A stretch of DNA of 47,623 nucleotides from Longimicrobium sp. (GCF_035474595.1 NZ_DATIND010000119.1:1-47623), one strand, 5' to 3'. Shown: positions 1 to 47,623, numbered from the stretch's first letter. Translations and numbers: made by a program. Notes: a model not told the origin generated them from the sequence alone.

Positions 1-42
1 GAGGATCGCGGTGCTGGAATTGGCGGCCGGAACGGCCCGGCT

Positions 43-88
43 CGACCGGGGATGAAGGCGCGCCGCGGCGCGCCTTCATCCCCGGTCG
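43..88. repeat. 46-bp perfect palindrome
   Basis: Two 23-nt arms (43-65 and 66-88) are exact reverse complements with no loop, centred on GCCGCGGC. It lies in the 360-nt non-coding stretch before crtI. It could be a bidirectional terminator of a gene left of the window, or a cruciform-forming repeat. There is no T-run, so a terminator role is only a guess. Confidence 0.75.
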
Positions 89-92
89 GAAG

Positions 93-132
93 TGTCACCC
101 ATCTCTCCGAACGGGTGTTACCCATGTCCCCG
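93..132. repeat. Paired 17-bp direct repeat resembling insertion-sequence ends
   Basis: TGTCACCCATCTCTCCG (93-109) and TGTTACCCATGTCCCCG (116-132) are direct repeats with three mismatches, spaced 23 bp apart. Repeated TGTnACCCATgTC motifs of this kind are known to me from termini of IS481-type elements. No transposase is present, so this may be an IS scar. The rest of 133-361 is GC-rich non-coding DNA in which I see no gene. Confidence 0.35.
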
Positions 133-361
133 GCCCTTGCAACTGCCTGGGGGAGGGGGAGACCTCAGCGCGAGGAGAGGCTTCGGCTCGCTGTGGAGGG
201 CACCCTGCTTCCCCGGCTCCTCCGCCCGCTCCGCGGGGGAGGGGGAAAACGCATCGAGGGGAAGCTTCAGCGCGCGACGCGATGCTGGACTGGGCCTCAC
301 GCCCCGGGAGGAGTTTCATCCTGAAACAAGTTCTTTCCTGGCTGGAAGACGACGAGGCGAG

Positions 362-1888
362 ATGAGCGAGACGGCGGTGGTGATCGGGAGCGGCTTCGGG
401 GGGCTGGCGGCGGCGGTGCGGCTGCGCGCGATGGGATGGCGCGTGGTGGTGCTCGAGGCGCTGGACCAGCCCGGCGGGCGCGCGCGCGTGTTCCGGCAGG
501 ACGGCTTTACCTTCGACGCCGGCCCCACCGTCATCACCGCGCCGTACCTGCTCGCGGAGCTGTTCGCGGCGGCGGGGCGGCGGATGGAGGACTACGTGGA
601 GCTCGTCCCCGTCGACCCCTTCTACCGCATCCTCTTCCACGACGGCAGCACCTTCGACTACGTGGGCGACGAGGAGCGGCTGATCGCCGAGATCCGCCGC
701 CTCAGCCCGCGCGACGTGGACGGCTACCGGCGCCTGGCCGCGCACGCCGAGCGCATCTTCGACGTGGGCTACACGCAGCTGGCCGACCAGCCGTTCGGGC
801 GCCTCTCCGACATGCTGCGCGTGCTGCCGCAGATGATGCGGCTGGAAAGCTTCCGCACCGTGCACGGCCTGGTCGCGCGCTACATCAAGGACGAGCGCCT
901 GCGGCGCGCGCTCACCTTCGAGCCGCTGCTGGTGGGAGGCAACCCGTTCACCACCACCTCCATCTACCTGCTCATCCACTGGCTGGAGCGGAAGTGGGGC
1001 GTGTGGTTCGCGAAGGGCGGCACCACCGCCATCGTCCACGCTCTCGTCCGCCTGCTGGGGGAGATGGAGGTGGAGGTGCGGATGAACGCGCCCGTGGAGG
1101 AGATCGTCGTCCGCAACGGCCGGGCGGCGGGGGTGCGCCTGGCCGGCGGCGAGACGATTCCCGCGTCGCTCGTCGTCAGCAACGCGGACCCGAGCTGGGT
1201 CTACTCGCGGATGCTGCCGCCGGAGCACCGTCCGCGGCACAGCGACGCGCGGGTGGCCCGCGTGCGCCAGTCGATGAGCCTGTTCGTGGGCTACTTCGGC
1301 AGCACGCGGCAATATCCCGAGATCGCGCACCACACCATCGTCCTCGGCGAGCGCTACCGCGGGCTGCTGGACGACATCTTCCGCCGCCGCGTGCTGGCCG
1401 ACGACTTCTCGCTCTACGTGCACGCGCCCACGCGCACCGACCCGTCGCTGGCGCCGCCGGGGCGGGAGACCTTCTACGTGCTGTCCCCCGTCCCCAACAA
1501 CCGCGGCGGGGTGGATTGGGAGCGCGAGCGCGGGCCCTACTTCGAGCGGGTGATGGAGGAGCTGGAGCGCCGCCTTCTCCCGGGGATCCGCGGCAGCATC
1601 GCGACCTCGCTGACGCTGACGCCGCGCGAGTTCGAGCGCGACCTGCGCTCGGTGGACGGCGCCGCGTTCGGCCCCGAGCCGGTGCTGACGCAGAGCGCCT
1701 GGTTCCGCTACCACAACCAGTCGGACGACGTCGCCGGCCTGTACTTCGTGGGCGCCGGCACGCACCCCGGCGGCGGCGTTCCCGGCGTGCTCTGCTCCGC
1801 GAAGGTGCTGGAGCGCATCGTGCCGCGGCCGGAGAAGCCGGTGGAGCTGGCGGGGATGGAGCGCAGGCGGGTAGTCGTCGGGGTGTGA
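362..1888 (+). CDS. crtI: Phytoene desaturase (CrtI family)
   Basis: 508-residue FAD-dependent desaturase that introduces double bonds into phytoene on the way to lycopene. The N-terminus has the dinucleotide-binding signature VVIGSGFGGLAAA (about residues 6-18), followed by the E and PGGRA segment of carotenoid desaturases. Near the C-terminus the family block GLYFVGAGTHPGGGVPG binds FAD and substrate. ATG at 362 is chosen because the Rossmann motif begins six residues later; in-frame sequence upstream does not look like protein. It leads a same-strand group with the lycopene cyclase and CrtO-type genes, separated from them by repeat DNA. Phytoene synthase is not in the window. Strong family assignment; the number of desaturation steps cannot be read from sequence. 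Confidence 0.93.
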   Translation: MSETAVVIGSGFGGLAAAVRLRAMGWRVVVLEALDQPGGRARVFRQDGFTFDAGPTVITAPYLLAELFAAAGRRMEDYVELVPVDPFYRILFHDGSTFDYVGDEERLIAEIRRLSPRDVDGYRRLAAHAERIFDVGYTQLADQPFGRLSDMLRVLPQMMRLESFRTVHGLVARYIKDERLRRALTFEPLLVGGNPFTTTSIYLLIHWLERKWGVWFAKGGTTAIVHALVRLLGEMEVEVRMNAPVEEIVVRNGRAAGVRLAGGETIPASLVVSNADPSWVYSRMLPPEHRPRHSDARVARVRQSMSLFVGYFGSTRQYPEIAHHTIVLGERYRGLLDDIFRRRVLADDFSLYVHAPTRTDPSLAPPGRETFYVLSPVPNNRGGVDWERERGPYFERVMEELERRLLPGIRGSIATSLTLTPREFERDLRSVDGAAFGPEPVLTQSAWFRYHNQSDDVAGLYFVGAGTHPGGGVPGVLCSAKVLERIVPRPEKPVELAGMERRRVVVGV

Positions 1889-1939
1889 GGTGGATCGGTG
1901 CTGTCTATCAGTGCTGGCGAGCGGCGGTGAGCGAAGCCG

Positions 1940-2150
1940 GCTCCCGCGCCGCCCTCTCCCCGCGCCTTAGAGCGCTCGCCCTCTCCCGTACCGGGCGAGG
2001 GGGGCTGTCCAGCATCCGTGCACCCTGCAACCTGTGATCGCGCCAATGCTTCGGTGTGTCGGTGATGCGTGCGAGCTACCTCTCCCGGTACGGGAGAGGT
2101 GGACGGCCTCGGCCGGCCGGAGAGGGCGCGATGCGACGGACACGCGCCGA
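1940..2150. repeat. ~205-bp dispersed repeat, copy 1
   Basis: Closely matches 4647-4853 in the same orientation. Each copy holds two stem-loops: an imperfect CTCTCCCGTACCGGGCGAGG and a palindrome ACCTCTCCCG-GTA-CGGGAGAGGT. A shorter inverted third copy lies at 35041-35110. It fills the gap between crtI and the lycopene cyclase. The two direct copies could recombine and delete the cyclase-crtO segment. Confidence 0.85.
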
Positions 2151-2212
2151 ACCGAGTCCCGCGATGACCACCGAATTCCGTCGATGAGCACCGAATCCAG
2201 CGCGGAGAGCCG

Positions 2213-3049
2213 TTGACCTATCTCGCCTTCCATGCCGTCTTCATCCTCCCGCCCATCGCGCTGCTGGCGGCTTGGGTGGCGCCGCGCCGGCACCGGCTGC
2301 CGCGGCGCGCGGGGTGGGCGCTGGCGGCGGTCGCGGCGCTGGCGCTCGCCTGGACGACGCCGTGGGACAACCATCTCGTCGCGCGCGGCGTGTGACGCTA
2401 CGGCGCGGACCGCGTCGTCGGCGTGATCGGCTACGTGCCTGTCGAGGAGTACCTGTTCTTCATCCTGCAGCCGATCCTCACCGGGCTGTGGTTCTACGCG
2501 ATGCTGCTGGTCACGGGGGATGAGGAGGGGATGGAGATCGAGGGAAGTCGAGGCTCGCGAGCCGGTCGAATCATCCCCCTTCCCGAGTCGTTGGCTGAGC
2601 CAAGGAGGAGGAGGAAGATGCCGCTCGCACCGGAGGTGGCGCGGTGGACGGCGGCGGGGCTGTGGCTGGCGGCGGGCATCGCCGCGTGGGTGGCGCTGAC
2701 CGAGCCGCGGGCGACGTATCTGCGGCTGATCCTCGTCTGGGCCTCGCCCGTGCTCGCGGGGCTGTGGGCGTGGGCGGGCGCGGAGGTGTGGGCGCGGCGG
2801 CGCGCGTACCTGCTCGGGCTCGCGGCGCCGACGGTCTATCTCTGGGTCGCGGACGTGGTCGCCATCCGGCTCGGCATCTGGTCCATCGACCGGCGGTTCA
2901 GCATGGGCATCCTCATCCTCGGGCTGCCGGTGGAGGAGGCGCTGTTCTTCCTCGTCACCAACCTGCTGGTCGTCGTCGGCCTCATCGCCGTCATCTACCG
3001 TCCGGCTCGCTCGGCATCGCGTCTCCCCCGCCCCGTTGCGGCATCGTGA
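2213..3049 (+). pseudogene. crtY: Two-domain lycopene cyclase with an in-frame TGA
   Basis: Fused CrtYc/CrtYd-type membrane lycopene beta-cyclase. TTG start 2213 follows GGAGAG at good spacing and gives MTYLAFHAVFILPP, the usual family N-terminus. Reading continues to PWDNHLVARGV and then meets TGA at 2393-2395, where relatives have Trp (GVWYYG); here it reads stop-R-Y-G. The same frame then resumes without a shift through GYVPVEEYLFFILQP and the second domain ([24 protein letters not shown]) to the TGA at 3047. Total would be 278 residues if the codon were sense. A TGG to TGA change explains it, and the rest shows no decay. A recent mutation, a sequencing error or readthrough are all possible. 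A GTG at 2423 has no ribosome-binding site. The stop overlaps the next start (GTGA). Confidence 0.85.
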
Positions 3050-4599
3050 CGCGCATCTCCAATCCCGACTACGACGTCGTGGTCTGCGGCGCGGGGCACA
3101 ACGCGCTGGTGACGGCGGCATACCTGGCGCAGGCCGGCTACCGCGTCGGCGTGTTCGAGCGGCGGCACATCGCGGGCGGCGCGGTGGCCACAGAGGAGAT
3201 CGTCCCCGGCTACCGCTTCGACATCGGCGGGAGCGCGCACATCCTCATCCGCCTGGCGCCCATCGTGGCCGAGCTGGGGCTGGAGCGCTTCGGGCTGGAA
3301 TACATCGACCTCGATCCGCTCTTCTTCTCCCCCTTCCCCGACGGCGATTCGCTCTTCATCCACCGCTCGCTCGGCCGCACCGTGGACGGGCTGGAGCGGA
3401 AGTGGCCGGGCGAGGGCGAGCGCTATCGCAGGCTGATCGAAGAGTGGACGCCGTTCGCGCGGATGGTGCGCGACCTGTTCCTGAGCGTGCCCAGCCCGTT
3501 CGAGCTGGGGCGGAAGATGGTGTTCGGCAAGGCCGTGCAGGGGGATTGGAAGCGCGCGCTGGGGACGATCCTGTCGCCGTACGGCGAGGTCGTCGATCGA
3601 TATCTGACGCAGGAGAAGCTGAAGGCGCCGCTGGTGTGGATGGCCGCGCAGTCCGGCCCGCCGCCCACGGAGCCGATGAGCGCGCCCTTCCTCCTCTGGC
3701 AGCCGCTCTACCACGAGGGCGGCATCGCGCGGCCGCGCGGCGGCTCGGGGATGCTGACGCAGGCGCTGGCCGCCCATGTCCGCGCGCACGGCGGCGAGGT
3801 GCACACGTCCGCCCCCGTCGACCGCATCCTCGTGGACGGCAGGCGCGCGGTGGGGATCGTGACCGGCGGGCGGACGGTGACGGCGCGCGCGGTGGTCAGC
3901 GGCACGCACGCGCTGGAGACGTTCGGGCGCCTGCTGCCGCCGGAGCACCGCCCGCCCGCCGCCGAGGGGATGCGCGCCGGCAACGGCTTCGGGGCGATCC
4001 TGCGCCTGGCGCTGCGCGAGCCCGTCCGCTACGCCGCGCATCCCGGCGCCGACGCGCGGATCGCGCTGCAGCTCATCTGCCGCGACCGCGCGCAGATCTC
4101 CGCCGCGTACGCCGACTACCTGCGCGGCGAGCCCACCCGCGACCCGCCGCTCGTCGCCATGACCTTCAGCGCCGTGGACGACTCGCTGGCCCCGCCCGGC
4201 GGCGAGGTGCTGTGGCTCTGGGCGCAGTACTATCCGTACGAGCTCTCCGGCGGGAAGACGTGGGACGAGATCGGGCCCGCCGTCGCGGATACGATCCTCG
4301 ATACCTTCGAGCGGTACGCGCCGGGGACGCGGGAGAAGGTGGTGGGGAGCCTGTTCCAGCACCCGGTGTGGCTGGAGCGCGAGCTGGGGCTGCACCGCGG
4401 CAACGTGATGCACCTGGAGATGAGCGTCAGCCAGATGTTCGCGCTGCGGCCGTTCGCGGGGATGGCCGGCTACCGCACGCACCTGAAGGGATTGTACATC
4501 ACCGGCGCCAGCACCCATCCCGGCGGCGGCATCATGGGCGCCAGCGGCCGCAACGCCGCGCGGGTGATGCTGAAGGATTTGAGCAGAAGGCGGGTGTGA
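3046..4599 (+). CDS. crtO: CrtO-type carotenoid oxidoreductase (probable beta-carotene ketolase)
   Basis: 517-residue FAD flavoprotein of the phytoene-dehydrogenase superfamily. N-terminus [20 protein letters not shown] is the CrtO variant of the Rossmann motif, with GHN in place of [15 protein letters not shown] follows, and the C-terminus has [20 protein letters not shown]. Known CrtO proteins add keto groups to gamma- or beta-carotene. GTG start 3046 overlaps the cyclase stop by four bases, so the pair is probably translationally coupled. In context it would oxidise the product of the cyclase. If the cyclase is really inactive, its substrate would have to be an acyclic or monocyclic carotenoid. 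It could instead be another desaturase-like oxidoreductase; the cofactor family is certain, the reaction is not. Confidence 0.82.
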
Positions 4600-4646
4600 G
4601 GGACGATCGCGATGGCCGTGGCTCGAACGGCGGTGCGCTTCGGCTG

Positions 4647-4853
4647 CATCCGCGCCGCCCTCTTCCGCGCCTGAGAGCGCTCGCCCTCTCCCGTACCGGG
4701 CGAGGGGGCCGGCCAGCATCGGCGCACCCTGCAAACGCCGGCGACACGAATGCTTCCGTGTGCCGGTGATGCTCGCGAGCTACCTCTCCCGGTACGGGAG
4801 AGGTGGACGGCCTCGGCCGGCCGGAGAGGGCGCGATGCGGCGGCCGCGCGCCG
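4647..4853. repeat. ~205-bp dispersed repeat, copy 2
   Basis: Direct copy of the element at 1940-2150, placed immediately after crtO. The palindrome ACCTCTCCCGGTACGGGAGAGGT is identical in both. The rest of the gap to 5126 holds only the hairpin at 4966-5024 and unrecognised GC-rich sequence. Confidence 0.85.
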
Positions 4854-4965
4854 GACCATCTCTCCCCGCCATCACCCGCGTGGTGGAGGCCGAGGGCTGA
4901 AGCGGCTCCGCGAAGAGGAAAGAACCGCGGACAACCGCTGATCCCCCGAAAGGAAAGACTGGTTT

Positions 4966-5024
4966 TCACGCAGAGACGCAGAGACGCAGAGAGGTATTCC
5001 CTGCGTCTCTGCGTCTCTGCGTGA
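4966..5024. repeat. 24-bp perfect stem built of an 8-bp tandem unit
   Basis: The left arm (4966-4989) is made of tandem ACGCAGAG units. The right arm (5001-5024) is its exact reverse complement, with an 11-nt loop. It belongs to the intergenic short-tandem-palindrome class seen elsewhere in the window. On the minus strand the TTTT at 4963-4966 becomes AAAA, so on neither strand is it a classical terminator. Confidence 0.8.
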
Positions 5025-5126
5025 GTCCATCTTTTCGATGTCGAATTCACCACGAAGCACGCGGCCCCGCATTCTCACCCGGCGGCTCGGGAGCCGGGGC
5101 GCGAGCGGACGCCACCCTCCTCGTCC

Positions 5127-5276
5127 CTACCAGCACATCGCCTGGCCGGTATCGCAGCAGTAGCTGGGCTCGGCGGTGGGCTTCGTGACCGTGATGGACC
5201 ACTGCGGGTCTGCCGGGTCGGAGGCCTGCAGCGAAACCACGTTCAGCGTGTCGAGGTCCAGCGTCAGCTTCTGCAT
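5127..5276 (-). CDS. Small RiPP-like precursor peptide 1
   Basis: 49-residue peptide. ATG at 5276 is preceded by GGGAG at a spacing of about seven. The leader MQKLTLDLDTLNVVSLQAS matches the leaders of the two larger peptides at 9534 and 12876 (pattern K-L-x-L-x-L-[DN]-x-L-x-V-x-S). The C-terminus ends in SYCCDTGQAMCW, with three Cys plus Ser/Thr, unlike the repeats of its paralogues. Such leaders occur on class I lanthipeptide-type (pinensin-like) precursors, as far as I recall the family. No dehydratase, cyclase, protease or exporter is adjacent. The upstream region carries a 9-bp hairpin (5310-5330). The next plus-strand promoter at 5414 is divergent. It is unlikely to be a chance ORF, given the leader match and ribosome-binding site. 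Its modification is inference. Confidence 0.72.
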   Translation of the reverse strand: MQKLTLDLDTLNVVSLQASDPADPQWSITVTKPTAEPSYCCDTGQAMCW

Positions 5277-5413
5277 TCGTTCGTCTCCCGATGTGGATAA
5301 GTGGATGCGGGCTCGCGCGTTGCGCGAGCCACGAAGGTCCAGGACCCGGTGCGGACGCCGCACGACTCCCGCGCCCCTCGAGGCGAAGTTCCCCCGCTCC
5401 ACGATGGAGGGGG

Positions 5414-5442
5414 TCGACAACGCCTCGCGGTAAACATATTAT
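5414..5442 (+). promoter_or_regulatory. Sigma-70-type promoter for mtnA
   Basis: TCGACA, 17 bp, TATTAT: five of six consensus matches at each box with ideal spacing. It implies a leader of about 150 nt before the mtnA ATG at 5598. That leader holds a GCTCCCGCTCCGGGAGC hairpin near 5472-5488. The gap 5277-5597 otherwise has no gene. Confidence 0.6.
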
Positions 5443-5597
5443 CCGCCACCAAATCTCGTAAGCTCCGAAATGCTCCCGCTCCGGGAGCACCGGGAAGCGG
5501 CGCCACCCGCCGCGCTCGCGGCCGCTTGCCACCGCGGCCGTTCGTCGCGACACTTCGGGTCCGCGAACCCGACTCACCCGTCACCGCAGCCGTACGC

Positions 5598-6686
<1,089 letters not shown>

Positions 6687-6964
6687 AATTGGCGGGCAAC
6701 AACAGCACAAAGTCCCTGCGGGACTGCTCCCCCGGCATCAGGGCGCGCGACCGGCACATTGCCGTCCGCCGAGTGAGCTGAACCGTGCAGGGCGCACCGC
6801 AGCCCCCATCCCTCCCCAGGCGTTTGGGGGGAGGGACAGGCTGATCGGGGCGCGACGGGTCGCGCCGGATCGGCCAGGGAGAGGGCCCGCGGGGGTAGCG
6901 GGAACGCTCCGGCCGTATCTCCACCGAATCCCGTCTCCATCTCCATCACCGATCCGAATCGCCC

Positions 6965-9040
6965 ATGTCGAGCACTGAATCCGCCATCACCCTCCCCGCC
7001 CTCGCCCCGCTGTACGCCGGCCCGGCCGACGCCGTGGACGAGCTGGTGGCGTGGTCGCGCCGGCTGGGCGCGGACCCGTCGCTCGTCCTCAAGGGCGGCG
7101 GCAACACCTCGGTGAAGCTGGGGGAGACGGACGTCGCCGGGCGCCCCGTGGCGGTGCTGCGGGTGAAGGGCTCCGGCTCGGACCTGGCCTCGGCGAAGCG
7201 CGGCGACTTCGCGGGCGTGCGGCTGGACGACGTGCTCCCGCTCTTCGATCGCGCCGACATGAGCGACGAGGAGATGGTCGATTACCTCGCGCGCACCCTC
7301 ACCGACCCGCGCGCGCCGCGGCCGTCCATCGAGACCCTGCTGCACGCCTTCATCCCCGCCGCCGCCGTCTTCCACTCGCACGCCGACGCCCTCCTCGCGC
7401 TCATCAACACCCCCGATCCCCATGCGGTGCTGGATGATGCGCTGGGCGCGGACGTGCTGCGCATCCCGTATCGCCGCCCCGGCTTCCTGCTGTCGAAGGA
7501 GGTCGGCGCGGCGGTGCGGGCCAATCCCGGCGCGCCCGGCCTCGTGCTGCTGAACCACGGCCTGGTGACGTGGGGATCGTCGCCCGAGGAGGCGTACGAG
7601 CGCCACCTCGCCCTCGTCGAGCGCGCGCGGGAGTACGTGGAGGCGCGCGAGCCGTCCGCCGTCTTCGCCGCGGAGCCGCGGTACGCGCTGGACGCCGACG
7701 ACCGCCGCCGCGTCGCCGCCGCGCTGGCGCCCGTCATCCGCGGCGCGCTGTCGGCCGAGAAGCGCGTCATCCTCCGCTACACCGACGCGCCGGACGTGCT
7801 GGCGTTCGCCGGCTCCGCCCGCGCTCGGACCGCGTCGGCGGCGGGCGCGGCGACGCCGGACCACATCCTCACGACGAAAGTCCATCCCCTCTGGGTAGAT
7901 GTGGATGACGTGGGGGATGTGGATGCGATCGCGCGGAATTTCGCCGCGGCCTTGGAGAAGTATCGGGCCGACTATGGGGATTACGTCGCGCGCTGGCGGA
8001 CGGACGAGGCGGTGCAGGATGCGGCGCCGCGGATCGTGCTGGTGCCGGGGGTGGGGATGTTCACCGCGGGGAAGGACGCGAAGTCGGCCGGGCTGGCGCG
8101 CGACATCTACCTGCACACCATCGGCATCATGGCGGGCGCCGAGACGCTGGGCGGTTACCGCTCGCTGGCCGAGCAGGAGCAGTTCCGCGCCGAGTACTGG
8201 CCGCTGGAGCTGTACAAGCTCACCATCGCCCCGCCCGAGCGCGAGCTGGCGCGGCGCGTGGCGCTGGTCACCGGCGCCGCCAGCGGTCTGGGCCGCGCCA
8301 TCGCGCACACCCTGGCCGCCGCCGGCGCGCACGTGGTGGTCACCGACGTGAACGACGACGGCGCGCTGGCCGTGGCCGACGAGATCGCGGCGCGCGAGGG
8401 CGCTGGCACAGCCGTGGCGCACCGCCTGGACGTCACCCGCGAGCACGACGTGGCCGACGCGCTGGAGCAGGCCGTGCTCGACTTCGGCGGCGTGGACGTG
8501 GTGGTGTCGAACGCGGGGATGGCGCACTGCGCGCCCATCGAGGCGCTGGAGCTGGCGGACTGGGAGCGGAGCCTGGCCGTGAACGCGACCGGGCACTTCC
8601 TGGTGACGCGCGCGGCGCTGCGGCACTTCCGGCGGCAGGGGCTGGGCGGCGCGCTGGTGTTCGTGGCGACCAAGAACGTGACCGCGCCGGGGAAGGATTT
8701 CGTGGCCTACAGCGCGTCGAAGGCCGCCGAGGCGCAGCTGGCGCGCGTGGCGGCCATCGAGGCGGGCCCTATCGGCGTGCGCGTGAACATGGTCAACCCC
8801 GACGCCATCTTCGGCGGCAGCAACCTGTGGAGCGACATCCGCCAGGAGCGCGCGAAGGCCTACGGCGTGGACCCCGAGAAGCTGGAGGACGTCTACCGCG
8901 GCCGCACGCTGCTGGGCGTTGAGGTGCGCGCGGAGGACGTGGCCGAGGCGGTGCTGTTCCTCGCCTCAGACAGATCGTCGCGCACGACGGGGGCGATGAT
9001 CGCGGTGGATGGTGGGGTGCGCGAGGCGTTCGTGCGGTGA
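6965..9040 (+). CDS. Bifunctional class II aldolase / short-chain dehydrogenase
   Basis: 691-residue fusion. Residues 1 to about 425 form a class II (zinc) aldolase: KGGGNTSVK at 43-51, E123 in PSIET, the zinc pair H137/H139 in FHSHAD, and a third ligand H198 in LLNHGLVTWG. Residues from about 430 form an SDR: TGAASGLGRAI cofactor loop, NAG (VVSNAG), YSASK catalytic Tyr/Lys near 581, and a C-terminal AVDGG block. The architecture equals RhaD/RhaE-type proteins annotated as rhamnulose-1-phosphate aldolase/lactaldehyde dehydrogenase. Here no rhamnose gene is near and mtnA lies just upstream. The enzyme may therefore split 5-deoxy- or 5-methylthio-ribulose-1-phosphate into DHAP plus an aldehyde, which the SDR half would reduce. 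Architecture certain, substrate inferred. Confidence 0.9.
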   Translation: MSSTESAITLPALAPLYAGPADAVDELVAWSRRLGADPSLVLKGGGNTSVKLGETDVAGRPVAVLRVKGSGSDLASAKRGDFAGVRLDDVLPLFDRADMSDEEMVDYLARTLTDPRAPRPSIETLLHAFIPAAAVFHSHADALLALINTPDPHAVLDDALGADVLRIPYRRPGFLLSKEVGAAVRANPGAPGLVLLNHGLVTWGSSPEEAYERHLALVERAREYVEAREPSAVFAAEPRYALDADDRRRVAAALAPVIRGALSAEKRVILRYTDAPDVLAFAGSARARTASAAGAATPDHILTTKVHPLWVDVDDVGDVDAIARNFAAALEKYRADYGDYVARWRTDEAVQDAAPRIVLVPGVGMFTAGKDAKSAGLARDIYLHTIGIMAGAETLGGYRSLAEQEQFRAEYWPLELYKLTIAPPERELARRVALVTGAASGLGRAIAHTLAAAGAHVVVTDVNDDGALAVADEIAAREGAGTAVAHRLDVTREHDVADALEQAVLDFGGVDVVVSNAGMAHCAPIEALELADWERSLAVNATGHFLVTRAALRHFRRQGLGGALVFVATKNVTAPGKDFVAYSASKAAEAQLARVAAIEAGPIGVRVNMVNPDAIFGGSNLWSDIRQERAKAYGVDPEKLEDVYRGRTLLGVEVRAEDVAEAVLFLASDRSSRTTGAMIAVDGGVREAFVR

Positions 9041-9053
9041 GTGCGCCGGTCGT

Positions 9054-9299
9054 TTACCCGCCGGATGGCGGCCCTTGGTTCTCGAACTCGCTGCGCAGCT
9101 TGGCTAAGTAGCCGGCTGGGTCCGCCAGGATCAACAGCATTCCGTCCGTAATCGACATCCGCGCCGCGGCGTCGGAGAAATCGCTCAGTTCGGAGCGATA
9201 CAATTCCATGACTTCGGCGGGCATGACGGTCGCCATTGCATCGAGCAACTCGGTCGGCGTAAATGCCCCGAGGGTCAAGCGCGTATCCAAGTTCGACAC
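9054..9299 (-). CDS. Small hypothetical acidic protein
   Basis: 81 residues from GTG 9299, or 79 from a TTG at 9293 that sits better behind a GGAGA sequence. It reads FTPTELLDAMATVMPAEVMELYRSELSDFSDAAARMS, then DGMLLILADPAGYLAKLRSEF: acidic, helix-rich, without signal or membrane segment. It is convergent with the aldolase fusion; their stops are 13 nt apart. I do not recognise the family. Balanced composition compared with the Arg/Ala-rich shadow frames favours a real gene, or the remnant of a longer one. Confidence 0.42.
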   Translation of the reverse strand: MSNLDTRLTLGAFTPTELLDAMATVMPAEVMELYRSELSDFSDAAARMSITDGMLLILADPAGYLAKLRSEFENQGPPSGG

Positions 9300-9343
9300 T
9301 CTCCGATGTGCAGGTGAGACGGCCGTGTCGCCCGGTGCGGCAC

Positions 9344-9417
9344 GGGTGCGGGCCGCTCGGCGCCTCGTCCGCGAGATCATGGACGGTCCGGATCCGCTGC
9401 AGCCGATCGTCAGGCCG
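9344..9417. repeat. ~80-bp GC-rich island repeat, copy A
   Basis: Most diverged of five same-orientation copies between 9.3 and 14.9 kb. The conserved core reads GGGTGCGGG-CC, then GATCATGGACGG, then CTGCAGCCGATCGTCAGGC. It lies downstream of the peptide gene terminator at 9424. Confidence 0.65.
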
Positions 9418-9423
9418 CGCGAA

Positions 9424-9458
9424 GAAAACGGAGAACTGCGGCCAGCTGCAGTTCTCCG
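9424..9458 (-). terminator. Rho-independent terminator of RiPP-like gene 2
   Basis: On the minus strand CGGAGAACTGC and GCAGTTCTCCG form an 11-bp perfect stem with an 8-nt loop, followed by TTTTCTTC. It lies about 75 nt beyond the stop of the peptide gene. An almost identical structure follows its paralogue at 12764-12797. Confidence 0.8.
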
Positions 9459-9533
9459 TATTCCGCGTCTCCGCGTGAACCGGCAGTGGTTACGGCCGCC
9501 CCGTCCGCCCGTGGTCCGGGCGGGACGCCTGCG

Positions 9534-9821
9534 TCACGCCTTGCAGCCGTCGCCGCACGTCTGCACGCCGCCGCACTGCGTGGCACCGCCGCCCGAGACC
9601 TGGCAGCCGCCGCCGCACGTCTGCACGCCGCCGCACTGCGTGGCACCGCCGCCCGAAACCTGGCAGCCGCCGCCGCACGTATGGACGCCGCCGCACTGCG
9701 TGTTCGCCCCGCCGGAAACCTTGTCCTGCGCGCCGTTTACGGTGCCTTCCCAGTTCTCCAGCCACGAGGTATCGAAGGAGTCCACCTCCAGCGCGTCGAG
9801 CTCCAGCCTCAGCTTGTTCAT
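9534..9821 (-). CDS. Repeat-bearing Cys-rich RiPP-like precursor 2
   Basis: 95 residues. ATG 9821 follows GGAGG at a spacing of about seven. The leader MNKLRLELDALEVDSFDTS is shared with peptides 1 and 3. Next comes a link with ENWEGTVNG, then three 20-residue units of the type TQCGGVQTCGGGCQVSGGGA. The last unit is truncated, ending CGDGCKA. Nine Cys fall as three CX5CX3C sets, each beside Thr or Ser. The first unit has His (GGVHTC) where later ones have Gln. The peptide is glycine-rich with no signal peptide or membrane segment. It is probably a substrate for thioether, heterocycle or metal-binding modification, with the leader as recognition element. No maturation gene is adjacent, so enzymes must act in trans. 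A metal-binding or disulfide-rich protein is the alternative. Confidence 0.8.
   Translation of the reverse strand: MNKLRLELDALEVDSFDTSWLENWEGTVNGAQDKVSGGANTQCGGVHTCGGGCQVSGGGATQCGGVQTCGGGCQVSGGGATQCGGVQTCGDGCKA
9541..9720 (-). repeat. 60-bp tandem repeat (three units) inside peptide gene 2
   Basis: Units 9541-9600, 9601-9660 and 9661-9720 align with no gaps. The first two differ at only a few bases; the third, encoding the leader-proximal unit, is more diverged. One unit encodes 20 residues, so unit number can change without shifting frame. Confidence 0.9.
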
Positions 9822-9860
9822 GATCTTCCTCCGGATGATGGAATGGAAAGTGGCACCGCC
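9822..9860 (-). promoter_or_regulatory. Conserved 5' region of peptide gene 2
   Basis: Reading the minus strand, GTGCCACTTTCC and CATCATCC precede the GGAGG and start codon. Almost the same block precedes peptide gene 3 (13161-13200). The shared sequence suggests a common leader RNA or promoter-proximal element, or a recent duplication. No clear -35/-10 pair is seen. Confidence 0.5.
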
Positions 9861-10011
9861 GATCGCCAGAACCGGCGGGCGAACAATGCTCGGCCCCGAT
9901 TCGAAAAGCAAGAAGATCCTGTGGGAAGGGCGAGAGGCCGGGAAGAACAGGACCGCGGAGACAGGAGAGAGCTTTCTCCACGCCTCCGCGTCCACGCGGT
10001 AGGGGTAAGGA

Positions 10012-10608
10012 CTACGCCCTGCGCACCGGGTAACGCAGGTGTGTAACGCCGACGCCCGGGATCACCGCCGGGTTGCCGAGGACGGCCGGCGTGCCGGCGA
10101 GGTGGTCGAAGAGCCGCACTCCGGAGCCGAGAAGCACCGCCGCGATGTCGACGTGGATCTCGTCGAGAAGGCCGGCATTCAGGCACTGCTGGATGGTGTC
10201 GGCGCCGTGGACCGCGACGGACTTCCCGGCGGCGGCGGCCCTGGCCTGGCTCACGGCGCTTTCGATGCCGTCGGTCACGAAGTGGACCGTCGAGCCGGGG
10301 CGCGGCCATCCGTCGGGGACGTGGTGGGTGAGGACGAATGCGGGTCCCCAGGCGTGATTTCCGCCCCAGCCGTGGGCGACCTCGAACGTGCGCCGGCCGG
10401 TGAGCACGGCACCGAGCTCGGACCAGAGACCGCGAAGGTGCCCGGCGCTCGGCCCGGACACCCTGAACGTCATGGCGTCCGACCCTCCGGTCTGGAATTC
10501 CACGTCCCCCGAGTCGAAGTACCAGTCGAATACTTCGGCCACGCCGTCGTCGGGGTCGGCGACGTAGCCGTCGAGCGACATGGACATGATTGCGATAACC
10601 TTCGACAT
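10012..10608 (-). CDS. Dihydrofolate reductase-family protein (RibD C-terminal-like)
   Basis: 198 residues, start ATG 10608. The opening SKVIAIMSMSLDGYVADPDDG is the typical first strand and loop of the RibD_C/DHFR-like family. AVLTGRRTFEVAHGWGGNH follows, then PAFVLTHHVPDGWPR and a TVHFVTDGIESAVSQARAAA helix. VHGADTIQQCLNAGLLDEIHVDIA and LLGSGVRLFD complete the NADPH-binding half. Members are small soluble reductases, often of unknown substrate, and can act on pterin- or flavin-like compounds. It stands alone between peptide genes 2 and 3, downstream of an unrelated non-coding gap. There is no sign that it belongs to peptide maturation, though its position invites a test. Confidence 0.85.
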   Translation of the reverse strand: MSKVIAIMSMSLDGYVADPDDGVAEVFDWYFDSGDVEFQTGGSDAMTFRVSGPSAGHLRGLWSELGAVLTGRRTFEVAHGWGGNHAWGPAFVLTHHVPDGWPRPGSTVHFVTDGIESAVSQARAAAAGKSVAVHGADTIQQCLNAGLLDEIHVDIAAVLLGSGVRLFDHLAGTPAVLGNPAVIPGVGVTHLRYPVRRA

Positions 10609-10887
10609 CGCGATGTTTCCTTGCGAGGGGTGGAAACTGCGTTCGGGGGATGATCGCCGCGCCGTCCTCCCGGATCATCCGCCGAACGATGGGATTCAGG
10701 GGCAGATGAGATGCGTCATCAGCCACGGAACTCCGTCGAACTGGGTGCGTGCCTGACGGGGGGCTTCAGGGAATGGCGGGCTACGCCACGAATGAGAGTA
10801 TGTCCGGCCCGCCATCCCCTGCAAGCAGGGTCAGGCCACGCGACGGACTGGCACCCACGGCCTCGTCACACTTGGTGCAGGACGCTC

Positions 10888-10930
10888 TTGACCTCCGCCC
10901 GTCCGTGCCGTACTCTGCATCGCAAAGTAC
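10888..10930 (+). promoter_or_regulatory. Promoter with overlapping PadR-like palindromic operator
   Basis: TTGACC at 10888, 17 bp, TACTCT at 10911. The -10 lies inside an inverted repeat GTACTCTGC-ATC-GCAAAGTAC (10910-10930) with one mismatched pair. Operators of this GTACTnTG type are, to my knowledge, bound by PadR-family repressors; no padR gene is in the window. Nothing else is recognisable in 10609-10987. Confidence 0.5.
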
Positions 10931-10987
10931 TTGTCGTTCTATCATCCGCACGCGGCAAGCGCGTCTGATCGAGCATCGGAGGTAGGC

Positions 10988-11476
10988 ATGAAGAGGTGGT
11001 GGCGACGCATCCGTGCGGCAATCGGGATGGGCCTCGCCTGGGCAGCGGCAGGGTTTGCTGCGGGCATCCTGCTGGCGCGGGTGCCCGGTTTCTACTCCGA
11101 CCTCCCGTTCGCCCTCCTGTTTGCTCCGCTCGGCTTTGTTTCCGGCATCCTGTTCTCCGGAATCCTCGTGGTGATCGGGGGCCGCCGCGGGTTCGATCGC
11201 ATGTCGATTCCGCGCTTCGCGGGGCTGGGTGCCGTGAGTGGCCTTCTGCTGTCCGGGATCTTCGTCGCCGGCGCGGCCCTTCGAGGAGACGCCGTGTGGC
11301 GAGAGTTCCTGGTGTTCGGTCCCGCGCTCGCCACGGCGAGCGCGGTCTGCGCTGCTGGTTCGCTGGCCCTGGCCAGACGGGCTGAAAGGCGGGAACTCCC
11401 CGGCCCTGGTGGGAATCCGGCCCAGGCCGAGCTTACCGGCGACGAAAAGCGGCAGCTGCTCGGACGCGGCGACTGA
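10988..11476 (+). CDS. Small four-helix membrane protein, unknown function
   Basis: 162 residues from ATG 10988, preceded by GGAGG. The N-terminus MKRWWRRIRAAIGMG is basic (positive-inside), followed by a hydrophobic helix at about 12-32. Further membrane segments lie near 40-65, 78-100 and 112-130, and the tail is soluble (ELTGDEKRQLLGRGD). Glycine-rich helices without charged residues give no transporter or enzyme motif. I do not recognise the family. It is probably controlled by the palindrome at 10910-10930, which implies ligand- or stress-responsive expression if a PadR-type repressor binds there. Confidence 0.7.
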   Translation: MKRWWRRIRAAIGMGLAWAAAGFAAGILLARVPGFYSDLPFALLFAPLGFVSGILFSGILVVIGGRRGFDRMSIPRFAGLGAVSGLLLSGIFVAGAALRGDAVWREFLVFGPALATASAVCAAGSLALARRAERRELPGPGGNPAQAELTGDEKRQLLGRGD

Positions 11477-11745
11477 CGTGTCCGCGTGGCTGCAGCCCGC
11501 CGCTTCGGAGGACGTTGCTTATTTGGATGTGGATGATGGCAGGGAAGTCTGACGACCCCTGGCGCTCACCCGCGAGCCGGCGCATCGAATCATCGCGGTC
11601 GACGCGCAGGCCGTGATGGCGTCGTCGGGTGCAGCGCCGAGCCAGCCAGCCGTACCGCAACGGGCGGTATTCGGAGCGGGCGGTCGCCACGCCGGGCAGC
11701 GAAAGCTCCAGCCTCGGGTGCGGTCTCCCGATTCGCCGCCGCTGC

Positions 11746-12489
11746 TCAGACCGCTCGAACTTCGGCGAGCCGCTTGACCGCGTACTCGTCGTCCCAGCAG
11801 ACGGCGGCCTCCCATGCGGCCGACGCCTGCGCGGCGATGTCGTGCGCCTCGTCGTCAAAACCGGCGGCATTGTGGGGCAGCACCAGGTCGAGGTCGGGGA
11901 CGTCGACGTGCGCCTCGTCCCAGTCGATCAGCGCGACCCGACCTGCGGTCATGCGGATGTTGCGCGGGTTGGGGTCGCCGTGGACGACGCAGGTCCGACG
12001 TCCGGCGAGCCGCGCCCACGCTGCCCGGCATCGAGCAACGCCCTCGGGCGGCATCGCGCCGAGATCGATCTTCGTCCCGGTCTCGGCGTGCAGAAGGTCG
12101 GCCGACGATCGCCACCCCGGGCGCTGCGGCCAGCCCTGCGTCAACCGGTGGAGCTGGCGGAGCGTGTCCGCCACGCGACGCCAGTCGGCCTCCGTCTCGG
12201 GCGGTCCGCCCTCCACCCAGGTCATCACCACCAGGCCGTCGGCGAACAGCCGGCCGTCCGTAGTCGGGATCGGCACCGGCACGGTCAGACCTTCATGGGC
12301 GAGGTGTTGGAGGAGTTGGGTCTCCCACGCGAGATCAGCGTCGCTCCTGGCACCGAGACGACCGACCGCAAGGTGCCCGTAAACGCGCACGCTCCACACA
12401 TCGTTGGCGACTCCGCCGGCGAGCGGTTCGATGCGAGCGGCGTCGCCACCCCACTGCTCGAGTGCCTCCCATCTCACTGGCCACCTCAT
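11746..12489 (-). CDS. Aminoglycoside phosphotransferase-family kinase
   Basis: 247 residues from ATG 12489 (MRWPVRWEALEQWGG). It has an APH/choline-kinase fold: GGVANDVWSVRV nucleotide loop near residue 25-36, hinge-type MTWVEGGPP, and the Brenner motif CVVHGDPNPRNIRM with the catalytic Asp. LIDWDEAHVDVPDLDLV follows, where IDWD supplies the metal-binding Asp. The family phosphorylates small molecules; many chromosomal members are not antibiotic-resistance enzymes, and the substrate cannot be read here. It is flanked upstream by copies of the ~80-bp island repeat and is not in an operon. Resistance activity should not be assumed. Confidence 0.85.
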   Translation of the reverse strand: MRWPVRWEALEQWGGDAARIEPLAGGVANDVWSVRVYGHLAVGRLGARSDADLAWETQLLQHLAHEGLTVPVPIPTTDGRLFADGLVVMTWVEGGPPETEADWRRVADTLRQLHRLTQGWPQRPGWRSSADLLHAETGTKIDLGAMPPEGVARCRAAWARLAGRRTCVVHGDPNPRNIRMTAGRVALIDWDEAHVDVPDLDLVLPHNAAGFDDEAHDIAAQASAAWEAAVCWDDEYAVKRLAEVRAV

Positions 12490-12521
12490 GGTTCCCAATC
12501 CGTGCGACCTAACAACACCAA

Positions 12522-12609
12522 GGGTCAGGGGTGCGGGGCCGGCGCGCAAGCCTGTGGTCGGCCAGAGCACGGGCAGCCCCGCATCCGCTGCAGCCGATTG
12601 TCAGGCCGC
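12522..12609. repeat. ~80-bp GC-rich island repeat, copy B
   Basis: GGGTCAGGGGTGCGGGGCC opens the copy and CTGCAGCCGATTGTCAGGC closes it. GGGGTGCGGGGCC and the later GCCCCGCATCC are mutually complementary, so a long-loop hairpin is possible. The 386-nt gap 12490-12875 holds only copies B and C and the terminator at 12764. Confidence 0.8.
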
Positions 12610-12676
12610 AGGTGCGCCGGAGGGTCAAGCGGCATGCCGAAGACGTGCGTGTTCACCTCCAGCTCAAGAAATGATT

Positions 12677-12753
12677 GCAGGGGTGCGGGGCCGCTCAGCC
12701 CTTGTTGGCCAGATCATCGACGGCTCCGCAGCCCTGCAGCCGATGGTCAAGCC
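12677..12753. repeat. ~80-bp GC-rich island repeat, copy C
   Basis: Contains GCAGGGGTGCGGGGCCGC, GATCATCGACGG and CTGCAGCCGATGGTCAAGC. It sits directly beyond the terminator of peptide gene 3, just as copy A does for peptide gene 2. Confidence 0.75.
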
Positions 12754-12763
12754 GTATGTGAAG

Positions 12764-12797
12764 AAAACGGAGAACTGCGGCCAGGCGCAGTTCTCCG
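12764..12797 (-). terminator. Rho-independent terminator of RiPP-like gene 3
   Basis: On the minus strand the same 11-bp stem CGGAGAACTGC/GCAGTTCTCCG is followed by TTTTCTTC. A second GC hairpin (CGCCCCGCCC/GGGCGGGGCG, around 12838-12870) lies between it and the stop codon. Confidence 0.8.
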
Positions 12798-12875
12798 TTC
12801 TTCGGCATCTCCGCGTAAAACCTGGCGGTGGTTGCTACCGCCCCGCCCAACCGTGTGCCGGGCGGGGCGCCTGCG

Positions 12876-13160
12876 TCACGCGTTGCAGCCCTCGCCGCAC
12901 GTCTGGATGCCGCCGCACTTCGTGGCACCGCCGGCCGTGGGCTGGCAGCCCTCACCGCACGTCTGGATGCCGCCGCACTTCGTGGCACCGCCGGCCGTGG
13001 GCTGGCAGCCTTCGCCGCACGTGTGGATGCCGCCGCACTTCGTGTCTCCGCCCTCCGTGACGTTGCCCTGCCCGTGCACGGTGCCTTCCCAGTTGCTCAG
13101 CCGGGAGGTCTGGAAGGACTCCACCTCGAGCGCGTTCAGGTCCAGGTTCAGCTTCTTCAC
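12876..13160 (-). CDS. Repeat-bearing Cys-rich RiPP-like precursor 3
   Basis: 94 residues. The GTG start at 13160 is set by GGAGA upstream and by alignment with peptide 2. The leader is MKKLNLDLNALEVESFQTS, then SNWEGTVHG, then three 20-residue units of type TKCGGIQTCGEGCQPTAGGA, the last ending CGEGCNA. Nine Cys occur in CX5CX3C sets. Nine Thr follow the NWEGTVHG segment, equal to the Cys number and compatible with one thioether per Cys. As in peptide 2, the first unit has His (GGIHTC) and the others Gln. It is a clear paralogue of peptide 2, with shared 5' block, terminator and flanking repeat, so the whole cassette was duplicated. Modification and export are inferred; no enzyme gene is beside it. 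Confidence 0.8.
   Translation of the reverse strand: MKKLNLDLNALEVESFQTSRLSNWEGTVHGQGNVTEGGDTKCGGIHTCGEGCQPTAGGATKCGGIQTCGEGCQPTAGGATKCGGIQTCGEGCNA
12885..13060 (-). repeat. 60-bp tandem repeat (three units) inside peptide gene 3
   Basis: Blocks 12901-12960 and 12961-13020 are almost identical; the third, to about 13060, diverges after the Cys codons. Near-identity of the two C-terminal units points to recent duplication or gene conversion. Confidence 0.9.
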
Positions 13161-13490
13161 GATCTGTCTCCGGGATGATGGGGTGAAAGTGGCACTGGTG
13201 TGTGCGCCCACCTTGCCGTCGCATCCTCCGGTCCACGAGAGTGCCGTTACGGTAAGCGATTGTTGTTGCTGGAGATCTGGAAGCTGGAGGGAAGCGTGCC
13301 AGGGGCGCTTCTGCAACACGGCGTTACATCCCGGCATCGCACCTGGAACGTCGTGGATCGCCACAGGAGGCCCCGGCCAGCTCCTCGTCCGCCCCTCGCG
13401 CGGCGAGTCGATGGCGTGGCGCGCCTGGCGCCGCGTTCCCCTCGGCCTCGCCGCCTTCCCGCGCTGACGGGCGGGCCGGGGCCGGTCACG
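13161..13490. other. Non-coding gap with the conserved 5' block of peptide gene 3
   Basis: 13161-13200 matches the block upstream of peptide gene 2 (AGTGCCACTTTCA and CATCATCC on the minus strand). I see no gene, promoter pair or hairpin that I can support in 13201-13490. Confidence 0.5.
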
Positions 13491-14060
13491 TCACGGCTGC
13501 GGCGCGGAGATCTCGCGCGGGCACGGGCTGTTCGGGGGCCGCACCGAGTCCACGCCGGGATTCAGGATCTCCACCGTTCGCGCGCTGTCCGGACCTGCGC
13601 GGCGCTGCGGGTGCGCGCGGACGCACTCGGTCATCTTGCGCGCGTATGCGTCCCACTGCGCGCTTCTCATCCGCGCGCGCTGCTCGGCGGCCAGCCGTTC
13701 GCGGCTGGCGGTGAGAGAGTCGGCCCGCCTCGGCCGCGACGGAACCCGGGGCTCCTGCCGGGCCTGCTGGCGGATGATGAAGGCGCGCATCAGCGCGTAC
13801 TCGTCCTGCGGCCGCGCGCCCGACAGCAGGTCGGCGGCGTACGCGTCCCCATCCTTCTCGGCGAACTCTCCCGCGCGGACGCGGGTGGCGAGCGCCTGGA
13901 GCGTATCCGCGTAGCCGGGGAGCGACGCGTACTGCGATTCGTCGCCCGTCTGGAAATGCTGGACGAATCGGTCGGCGGTCGTGCGGAGCCGCCGCTCTCC
14001 CGGGCTCTCGCACCCCGCGAGCAGAACGGCGCCGAGCGTGATGGACAGAATCGCGCGCAT
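13491..14060 (-). CDS. Putative lipoprotein, unknown function
   Basis: 189 residues from ATG 14060. MRAILSITLGAVLLAGCESPG is a lipoprotein signal with lipobox LAGC (Cys 17). The mature part is charged and helical: RTTADRFVQHFQTGDESQYASL, a Gly-Asp-rich loop, and an Arg/Ala-rich stretch ending in MTECVRAHPQRRAG. It should be anchored in a membrane facing the periplasm. I do not recognise the family. The C-terminal 30 residues (RTVEILNPGVDSVRPPNSPCP) are low in secondary structure. It stands alone between repeats. Confidence 0.65.
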   Translation of the reverse strand: MRAILSITLGAVLLAGCESPGERRLRTTADRFVQHFQTGDESQYASLPGYADTLQALATRVRAGEFAEKDGDAYAADLLSGARPQDEYALMRAFIIRQQARQEPRVPSRPRRADSLTASRERLAAEQRARMRSAQWDAYARKMTECVRAHPQRRAGPDSARTVEILNPGVDSVRPPNSPCPREISAPQP

Positions 14061-14119
14061 GAGGAAGTACAGCCGGTGGGAAGATGATGTGGATCGAGAC
14101 GGATCCGCGGATCGGATCA

Positions 14120-14200
14120 GGGGCAGGGGTGCGGGGCCGGCGCGCAAGCCTGTCGACCGCGAAAACATGGACGGCCCCGCATTCCTGCAGCCGATTGATA
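14120..14200. repeat. ~80-bp GC-rich island repeat, copy D
   Basis: GGGGTGCGGGGCCGGCGCGC is shared word for word with copy B, then ATGGACGGCCCCGCATTCC and CTGCAGCCGATTG. It lies between the two putative exported-protein genes. Confidence 0.8.
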
Positions 14201-14250
14201 GATTGATAGGCTGCGGTGCTTCTTGCTCAGGAGATTCGTGCAACAAGGGC

Positions 14251-14715
14251 CTACTCGCCAGCACGCCTAACTTTTACGAACACCCAATTTAGCTTAACCC
14301 CGCCGGGCCTCTCCACTGTCATCAGGAGCGATTCGTCCCGCGGTCCTCGGGTTGCCGACGTTATCTCGTTCATTCCATCTGGCATTGTGAATCGCAGAGT
14401 ATCGTTGTCTATGGAGATGGTGCCGTCGGTCCGATCATGGGAACCATTACTCTCAACAAACTCCAGTGAGTACGCCGCGTTCGGCAAAATGGTGAGTGTA
14501 CCTGGGTTCATGGGAGTATGCATCGAGTCTTGGATCTCACGACCGTGTCGATCGCGCAAGAACGATTCACGATCCAGGCGGTACATCCCGGCTGGGATGC
14601 TCTGCAGGCGGTGAGAAGTGCCCGCGTGTGATCCCGGTGTAGACTCGGAACAGGCGATGTTTGCGGCACCCAGGACTAGCCAGCAGATCAGGGCGATAAA
14701 GGGATTACGACTCAT
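14251..14715 (-). CDS. Putative exported protein, unknown function
   Basis: 154 residues from ATG 14715. The N-terminus MSRNPFIALICWLVLGAANIA is a signal peptide ending at Cys 22 (ANIAC). This is a weak lipobox, so it may be a lipoprotein or be cleaved elsewhere. The mature part looks all-beta: SIPAGMYRLDRESFLRDRHG, PGTLTILPNAAYSLEFVES, GTISIDNDTLRFTMPDG and VERPGGVKLNWVFVKVRR. This is the pattern of a small lipocalin-like or META-like barrel, but no family motif is certain. GC is visibly lower than in the neighbours, which suggests recent acquisition. Confidence 0.7.
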   Translation of the reverse strand: MSRNPFIALICWLVLGAANIACSESTPGSHAGTSHRLQSIPAGMYRLDRESFLRDRHGREIQDSMHTPMNPGTLTILPNAAYSLEFVESNGSHDRTDGTISIDNDTLRFTMPDGMNEITSATRGPRDESLLMTVERPGGVKLNWVFVKVRRAGE

Positions 14716-14758
14716 CCCGTCTTTCCGGGTTCTCGTTGGAAAAGCAGCCTAACGGACA

Positions 14759-14848
14759 AGGGTCAGGGGTGCGAGGCCGGCGCGCAGCCTATCGTCCGCG
14801 AAATCATGGACGGCCCCGCATCCCCTGCAGCCGATTGTCAAGCTGCGG
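14759..14848. repeat. ~80-bp GC-rich island repeat, copy E
   Basis: GGGTCAGGGGTGCGAGGCC, then AAATCATGGACGGCCCCGCA and CTGCAGCCGATTGTCAAGC. Its end overlaps the last codons and the stop of the HEPN-like gene, so the repeat appears to supply that stop. Confidence 0.8.
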
Positions 14849-15641
14849 CTGCGGGCCTAGCCGTCGCCAGCCATAACTTATGCTGTCTCGTTGCTGCGCG
14901 AAGGGAGAGACGCATGAGGTGCGCGACAACAAAGGGTGAAGCTCCAGCGATGAACAGTTCCCTGCAGCAGTGGATGCCCTCGGCGGTGAGTTGACCACTG
15001 CGGTTGATCTGGGCAGGATGCCCGGGCTCAAGCTTTCCAAGCACGTCGGATTGACGCAGCTCGAGAATCTGAGCATTGGCTTGGTCAGTCTCCGACCGAG
15101 CAACTTCAATCTGTCGTCGGAGTTTACGATTGAGAATTGCCAGTTCCTCGAGGTAGGTCCGTTCGGCAGCTTCAAAGTTGAGTCCGCGGAACGAAACCGA
15201 GAGCAGGAACTCCCTGCTCATACCAGCAGCTAGCTTCTCGCGAAAGTACTGCACTCGCTCTAACGCGCTGTGGTTGTACCGCGCTGCATCGTCGTCTGCC
15301 CCCAACGATGTGTAGCGACCTACGTCAGCGGTCAAGGCATCGGTTTGATGAGCGACGACGTTTCGATAATCAACGAGTTCCTGGATCTCATCCGATTCCT
15401 GCTGGGACAAGACGCCGGCGTCGACCAAGATTGCCCAAGCCTTCTTATACAGATTCTTCGTTGCGAGTGGCAGTCGGCCGCCGTTGGCCAAGCCAGCAAC
15501 TCGGTCGGTTGCGCGAATTGACTCAACAACGAAGTCCTTTAGGTCTTCGATATAGAAGAGCACCAGCACGATTTCCAACGCCCGTCGCTTCAATTCGTTT
15601 TTCTCGAGGGCGCTGAGACGATTACCACGCGGAAAGTGCAT
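14838..15641 (-). CDS. HEPN-like protein with coiled coil and C-terminal helices
   Basis: 267 residues from ATG 15641. The first ~110 residues are helical (EIVLVLFYIEDLKDFVVESI, KKAWAILVDAGVLSQQESDE) and end in DYRNVVAHQ, an R-x4-H motif as in HEPN ribonuclease domains. Residues ~140-195 form a charged coiled coil (EELAILNRKLRRQIEVARSE). The last ~45 (LTAEGIHCCRELFIAGASPF, then VVAHLMRL) resemble a helix-turn-helix. HEPN proteins often act as toxins, but no MNT nucleotidyltransferase partner is adjacent. The 3' end runs into repeat copy E. GC is lower than in the core genes. The HEPN call rests on the motif and helical layout only; an ordinary helical protein is possible. Confidence 0.6.
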   Translation of the reverse strand: MHFPRGNRLSALEKNELKRRALEIVLVLFYIEDLKDFVVESIRATDRVAGLANGGRLPLATKNLYKKAWAILVDAGVLSQQESDEIQELVDYRNVVAHQTDALTADVGRYTSLGADDDAARYNHSALERVQYFREKLAAGMSREFLLSVSFRGLNFEAAERTYLEELAILNRKLRRQIEVARSETDQANAQILELRQSDVLGKLEPGHPAQINRSGQLTAEGIHCCRELFIAGASPFVVAHLMRLSLRAATRQHKLWLATARPAAAA

Positions 15642-15887
15642 TACCGTTGATCCAGGGGGACCGTCAGCGGCCTAACTTGTTGTTCAGTGGACGGAATTCC
15701 GGCGAACACTCGATTGGGCGCGCATGGCCGATCGGCCCAATCCAGATAACACTCGTCCGCCCCCACCATCAAGCGCCTGCAAAATCCCGTACCGTCAATT
15801 CGATCGGTCCGCGCGCTCGGCCATGCGCGCCATCCAGCACTTCTGCCAGCGGACGCCCACCACCACCGCCGGTGCGCTTCGGCAGCG

Positions 15888-16313
15888 CTAATGCTTGCGG
15901 TACGACTCGATGAGCTGGTCGGTGTCCGCGACGATGCCCTCGGCCGTGTCGGCCAGCGTGTGCTCGCCCGCGTAACCGATGCGCACGTCCAGGAACTCCT
16001 CGTGCGTGGATCCCCCCTCCTCGTACACCAGCGTCCAGACGACCGCGTACATCGTCGAGACGCCCTCCGTCTCCGACTCGCCCTTGAAGCGGTCCATGGA
16101 GTCCACGAGGAGCTTGACCCGCGTCCCCTCCTGTCCAACGAGGACGAACGCGGAAGAAGACCTCAGCGCATCACGCACCCGGAAGACAAGACGCCGGCCG
16201 ACCGGATCCTCGGACTGGTCCACGACCTCGACGCGGGTCTGCGCGGAAACCCGCGAGGCGAACGAACCCGGAACCATGAGGAGCGCGGCAAGGAAGATGA
16301 TTCTGCGAAGCAT
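15888..16313 (-). CDS. Secreted protein, unknown function
   Basis: 141 residues from ATG 16313. The signal peptide MLRRIIFLAALLMVPGSF has a likely cut after VSA (residue 24). The mature part alternates short strands: TRVEVVDQSEDPVGRRLVFR, SSAFVLVGQEGTRVKLLVDS, TMYAVVWTLVYEEG and EEFLDVRIGYAG, ending in a helix with DTAEGIVADTDQLIESYRKH. The layout suggests a small alpha/beta periplasmic domain; I cannot name the family. It is monocistronic, followed by 240 nt in which I see nothing clear. Confidence 0.7.
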   Translation of the reverse strand: MLRRIIFLAALLMVPGSFASRVSAQTRVEVVDQSEDPVGRRLVFRVRDALRSSSAFVLVGQEGTRVKLLVDSMDRFKGESETEGVSTMYAVVWTLVYEEGGSTHEEFLDVRIGYAGEHTLADTAEGIVADTDQLIESYRKH

Positions 16314-16419
16314 GGGAAATCGTTCTGTGCGGTGGGTTGGCGGGTAAGTGGAAGCAGAGCCTGCTGTGTTGGATGGGCAGGAACGGGACGATTCCTCGGC
16401 ATGACGATCGACGAGTGCC

Positions 16420-16690
16420 TCACGTCATCGCGCTGAAGCGCACGATGCAGGTGTTCAGCCGCCCCGAGACCTCGGCGGCGACGCGCTCGATCTCGGCCTG
16501 CTCGCGGGCGGCTTCGGCCACGCGGGTGGCGCCCCCACCGTTCTCGGCGGCGCGTTGGGAGACGGCGGCGATCTCGTCGCGGAGACCGGCGACGCGCGCC
16601 TGCTGCTCCTGCGCGCGCTCGGCCACGTACGACGTGACTTCCGCGCGTCCGGCAGCGCCGTCCACGACGCGCTCCGACGACTTCAGCGCA
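16420..16690 (-). pseudogene. Decayed partial copy of the C-terminus of the neighbouring chemoreceptor-like gene
   Basis: Translates as [20 protein letters not shown], then [20 protein letters not shown] and SGRLNTCIVRFSAMT. This is the same end as the full gene at 17445-19583 ([33 protein letters not shown]), with small in-frame deletions. Upstream of about 16690 the similarity stops and no start or membrane part is present. It is the remnant of a tandem duplication or of a gene-conversion event. Confidence 0.75.
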
Positions 16691-16796
16691 GCGCACGACA
16701 GGCGGCGTCCCGCTGGCCATACGGCCGCGCTGCGGAGCGGCCCGCAGGACCGGCAGATGATGATGGCCGCGGAGCCCCGTCGACCGCAACGATTCG

Positions 16797-17282
16797 TCAG
16801 GTGAGACTCGCGGCCGCGCGCCGCCGATGGTTCCAGGCCGACCACACGTGGAAGCCCACACCCGCGGCGATGGCCTGCGCGGTCGTCAGCAGGCTCGCCC
16901 GCCCGGGTGCGACCAGTTCCACCACGCCGAGGGCGGCGAGCGGAAGATACAGGAGCGCGCCGGTGACGACCCCCGGCGAGTAGGTGCGGGTGCGGACGGT
17001 GGCCCACAGGTGGAAGCACGCGTTGGCGGCGCCCACGGCCGCAACGACGAGCCACCAGGCCTCCCCGGCGGCCGTTCGGCCGAGGAGCGGAGGCACGAAG
17101 GCCATTGCGACCAGCACCGCGTTGACCGCGACGAGAAACACGGTCGTCACGCTCGCAGCGCGCTCCGGGCGGTAGGCGCGGTACCAGCGGGCAAAGCCGC
17201 CTGGCCAGACGAACTCCTCGACCAGGTGCGCGGCGACCGCGAGGAGCGGGAGCCAGAGGAAGAGCGGCGAGTTGAACGTCAA
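16797..17282 (-). CDS. HXXEE-domain membrane protein
   Basis: 161 residues if started at TTG 17282, which follows GGAG at a spacing of seven; upstream in-frame sequence looks non-coding. TFNSPLFLWLPLLAVAAHLVEEF carries the HLVEE (HxxEE) motif in the first membrane helix. Later NACFHLWATV supplies the second conserved Asn/His helix, and GVGFHVWSAWNHRRR closes the protein. Four to five membrane helices are visible. The family (Pfam HXXEE) has no established biochemical role; conserved His/Glu in membrane helices hint at metal binding or lipid chemistry. It is inserted between the chemoreceptor-like gene and its decayed copy. Confidence 0.75.
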   Translation of the reverse strand: MTFNSPLFLWLPLLAVAAHLVEEFVWPGGFARWYRAYRPERAASVTTVFLVAVNAVLVAMAFVPPLLGRTAAGEAWWLVVAAVGAANACFHLWATVRTRTYSPGVVTGALLYLPLAALGVVELVAPGRASLLTTAQAIAAGVGFHVWSAWNHRRRAAASLT

Positions 17283-17444
17283 GAGGGAACTCCGGAAAAC
17301 AGAAGACGGGCGACGGGGGACGGTGCGCCGTACGGAGCGATCGACTTCCGGGTTTCTGCTGACGCCTTGTCCGGTGCGCCGAATCCGGGCCGACGGCGCT
17401 CCCCGCACGCGCGGTGGCAGCGTGCCGATGCCCGCTACGGCCGC

Positions 17445-19583
17445 TCACGTCATCGCGCTGAACCTGGCGATGTAGGTGTTCAGCCGCCCCGACACCTCGC
17501 CCAGCGCGGCGGCGGCGCGCTCGATCTCGGCCAGCGTCTCGGCCTGCTCGCGGGCGGCCTCGGCCACGCGGGTGGCGCCCTCGCCGTTCTCGGCGGCGAG
17601 CTGCGAGACGGCGGCGATCTCGTCCCTCAGCCCCGCGACGCGCGCCTGCTGCTCCTGCGCGCGCTCGGCCATGCGGCTCGTCACCTCGGCCGATCCGGCG
17701 GCGGCGCCCACGATGCGATCCACCGACTCCAGCGCCGTCTGCGACAGCTCGCCCACGTTGGCCACGCGCGCGGCGCCCTGCTCCATCCGCCCGAGCGCCG
17801 AGCCCATCTGCGCGCGCACCCCTTCCACCATCTCCCGCGCCTTCAGCGCCGCCTGCCCGCTGCTGTCGGCCAGCTTGCGCACCTCGTCGGCGACCACCGC
17901 GAAGCCGCGGCCGTGCTCGCCGGCGCGGCTGGCCTCGATGGCCGCGTTCAGCGCCAGCAGGTTGGTCTGCTCGGCAATGTCGGCGATGGTGGAGACCAGG
18001 TCGGAGATGCGGTCCGAGGCGCGGGCCAGCCGCTGGAGCTCCGTCGCCTCCTCGTCCACGAAGTCGCGCAGCTCCACCAGCCGCTCGATGGCCTCGCGCA
18101 TGGCCGCGCGGTTCTCCGATGCCAGCACTCCCGCGCTGCTCCCCGCGCTGGCCGCCTCGCCCGCGTCGCGCGATATGGCCTCGGCCGCGGCGGCGAGCGC
18201 CTCCGTGGCGTCCAGCCCGCGCGCGGTGCGGCGCCCCTGGTCGTCGATGCGCCGACGGATCTCGGCCGCGTAGCCGGCCACGCCGTGCCCGCTCTCGCGC
18301 AGCTCGGACAGTCTCCCGCCCAGCGCGCGCAGCTGCTCCTCCATCTCCGCCGCGCTCACCGTCATCGGCCGCACCAGCGAGTCCAGCTGCAGCGCCAGCG
18401 CCACCTGCCGCCCGAAGCGCTCGATCAACCGCACCTCGGCCGGGCCGTACGCGCGCGGCCGGTGGTGCGCCAGCTCCAGCACGCCCAGCGTCAGCGTCCC
18501 GTAGCGCAACGGCTGCAGGACGATGGAGCGCAATCCATCCCCCTCCGCCTCCACCCGCGGGTCGCGGCGCGCGTCCTCCACGACCACGGGGCCCTCGCTG
18601 CGGAGCGCGGCGTCGCGCAGGCCGTCCAGCACCAGCCCGCCGCCGTCGCCGCGCACCGGCGGGTAGATGGCGCTGAGCCGCCCCGGCTGGCCGGTGTAGA
18701 TGTGCAGCCGCCTCCATTCCACCAGGCGCGCGGCCAGCTGCTCGATCTTCTCCAGGCTCTCGCCCAGCGGCATCCCGGCGGCGATCACGGCCTCCATCGC
18801 CACCACCTTGCGCAGCTCCTCGCTGGAGATGGCCTCCAGGATCAGCGCACGGGCGAGAATTCCAACCACGGCCACGGGGATGAGGATCAGCAGCCACCCG
18901 AACCCGTCGGCCGCGTACCAGAACGCGGCGGCGACCAGCAGGGTGGCGATGGCGCCCAGCCCGGCGGAGACGAACTCGTAGCGGAGGATGACCATCCACT
19001 CCGCCTTGGTCAGCTTGCCGCGGGCGCTCAGGGAGAAGTAGAAGAGGCCGCGGTTGAAGGCGAAGTACGCCAGGAAGTAGAAGGCCAGCGCGGGGATGGC
19101 GTTGATCCCCAGCGGCCCGGCGCCGTCGCCCGCCGTCGCCGGGTCGTGCGTCCACGCGGCGATGGCGGCGTAGACGCCGGCGGCCGCGGCGGCCGAGACG
19201 ACCTCGCGGCCGGCGTTGATGCCGGAGGCCAGCGCCTGCTTGCCGCGGACGATGTCGCCCAGGAGGGTGCCCAGCCCGGCGGCCAGGAGCGCGGCGGTGG
19301 GGTGCCCCAGCAGGGTGAGCGCCCCCACCGGCACCACCGTCATGGTGATGTAGGAGAACTTGCTGAGCGGCACCGCGCCCCAGCGGAGCGCGGCCACGGC
19401 CAGGATCGCCGCGGCGGCGGCGCCGTAGCCGGCGGGCGAGGGAGGCCAGCGCACCAGCGCCGCGACCGTCAGCGCGGCGCCCAGCCACATCAGCACCTGC
19501 GCGTACGAGCGCAGCACCGCCACCAGCACCGGCGACAGCGGCCGCTCCGGGCCCTCAGCGCGCGTGGACAAACCTCTCCTCAC
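17445..19583 (-). CDS. Membrane GAF / methyl-accepting signalling protein
   Basis: 712 residues. Residues ~20-255 hold seven or eight hydrophobic helices ([40 protein letters not shown]). Residues ~270-405 look like a GAF domain ([20 protein letters not shown], then a [17 protein letters not shown] strand). Residues ~410-712 are a long cytoplasmic coiled coil whose hairpin tip [20 protein letters not shown], followed by [15 protein letters not shown], is the chemotaxis-receptor signature (531-572). It has no periplasmic sensor domain or HAMP and no adjacent che genes. It may signal to a remote CheA or act as a membrane-state sensor. The GTG start at 19583 has no strong ribosome-binding site; a TTG five codons on is an alternative. 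No operon with trpA: 244 nt of palindromic repeat DNA separate them. Confidence 0.85.
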
Positions 19584-19827
19584 CGTCCGAAAGTGCCGTC
19601 ATCCCGAGAAAGGGAAACCGTGCGGGGTGTGAACTGTGTATCGGGGGGAATCTGGGGGTGCGGCGCCGCCGGGACCAGACGCGCGGAAGACCGAGGGGCG
19701 ATGAGCTCCTCCGTCGGCTCCCGCGGACTCCGTGAGACCCCTCGGCGATCTCGAAGTCACACGAAGTCGGCGGAGTCGCGGAGAACTCGGCGAGCGGCGG
19801 ATTCTCCGCGTCTCCCGCGTGAGATCG

Positions 19828-20652
19828 TCAGGCGCCGGGCCGGGCCGCGGCGTCGATGGCGGCGCGGAGGGAGCGGACGTACGTGCGGGCGGCGTCCACC
19901 CCGCCCCGCCCCAGCGCGTCCACCAGCGCGCTGCCGACGACCACGCCGTCGGCGATGCGCGCGACGGCGGCCGCCTGCTCGGGGGTGGAGATGCCGAAGC
20001 CCACCGCGACGGGAACGTCCGTCACCGCGCGCACCTCGGCCACCTCGCGCGCCAGCCCCGCGGACAGGTCCGCCTGCGCGCCGGTGACGCCCGCGCGCGA
20101 CACGTAGTAGATGAATCCGCGCGCCGCCCGGGCGATGTCCTTCACCCGCGCCGGCGTGGTCGTCGGCGCGATCAGGCGGATCAGGTCCAGGGCGCTCTCG
20201 TCCACCGCCCGCTCGATCCCCGCGTCCGCGCCGACGGGAAGGTCGACCAGCAGCACGGCGTCGGCCCCCGCCCCGGCGGCGTCGGACAGAAAGCGCCTCA
20301 GGCCGTGGTGGATCACGGGGTTGAGATAGGTGAAGAGGACCACGGGGGTGTCGCTCTCGCGCCGGAACTCGGCCAGCATCGAGAGCGTCCACGGCAGGTC
20401 CGCGCCCTGCTCGATGGCCGCGAACGACGACTTCTGGACCGTGGGCCCGTCGGCCAGCGGATCGCTGAAGGGAATGCCCAGCTCGATCACGTCGGCGCCC
20501 TCTTCGGCCAGCATCCGCAGCACCTCGAGCATGCCGGCGGGGGACGGGTGCCCGGCGGTGACGTACGGAACGAACGCCGCGCGCCCCGAAGCGCGCGCGG
20601 CGGCAAAGGCACGCGCCACCCCGGCGCGCTCAGACGAAGTAGTCACCGACAT
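19828..20652 (-). CDS. trpA: Tryptophan synthase alpha subunit
   Basis: 274 residues. It cleaves indole-3-glycerol phosphate to indole and G3P and passes indole to TrpB. PYVTAGHPSPAGMLEVLRML is the first barrel segment. ADVIELGIPFSDPLADGP contains the catalytic Glu (E57) and Asp (D68). PVVLFTYLNPVIHHGL, IRLIAPTTTPARVKDIA, GFIYYVSRAGVTGAQ, VAVGFGIST and DGVVVGSALV complete the barrel. ATG 20652 lies inside the 3' end of the HD-GYP gene (23-bp overlap); a GTG six bases later is possible. It is the last gene of the minus-strand trp cluster, separated from trpB by two signalling-type genes. The overlap implies translational coupling to the HD-GYP gene. Confidence 0.96.
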   Translation of the reverse strand: MSVTTSSERAGVARAFAAARASGRAAFVPYVTAGHPSPAGMLEVLRMLAEEGADVIELGIPFSDPLADGPTVQKSSFAAIEQGADLPWTLSMLAEFRRESDTPVVLFTYLNPVIHHGLRRFLSDAAGAGADAVLLVDLPVGADAGIERAVDESALDLIRLIAPTTTPARVKDIARAARGFIYYVSRAGVTGAQADLSAGLAREVAEVRAVTDVPVAVGFGISTPEQAAAVARIADGVVVGSALVDALGRGGVDAARTYVRSLRAAIDAAARPGA

Positions 20653-22111
20653 TGATTCCGTACCGCTCCGGGTCCGTGGTCTTGATGATGCTGTGCCGCG
20701 GCCTGCCCGACGCGTCGGTCTCGGAAAGGTCCAGCGTGCGCGGAGGCGAGACGGGCACCCCCAGCGGGTCGAACAGCACCCGCACGATGGGCTGGTGCAG
20801 CGCCTCGGGGTTGGGGTTGGCCTGCACGACCACGGCCAGCTCGTAGGTGTCCAGGATGACCACGCTGCCCACCGGGTAGATCCCGGTCATGGAGATGAAC
20901 GCCTTCACCACCAGCGGGTCGAAGCCGCGCGCGGGGTTGTCGCGCATCTCGCGCAGCACCTTGTCGGCCGGCCAGGGCTGCGCCTGGTAGCTGCGCTTGG
21001 TGGTGGCCGCGTCGAAGCCGTCGGCCACCGCCACGATGCGCCCGAAGAGCGTGGGCTCGCGCCGGCGGATGGACTGCGGGTACCCCGTCTGGTCCACCTT
21101 CATGTGGTGCTCGTAGGCCACCAGCATCGCCCGGAGCGGCATCTCCGACAGGCCGCGCATCTCGAAGAGGGAGAGAAGGCCCTCGGCGGGATGCTGCTGC
21201 ATCTCCTGGAACTCGTCCGCCGTGAGCGGCCCCTCCTTGTTGATGAGCTCGATGCGCATCCGCACCTTCCCCACGTCGTGCAGGAGCGCGCCCAGCCCCA
21301 GCTCGTACAGCTGGTGCTTGTCGAACCCCAGCTTCTTCCCCAGGGCCACGGAGAAGATGCAGACGTTCACCGAGTGGGTGAAGGTGTACTCGTCGTAGTC
21401 GCGCAGCGTGGTGAGGCCGACGATGGAGGCCTCGTTGGTCAGCACCTGGTCCACGATGGCCTGCACCGCGCGCTTCACCGGGCGCAGGGACACGCCGCGG
21501 CCGATGCGCAGCCCCGTCATGGCGTCGCGGGCGACGGCCACGGTCTGCGCGTAGGTGCGCTTGGCGATCTGCCGCGCCTTGTCGCCCGTGGGATCGGGCT
21601 CGCCGTCGCGCCCCGGGCCGACGGCCAGGTGGAGGACGGCGGTGCGCCCCAGCCGGTCGAAGAAGGCGGCGAAGGGCTCCGCCTCGGCCGGCTCGGCGTT
21701 GACGAGCGAGAGGAGCGCCGTCCACTCGCCGCGCTCCACGCCGTGGAACACCTCCAGCTGCCCGATGCCGTGGCGCTCCAGCGCGCGGCCCACCTGGCCG
21801 AAGGTGGCGTAGCTGGCCAGGTCCTGCCGCAGGCGCACGTCGTTGACGAAGAAGAAGTCGCCCACGTAGCGCACCACGATCTCGTCCTCGTGCCCCAGCA
21901 CCGCCTGCGCGGCCGCCTCGAGGGAGGAGAGCGCCTCGACCACCGCCTGGTTCTCGAGCGGGTACAGCTGCAGCGCCCGCAGCGCCCCGGCCAGCGCGAA
22001 CACCAGGTCGCGCCCGCGCCGCTGGAGGTCGCGGTCCTCGGCGGTCAGCAGGGGCGACGCCTGCGCGTGGCGCGGGGCGTCGGCGGGGTGCGTCGTCATC
22101 AGCTCGCTCAC
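20630..22111 (-). CDS. HD-GYP domain protein (possible cyclic-di-GMP phosphodiesterase)
   Basis: 493 residues from GTG 22111, which overlaps the upstream stop (GTGA); ATG 22099 is an alternative. The N-terminal ~220 residues are an unassigned region similar in layout to a ligand or dimer domain (DEIVVRYVGDFFFVNDVRLR). The HD-GYP part reads YDEYTFTHSVNVCIFSVALG, then GALLHDVGKVRM (HD near 277), HPAEG, and YEHHMKVDQTGYPQ with GYP near 343-345. FGRIVAVADGFDAATTKRSY follows, in place of the usual DxYDALT. Metal-ligand His/Asp are present. The C-terminus holds strands (SVVILDTYELAVVVQANPN). It is coupled to the HEAT-repeat gene upstream and overlaps trpA downstream. Link to tryptophan synthesis unknown. 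Confidence 0.88.
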   Translation of the reverse strand: MSELMTTHPADAPRHAQASPLLTAEDRDLQRRGRDLVFALAGALRALQLYPLENQAVVEALSSLEAAAQAVLGHEDEIVVRYVGDFFFVNDVRLRQDLASYATFGQVGRALERHGIGQLEVFHGVERGEWTALLSLVNAEPAEAEPFAAFFDRLGRTAVLHLAVGPGRDGEPDPTGDKARQIAKRTYAQTVAVARDAMTGLRIGRGVSLRPVKRAVQAIVDQVLTNEASIVGLTTLRDYDEYTFTHSVNVCIFSVALGKKLGFDKHQLYELGLGALLHDVGKVRMRIELINKEGPLTADEFQEMQQHPAEGLLSLFEMRGLSEMPLRAMLVAYEHHMKVDQTGYPQSIRRREPTLFGRIVAVADGFDAATTKRSYQAQPWPADKVLREMRDNPARGFDPLVVKAFISMTGIYPVGSVVILDTYELAVVVQANPNPEALHQPIVRVLFDPLGVPVSPPRTLDLSETDASGRPRHSIIKTTDPERYGINVGDYFV

Positions 22112-23847
22112 TGGCGCACCGCCTTCAGCGCGCGCCCCACAGCGCTGCGCACCACGGGGTCGGCGTCGGCCGCGGCGGCGTTCAGCGCCTTCTCGGCGGC
22201 CGGGTGGCGGATGCGCCCCAGCCCCAGTGCCGCGCAGGCGCGGATCTCGGGCGATTCGCGGCGCCCCAGCCAGCTCTTTCCGTTCAGGATCTTCTCCAGC
22301 ATCGGCACCCCGTCCGCCCCCGCCAGCCCGCCGTACGCCTCGAAGAAGGCGATGCGTTCGGTCAATTCCGACTCGCGCAGCCGCTTCCCGTCCAGCGCCG
22401 CCTCCAGCTTCGCCTTCGCCGGCGCGTAGCGCAGCGCCGCCAGCGCGCGCGCGGCGGCGACGCGCACCTTGCCGTCCGCATCTTCCAGCGCGCCCTCCAG
22501 CGCCTCGCTGGCCGTGGGCGAGCGCAGCTCCTGCAGCGCCTCGACCGCCGCCAGCCGCGTTCCCGCCTCGGGACGGCGCAGCAGCCGCGCGACGTCGCCC
22601 GCCGCGGTGGTGATGCGCAGCCGGCCGATGAGCCGCGCCGCGCCCGCCGCGACCGCGGGGTCGTGCTCGGCCACGAGACGGGAGACGTGCTCGCGCGCCG
22701 TGCCCGCCAGGCGCTCGGCGGCGGCCTGCACGGTGCGGCGCACGGCGGGGACGGCGCTGGTCTCCGCGGCCTTCAGCAGCGGCCCGAGCGCGTCGGGGGG
22801 GAAGAAGGAGAGGAGCGAGCCCAGCGCGGTCTCGTTCACCGCCGCGCCGGCTTCTTCCACCGTGCGCACCAGCTCGGCCACCGTGGCGGGCTGCGCCAGC
22901 TGCTCGAACAGCGTGCGCAGCTCGCGCATCACCTGCGCGGGAAGCCGCTGGCCGCCGGTGGCGATCTTCACCAGCTCGCCGAGGACGAGAGCGGCCATGT
23001 CCAGCTTCCCCGAGCCCAGGAGCATGGGGAGGAGATCGCGCAGGATCCCCACGATCTGCTCCTGCCTCAGCGCCCCGCCGTCCTCGATGCGGTCGAACAG
23101 CGCGTTCAGCACGTCGGACCACAGGTCGCGCCGCATCTCCCGCCCCAGCTCGCCCTCCAGCCGCCGCAATTCCTCGCTGTCCAGGAAGTACAGCGCGCCG
23201 CGGAAGTCGTCGGGCGACACGGTGGAGAGGGGCTGCACCTCCTCGCGCGGCTCGTACTGCACCGGCACCGGCTCCTCCGCGCGGGCGGTGGGGACGACGA
23301 CGCCGTCCGGCAGCCCCTCCACGTAGCGGTAGCGGAGATGGTACCAGTCGTTGGCCCAGAGCAGGGTGAGCAGGTCGTCCTGGTCCTCGCCGCGCAGCCG
23401 GACCACGTGCGCCAGGATCTCGAGCAGCGAGTCCAGCTCCTCGCGCTCCACGCCCTTGTGGAACGAAAGCTCGCGCAGCCCGTCGCGGTACAGCGTGAAC
23501 GCCAGGTTCTCGCGGGTCGACGCGGGGCCGCCCATCGCGGCGGGCGTGGCCGCCAGGCGCTCGGCGTCGTCGCCCTGGTACACGGGCGCGCCGTCGAACA
23601 GGAGCTCGCGCTCCTCCACGGCCACGGTGAAGAACGGGGTACGGGCGAAGATGGAGCGCAGCGTGTCGCGCAGCCCGTCCACGATGCGGTCCAGCGCGGG
23701 GCTGCGCCCCTCGTACAGCAGGTAGGTGCGCCACGCCTTGGCCAGCCCGCGCATGGCATCCTGCACCTGCGCGCGCACTTCGGCCTGCTCGGCGGGGCGG
23801 CCGGCGGCGGGCGTCTCCAGCAGGGGGTGCGTGGCCGTTTCGGTCAT
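22108..23847 (-). CDS. HEAT-repeat protein paired with the HD-GYP gene
   Basis: 579 residues from ATG 23847. The N-terminal half is helical with LLYEGRSPALDRIVDGLRDT and FFTVAVEERELLFDGAPVYQ. The segment KAWRTYLLYEGRSPALD parallels the LRALQLYPLENQAVVEALSS region of the HD-GYP neighbour, so the two may share a domain. Residues ~350-579 are HEAT-like helical pairs (DGKVRVAAARALAALRYAPA; SPEIRACAALGLGRIRHPAA; DPVVRSAVGRALKAVR). It is probably a scaffold for the HD-GYP protein, four-base coupled with it. No enzyme motif, signal or membrane segment is seen. HEAT assignment is sound for the C-terminal part only. Confidence 0.78.
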   Translation of the reverse strand: MTETATHPLLETPAAGRPAEQAEVRAQVQDAMRGLAKAWRTYLLYEGRSPALDRIVDGLRDTLRSIFARTPFFTVAVEERELLFDGAPVYQGDDAERLAATPAAMGGPASTRENLAFTLYRDGLRELSFHKGVEREELDSLLEILAHVVRLRGEDQDDLLTLLWANDWYHLRYRYVEGLPDGVVVPTARAEEPVPVQYEPREEVQPLSTVSPDDFRGALYFLDSEELRRLEGELGREMRRDLWSDVLNALFDRIEDGGALRQEQIVGILRDLLPMLLGSGKLDMAALVLGELVKIATGGQRLPAQVMRELRTLFEQLAQPATVAELVRTVEEAGAAVNETALGSLLSFFPPDALGPLLKAAETSAVPAVRRTVQAAAERLAGTAREHVSRLVAEHDPAVAAGAARLIGRLRITTAAGDVARLLRRPEAGTRLAAVEALQELRSPTASEALEGALEDADGKVRVAAARALAALRYAPAKAKLEAALDGKRLRESELTERIAFFEAYGGLAGADGVPMLEKILNGKSWLGRRESPEIRACAALGLGRIRHPAAEKALNAAAADADPVVRSAVGRALKAVRQ

Positions 23848-23941
23848 CGGGGGCGGCGGGTCAGTCCGGAGGTCGTAGCAGATGAAAGCTTAACCCGGAA
23901 TCTGCGGTCTCACAATGTTTGGAACGAAGTGCCTAGTTCCC

Positions 23942-23987
23942 AGTGCCAAGTGCCAAGTTGAACCGATCGCCTACTGGGCACTTGGCA

Positions 23988-24004
<17 letters not shown>
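23942..24004. repeat. 7-bp-phased palindromic repeat at the trpB 3' end
   Basis: AGTGCCAAGTGCC (23942-23954) pairs with GGCACTTGGCACT (23977-23989). The unit GTGCCAA repeats in tandem. On the plus strand it ends in GGGCACTTTTCCC. The trpB stop lies inside it, so the last trpB codons are repeat-derived. Confidence 0.8.
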
Positions 24005-25220
<1,216 letters not shown>

Positions 25221-25365
25221 GATTCCTTCGTGCAAACGGATTTCATCTCACGCCATCGCCCGAACCCGCCATGATCCGGCCGACGCCCCCGCGCACCGGC
25301 GGCTGAAGCCGCGGCAACAACCGCGGGAAGCCTCGCAAACCACGCGAGGCGGGACCGGCGCCGGA

Positions 25366-26034
25366 TCATGCTCCGGCTCGCTGCGCCAGCCCCCGCACGG
25401 CGGCGATGAAGGCGCGGACCGCGTCGTGGTCCTTCACCCCCGGCGCGCTTTCCACGCCGGAGCTGACATCCACCACGTCGGGGCGGAGGATCGCCGCGGC
25501 ATCGGCCACGTTCTCCGGCCGCAGCCCGCCCGCGGCGACGATCGCCATCTCCATCGGCACCGCGGCCATGCGCTCCGCGACCTCGGCCCACGGGAACGCC
25601 GTCCCCGTGCCGCCGCGCGCGTCCGGGCTCCAGCCGTCCACCAGCAGCGCGTCCACGGCGCCAGCGTACAGCGCGGCCGCCTCGGCGAACTCATCCCCCG
25701 AGCGCGGCCGCACCGCCTTCCAGACGACGAATCCCTCGCGGCGCAGGGCGGCGGCCAGCTCGGGAGATTCGTCGCCATGCAGTTGCAGCACGTCCAGGCG
25801 CGCGGCCGCGGCGGCGCGGCGGAGCTCGTCCGCCGTGGCGTTCACGAACACGCCGGCTCGTTGCGCGGGAAGGCCGTCCAAGATAACGGATGCCGCCTCC
25901 GGCGTCACCGTCCGCTTCCCCCCCGGCGCGAGGATCACGCCCAGGTAGCGCGCCCCCGCCTCCGCGGCGATCCCGGCGTCCTGGTGCCGCGTGAGCCCGC
26001 ACACCTTCACGGCGGGCGGCCAGAGTCTCGTCAT
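25366..26034 (-). CDS. trpF: Phosphoribosylanthranilate isomerase
   Basis: 222 residues. It performs the Amadori rearrangement of phosphoribosylanthranilate. VKVCGLTRHQDAGIAAEAGA carries the catalytic Cys, LGVILAPGGKRTVTPEAA the phosphate/substrate loop, and GVFVNATADEL and LDVLQLHGDESPEL follow. LLVDGWSPDARGGTGTAFPW bears the catalytic Asp, AGGLRPENVADA is the phosphate-binding end, and VDVSSGVESAPGVKD closes the barrel. ATG 26034 overlaps the trpC stop (ATGA), so the two are coupled. The downstream gap to trpB holds short stems such as CCGCGG-caacaa-CCGCGG and GCCTCGC/GCGAGGC. Confidence 0.95.
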   Translation of the reverse strand: MTRLWPPAVKVCGLTRHQDAGIAAEAGARYLGVILAPGGKRTVTPEAASVILDGLPAQRAGVFVNATADELRRAAAAARLDVLQLHGDESPELAAALRREGFVVWKAVRPRSGDEFAEAAALYAGAVDALLVDGWSPDARGGTGTAFPWAEVAERMAAVPMEMAIVAAGGLRPENVADAAAILRPDVVDVSSGVESAPGVKDHDAVRAFIAAVRGLAQRAGA

Positions 26035-26837
26035 CTCCCCCGCCCTTCCGCGGTCTTCGGACGGCCGGCGAGCGCGGCGGCCGCGGCGCGCAGGTCCGGC
26101 TGCCGCATCAGCGACTCGCCGACCAGGATGGCGTCGAAGCCCGCCGCGCCCAGCCGGTCCTCGTCCGCCGCCGTGCGGATCCCGCTCTCCGCCACCAGCG
26201 TCACCTCTTCCGCCACGCCGCGGGCGAGGGAGATGGAGAGCTCCAGGTCGGTAACGAAGGTGGAGAGGTCGCGGTTGTTGATGCCGACGAGGGTCGATCC
26301 GGCCGCGAGCGCGCGCTCCATCTCCTCCGCCGTGTGCGCCTCGACCAGCGCGTCCATCCCCAGCTCGGCGGCGAGCGCCAGCAGCTCGCCCATCTGGCCG
26401 TCGGAAAGGATGCGGGCGATGAGGAGGATGCCGTCGGCCCCCGCCGCCCGCGCCTCCCACAGCTGCAGCGGGTCGACCACGAAGTCCTTGCGCAGGACGG
26501 GGAGATCGACGGCGGCGCGGACGCGGACCAGGAAGTCCAGCTCGCCGCCGAAGAAGTCGCGGTCGGTGAGGACCGAGAGCGCCGCCGCGCCGCCCTCCTG
26601 GTACGCGCGGGCCACGTCCACCGGATCCGCGCCGGGCCGGATTTCGCCCGCCGAAGGCGAGCGGCGCTTCACTTCCGCGAGGAGGCGGACCTCGCCGGGG
26701 CGGCGCAGCGCGGCGGCGAAACCGCGCGGCGGCGGGGCGGCGGACGCACGCTCACGAAGCTCCGAGGCCCGTGCCCGGAGGGCGCGGACCTCGGCGTGTT
26801 TGACATCCACGATGCGGTGCAGAATGTTTTCGCTCAA
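26031..26837 (-). CDS. trpC: Indole-3-glycerol-phosphate synthase
   Basis: 268 residues, single-function TrpC. It closes the indole ring from CdRP. LLAEVKRRSPSAGEI carries the first catalytic Lys and Ser loop. ALSVLTDRDFFGG, LPVLRKDFVVDPLQLWEAR, GADGILLIARIL, VEAHTAEEMERAL, LVGINNRDLSTF, VAESGI and AILVGESLMR all follow in order. ATG 26837 starts MSENILHRIV. It heads the minus-strand trp cluster and is divergent from lexA over a 100-bp gap that also carries the lexA operators; no trp-specific leader peptide or attenuator is seen there. Confidence 0.96.
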   Translation of the reverse strand: MSENILHRIVDVKHAEVRALRARASELRERASAAPPPRGFAAALRRPGEVRLLAEVKRRSPSAGEIRPGADPVDVARAYQEGGAAALSVLTDRDFFGGELDFLVRVRAAVDLPVLRKDFVVDPLQLWEARAAGADGILLIARILSDGQMGELLALAAELGMDALVEAHTAEEMERALAAGSTLVGINNRDLSTFVTDLELSISLARGVAEEVTLVAESGIRTAADEDRLGAAGFDAILVGESLMRQPDLRAAAAALAGRPKTAEGRGR

Positions 26838-26854
26838 TGCCTTGTACGTTTTCC

Positions 26855-26901
26855 TTGCGCTTCGGTCTACCTTCGGTTATGTTTTGCTTCGGTAGCTGTT
26901 C
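26855..26901 (+). promoter_or_regulatory. lexA promoter with two direct-repeat LexA-box candidates
   Basis: TTGCGC (26855), 17 bp, TATGTT (26878). CTTC-N7-CTTC spans 26860-26874, inside the promoter spacer; CTTC-N7-GTTC spans 26887-26901, just past the -10. Both match the spacing of the GTTC-N7-GTTC box known from alphaproteobacterial LexA. This would give autorepression of lexA and might reach the divergent trpC. Confidence 0.55.
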
Positions 26902-26937
26902 GGAAGCAAACCCCAGAAGCAGACCGGAGACGCGCAA

Positions 26938-27543
26938 ATGGCGCTCACCAAGAAGCAGCGGCAGATCCTGGACTACGTCGAGAGCTTCGTGGACAGCTAC
27001 GGCTACTCGCCCAGCTACGAGGAGATCGCGAACGCGTTCAACTACTCGTCGCTGGCGACGGTCCACGAGCATCTCACAAATCTGGAGACGAAGGGCTTTC
27101 TCCGGAAGAACTACAACAAGAGCCGCTCGCTGGAGGTGGTGCGTACCGACCCCAACTCGCTCGCGCTGGAGATCCCCCTGCTGGGCACGGTCGCGGCCGG
27201 CCTGCCGCTGGAGGTGTACCCCGAGCAGGAGACCGTCGCGGTGCCGCACGACATGGTTCGCCGGGGGAACAACTACGTGCTGCGCGTGAAGGGCGAGTCG
27301 ATGATCGACGAGCAGATCCGCGACGGCGACTACATCATCGTGAACTCGCGCCAGACCGCCGACAACGGCGAGATGGTGGTGGCCCTGGTGGACGGCGAGG
27401 CGGCGACGGTGAAGAAGTTCTACCGCGAGGGCGCCGGCCGGGTGCGCCTGCAGCCCGCGAACCCGACCATGCAGCCGATGTACTATCCGGCCGAGCGCGT
27501 GCAGATCCAGGGGATCGTGGTCGGCGTGATTCGGAAATACTGA
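26938..27543 (+). CDS. lexA: LexA SOS repressor
   Basis: 201 residues from ATG 26938, preceded by GGAGA. Winged HTH: MALTKKQRQILDYVESFV, GYSPSYEEIANAFNYSSLAT and VHEHLTNLETKGFLRK. The autocleavage site is A87-G88 in GTVAAGLPLE. Catalytic Ser121 lies in VKGESMIDE and Lys159 in AATVKKFYRE. It represses SOS genes and is inactivated by RecA-stimulated self-cleavage. The recognition helix region (FNYSSLATVHEHL) differs from the E. coli form, which fits the unusual operators seen just upstream. Monocistronic; a repeat-built terminator follows. Confidence 0.97.
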   Translation: MALTKKQRQILDYVESFVDSYGYSPSYEEIANAFNYSSLATVHEHLTNLETKGFLRKNYNKSRSLEVVRTDPNSLALEIPLLGTVAAGLPLEVYPEQETVAVPHDMVRRGNNYVLRVKGESMIDEQIRDGDYIIVNSRQTADNGEMVVALVDGEAATVKKFYREGAGRVRLQPANPTMQPMYYPAERVQIQGIVVGVIRKY

Positions 27544-27547
27544 AAAG

Positions 27548-27631
27548 AAGTCCTGAGTCCTGAGTCCCAAGTCCTGAGTGGGACCAGCGAGGTGAAACCT
27601 GGGACTTGGCACTTGGGACTTAGGACTTTTT
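27548..27631 (+). terminator. Terminator of lexA made from 7-bp-phased repeats
   Basis: Tandem AGTCCTG-type units (27548-27574) pair with GGACTTGGCACTTGGGACTT and following bases (27602-27627), and TTTTT ends the stem. It begins four bases after the lexA stop. Confidence 0.65.
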
Positions 27632-27740
27632 GAAGCCGATGCCGCGAATCCGCCGCACCTTCCGCCAGCGCCACGCCCGCGTGCGGCGCATGGGCGTGCT
27701 GGCGCGGGGCGGACAACCGAATCACCCCAGGAGGCGTGCG

Positions 27741-27875
27741 ATGGTGAAGGACGAGCCGGTGCCGTTCGTGATCGGGCGCATCTCGAAGTCCGACCGGCGG
27801 ATGGTGGTGCTGGAGCCCGCCACGCCGTCGCCCATCCCGGGGCCGTGGGATCTGCGCGCGGTGTTCGGGCTGTAG
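27741..27875 (+). CDS. Small protein, 44 residues, unknown function
   Basis: ATG 27741 follows AGGAGG at a spacing of six, the clearest ribosome-binding site in the window. It reads MVKDEPVPFVIGRISKSDRR, then MVVLEPATPSPIPGPWDLRA and ending VFGL. The frame is open upstream to 27639, but that part is Arg-rich and non-protein-like. No family is recognised. A hairpin with a T-run follows 23 nt after the stop, consistent with a separate small transcription unit. Confidence 0.55.
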   Translation: MVKDEPVPFVIGRISKSDRRMVVLEPATPSPIPGPWDLRAVFGL

Positions 27876-27897
27876 ATACGGAAGTGCGTGAGTGCGG

Positions 27898-27936
27898 AAG
27901 TGCGTGAGTGCGTTTGGCGCTCACGCACTTTTTGTT
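27898..27936 (+). terminator. Terminator after the 44-residue gene
   Basis: AAGTGCGTGAG (27898-27908) pairs with CTCACGCACTT (27920-27930), followed by TTTG and TTTG. It uses the intergenic AGTGCGTG tandem unit also found near 34.9, 37.8 and 47.6 kb. Confidence 0.7.
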
Positions 27937-27965
27937 TGCGAGGGGATCAGAAGGGTTCGTGCAGG

Positions 27966-28006
27966 GCAGCAGGGGTAGCAGAGAACTCCTCCGCTACCCC
28001 TGCTGC
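27966..28006. repeat. 14-bp perfect stem-loop
   Basis: GCAGCAGGGGTAGC (27966-27979) pairs exactly with 27993-28006. A related palindrome lies after the protease gene (29829-29867). The remaining gap to 28276 holds the promoter at 28069. Confidence 0.75.
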
Positions 28007-28068
28007 TCCATGGGAGACTCGTTTTTTCCGGTGAATACCTTTTGACGAAAGATTTACGAAGAAAACGC

Positions 28069-28097
28069 TTGCGCGGCCAAGAACGCTTTTTTACAAT
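28069..28097 (+). promoter_or_regulatory. Sigma-70-type promoter for the protease lipoprotein
   Basis: TTGCGC (28069), 17 bp, TACAAT (28092), in the most AT-rich patch of the gap. The predicted leader is about 170 nt. The -35 is the same hexamer as at lexA. Confidence 0.55.
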
Positions 28098-28276
28098 CGA
28101 ACGCACCTTAATGCGCCGCGGATTTCCGGGACGGCAGGCCTCGCGAGGAGCGGTTCGGAACCTGACGAAGCGTCCGGGGACGGCACTTCCGCCGTTCCCG
28201 CCCGGCTCCCGTGGCGCCGCTCCGGGACGGGGCCGGGCATCGTGATCCACCCGGAGGTACAAGGGAGGAGGCGAGT

Positions 28277-29800
28277 ATGCTCAGGCGCAGCAGGCACATC
28301 TTTGCAGCCGTCACGTTCGCCATCGGGTTGGCGGCCTGCTCCGACACCACCACCGCGCCCACCGCGCCGCCGGCCGGGGCGCGGGCAGGGCAGAGCGCGG
28401 CGGCCATGCGCGCGGGCCAGGTGATCCCCGACCAGTACGTGGTGGTGTTCAAGGCCGAGGCGCGCGACGTTCCCGGGCTGGCGAAGCGGCTGGCGGCCGC
28501 GCACGGCGGCAGCGTGCAGCACGTGTACCAGCACGCCATCAAGGGTTTCTCGGCAAAGCTTTCGGCCGCTGCGGCCGAGGCGCTGCGCCACGACCCCAAC
28601 GTGGCGTACGTGGAGCAGGACCAGCGCGTGGGCGTGGTGCAGGTCTCGAGCTGGGGGCTGGACCGCGTGGACCAGCGCGACCTTCCCCTGAACGGGAGCT
28701 ACACCTGGGCCGCCACCGGCGCGGGCGTGACCGCGTACGTGATCGACACGGGAATCGAGACCTCGCACTGGGACTTCGGCGGCCGCGCGTACGTGGGGTA
28801 CGACGCGCTGGGCGGCAGCGGGCAGGACTGCAACGGGCACGGAACGCACGTGTCGGGCACCATCGGCGGCTCGTACTACGGCGTGGCGAAGGGCGTGACC
28901 CTGGTGGCCGTGCGCGTGCTGGACTGCGGCGGCTCGGGCACCTGGAGCGGCGTGATCGCGGGGATCGACTGGGTGCGCTACTACCACGCGACGCCCGCCG
29001 TGGCAAACCTGTCGCTGGGCGGCGGGGCCATGCAGGCCGTGGACGACGCCATCCAGAACCTGGTCTCCTCGGGCGTGACCGTTGCCGTGGCGGCGGGGAA
29101 CTGGGGCGACAACGCCTGCTACTACTCGCCGGCGCGCGCACCCGCGGCGCTGACGGTGGGCGCCACCAACTCCTACGACCAGCAGTCGTACTTCAGCAAC
29201 TACGGGAGCTGCGTGGACCTGTACGCGCCGGGCGAGGGGATCACCTCGGCATGGCTGTACGGGGGAACCAACACCATCGACGGCACCTCGATGGCCTCGC
29301 CGCACGTGGCGGGCGCGGCCGCGCTGTACCTGCAGGGCGACCCGTATGCGTCGCCGTACACGGTGGGAAGCGTGATCCTGTCGAACGCCACCACCTACCG
29401 CCTGTCGTACCTGGGCGCGGGGTCGCCCAACGCGCTGCTGTACACGCTCTTCGGCAGCACGCCGCCCCCGCCGCCGCCTCCCCCGCCGCCGCCGTCCAGC
29501 CTGTCGGTGAGCGTGGACGGGCCGACCGAGCTGTACGACGCGGGGACCTACACCTGGTACGCGTACCCCTCCGGGGGCGACGGCACGTACACCTACCAGT
29601 GGCAGTACCGGACGGAGACGAGCAGCGTCTGGAGCAACGTGGGCACCGCCAGTTCGTACAGCCGGTTCGTGGGCGCGAAGGCGGGCTCGTTCTACCTCCG
29701 CGTGACGGTGTCGTCCGCCGGGACCAGCGTGACGTCGCCGGAGTACTATGTGTACAAGGAGCCGGCGGTGGTCGGGTGCTACATGTACGCCTGCCCGTAA
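28277..29800 (+). CDS. Subtilisin-like (S8) protease lipoprotein with C-terminal Ig-like domain
   Basis: 507 residues from ATG 28277, preceded by GGGAGGAG. A lipoprotein signal with IGLAAC (Cys 21) suggests anchoring outside the inner membrane. Residues ~50-118 are an I9 inhibitor propeptide ([27 protein letters not shown]). The catalytic domain has Asp157 (VIDTGIE), His188 ([10 protein letters not shown]), oxyanion Asn275 (AAGNWGD) and Ser338 ([15 protein letters not shown]), all intact. Cys pairs around 185/216 and 281/312 suggest disulfides. A polyproline linker near residue 396 leads to a beta-sandwich of ~95 residues ([20 protein letters not shown]) resembling Ig-like modules. It is proteinase-K-like and monocistronic, with its own promoter and a strong terminator. 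Substrate unknown. Confidence 0.93.
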
Positions 29801-29828
29801 CGGCCGGCGGGGCGTGATCCCACGCCTG

Positions 29829-29867
29829 GAAGCAGGGCAGCGGAGGAGTCCTCCGCTGCCCTGCTTC
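29829..29867 (+). terminator. 39-bp near-perfect palindrome after the protease gene
   Basis: A 19-bp arm (29829-29847) and its exact complement (29849-29867) are joined by a single base. The core reads GCAGCGGAGGA-G-TCCTCCGCTGC. There is no T-run, so it may end transcripts by structure or block 3' decay. Confidence 0.7.
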
Positions 29868-30094
29868 TCCGCTCGCGGTCATATCCATTCCTCCGGGACG
29901 ATGGTGCCGCGGGCGTGCCCGGGCGTGCAGGATCGCGCCCGATCGTGCATGCGCGGCGCGGGGGCGGCGATGCGGAGCTGGCGGCTAAACCTCCATCCCC
30001 CAAGCACTTGCCGGATCTGGCGAGGTGGCCGGGAGCTTGCCTTTGGGCGCGGGAGCGATTTCGTGGTCCCATCCCCCTCCCCGAGGCTCCCGCC

Positions 30095-32107
30095 ATGTAC
30101 CGTCCCGAAGCTCCCACGCGGCCGCGGCCGTCCGACCTGCCGGCCGGCTACCAGCCGCGGGTGGTGGTGAAGTTCCGCGACAGCGACCCCTCTCCCGCCC
30201 TGGTGGCCAGCCTGGCGGCCACGGGCACCCCGTCGACCCCGCCGCCGCAGCAGGCCGACGCGCTGCGCCACCGCTTCCCCGGCGCGACCGTGGAGCGATT
30301 GTTCGCGTCCACCACGCCGGCGCGGCTGCAGTCGCTGGTGCGCGAGGCGCGGCGCGCGGAATCGGCCAGCGCGCGGCGGGTTCCCGACCTCCAGAGCTTC
30401 TACACGATGCGGCTGGCGCCCGGCTCGCGCCCCGACGAGGCCATCGGCGCGGCCGCGAACATTCCCGGCGTGGAGCGCGCCTACCTGCAGGGCGCGCCCA
30501 CCCCGCCCCCGCTGCACCCCGACGACGACCCGCGCGCCGCCAACCAGGGGTACCTGGCCGCCGCCCCGCGCGGGATCGACGCGCGCTTCGCGTGGACGGT
30601 GCGCGGCGGCGACGGGCAGGGGGTGAACTTCGTGGACCTGGAGCAGGGGTGGACGCTGAACCACGAAGACCTGTCGGCGGCCGGGATCACCCTCGTCTCC
30701 GGCGTGAACTCGGCGTACTTCGGGCACGGCACGGCGGTGCTGGGCGAGATCCTGGCGCAGGACAACACCCGCGGCTGCATCGGCATCACCCCCATGGCCC
30801 GCGCGCGGGTGGTGTCGCAGAAGCGCAGCGCCACCAACTACAGCACCTCCGACGCCATCATCAGCGCCGTGGTGAACATGCGCGCGGGCGACATCCTCCT
30901 GCTCGAGGCGCAGACCACGCTCGGCGGCAGCACCTTCCTCCCGGTGGAGGTCGACATCGACGTGTGGGCGGCCATCTTCATCGCCACCGTGTTCGGGATC
31001 ACGGTGATCGAGGCGGGGGGAAACGGCGGGAACGACCTGGACGCGTTCCGGCACCCGACCGACGGCTTCATCTTCAAGCCCGGGCACGCCGACTACCGCG
31101 ACTCGGGGGCGATCATGGTGGGCGCGGCCACCTCCGCCGCGCCGCACGACCGGATGTCGTTCTCCAACTACGGCGCCCGGGTGAACTGCTACGCGTGGGG
31201 GCAGAACATCGACACCACGGGCGACGGGTGGACGGGGAACCTGACCACCACCTACACGCCGTCGTTCAGCGGCACCTCGGGGGCCAGCCCCATCGTGACC
31301 GGCGCGGCCATCTCGGTGCAGGGGATGGTGAAGGCGAAGACGGGGCACCCGTGGACCCCGGCGAAGATGCGCGCCGTCCTCTCCAACCCGTCCACCAACA
31401 CGCGCTCGCACAACCCGGCGACCGACAGGATCGGGGTGATGCCGGACCTGCGCGCGATCGTGGCGGCCGAGTCGCTGGCGCCGCCGGTGGGCGACTTCCC
31501 CATGCCGCGCGGCGACACGCGGATCGCGGCGCTGGTGGACGCGGGGCACGGCGGGGTGGAGGAGGAAGAGCCGGCGTACGCGGGCGTCTACGGCAGCCCG
31601 TACGGCGGCGCTTCCGTCGAGAAGGACATCAACCTGGGGATCGCGCGGCGGGTGCGGGCGCACCTGGGCGCGGGCGCCGCGCTCACCCGCGACGGCGACT
31701 ACGGCGTGCCGCTGGGCGCGCGGGCGCGGCAGGCGCGCGAGGCGGCGGCGCCGGTGTTCGTGTCCATCCACGCCAACACCGGGCGCGCGGACCGGCCGGG
31801 GCCCGAGGTGTGGGTGTACGGCGGCCCCGAGGGCGCGGCGGACCCGGCGTCGCGGCGGCTGGCGCAGCGCATCTCCGGCGAGCTGGCGCGGGTGGACGGC
31901 GCGCCGGTGCCGGTGCGCGCGGGCGACCTGGCGCTGCTGCGCCCCGGCGTGCAGGGCGCGGGGACGGCGGCGTGCCTGGTCGAGGCCGGCTCGCTCGCGC
32001 ACCCGGCCGGCGCGGCGCGGCTGCACGATGCCGGCGCGCAGGACGCCATCGGCGCCGCGGTCGCCCGCGGCGTGTCCGGCTACCTGGGCGAATCCGGCCA
32101 CTGGTAG
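30095..32107 (+). CDS. Fusion of S8-like protease and N-acetylmuramoyl-L-alanine amidase
   Basis: 670 residues from ATG 30095. Residues ~20-135 look like a divergent propeptide. Residues ~150-455 are a subtilase: Asp181 (NFVDLEQGW), His211 (FGHGTAVLGEIL), Asn310 (EAGGNGGN), Ser395 (FSGTSGASPIVTGAAI). Residues ~475-665 are an Amidase_3 zinc amidase: His485 (ALVDAGHGG), Glu509 (SVEKDINLGIARRV), His559 (VSIHANTG) and Glu630 (CLVEAGSLAHP). All key residues of both halves are present. The predicted pair of activities is cutting proteins and removing stem peptides from glycan strands. There is no signal peptide, so release would need another route, or action inside or by lysis. Neighbour of another S8 protease gene, but the two are not close homologues. 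Confidence 0.9.
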   Translation: MYRPEAPTRPRPSDLPAGYQPRVVVKFRDSDPSPALVASLAATGTPSTPPPQQADALRHRFPGATVERLFASTTPARLQSLVREARRAESASARRVPDLQSFYTMRLAPGSRPDEAIGAAANIPGVERAYLQGAPTPPPLHPDDDPRAANQGYLAAAPRGIDARFAWTVRGGDGQGVNFVDLEQGWTLNHEDLSAAGITLVSGVNSAYFGHGTAVLGEILAQDNTRGCIGITPMARARVVSQKRSATNYSTSDAIISAVVNMRAGDILLLEAQTTLGGSTFLPVEVDIDVWAAIFIATVFGITVIEAGGNGGNDLDAFRHPTDGFIFKPGHADYRDSGAIMVGAATSAAPHDRMSFSNYGARVNCYAWGQNIDTTGDGWTGNLTTTYTPSFSGTSGASPIVTGAAISVQGMVKAKTGHPWTPAKMRAVLSNPSTNTRSHNPATDRIGVMPDLRAIVAAESLAPPVGDFPMPRGDTRIAALVDAGHGGVEEEEPAYAGVYGSPYGGASVEKDINLGIARRVRAHLGAGAALTRDGDYGVPLGARARQAREAAAPVFVSIHANTGRADRPGPEVWVYGGPEGAADPASRRLAQRISGELARVDGAPVPVRAGDLALLRPGVQGAGTAACLVEAGSLAHPAGAARLHDAGAQDAIGAAVARGVSGYLGESGHW

Positions 32108-32139
32108 GAGGCGCGGCCGGGAGATGATGCAGCGGAGGC

Positions 32140-32182
32140 GCGGAGACGCGGAGAGTTTCGGTGCGATCCGCCGCGTCTCCGC
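32140..32182. repeat. 12-bp stem-loop of the GGAGACGCGG type
   Basis: GCGGAGACGCGG (32140-32151) pairs exactly with CCGCGTCTCCGC (32171-32182). It lies between convergent genes and could terminate either. A relative lies at about 19745-19825, between trpA and the chemoreceptor-like gene. Confidence 0.7.
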
Positions 32183-32200
32183 TTGATGTTTAGATCGGCA

Positions 32201-33139
32201 TCACCTGGCCGCGTGTTCGTACAGGGCGTCGGCGAGGCGTTCGATCAGGGCGCGGTGCGCGAGCCGGGACCGCCACTCCGCGGGAATCGCATCCACGCCG
32301 TAGAAGGCGCCGGCGAGCTGGCCGTAGATGGCGGCGGTGGTGTCGGCGTCGTTGCCCAGGTTCGTGGCGCGCAGGCATCCCTCGCGGAACGAATCCGTCG
32401 TCGCGAAGGCCCAGAGCGCCGCCTCCATCGAACGCACCACGTAGCCCGAGCCGACGATCTCCGGCGGCGCCTTGACGCGGAACGAGCCGCGCGCCACCTC
32501 CTCGATCTCCGGGCAGAGCGGGCGCGCGCTCCAGCCGCCCGGCACCGGCGAGTACATCTCCCCCAGCAGCTCGTCCTTTCCCGCGCCGGCCACGGCGCCC
32601 ACCAGCAGCCCGCCGAAGTACCGGCAGGCGTCCACCGCCGCGCGCGCCCCGTGCGTCGTCCGCGAGCTGTCGCCCGAGCGCTCGATGGCCTCCGCGGGGT
32701 CCGCCGCGAAGAAGAGCGGCACCGGCGCGAGCCGCATCAGCGAGCCGTTCCCCGCCGTCTTCGGATCGGTGGAGCCGCACCACGGCTCGCCGCTCGCCGC
32801 GAACCGATCCAGCGCGCCGCGCACCGTGATGCCGATGTCGAAGCAGGCGCCGGTGCTGCTCAGGTATCCCTCGCGGTACCAGCGGAGGTAGCGTGCGAGC
32901 TGGTCGCGCGGATCGAACGCCTGCCGCTCCACCAGGCTCTCCGCCAGGCACAGCGCCATCGAGGTGTCGTCCGTCCACTCGCCCGGCCGGAGATCAAAGG
33001 GGCCGCCGCCGGTCATGTCCTCGACCGGCGGGAAGGTGCCGGGCGGACTGAACTCGACCGTCGTCCCCACCGCATCTCCCGCCGCCAGGCCGATCAGGCT
33101 GCCGCGATACCGGTCACGCGCGTTCATCGCATCTCCCAC
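32201..33139 (-). CDS. ADP-ribosylglycohydrolase family protein
   Basis: 312 residues from ATG 33139, or 308 from the ATG at 33127. Members remove ADP-ribose from proteins or small molecules using two Mg ions. [20 protein letters not shown] opens the all-helical fold. [18 protein letters not shown] carries the first metal-binding Thr-Asp-Asp, and [14 protein letters not shown] and [13 protein letters not shown] follow. [20 protein letters not shown] carries the second Asp pair. The family includes ARH enzymes, DraG and crystallin-J1-like proteins. No ADP-ribosyltransferase or dinitrogenase gene is nearby, so the target is unknown. Convergent with the protease/amidase fusion and divergent from the aldehyde dehydrogenase. 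Confidence 0.92.
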
Positions 33140-33355
33140 CGCATCTCCAGAAGTTCGGGACCGGGAGAAGATGGAGGACGCCGCGCGCGTTCACCACCCG
33201 CGCCCCGATCCGCAGAGAAATCGACATCTCCCGTGCAGAAATCGTCGTCATTCGCTCACGGATGTGCGCGGCGACTCGCGCCCCCTTCCCCGTCCTTGTA
33301 GATTGCGCGCCTTTCCCGACCCCGTCCTGCAACCCTCTAAAACGCGCACGGAGCG

Positions 33356-34855
33356 ATGGCCGATACGTTCAAGAACTTCATCGGCGGCGAGTGGGTGGAG
33401 CCGTCTACCGGGCAGTACTTCGAGAACCGCAACCCCGCGCGCCAGAGCGACCTGATTGGGATGTGGCCGCGCTCCGGCAAGGAAGACGTGGACCGCGCCG
33501 CGAAGGCCGCGAAAGCCGCGTTCGACGGCTGGCGCCTGACCCCCGCGCCCGAGCGCGGCGCGATCCTGAAGACCGTGGGCGACCTGCTGGTGGAGCGCAA
33601 GGACGACATCGCCCGCGCCGCCACCCGCGAGATGGGCAAGGTGTGGGCGGAAACCAAGGGCGACGTGCAGGAGGGGATCGACACCGCCTACTACGCCGCC
33701 ACGTACGGCCGCCAGCTCTTCGGCCGCACGGTGCCCAGCGAGCTGCGCAGCAAGTGGGCGATGAGCGTGCGCCGGCCCATCGGCGTGGCGGGGCTCATCA
33801 CCCCCTTCAACTTCCCGCTCGCCATCCCCACCTGGAAGATGTTCCCGGCGCTGCTCTGCGGAAACAGCGTGGTCATCAAGCCGGGCGAGGACGTGCCGCA
33901 CACCGTGAGCCTTCTCGTCGAGATCCTGGAAGAGGCGGGGATCCCCAAGGGCGTGGTGAACCTGGTGCACGGCTACGGCGCCGAGGTGGGCGAGCACATC
34001 GTCCGCCACCCCGACATCCCGGTGATCTCGTTCACGGGGTCGACCGAGACGGGGAAGACCATCGGCCGCACCTGCGGCGAGATGCACAAGCGGCTGTCGC
34101 TGGAGATGGGCGGCAAGAACGCGCAGATCGTGATGGCCGACGCCGACATGGACCTGGCGCTGAACGGCGTGCTGTGGGGCGCGTTCGGCACCACCGGCCA
34201 GCGCTGCACCGCCACCAGCCGCCTCCTGCTGCAGGACGAGATCCACGACGAGTTCGTGGAGCGCCTGAGCGAGGGCGCGCGCAAGCTGAAGCTGGGCTAC
34301 GGCAACGACGACGGCGTGGAGGTGGGCCCGCTGATCAACGCCCGCGCGCTGGAGAAGGTGCAGAAGTACGTGGAGATCGGGAAGCAGGAGGGCACCTGCG
34401 TCCTGGGCGGCGAGCGTGCCACGGGCGACGGGCTGGACGACGGCTTCTTCTTCCAGCCGACCATCTTCACCGATATCCAGGCGGGGTCGCGGATGGCCAC
34501 CGAGGAGATCTTCGGGCCGGTGCTGTCGGTGATCCGCTTCAAGGACGCCGACGAGGCGTTCCGCATCAACAACGAGGTGAAGTACGGCCTGAGCAGCTCG
34601 CTGTACACGCGCGACGTGAACCTGTCGTTCCGCGCGTTCCAGGACCTGGACAACGGCATCACCTACGTGAACGCGCCCACCATCGGCGCCGAGGCGCACC
34701 TCCCCTTCGGCGGCGTGAAGCAGACCGGCAACGGCCACCGCGAGGGCGGCTGGGAAGTGTACGAGTTCTACTCGGAGACCAAGGTCTGCTACGTGGACTA
34801 CAGCGGAAAGCTGCAGCGCGCGCAGATCGACAACTACGAGGCGTCGCCGTACTGA
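33356..34855 (+). CDS. NAD(P)-dependent aldehyde dehydrogenase
   Basis: 499 residues from ATG 33356. FNFPLAIPTWKMFPALLCGN and VVIKPGE bind the cofactor, and SFTGSTETGKTIG is the Rossmann loop. LEMGGKNAQIVMADADMDLA carries the general-base Glu (near 250), and FGTTGQRCTATSRLLLQDEI the catalytic Cys (near 284). EEIFGPVLSVIRF and LPFGGVKQTGNGHREGG close the fold. The length fits the ~500-residue ALDH family. The best resemblance is to semialdehyde dehydrogenases of the alpha-aminoadipate/GabD type, but the substrate cannot be fixed. Monocistronic; a hairpin of AGTGCGTGAG units (34929-34962) may end it. Confidence 0.93.
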   Translation: MADTFKNFIGGEWVEPSTGQYFENRNPARQSDLIGMWPRSGKEDVDRAAKAAKAAFDGWRLTPAPERGAILKTVGDLLVERKDDIARAATREMGKVWAETKGDVQEGIDTAYYAATYGRQLFGRTVPSELRSKWAMSVRRPIGVAGLITPFNFPLAIPTWKMFPALLCGNSVVIKPGEDVPHTVSLLVEILEEAGIPKGVVNLVHGYGAEVGEHIVRHPDIPVISFTGSTETGKTIGRTCGEMHKRLSLEMGGKNAQIVMADADMDLALNGVLWGAFGTTGQRCTATSRLLLQDEIHDEFVERLSEGARKLKLGYGNDDGVEVGPLINARALEKVQKYVEIGKQEGTCVLGGERATGDGLDDGFFFQPTIFTDIQAGSRMATEEIFGPVLSVIRFKDADEAFRINNEVKYGLSSSLYTRDVNLSFRAFQDLDNGITYVNAPTIGAEAHLPFGGVKQTGNGHREGGWEVYEFYSETKVCYVDYSGKLQRAQIDNYEASPY

Positions 34856-35443
34856 TCTGGAGTGCGGAAGTACGAGAGTACGGAAGTACGAAACGGAAGT
34901 GCGTGAGTGCGTGAGTGCGTGAGTGCGGAAGTGCGTGAGTGCGTTGGCGCTCGCGCACTTTCGCGTTCATGCGCGGAGATGATGCCCTCTCGCCCCGGCA
35001 CACCCGGCCATCCCCCGCACGACCGGTCGCAGGCCACACCGATGCCCCACCCTCGCCCGGTACGGGAGAGGGCGAGCGCTCCAAGGCGCGGGGAGAGGGC
35101 CCGTCGGCGGGCACCGCGCTCGCCCCCGCACCTCAGCCGCGCGGCACAAGAATGCCTCGCCCATCCCGGCGCGTCCGCTCCCCCGCTACCGCAAACGCCG
35201 CCGCTCCATCATCTTTCACTCACGTGCCCCGACCGGCACCTCGCGGCTCATATCCCACCACTCGCCGCACGAGCCTTTGCGCGCAGGCTCGAGGCACTTA
35301 GCACTTGGCACTTGGCACTTAGGACTTAGGACTCAGGACTTCCCCTCCCTGTCCCGGAACGGGCGCTTCCCTTGCGTGTATCGCACCTGGGCGCTCGCAA
35401 ATCCGCGCACCGCAACGCTCTACACCCAACGCGCAGCCCACGG
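34856..35443. repeat. 588-nt intergenic block of several repeat families
   Basis: 34862-34965 holds tandem AGTGCGTG and AGTACGGA units that fold back on CTCGCGCACTT. 35041-35110 is an inverted third copy of the ~205-bp repeat (CCTCGCCCGGTACGGGAGAG). 35297-35341 is a CACTTGG/GACTTAG ladder with 7-bp period. No supportable gene lies here. Confidence 0.75.
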
Positions 35444-36265
35444 ATGGACGACCCGCAGACCGCCACGCCGGACGCCCCGGCCCCCGCGCCGGTGTACCCC
35501 GAGCGCCGCCTCCGCCTTTCGGCCGAGCGCGTGGACAGCGAGCGCCGCAAGACCGCCGACGAGTCGCGCGGGTCCATGTCCACCGGGCGGTGGATGTGGG
35601 AGTGGACCAAGGCCATCAGCACGGCCATCCTCCTCTTCCTGGTCATCCGCACCTTCGCCTTCGAGGCCTTCAAGATCCCCACGGGAAGCATGGAGGGCAC
35701 GCTGCTGGTGGGCGACTTCCTGCTGGTGAACAAGGCCGTGTACGGCGCCGAGATCCCCTACACGCACGCCCATCTCCCCAAATTCAGCGAGCCCCGGCGC
35801 GGCGACGTCATCGTGTTCCTGCCGCCGCACGACCCGCACAAGAACTACGTGAAGCGCATCGTGGGCGTTCCCGGCGACACGCTGGAGATGCGCGACAAGG
35901 TGCTGCTGCGCAACGGGCGCGCGCAGAGCGAGCCCTTCGCGCGCCACACCGACCCGCTCACCGACCCGCAGAGCGAGGAGATGCTCTGGCAGTACCGCTA
36001 CCTGGTGAACCCGCCGGCGCACTGGAGCGACTACCACCCCACGCGCGACACCTGGGGCCCCATCGTGGTGCCCGCCGGCAAGTACTTCGCACTGGGCGAC
36101 AACCGCGACAACTCCGAGGACTCGCGCTTCTGGGGCTTCGTGGACGCCGAGGCCATCAAGGGCCGGCCGATGTTCGTGTACTACTCGTTCCAGCACGACA
36201 TCACCCGCAACTTCGACTGGCTCACCGGGGTGCGCTGGGGCCGCATCGGTGAGCTGGTGCACTGA
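35444..36265 (+). CDS. lepB: Signal peptidase I
   Basis: 273 residues from ATG 35444. The first ~50 residues are a Pro-rich and charged cytoplasmic extension, then one membrane helix (STAILLFLVIRTFAFEAF, 59-76). Catalytic Ser82 lies in KIPTGSMEGTLLVGDF and Lys137 in NYVKRIVGVPGD. Box E GDNRDNSEDSRFWGFV is intact. It cleaves signal peptides of exported proteins, many of which are encoded in this window. Preceded by long repeat-rich DNA, followed by the sigma-factor gene 427 nt downstream with its own promoter. No clear promoter is seen for it. Confidence 0.96.
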   Translation: MDDPQTATPDAPAPAPVYPERRLRLSAERVDSERRKTADESRGSMSTGRWMWEWTKAISTAILLFLVIRTFAFEAFKIPTGSMEGTLLVGDFLLVNKAVYGAEIPYTHAHLPKFSEPRRGDVIVFLPPHDPHKNYVKRIVGVPGDTLEMRDKVLLRNGRAQSEPFARHTDPLTDPQSEEMLWQYRYLVNPPAHWSDYHPTRDTWGPIVVPAGKYFALGDNRDNSEDSRFWGFVDAEAIKGRPMFVYYSFQHDITRNFDWLTGVRWGRIGELVH

Positions 36266-36488
36266 GCCATCGCCCGCATCGTCCGTCCCCTTTCACCCGG
36301 CCTCCGCCCCGCGCGGCAGGCCGGGTGAATCGCTTCCGGGCACCGCTCCGCGCGGGTGGACGGAACACCCGGGGAAACACGCCGGCGGGAGGATGGGAGC
36401 CAAATCTTTCAATGACAGGCGGATAGCGAGTATCCGTCCACACGCCCGGCCGCTTCGGCGCGGTCCGGATAAAACATCCGGAGGGGGG

Positions 36489-36517
36489 TTGACACCCCGT
36501 GGGCGCCCTGTCATACT
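36489..36517 (+). promoter_or_regulatory. Strong sigma-70-type promoter for the sigma-factor gene
   Basis: TTGACA (36489-36494, full consensus), 17 bp, CATACT (36512-36517). The leader would be about 170 nt. The rest of the 427-nt gap 36266-36692 shows no gene; ATCCG-containing short repeats lie upstream of the -35. Confidence 0.65.
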
Positions 36518-36692
36518 CCAGCCGTGGCCCCCGTCGAAGGACCCGTTTCCCTCCTCTTCCTTCGAACCCGCGCGGTCGTCCGATCCGAGCCGCTTCCGCG
36601 CCCAGGCCGCACCCCAAGGCACGTCCCGCACCGATATCCGGACCCAGCCGCGCCACGCGGTTTCCCGCATTCCGCTGAACCGGAGCCCGCCC

Positions 36693-37550
36693 ATGTCGTT
36701 CAGCCCCGCCAAGAAGATCGCAGCCGAATCCGAGTCGCTGGACCAGTACCTCCGCGAGATCAGCGCGTACCCGCTCATCGACCGCGACGAGGAGGCGCGC
36801 CTGGCGCGCCGCATCCGCGAGAGCGACGGCGAGGCGCTGGAGGCGCTGGTGCGCTCCAACCTGCGGTTCGTGGTGGCGGTGGCCAAGAAGTACCAGAACC
36901 AGGGCGTGTCGCTGGCCGACCTCATCAACGAGGGGAACATCGGCCTGATCCGCGCGGCGCGGAAGTTCGACGAGACCAAGGGGATCAAGTTCATCTCCTA
37001 CGCCGTGTGGTGGATCCGCCAGGCCATCCTGCAGGCGCTGGCCGAGCAGAGCCGCATCGTGCGCGTTCCCCTTTCCCGCGCGGGGGCGGTGCACCGCATC
37101 GGCCGCCGGTCGAGCGCCATGACGCAGGAGCTGGGGCGCGAGCCCACGCTGCAGGAGATCGCGGTGGAGCTCGAGGTGCCCGAGGACGAGATCAGCCACG
37201 CGCTGGCCATGAGCCAGGTGTACCTCTCGCTCGACGCGCCGCTGGTCCCCGGCGAAGACGGGCAGCTGCTGGACTACCTTTCCGACCAGTTCTCTCCCGG
37301 CCCCGACGACGACGTCTACGAGCACGCGCTGAAGCGCACCATCGAGGACGCGCTGGGCACGCTCAGCGAGCGCGAGGCCAAGGTGCTGCGCCTGTACTTC
37401 GGGCTGGGCGACACCGAGCCCATGACGCTGGAGCAGATCGGCGAGAGCTTCGGCATCACCCGCGAGCGCGTGCGGCAGATCAAGGAAAAGGCGCTCCTGC
37501 GCCTGCGCCACCAGTCGCGCGCCCGCTTCCTGGAGACCTTCCTCACCTGA
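36693..37550 (+). CDS. RNA polymerase sigma factor, RpoD/SigA family (short form)
   Basis: 285 residues from ATG 36693. Region 1.2 is SESLDQYLREISAYPLIDRD. Regions 2.1-2.4 read VRSNLRFVVAVAKKYQNQG, LADLINEGNIGLIRAARKFD and GIKFISYAVWWIRQAILQAL. Region 3 is SRIVRVPLSRAGAVHRI, then LGREPTLQEIAVELEVPEDE. Region 4 is LSEREAKVLRLYFGLGD, then PMTLEQIGESFGITRERVRQ and IKEKALLRLRH. It lacks the long region 1.1 and non-conserved insert of proteobacterial RpoD, so it is either the primary sigma factor in compact form or a group 2 paralogue. Its -10 recognition helix is typical, in agreement with the TTGACA/TATAAT-type promoters in this window. Confidence 0.92.
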   Translation: MSFSPAKKIAAESESLDQYLREISAYPLIDRDEEARLARRIRESDGEALEALVRSNLRFVVAVAKKYQNQGVSLADLINEGNIGLIRAARKFDETKGIKFISYAVWWIRQAILQALAEQSRIVRVPLSRAGAVHRIGRRSSAMTQELGREPTLQEIAVELEVPEDEISHALAMSQVYLSLDAPLVPGEDGQLLDYLSDQFSPGPDDDVYEHALKRTIEDALGTLSEREAKVLRLYFGLGDTEPMTLEQIGESFGITRERVRQIKEKALLRLRHQSRARFLETFLT

Positions 37551-37602
37551 CGGCGATCGTCCCGTACTGCCGTACTGTCCGTACTTTCGTACTTTGCCCC
37601 TA

Positions 37603-37636
37603 CCGCGGTTCCGGCGATGCTGGAACCGCGGTTTTT
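37603..37636 (+). terminator. Rho-independent terminator of the sigma-factor gene
   Basis: CCGCGGTTCC (37603-37612), 9-nt loop, GGAACCGCGG (37622-37631), then TTTTT. Textbook structure, 53 nt after the stop codon. The interval from the stop to the stem holds a ladder of CCGTACT units. Confidence 0.92.
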
Positions 37637-38039
37637 GGGCGTGTCTGGCGCCGAGGCGCCAGACCGGGCTGCGCGCGCCGTAGGCAACGATACAACTGTT
37701 GCCAACGGCGCCGGGCCCCCGGCGGATTCGTCGCGCCCGCACCTTCGTCTCTCAGTACGAATAGCGTCGCGGCCGCCCCGCCGGGTTCCCGGCCCTCCGG
37801 GCGCGCATCCCTCACGCAACCGAAGTGCGGAAGTGCGTGAGTGCGGAAGTGCGCCTGCTTTCGTGCGGGTGCCGCGCTCGTGCGAATATCCAACGCACTC
37901 ACGCACTCCCGCACTCCCGCACTCCCCCGCCCCGGAATCCCCCTTGCATCGGACCCCGCACCCGGTTGCGAGTGTACGACTTCGCACACAAACGCCCGAT
38001 GCGGTCCGCGATCGACCCCGCGGGCCCGGAAAGCCGCCG
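37637..38039. other. Gap with AGTGCGTG repeat hairpin
   Basis: GGAAGTGCGTGAGTGCGGAAG (within 37823-37855) is complementary to CGCACTCACGCACTCC (near 37893-37912), a long imperfect stem. I see no gene. A TTGCATCGGACCC stretch near 37944 might be a weak -35, but no matching -10 is visible. Confidence 0.5.
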
Positions 38040-38738
38040 ATGACGAAGACCCTCATCTTCCCCGCCCTTCTTGCCCTGTCCGCCCTCGCCGCCAGGCCGC
38101 TGTCCGCGCAGGGTACCGCCGTGGACGCGGGCACCTTCCGCGTGTCGGTGGAGGGGCGCGAGGTGGGCACCGAGACCTTTTCCATCACCCAGTCGGGGAG
38201 CGGCGGAGCGGCGGTCACGCTGGCCACGGGCACGGTGGACCTGCGCCTGAACAGCGGCGCGCTGCGCCTGGCGCCGCGGCTGCGCGGGCAGGGCGTGGCC
38301 ATGAACCCCGCGCAGTACCAGGTGGACGTGAGCGGCGACTCGCCCCAGCGGATCGTGGGGAACATCGGCTCGGGGCGGGTGAGCGCGCGCATCGTGACCG
38401 CCGCGGGCGAGCAGCTGCGCGAGTACGTGGCCACCGCCGGCGCCGTGGTGCTCGACGACGCGGTGGCGCACCACTACTACTTCCTCGCGCAGCGCCTGCA
38501 CTCGGGCACCGTGCCCGTCATCATCCCCCGCGAGAGCCGGCAGATGATCGCCGCCGTGACCGACCGCGGCGAAGAGACGGTGCAGGTGGCCGGCGGAAGC
38601 GCGCGCCTCTTCCACCTGGTCGTCCAGCCCCGCGGCGGCCCCCAGGCCGACGTGTGGGTCGACGCGCTGAACCGCGTGATCCGCGTGGACATCCCCGCGC
38701 GCCAGTACTCGGCGGTGCGCACCGAGCTGCCGCGCTGA
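38040..38738 (+). CDS. Secreted protein, unknown function
   Basis: 232 residues from ATG 38040. The signal peptide MTKTLIFPALLALSALAARP is cut near LSAQG (residues 22-25). The mature part is all-beta: GTFRVSVEGREVGTETFSIT, LRLAPRLRGQGVAMNPAQYQ, ESRQMIAAVTDRGEETVQVA and RLFHLVVQPRGGPQADVWVD. It closes with an ALNRVIRVDIPARQYSAVR strand pair. The layout resembles periplasmic lipid-binding-like beta folds of unknown role; I cannot name the family. It is followed by a GC hairpin (38762-38797). Confidence 0.75.
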   Translation: MTKTLIFPALLALSALAARPLSAQGTAVDAGTFRVSVEGREVGTETFSITQSGSGGAAVTLATGTVDLRLNSGALRLAPRLRGQGVAMNPAQYQVDVSGDSPQRIVGNIGSGRVSARIVTAAGEQLREYVATAGAVVLDDAVAHHYYFLAQRLHSGTVPVIIPRESRQMIAAVTDRGEETVQVAGGSARLFHLVVQPRGGPQADVWVDALNRVIRVDIPARQYSAVRTELPR

Positions 38739-38761
38739 TTTAAGGCACCAAAAGGCGCTGC

Positions 38762-38797
38762 GGGCGCCGGCGGGGCCCACGCGCCCCGCCGGCGCCC
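38762..38797. terminator. 15-bp perfect GC stem-loop
   Basis: GGGCGCCGGCGGGGC (38762-38776) pairs exactly with 38783-38797 across a 6-nt loop, 23 nt after the secreted-protein stop. It lacks a T-run, so terminator activity is only likely. Confidence 0.6.
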
Positions 38798-38859
38798 GCC
38801 CGTTCCGGCAGGGGAGCCGGGTTTCGCCGCCGTTCACCCTTCTCCTTTCCCGCCGTGCG

Positions 38860-38888
38860 TTTACAGCGCGGCCCGGCATGGTTACATT
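38860..38888 (+). promoter_or_regulatory. Promoter of the efflux operon
   Basis: TTTACA (38860), 17 bp, TACATT (38883): good matches with ideal spacing. The leader to the TolC-like ATG at 39121 is about 225 nt, without a recognisable riboswitch. No gene lies in 38739-39120. Confidence 0.6.
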
Positions 38889-39120
38889 TCCATCCTCCCA
38901 GGAGCGGAACACCTCGTTCCCGCTCTCAGCCAAGTGTCCCGAAGAGAGCCCACCACGCGTTCGCGCTCCCGCGTTCGCGGCTCGCGGCGCTTCACCCCGG
39001 CGCCGCGCGGCCGCGGCCCGGCAGCCGGAGCTCTCTGAAACTTTCAGCGGGCGGTCCCGTACCACGGCCTCGACGGTACGAGGCCCGCCCCCGTCCCGCG
39101 CACCCGACGAACTTCCGACC

Positions 39121-40689
39121 ATGACCAGCATGAACCCCCGCAGCGCGGCCGCGTCGGCCGCCCTTGCCCTGGCCCTTGCCGTGGCCCCCGCCGCGGCGCA
39201 GCAGACCACGCCCCGCGCGCAGCCCACGCCGCCGCCCCCGCCCCCCGTGCAGGCGCAGCCCGCGGGCCCGCCGCTCAGCATGGAGCAGGCGGTGGCCAGC
39301 GCGCAGGAGAACAACCCCGACCTGCTGCAGCAGAAGAACGACACCCGGAGCGCCCGCGCCGCCGTGCGCGAGAGCCGGCTGGACTTCCTTCCCTCGGCCA
39401 GCGTGTCGGGCGGGCTGGGCTACACCGCCCCGGGCGAGCAGCGCGTGGGGTCGGTGCAGCTGCGCCAGACCTCGCCGGCGTACTACTCGTCGTTCTACTC
39501 GCTGGACCTGAACTACTCGCTCTCGGGCGCCAAGCTCATGCAGCCGCGGGTGGCCCGCGCGCAGGAGCGCGCCACGCAGCAGCGGGTGACCGGCTACGAG
39601 GCCAACCTGGTGAGCACCGTGCGCCAGAACTACCTGGCCACCCTGCAGGCGTGGGAGCAGGCGCAGCAGGCCGAGCGCGAGCTGGGACGCACCCAGGAGC
39701 ACGAGCGGCTGGCCCGCGCGCGGCTGGACGTGGGCGCCGGCACCCCGCTGGACCTGCGCCGCGCCGAGGTGCAGCGCGGGCAGGCCGAGGTGGCGCTGGT
39801 GCAGCGCCGCAACGACTACCAGACCGCGCTCCTGCGCCTGGGCCAGGTGATGGGGCGCGAGCTTCCCGCCGACACCCGGCTGTCCAGCACCTTCGGCCTC
39901 TTCGAGCCCAGGTGGACGGTGGACGAGCTGGAGGCGATGGCGCTGGCGGGGAACCCCAACCTGCTGTCGGCGCGCGCCACCGCGCAGGCCGCGCGCACCG
40001 GCGTCCGCGCCGCGCGCACCCAGTACCTGCCCTCGCTCAGCATGAGCGTGGGGTACCGCGGCTCGGTGTACTCTGCCAGCGACCTCAGCTCGTTCTACGA
40101 GCAGGAGCTCAGCATCAAGCAGGGGCAGTTCGAGTCGTGCAACTACAACAACCAGCTGGGCGCGCTGATCGGCGCGGGGCAGCTGGACTGCAGCAAGTAC
40201 GACGTCAGCAACCCGGCGGTGGCCAACGCCGTGCGCAGCGGCGTGCGCGCGCAGAACCCCACCTTCCCCTTCGGCTTCAAGACGCAGCCGCTGCAGGCCT
40301 CGCTGGCGCTGTCGCTGCCGCTGTTCAACGGCTACCAGCGCGAGCGGCAGGTGGAAGAGGCGCGGGTGCAGGCCGAGGACGCCGACCTGGCCGTGCGCTC
40401 CACCGAGCTGCGGCTGCGCGCCGACCTGGGCGCCGCGCTGCTGGCCACGCAGACCGCCTTCCGCACCGCGCAGCTGCAGGACCAGGTGGTCGACCGCGCC
40501 ACCGAGGAGCTGCGCCTGGCGCAGGAGCGCTTCCGCTTCGGCGTGGCCAGCTCGGTGGAGGTCACCGACGCGCAGACCTCGCTGTCGCAGGCCGAGCAGG
40601 CGCGCATCGACGCCGTGTACAACTACCACAAGTCGCTGGCCGCCCTCGAGGCCCTGGTGGGCCGCCCGCTGCGCCAGCCCGGATCCTGA
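39121..40689 (+). CDS. TolC-family outer-membrane efflux protein
   Basis: 522 residues from ATG 39121; ATG 39130 is an alternative. A signal peptide ends near APAAAQQ, followed by a Pro-rich segment. Two OEP repeats: [20 protein letters not shown] starts the first, then [20 protein letters not shown] (coiled coil); [20 protein letters not shown] starts the second, then [20 protein letters not shown]. This is the duplicated alpha-barrel/beta-barrel plan of TolC. It makes the outer-membrane channel for the adaptor and ABC transporter genes that follow. An insertion in the second repeat ([20 protein letters not shown], with a second Cys right after) may be a disulfide-closed surface loop. First gene of the operon. 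Confidence 0.93.
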
Positions 40690-40703
40690 AGCCGGTGACC
40701 AAG

Positions 40704-42011
40704 ATGAAGAAGATCCTCATCGCCGTGGGCGTGGTGGTGGCCGTGGGCGGGCTGGGGGCCGTGGCGGTGAACGGGCGGGGGAAGAGCGCGGGGCGCGAGG
40801 TGCGCTCCGAGACGGTGGCGCGCCGCGACCTGGTGGCCACCGTCACCGCCAGCGGAAAGATCCAGCCCAAGCGCAAGGTCGACATCTCGGCCGACGTGTC
40901 GGGGCGTGTGATCCAGCTTCCCCTCGAGGAGGGGCAGTGGGTGAACCGCGGCGACCTGCTCCTGCGCATCGACCCCAGCCAGTACGAGGCGTCGGTGCAG
41001 CAGGCCCAGGCGGGCGTTTCGCAGAACCGCGCCCGCGAGGCGCAGGCCCGCGCCCAGCTGCTGAAGGCGCAGTCCGACGCGCGCCGCGCCGAGCAGCTGG
41101 CGCAGGGGCGCGACCTGGTGAGCGCGCAGGAGGTCGACAACGCGCGCACCCAGGCGCAGGTGGCGCAGGCCGAGCTGCAGGCCGCCCGCTTCGCGGTGAA
41201 CCAGGCCGAGGCGCTGCTGGCGCAGGCGCGCGACAACCTGCGCAAAACCACCATCGTGGCCCCCATGAGCGGCCGCGTGGTGCGCCTGAACATCCACGAG
41301 GGCGAGACCGCCATCATCGGCACCATGAACAACCCGGGCTCGCTCCTGCTGACCATCGCCGACCCGTCGGCCATGGAGGCCAAGGTGAAGGTCGACGAGA
41401 CCGACGTCCCCGGGATCCAGGTGGGCGACAGCACCACGCTGCGCATCGACGCCTTCCCCGACCGGTCGTTCACCGGCAGGGTCACGCGCATCGGCAACAG
41501 CGCGGTGCAGGTGGCGGGGGCGCAGGCGGGCGGCGACCAGCAGGCGGTGGACTACGAGGTGGTCATCACCCTCGACCACCCGCCCGCCGAGCTGCGCCCC
41601 GACCTGTCGGCCACCGCCGAGATCGTCACCGACACCCGCCGGCAGGCGCTGTCGGTGCCCATCATCGCGCTGACCGTGCGCGACCACGAGGGGAAGAAGT
41701 TCAAGTCCGGCGGCGAGAAGGGCGAGGAGGGCGGCGACGCGGCCCCGCAGCAGCCGAAGACCGACCGTCCGCGCGTGCAGGACGAGGTGCAGGGCGTGTT
41801 CGTGATCCGGGGCGGCAAGGCCGTGTGGACCCCGGTGACCGTGGGGATCACGGGCGGCGAGTACTTCGAGGTCACGAAGGGGCTGCGGGGCGGCGAGACC
41901 ATCGTGGCCGGCACCTTCCAGGCGGTGCGCGACCTGGAGGGCGGCGACGCGGTGCGCGTTCCCCCCGCCCCGGCGGCCAATCGCGGGCAGGCAAAGGGCG
42001 GCAGGCGATGA
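40704..42011 (+). CDS. HlyD/MacA-type membrane-fusion adaptor
   Basis: 435 residues from ATG 40704 (GTG 40695 possible). An N-terminal signal anchor ([20 protein letters not shown]) is followed by the lipoyl half [21 protein letters not shown] coiled-coil hairpin (~95-185, [20 protein letters not shown]) comes next, then the second lipoyl half ([20 protein letters not shown]) and a beta-barrel ([20 protein letters not shown]). A membrane-proximal domain with an inserted charged linker ([19 protein letters not shown]) ends the protein. It bridges the inner-membrane ABC transporter and the TolC-like channel. The stop overlaps the ATPase start (ATGA). Confidence 0.93.
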
Positions 42012-42754
42012 GCTCCGGCGCCGGCGGCGCCGCGCTGATCGACGTGCGCGGCCTGGAGAAGCACTACCAGATGGGCGCCGAGACGGTGCGCGCGCTGCGC
42101 GGGGTGGACCTGGTCATCCACCGCAACGAATACGTGGCCATCATGGGGCCGTCGGGGTCGGGGAAGAGCACCTTCATGAACCTGATCGGGTGCCTGGACT
42201 CGCCCACCGCGGGCGAGTACATCCTGAACGGGAACCACGTGGCGGGGATGGACGACGACGAGCTGGCCCGGGTGCGCAACCAGGAGATCGGCTTCGTCTT
42301 CCAGACCTGCAACCTTCTCACCCGCAGCACCGCGCTGGAGAACGTGGAGCTCCCGCTGGTCTACGGCGGCGTCGGCGGCAAGGACCGCAAGCGCCGCGCG
42401 CTCGAGGCGCTGCAGGCGGTGGAGCTGGGCGACCGGGTGGACCACCGCCCCAACGAGCTTTCCGGCGGGCAGCGCCAGCGCGTGGCCATCGCCCGCGCGC
42501 TGGTCACGCGGCCGTCCATCATCCTGGCCGACGAGCCCACGGGAAACCTGGACTCGCGCACCAGCGAGGAGATCATGAACCTGTTCGAGCGTCTGCACCG
42601 CGAGGGGCAGACGATCATCATGGTCACCCACGAGCCCGACATCGCCGCGCACGCCGACCGCGTGGTCACGCTGCGCGACGGGAAGATCGAGAGCGACCAG
42701 CCGCAGCCGCGCCCGCGCCGGGTGGTCGAGGCGCCGGTGCTGGCGGGGGCGTGA
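42008..42754 (+). CDS. ABC transporter ATPase (MacB/LolD type)
   Basis: 248 residues. Walker [13 protein letters not shown] (46-57), Q-loop [20 protein letters not shown], signature [15 protein letters not shown], Walker [16 protein letters not shown] and switch His in [13 protein letters not shown] are all intact. It powers the two permeases downstream. The Cys in QTCNLL, where Phe is usual, is a small oddity. The C-terminus has a Pro/Arg-rich tail. Start ATG 42008 is coupled to the adaptor stop; the first permease starts seven bases after its own stop. Confidence 0.95.
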
Positions 42755-42761
42755 GCCACCG

Positions 42762-44009
42762 ATGAGGACCTTCGAGGCGGCGCGGATGGCGCTGGAGGCC
42801 ATCCGCGCGCACAAGCTGCGCGGGTTCTTCACCGTGCTGGGCACCGTCGTCGGCGTCACCTTCCTCATCGCCGTCATCACCCTCATCGAGGGGATGGACC
42901 ACTACGTCGAGAAGCAGTTCAAGGGCACGGTCTACGGCTTCAACACCGTCACGCTCCGCCGCCGCCCCTCCGTCGTCACCGACGCCGACGAGGGAATGTG
43001 GCGCACCTGGGCGCGCCGCCCGCGGCTGACCTTCGACGACGCCGGGTACCTGGAGGGGCGGATGGAGACGCCGGGAACGGTGGCGCTCTCCACGGTCACC
43101 ATCGGCAAGGTGGGCGGCCCGCGCGGCAAGGCGGTGGAGAACGTGTGGATCACCGGGGCCACCGCCAGCTACTTCCAGATCCGCGACATGCAGATGGAGG
43201 ACGGCCGCGCCTACTCGCGCAACGAGGCGGACCGCGGCCTTCCCGTGGTGGTCATCGGGCGCGACGTGGCGAGCACCCTGTTCGAAGGGCGCAACCCCAT
43301 CGGGCAGGAGATTCGCATGAACGGCTTTCCCTACCGCGTGATCGGGGTGCTGGAGAAGCAGGGAAAGCTCTTCGGGATGTCGCTCGACAACGTGGCCATC
43401 GCCCCCATCCGCTCCGAGCTGGACGGGTACGTGAACGGCGGGCGCAAGGGCGTGGTGCAGGAGATCACCTTCAAGGTCCCCGACAGCAAGCTGATCGGCG
43501 CCGCGAAGGCCGAGATCGAGAGCTGGATGCGCATCCGCCACCACCTCCGCCCCGACCAGGCCGACGACTTCGAGCTGGAGACGGCCGACGACTCGCTGGG
43601 CTTCTGGGACAAGATCCGCAACGTCCTCCTCCTGGCCCTCCCCCTTCTGGTGGGGATCTCGCTGGTGGTGGGCGCGGTGGTGATCATGAACATCATGCTG
43701 GTCTCGGTGACCGAACGGACGCGGGAGATCGGGATCCGCAAGTCGATGGGCGCGCGCCGCTCCGACGTTCTCCTGCAGTTCCTCTTCGAGTCGTCCACCC
43801 TCTCGGGGCTGGGCGCGGTGCTGGGGATCGGCCTGGGCGTGGGGCTGGCGTACCTGATCACGGCGCTCTCGCCCATGCCGGCGCACGTGGCCACCTGGTC
43901 GGTGGTCCTCGCCGTGGCCCTCGGGGTCGGCGTGGGCGTGGTCTCGGGGGTGTACCCCGCGTGGCGCGCGGCCAGGCTGGACCCCATCGTGGCCCTGCGG
44001 GCGGAGTAG
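42762..44009 (+). CDS. MacB/FtsX-type ABC permease 1
   Basis: 415 residues. An N-terminal membrane helix after ALEAIRAHKLRGFFTVLGTV is followed by a ~230-residue periplasmic MacB_PCD domain (to ~270). Three C-terminal helices come next (LLLALPLLVGISLVVGAVVI; LGAVLGIGLGVGLAYLITAL; VVLAVALGVGVGVVSGVYPA). SVTERTREIGIRKSMGARRS is the cytoplasmic coupling helix that contacts the ATPase. ALRAE ends the chain, as in most relatives. The four-helix layout without a fused ATPase matches mechanotransmission transporters of the MacB type. It probably pairs with permease 2 as a heterodimer. Confidence 0.93.
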   Translation: MRTFEAARMALEAIRAHKLRGFFTVLGTVVGVTFLIAVITLIEGMDHYVEKQFKGTVYGFNTVTLRRRPSVVTDADEGMWRTWARRPRLTFDDAGYLEGRMETPGTVALSTVTIGKVGGPRGKAVENVWITGATASYFQIRDMQMEDGRAYSRNEADRGLPVVVIGRDVASTLFEGRNPIGQEIRMNGFPYRVIGVLEKQGKLFGMSLDNVAIAPIRSELDGYVNGGRKGVVQEITFKVPDSKLIGAAKAEIESWMRIRHHLRPDQADDFELETADDSLGFWDKIRNVLLLALPLLVGISLVVGAVVIMNIMLVSVTERTREIGIRKSMGARRSDVLLQFLFESSTLSGLGAVLGIGLGVGLAYLITALSPMPAHVATWSVVLAVALGVGVGVVSGVYPAWRAARLDPIVALRAE

Positions 44010-44013
44010 CGCC

Positions 44014-45252
44014 GTGAACCTGCAATCGACCTTCGAGGGCGTCCAGATCGCGCTGGAGCAGCTCCGCGCCGACAAGGTGCGGGCGTTCCTCACGATTCTC
44101 GGGATCGGGATCGGCGTGGCCACGGTGACGGGGATGGGCGCGGTGATCGCCGGGGTGAAGGGCGGGATCAACGCCGACCTCGAGGCCATCGGCCCGCAGA
44201 ACTTCGTGGTCACCCGCTTCGACCAGACGCAGGTGCGCGTGAGCGGCCCCGGCAAGCCGCCATGGGAGGGAAAGCCCAGGATCACCCCCGCCGAGGCCAG
44301 GGTGCTGGCCGACCTTCCCTCGCTGCAGAGCGTGACCGTGCACGTCTCCGGCCAGGCCGACGTGAAGGCGGGCGCCAAGGAGCTGGCCGGGGTGCAGGTG
44401 GAGGGGATCGGGCCCGAGTGGCCCACCTACATGCGCGGCGACTTCATCGAGGGGCGCAACTTCCTGCCCGTGGACGAGGCGTCGGCGCGGCCGGTGGCGG
44501 TGATCACCGAGGAGCTGGCCACGCGCGCCTTCGGCGAGGGGCGCCCCGCGGTAGGGCGCTCCTTCCGGCTGGGCGGCAACGAGTTCCAGGTGGTGGGGGT
44601 GTACCGCCCCTCGCCCAACCTGTTCTCCAGCGGCAAGCCCATCTGGACGTCGATCCCCTCGCGCGCGGCGCTGAAGTACCTGTCGATGGACGACGACTTC
44701 CTGGAGCTGTGGATGGTTCCCCAGCCCGGCTACACGCAGGCGCAGGCCATGGACGAGACCACGCTCACGCTGCGCACGCTGCGGCGCCTGAAGCCGGGCG
44801 CCGAGGACAACTTCGCGCTGGTGCGGCAGGAGGCGTTCGCCGACATGGTGAACGGGATCATGAACGTCATCTACATCGTGATGTTCGTCCTTTCCTCCAT
44901 CGGCCTGATCGTGGGCGGCGTGGGGGTGGTGGGGATCATGATGATCTCGGTGACCGAGCGCACCCGCGAGATCGGGGTGCGCAAGGCGCTGGGGGCGCGG
45001 CGCTTCGAGATCCTCTGGCAGTTCCTGGTCGAGGCGGTGACGGTGACCTTCGTGGGATCGAGCTGCGGGCTGATCTTCGGCACCGGCGGCGCGCTCCTGC
45101 TGCGGGCGGTCACGCCGGTGCCGGCCGAGGTTCCGCTCTGGTCGGTGGCCGCCGCGCTGGGCGTGGCCGTGCTCACCGGCGTGGTGTTCGGCATCTACCC
45201 CGCGTTCAAGGCGTCGCGGCTGGACCCGGTAGTGGCGCTGCGGTACGAGTAG
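44014..45252 (+). CDS. MacB/FtsX-type ABC permease 2
   Basis: 412 residues from GTG 44014, two bases after a stop. Same plan as permease 1: EQLRADKVRAFLTILGIGIG helix, periplasmic domain, then VIYIVMFVLSSIGLIVGGVG, coupling helix SVTERTREIGVRKALGARRF, and two more helices ending VALRYE. Overall similarity to permease 1 is clear but not high, so the two form an ancient duplicate pair. Substrate may be a peptide, antibiotic or lipid; nothing in the sequence decides it. Last gene of the efflux operon. Confidence 0.93.
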   Translation: MNLQSTFEGVQIALEQLRADKVRAFLTILGIGIGVATVTGMGAVIAGVKGGINADLEAIGPQNFVVTRFDQTQVRVSGPGKPPWEGKPRITPAEARVLADLPSLQSVTVHVSGQADVKAGAKELAGVQVEGIGPEWPTYMRGDFIEGRNFLPVDEASARPVAVITEELATRAFGEGRPAVGRSFRLGGNEFQVVGVYRPSPNLFSSGKPIWTSIPSRAALKYLSMDDDFLELWMVPQPGYTQAQAMDETTLTLRTLRRLKPGAEDNFALVRQEAFADMVNGIMNVIYIVMFVLSSIGLIVGGVGVVGIMMISVTERTREIGVRKALGARRFEILWQFLVEAVTVTFVGSSCGLIFGTGGALLLRAVTPVPAEVPLWSVAAALGVAVLTGVVFGIYPAFKASRLDPVVALRYE

Positions 45253-45589
45253 TACGGAAGTACGGAAGTACGGAACTGCATCGGGCCCCTGTCTTGGCCG
45301 CGCGATCGTTGCGCGGCGGGCGGGGGCCCGGCATTTTGCTACCCACTTGATGCCGAACACGACCCTTCTCTGCCCTCCCGCACCGGTCCACGAACAGTAG
45401 CAACGCCCCCGGCGTGACGTCGGCGGGGGCTCCGATCCGATCTCGCGTCACGGCGGCACCTCGATCTTCCCTCGATCCGCAACGAAACACCGCCGCATCC
45501 GCGGCCGGCCGAGCATGACTCCGGGGGCCACCGAGAGATGGCGGGGCCCCATCCTCGAGATCCCATCCCGCCTTATCCGGAGACATTTC
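45253..45589. other. Intergenic gap with terminator-like repeat
   Basis: Begins with three AGTACGGA units. Then GGGCCCC at 45283 and GGGCCCGG at 45324 bracket a possible stem ending ATTTTG. The remainder to 45589 is non-coding with no clear promoter. Confidence 0.5.
45309..45338. repeat. 30-bp repeat, left of the propeller gene
   Basis: Identical to 46734-46763. It ends GGGGGCCCGGCATTTTG. The preceding 25 bases are also similar in both copies (GGGCCC, then TTG). Confidence 0.9.
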
Positions 45590-46699
45590 ATGTATCGTTC
45601 CCTCTCCCATCTTCCAATGTCTCGCGCGGTGGCCGCCGCACTCCTCGCCACGCTGGCCTGGGCCTCTTCCCCGGCCGCGCAAACGCCGGGCAACCGCCCT
45701 GCGAACGCCTCCGCGACCGGCACAGCCACGCCGCAGGGCGCGCACACCGTCGCGGGTGCCACCGCCGTGTTGTCCAACCGGTGCACCTGGCAGTGGACCA
45801 ACCTGAACGGGGCCGGCGGCGGGGCCGACGGCCGGCCCGCGGTGGACGCCGCCGGCCGCGTGTTCTTTCGCACCATCTTCGGCGGCCTGGGGGCGATCGC
45901 CTGGAACGGATCGTCCTGGCAGACGCTGAGCCTGGGCGTCACCCCGTCGAACGTGGCGGGAAACCCGGTGGCGGTCGGCTCGGACATGGTGGTGTACCGC
46001 ACCAGCAGCGGCGGGCTCGACGGGGTAAAGTGGACGGGGAGCCAATGGGTGCAGGTCAGCCTGGGCGGCTCGTCGCTCCAGGTGTCCGGCGATCCCGTGG
46101 TGGACGTGGCGGGCAAGATCGTATACCGCCGCTCGGGCGCCACGCCGCGGCTGAACGCGCTCTACTGGAGCGGCTCGTCGTGGCAGTGGACGGACCTGAG
46201 CGGTGCCGGCGGAAACGTGGCGCTGGGCGGGCTGGCCACCGACGCCCAGGACAAGATCTACTACGTGCGCAGCAATGGCGACCTGAACGCCATCTGGTGG
46301 GGCGGATCGCAGTGGCAGTGGACCGAGCTGAGCCACGCCGGGTCCAACGCCACCGGCAACCTGACGGTCGACGCCTCCGGAAAGGTCTTCTACCGCCGCA
46401 GCAACGGAAACCTGAACGCGATCTACTGGGCCGGCTCGGGGTGGCAGTGGACGGGGCTGAACGACGCCGGCGGCAACGCCACCGACGACATCCTGGCCGG
46501 CCCCAACAACCACGTGTTCTACCGCCGCTCGAACGGTGACCTGAACGCGATCTGGTGGGACGGGTCGCAGTGGCAGTGGACGGGGCTGAACGGCGCCGGC
46601 ACGCACGTCTCGGGCGGCCTGGCGCTGGACGGCGCCGGCAAGGTCTACTACGTGAACGGATCGACCGCCTCGGTGAACGCCATCTACTGGAGCTGCTGA
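45590..46699 (+). CDS. Secreted seven-bladed beta-propeller (lectin-like) protein
   Basis: 369 residues from ATG 45590, preceded by CGGAG. Signal peptide MYRSLSHLPMSRAVAAALLA is cut near AAQ. The mature chain has about seven repeats of 43-46 residues with the motif VFYRRSNGDLNAIWWDGSQW, followed by QWTGLNGAG. The chain begins with CTWQWTNLNGAG, equal to the fourth strand of a blade, and ends with NAIYWSC, the strands before it. So the last blade is closed by the N-terminal strand, and the only two Cys of the mature chain lie at its two ends. The sequence resembles fucose-binding propeller lectins (PLL/AAL type), but binding residues are not established. It lies between two copies of a 30-bp repeat. 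Confidence 0.82.
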   Translation: MYRSLSHLPMSRAVAAALLATLAWASSPAAQTPGNRPANASATGTATPQGAHTVAGATAVLSNRCTWQWTNLNGAGGGADGRPAVDAAGRVFFRTIFGGLGAIAWNGSSWQTLSLGVTPSNVAGNPVAVGSDMVVYRTSSGGLDGVKWTGSQWVQVSLGGSSLQVSGDPVVDVAGKIVYRRSGATPRLNALYWSGSSWQWTDLSGAGGNVALGGLATDAQDKIYYVRSNGDLNAIWWGGSQWQWTELSHAGSNATGNLTVDASGKVFYRRSNGNLNAIYWAGSGWQWTGLNDAGGNATDDILAGPNNHVFYRRSNGDLNAIWWDGSQWQWTGLNGAGTHVSGGLALDGAGKVYYVNGSTASVNAIYWSC

Positions 46700-46733
46700 C
46701 GGCTGGTCCCGGGCCCTTGCCTTCCCCACACGA

Positions 46734-46763
46734 TTGCGCGGCGGGCGGGGGCCCGGCATTTTG
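46734..46763. repeat. 30-bp repeat, right of the propeller gene
   Basis: Exact second copy of 45309-45338. With GGGCCC upstream (46709) it can form a stem before ATTTTG, so it may be a terminator module. Confidence 0.9.
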
Positions 46764-46832
46764 GCCGCGCCCGTGTTTTGTTTTCGCCGCTCGCATCCGC
46801 CCCGCCGGCGGATCTTTCGTTTGGGGGATGAA

Positions 46833-47579
46833 GTGACGGAGCAGAATGAGCCGCTGGCGCCGCCGGTGGACCTGCTGGCCATCGCCGCGCACCGCGACGA
46901 CGTGGAGCTGCTGGTGGGCGGGACCATGGCGCGCGCCGCGTCGCAGGGCCACCGCACGGGGATCCTCGACCTGACGATGGGCGAGCGGGGGACGGACGGG
47001 AGCGCCCAGCTGCGCGGCCAGGAGGCGGACGCGGCGGCGAAGGTCCTGGGCGTCGTCGCGCGGCGCAACGCCGGGCTGCCGGACGCGGGGCTGGTGAACA
47101 CGCAGGAGACGCGGTCGCTGGTGGCCGGCTACATTCGCGCCTTCCGGCCGCGCGTGGTGATCCTCCCCTACACCGCCGGGCGGCACCCGGACCACCGCGT
47201 CGCCAGCCAACTGGCGTACGACGCGTGCTTCCTGGCCGGGCTGGCGCGCTTCGACGCGCCCGGCGAGGCGCACCGCCCGCACAAGCTCCTCTACGCCCTC
47301 ACCTACCGCGAAGACCCGGTGAAGCCCAGCTTCGTGGTCGACATCACCGACTTCATCGAGACCAAGATGGAGGCAGTGCACTGCTATTCCAGCCAGTTCG
47401 ACGGCAAGACCTGGGGCGGCGAGGTCTTTCCCGGCGGCGACAGGCCGCTGTACGACCAGGTGCGCATGCACGCCGCCCGCTACGGCGCCCTCATCCGCAA
47501 GGCCTACGGCGAGCCTTTCCACGTCGTCGAGACGATGGAGGTCGACGACGTTGTAACTCTCCCCGTCCGCAGCATCTGA
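46833..47579 (+). CDS. bshB1: BshB1-like PIG-L deacetylase
   Basis: 248 residues from GTG 46833, after TGGGGGATGAA. LGV/BshB1 members remove the acetyl from GlcNAc-malate in bacillithiol synthesis. LLAIAAHRDDVELLVGGTMA holds metal ligands His20 and Asp23, with Arg where AHPDD is usual. LDLTMGERGTDGSAQLRGQE, VILPYTAGRHPDHRVASQLA (third ligand) and VDITDFIETKMEAVHCYSSQ, then FDGKTWGG, are typical of BshB1. No bshA or bshC is in the window. Other PIG-L deacetylases are possible, though the SSQF block supports BshB1. Confidence 0.87.
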   Translation: MTEQNEPLAPPVDLLAIAAHRDDVELLVGGTMARAASQGHRTGILDLTMGERGTDGSAQLRGQEADAAAKVLGVVARRNAGLPDAGLVNTQETRSLVAGYIRAFRPRVVILPYTAGRHPDHRVASQLAYDACFLAGLARFDAPGEAHRPHKLLYALTYREDPVKPSFVVDITDFIETKMEAVHCYSSQFDGKTWGGEVFPGGDRPLYDQVRMHAARYGALIRKAYGEPFHVVETMEVDDVVTLPVRSI

Positions 47580-47582
47580 CAC

Positions 47583-47617
47583 GAAGTGCGTGAGTGCGGA
47601 AGTGCGTGAGTGCGTTG
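47583..47617. repeat. AGTGCGTG tandem unit at the window end
   Basis: GAAGTGCGTGAGTGCG appears twice in a row, the same unit as at 27885, 34899 and 37823. The fold-back half, if present, lies beyond the window. Confidence 0.75.
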
Positions 47618-47623
47618 AAGGTC

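What the first reader, a model, noticed from the sequence alone, without database searches (positions are those of the whole stretch)
9534..13160. Family of orphan RiPP-like precursors with triplicate CX5CX3C cores
Seen: two ~95-residue peptides (9534-9821 and 12876-13160) share a leader and NWEGTV segment, and each carries three 20-residue units of type T-x-C-G-G-x-x-T-C-G-x-G-C. In peptide 3 the nine Cys are matched by nine Thr after the leader. Known: modular precursors with conserved leaders are typical of RiPPs, and repeated cores give several products per precursor. Inference: a thioether, heterocycle or metal-chelating product made by enzymes encoded elsewhere. No dehydratase, YcaO, radical SAM or exporter lies in the window.
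Basis: partly seen in the sequence, partly recalled or inferred. Interest (0 to 1): 0.86.

Follow-up and report, generated by a model that had tools for sequence, protein, structure and literature searches.

The report
Huge scattered family of lanthipeptide precursors
The two repeat-cored peptides are real genes and belong to a set of at least 166 small precursor genes scattered through this bacterial genome; all share one leader and are probably turned into thioether-ringed peptides by one or two central enzyme sets, about twice the largest such set I found reported.

Summary
Two minus-strand peptides (95 and 94 aa, 67% identical) share a leader and carry three 20-residue T-x-C-G-G-x-x-T-C-G-x-G-C units each, with nine Cys and nine Ser/Thr. 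Orthologues with the same units exist in three other genomes. No modification enzyme was found in the window. The leader is not confined to it: a profile found at least 150 copies in this genome, and closer reading of about 600 kb raised this to at least 166, on more than 50 contigs. Cores are hypervariable and Cys-rich; 205 of 207 have at least as many Ser/Thr as Cys. In the family (21 genomes) the leader occurs in exactly the 10 genomes that have a LanB dehydratase; LanM, YcaO and HopA1 do not track it. Leader peptides sit in a conserved operon: split LanB, LanC, precursors, ABC transporter. The window pair are therefore most likely orphan class I (pinensin-like) lanthipeptide precursors modified in trans. 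Two points are unusual: the scale (the largest set I found reported is 79 SyncAs, class II), and an acidobacterial MAG that carries the same core unit about 17 times beside class V-like enzymes. The product itself is not shown.

The parts
9534..9821 (-). precursor gene P0001, 95 aa, three CX5CX3C units
   Evidence: orthologue next to the same RibD-like gene in G286
9732..9821 (-). leader of P0001 (MNKLRLELDALEVDSFDTSWLENWEGTVNG)
   Evidence: leader profile A1, 52.1 bits, E 5.9e-13
9539..9721 (-). core repeat array of P0001, 3.0 copies of 60 nt at 91%
9428..9459 (-). terminator-like hairpin downstream of P0001, also found downstream of P0002 and of the G286 and G243 orthologues
12876..13160 (-). 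precursor gene P0002, 94 aa, three CX5CX3C units, GTG start
13071..13160 (-). leader of P0002 (first 30 residues)
   Evidence: leader profile A1, 48.7 bits, E 6.4e-12
12885..13059 (-). core repeat array of P0002, 2.9 copies of 60 nt at 93%
12767..12798 (-). hairpin downstream of P0002, paralogous to 9428-9459
   Evidence: coordinates read
5127..5276 (-). third, short and degenerate leader-like ORF (49 aa, 3 Cys); doubtful member
   Evidence: leader HMM 18.5 bits, translation; no NCBIfam match

Best explanation
The two peptides are orphan precursors of class I, pinensin-like lanthipeptides. Each appears to be its own small transcription unit with a conserved hairpin terminator. Proposed mechanism: the shared leader (MKKLxLxLDxLxVESFxT...GTVxG) is bound by a split LanB encoded elsewhere (a TbtB-like tRNA-dependent glutamylation protein plus a separate elimination protein). 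That enzyme dehydrates Ser/Thr in the core, LanC closes thioether rings with the Cys, a protease removes the leader, and the operon's ABC transporter (or a general one) exports the product. In the window pair each 20-residue unit has three Ser/Thr and three Cys, so up to three (methyl)lanthionine rings per unit and nine per peptide. They belong to a library of at least 166 precursors with one leader and hypervariable cores, served by one or two enzyme sets, as ProcM/SyncM does in class II. Shown by sequence: leader family, dispersal, co-occurrence with LanB, operon context, enzyme domains and predicted fold, core grammar, purifying selection. Inferred: modification in trans, ring formation, processing, export. 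Bioactivity is unknown.
For: (1) At least 150 leader matches in this genome, all that were scored (weakest E 2.2e-8), plus 16 more found in the fetched regions; the first 150 lie on 54 contigs. A less fragmented relative, G032, has 82, only one within 20 kb of its split LanB. (2) In 21 genomes of the family the leader is in 10 and PF04738 LanB is in the same 10 (Fisher p 2.8e-6). LanM, HopA1 and YcaO do not match that pattern. (3) Operon LanB-N, LanB-C, LanC, leader peptides, ABC transporter in this genome (C23) and in G224 and G032, and in another taxonomic family (G169) with the precursor before LanC; domains. (4) LanB-N: relative of TbtB 6EC7 (E 1.4e-43); model pLDDT 75.8, Foldseek E 3e-34, TM 0.81 to TbtB, then GodF, MibB, MadB and NisB. 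LanC has the WC and CHG motifs of the zinc site. (5) 205 of 207 nonredundant cores have Ser/Thr >= Cys (permuted mean 187, maximum 196); Ser/Thr enriched at -1 and -5 from Cys (z 27 and 19). (6) 24 cross-species core pairs: Cys 98% conserved, Thr 82%, pooled core dN/dS 0.49. (7) 54 of 71 leaders match NF038180 leader_pinensin at E <= 0.1.
Against: The window peptides themselves score 13.1 and 15.1 bits against NF038180, below its cut-off of 24. The co-occurrence genomes are related, so Fisher's p overstates independence. The LanB gene on C4 is truncated at a contig end. The genome also has LanM and LanKC, and one leader peptide lies within 5 kb of a LanM on C25. No dedicated leader protease was identified. 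dN/dS for the window family alone is ambiguous: 0.38-0.53 for four of its ten pairs and 0.7-1.4 for the other six. Ser/Thr directly next to Cys is not expected to close a ring with it, so the ring pattern is unknown. Expression and product mass are untested.
Confidence: 0.8

Rival explanations
1. Orphan precursors modified mainly by the genome's class II LanM or class III LanKC enzymes rather than the split LanB.
For: LanM on C25 and C136 and LanKC on C87 are present. Leader peptides lie within about 5 kb of LanM on C25 and 7 kb of LanKC on C87.
Against: LanM is absent from four leader-bearing genomes (G399, G379, G251, G396; G379 has at least 150 precursors) and present in one without the leader (G361). 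The conserved operon holding leader peptides is the LanB one.
Confidence: 0.07
2. Azol(in)e or sactipeptide-type RiPPs (YcaO or radical SAM), as in heterocycloanthracins.
For: TIGR03601 heterocycloanthracin matches at 30 and 27 bits (cut-off 35), probably driven by CGG-rich cores. Two YcaO genes are on C136.
Against: YcaO is in 4 of 21 genomes and absent from 7 of the 10 leader genomes. The C136 YcaOs sit with TfuA and a LanM, not with this leader. Radical SAM enzymes were not surveyed.
Confidence: 0.05
3. Unmodified secreted Cys-rich peptides: disulfide-bonded or metal-binding, with the leader acting only as an export signal.
For: Cys-rich, with an ABC transporter in the operon.
Against: Ser/Thr >= Cys in 205 of 207 cores and a positive partial correlation of Cys with Ser/Thr but with no other residue class tested in the full set are not expected for disulfide peptides. 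Exact co-occurrence with LanB.
Confidence: 0.05
4. Decaying duplicates: most orphan precursors are non-functional leftovers of a small active set.
For: Degenerate, short leader ORFs exist (5127-5276 and others). Two genomes with LanB have only 1 or 5 leaders (the latter is 61% complete).
Against: Pooled core dN/dS 0.49 over 1184 codons in 24 cross-species pairs, with Cys 98% conserved. All five window-family members keep intact cores. Pairs were chosen with a matrix that rewards Cys, so the Cys figure leans upward.
Confidence: 0.03

Closest known systems
Pinensins and NCBIfam NF038180 leader_pinensin (class I, split LanB, Bacteroidota)
   Same: Leader type (54 of 71 leaders match at E <= 0.1); split LanB; a LanC closest to LanM cyclase domains, an oddity reported for LanCs tied to precursor family I 17, which includes pinensin (PMC7268733).
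   Different: Precursors are scattered, at least 166 in one genome, instead of lying beside the enzymes. The window peptides fall below the NF038180 cut-off.
Prochlorosins / SyncA with ProcM / SyncM (class II)
   Same: One shared leader, variable cores, precursors distant from the enzyme and few enzymes (PMC10783134, PMC9872173, PMC7268733).
   Different: Different enzyme class (split LanB plus LanC, not LanM), a different leader (not Nif11), and about twice the reported 79 substrates of SyncM in a single strain (PMC9872173).
TbtB/TbtC thiopeptide-type split dehydratases
   Same: LanB-N fold (TM 0.81 to TbtB); separate elimination-domain protein matching TIGR03891.
   Different: A LanC is in the operon and the cores are Cys-rich with Ser/Thr at or above Cys. 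The TbtD pyridine synthase model matches far below its cut-off (58.6 vs 325 bits).
Class V (LxmK, HopA1-type, LanC) lanthipeptides
   Same: An acidobacterial MAG locus with an LxmK-like kinase and a HopA1-LanC fusion carries the same core unit about 17 times.
   Different: HopA1 is absent from the window's genome, and the window's APH gene is not LxmK.

Membership tests
Class I lanthipeptide | LanB dehydratase and LanC cyclase encoded in the genome | tested here: met
   PF04738 and PF14028 (split) plus PF05147 on C23; LanB fold; WC and CHG zinc-site motifs in LanC
Class I lanthipeptide | Leader recognised by that LanB | tested here: inconclusive
   Same 10 of 21 genomes and leader peptides inside the LanB operon; binding itself not testable
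Class I lanthipeptide | Core with Ser/Thr and Cys able to form rings | tested here: met
   9 Ser/Thr and 9 Cys in each window peptide; family-wide Ser/Thr >= Cys in 205 of 207
Class I lanthipeptide | (Methyl)lanthionine in the product | not testable with these tools
   needs mass spectrometry
Pinensin family (NF038180) | Score over the curated cut-off of 24 bits | tested here: not met
   13.1 and 15.1 bits; a sister peptide on C97 reaches 27.2. So called pinensin-like, not filed as a member
Prochlorosin / ProcM system | LanM as the synthetase | tested here: not met
   LanM does not track the leader
Heterocycloanthracin (TIGR03601) | Score over the cut-off of 35 bits | tested here: not met
   30 and 27.4 bits
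Heterocycloanthracin (TIGR03601) | YcaO cyclodehydratase partner | tested here: not met
   YcaO absent from 7 of the 10 leader genomes
Class V lanthipeptide | LxmK-type kinase and HopA1-type protein | tested here: not met
   HopA1 absent from own genome; window APH unlike LxmK

The most novel reading that the evidence does not exclude
This lineage runs a diversity-generating class I lanthipeptide system in which one or two split-LanB/LanC sets modify more than 165 scattered substrates, and cores are exchangeable modules: the same T-x-C-G-G-x-x-T-C-G-x-G-C core moved between unrelated leader and enzyme systems (class I here, class V-like in an acidobacterial MAG), so the product and not the pathway is what selection keeps.
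Probability: 0.4. Interest if true: 0.8.

Novelty: new variant of a known kind. Interest (0 to 1): 0.64.

Why it matters
If true, it is the largest precursor library known to me behind a single RiPP enzyme system, and the first I could find for class I LanB/LanC enzymes. No paper in the library searched mentions pinensin together with Longimicrobi*; that library lacks most subscription journals. It would offer a substrate-tolerant LanB/LanC pair for peptide engineering, a natural set of several hundred cores for learning ring-forming rules, and a direct test of why bacteria keep hundreds of lanthipeptide variants. Cluster-based mining that looks only near the enzyme misses almost all of these genes.

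Tried and rejected
Heterocycle origin (YcaO) and class V origin (HopA1 and the window APH gene): not supported. APH as a partner of the precursors: not conserved next to the orthologues. A common upstream motif or a family-wide terminator: k-mer enrichment mostly picked up neighbouring precursor genes, and among the copies scanned here the hairpin was found only at the window pair. Rfam match near the genes: none. Plasmid relatives: none. Literature on orphan class I libraries: nothing found.

Full report
Observation. They are 67% identical, share the leader and NWEGTV, and carry three 60-nt repeats each. Each unit reads [ST]-x4-T-x-C-G-G-x-x-T-C-G-x-G-C, so three Ser/Thr and three Cys per unit.

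Orthologues. Three other genomes of the family carry the same peptide: G379 (four units), G243 and G286. In all of them the Cys and the unit Ser/Thr pattern is kept while linker residues change. In G286 the gene still sits beside the same RibD-like gene (92% identical). The 3' flank is conserved too, with a hairpin terminator in all copies for which it was inside the aligned stretch, so each precursor looks like a separate cassette.

A genome-wide library. The leader is what these genes share with the rest of the set. P0002 alone matched 81 places in its own genome (a few of them not leaders). A profile of 71 leaders (A1) matched all 150 candidates it was allowed to score, the weakest at E 2.2e-8, and my own scan of about 600 kb of fetched sequence gave 16 more, some of them weak. 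The count is therefore at least 166, on more than 50 contigs. The window is the whole of contig C119 of a 6.57-Mb draft genome. Cores outside the window are unlike those inside it: most are short, Cys-rich and hypervariable.

Enzymes. The genome has two LanB-N genes (C4 and C23, both cut by contig ends), and on C23 a separate elimination protein and a LanC. On C23 the order is LanB-N, LanB-C, LanC, six leader peptides, ABC transporter, all on one strand. The same order is seen in G224 and G032, and in G169 from another family with the precursor before LanC. LanB-N is a TbtB-type glutamylation enzyme by sequence and by predicted fold (the model is of the G379 homologue). LanC carries the WC and CHG motifs of the zinc site and is closest to LanM cyclase domains (tested on the G399 homologue), an oddity reported for LanCs tied to the pinensin precursor family (PMC7268733).

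Co-occurrence. Of 21 genomes in the family, 10 have the leader and the same 10 have LanB. LanM, YcaO and HopA1 are distributed differently. Genomes are related, so the Fisher value is a description rather than a strict test; within the genus three genomes lack both. Copy number ranges from 1 (G251, where the single precursor is beside LanB) to at least 150. In G032, with 60 contigs, 82 precursors were found and one lies within 20 kb of the split LanB.

Chemical signature. In 207 nonredundant cores, Ser/Thr equals or exceeds Cys in 205, against 187 on average and 196 at most when Ser/Thr counts are permuted among cores of similar length. Cys number correlates with Ser/Thr number after correction for length (partial r 0.50) and with no other residue class tested in the full set. 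Ser/Thr is enriched one and five positions before Cys. This fits a lanthionine system and is not needed by a disulfide system. Selection: 24 reciprocal cross-species pairs keep 98% of core Cys and 82% of Thr, with pooled core dN/dS 0.49; for the window family alone the ratio is ambiguous.

Same core, other machinery. The only relative reported from the 84,980-species collection (a narrow pattern scan) is a contig binned as Thermoanaerobaculum (Acidobacteriota), with a frame of about 17 units such as TAGGHTHCGGVHTCGQGC, followed by an LxmK-like kinase (69.8 bits to NF038156, cut-off 315) and a HopA1-LanC fusion. The match is specific to the window's core family: scores 216 to 299, other cores at most 126, shuffled cores at most 76. 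No pinensin-like leader is apparent in its reading frame. Whether the core moved or arose twice is open. The bin label was not checked; the enzymes and the repeat are on the same contig.

What is known. NCBIfam already names the leader type (NF038180). The window peptides miss its cut-off, so they are called pinensin-like and not filed as members. The many-substrates, few-enzymes design is known for class II prochlorosins, with 79 substrates in one strain the largest number I found (PMC9872173). The scale and the class I enzymes are what is new here. The host is probably a Longimicrobium-like gemmatimonadote; this is my inference and was not tested.

Limits. Modification, ring pattern, leader removal, export, expression and activity are inferred. 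The precursor count is a lower bound from a draft assembly with 3.95% estimated contamination.

Noticed in passing
L131 9434-14207 (acidobacterial MAG contig JAJKHS010000045.1): About 17 tandem copies of the same CGG[IV]HTCG core in one frame, followed by an LxmK-like kinase and a HopA1-LanC fusion: a class V-like lanthipeptide locus sharing this core.
   Followed up: partly
G000:C136:300-7756 (L043); also G224:C7: LanM beside a TfuA-like gene and two YcaO genes in this genome (LanM and two YcaOs also in G224): possible hybrid lanthipeptide and thioamide or azoline cluster.
   Followed up: no
window 5127-5276 (-): Short leader-like ORF, MQKLTLDLDTLNVVSLQASDPADPQWSITVTKPTAEPSYCCDTGQAMCW, with a diverged leader lacking SF and GTV.
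   Followed up: partly
window near 9365-9420, 12523-12608, 14116-14195, 14761-14839: A dispersed intergenic repeat (GCGGGGCC...CTGCAGCCGAT) recurs in the window and in a related genome.
   Followed up: no
L119 (G251:C30:19241) and L114 (G379:C98:18824, 19184): Precursors beside a diverged split LanB: at C30:19241 and C98:18824 the core is a long [ST]-x-C ladder (CSGCTSCSGC...), the C98:19184 one is less regular. The nearby LanC-like genes read CCG instead of CHG, the motif linked to loose specificity in ProcM-type enzymes (PMC12328550).
   Followed up: no
G000:C87 (L044 5457-8408): Class III LanKC in the same genome (613 bits), with a leader peptide about 7 kb away.
   Followed up: no
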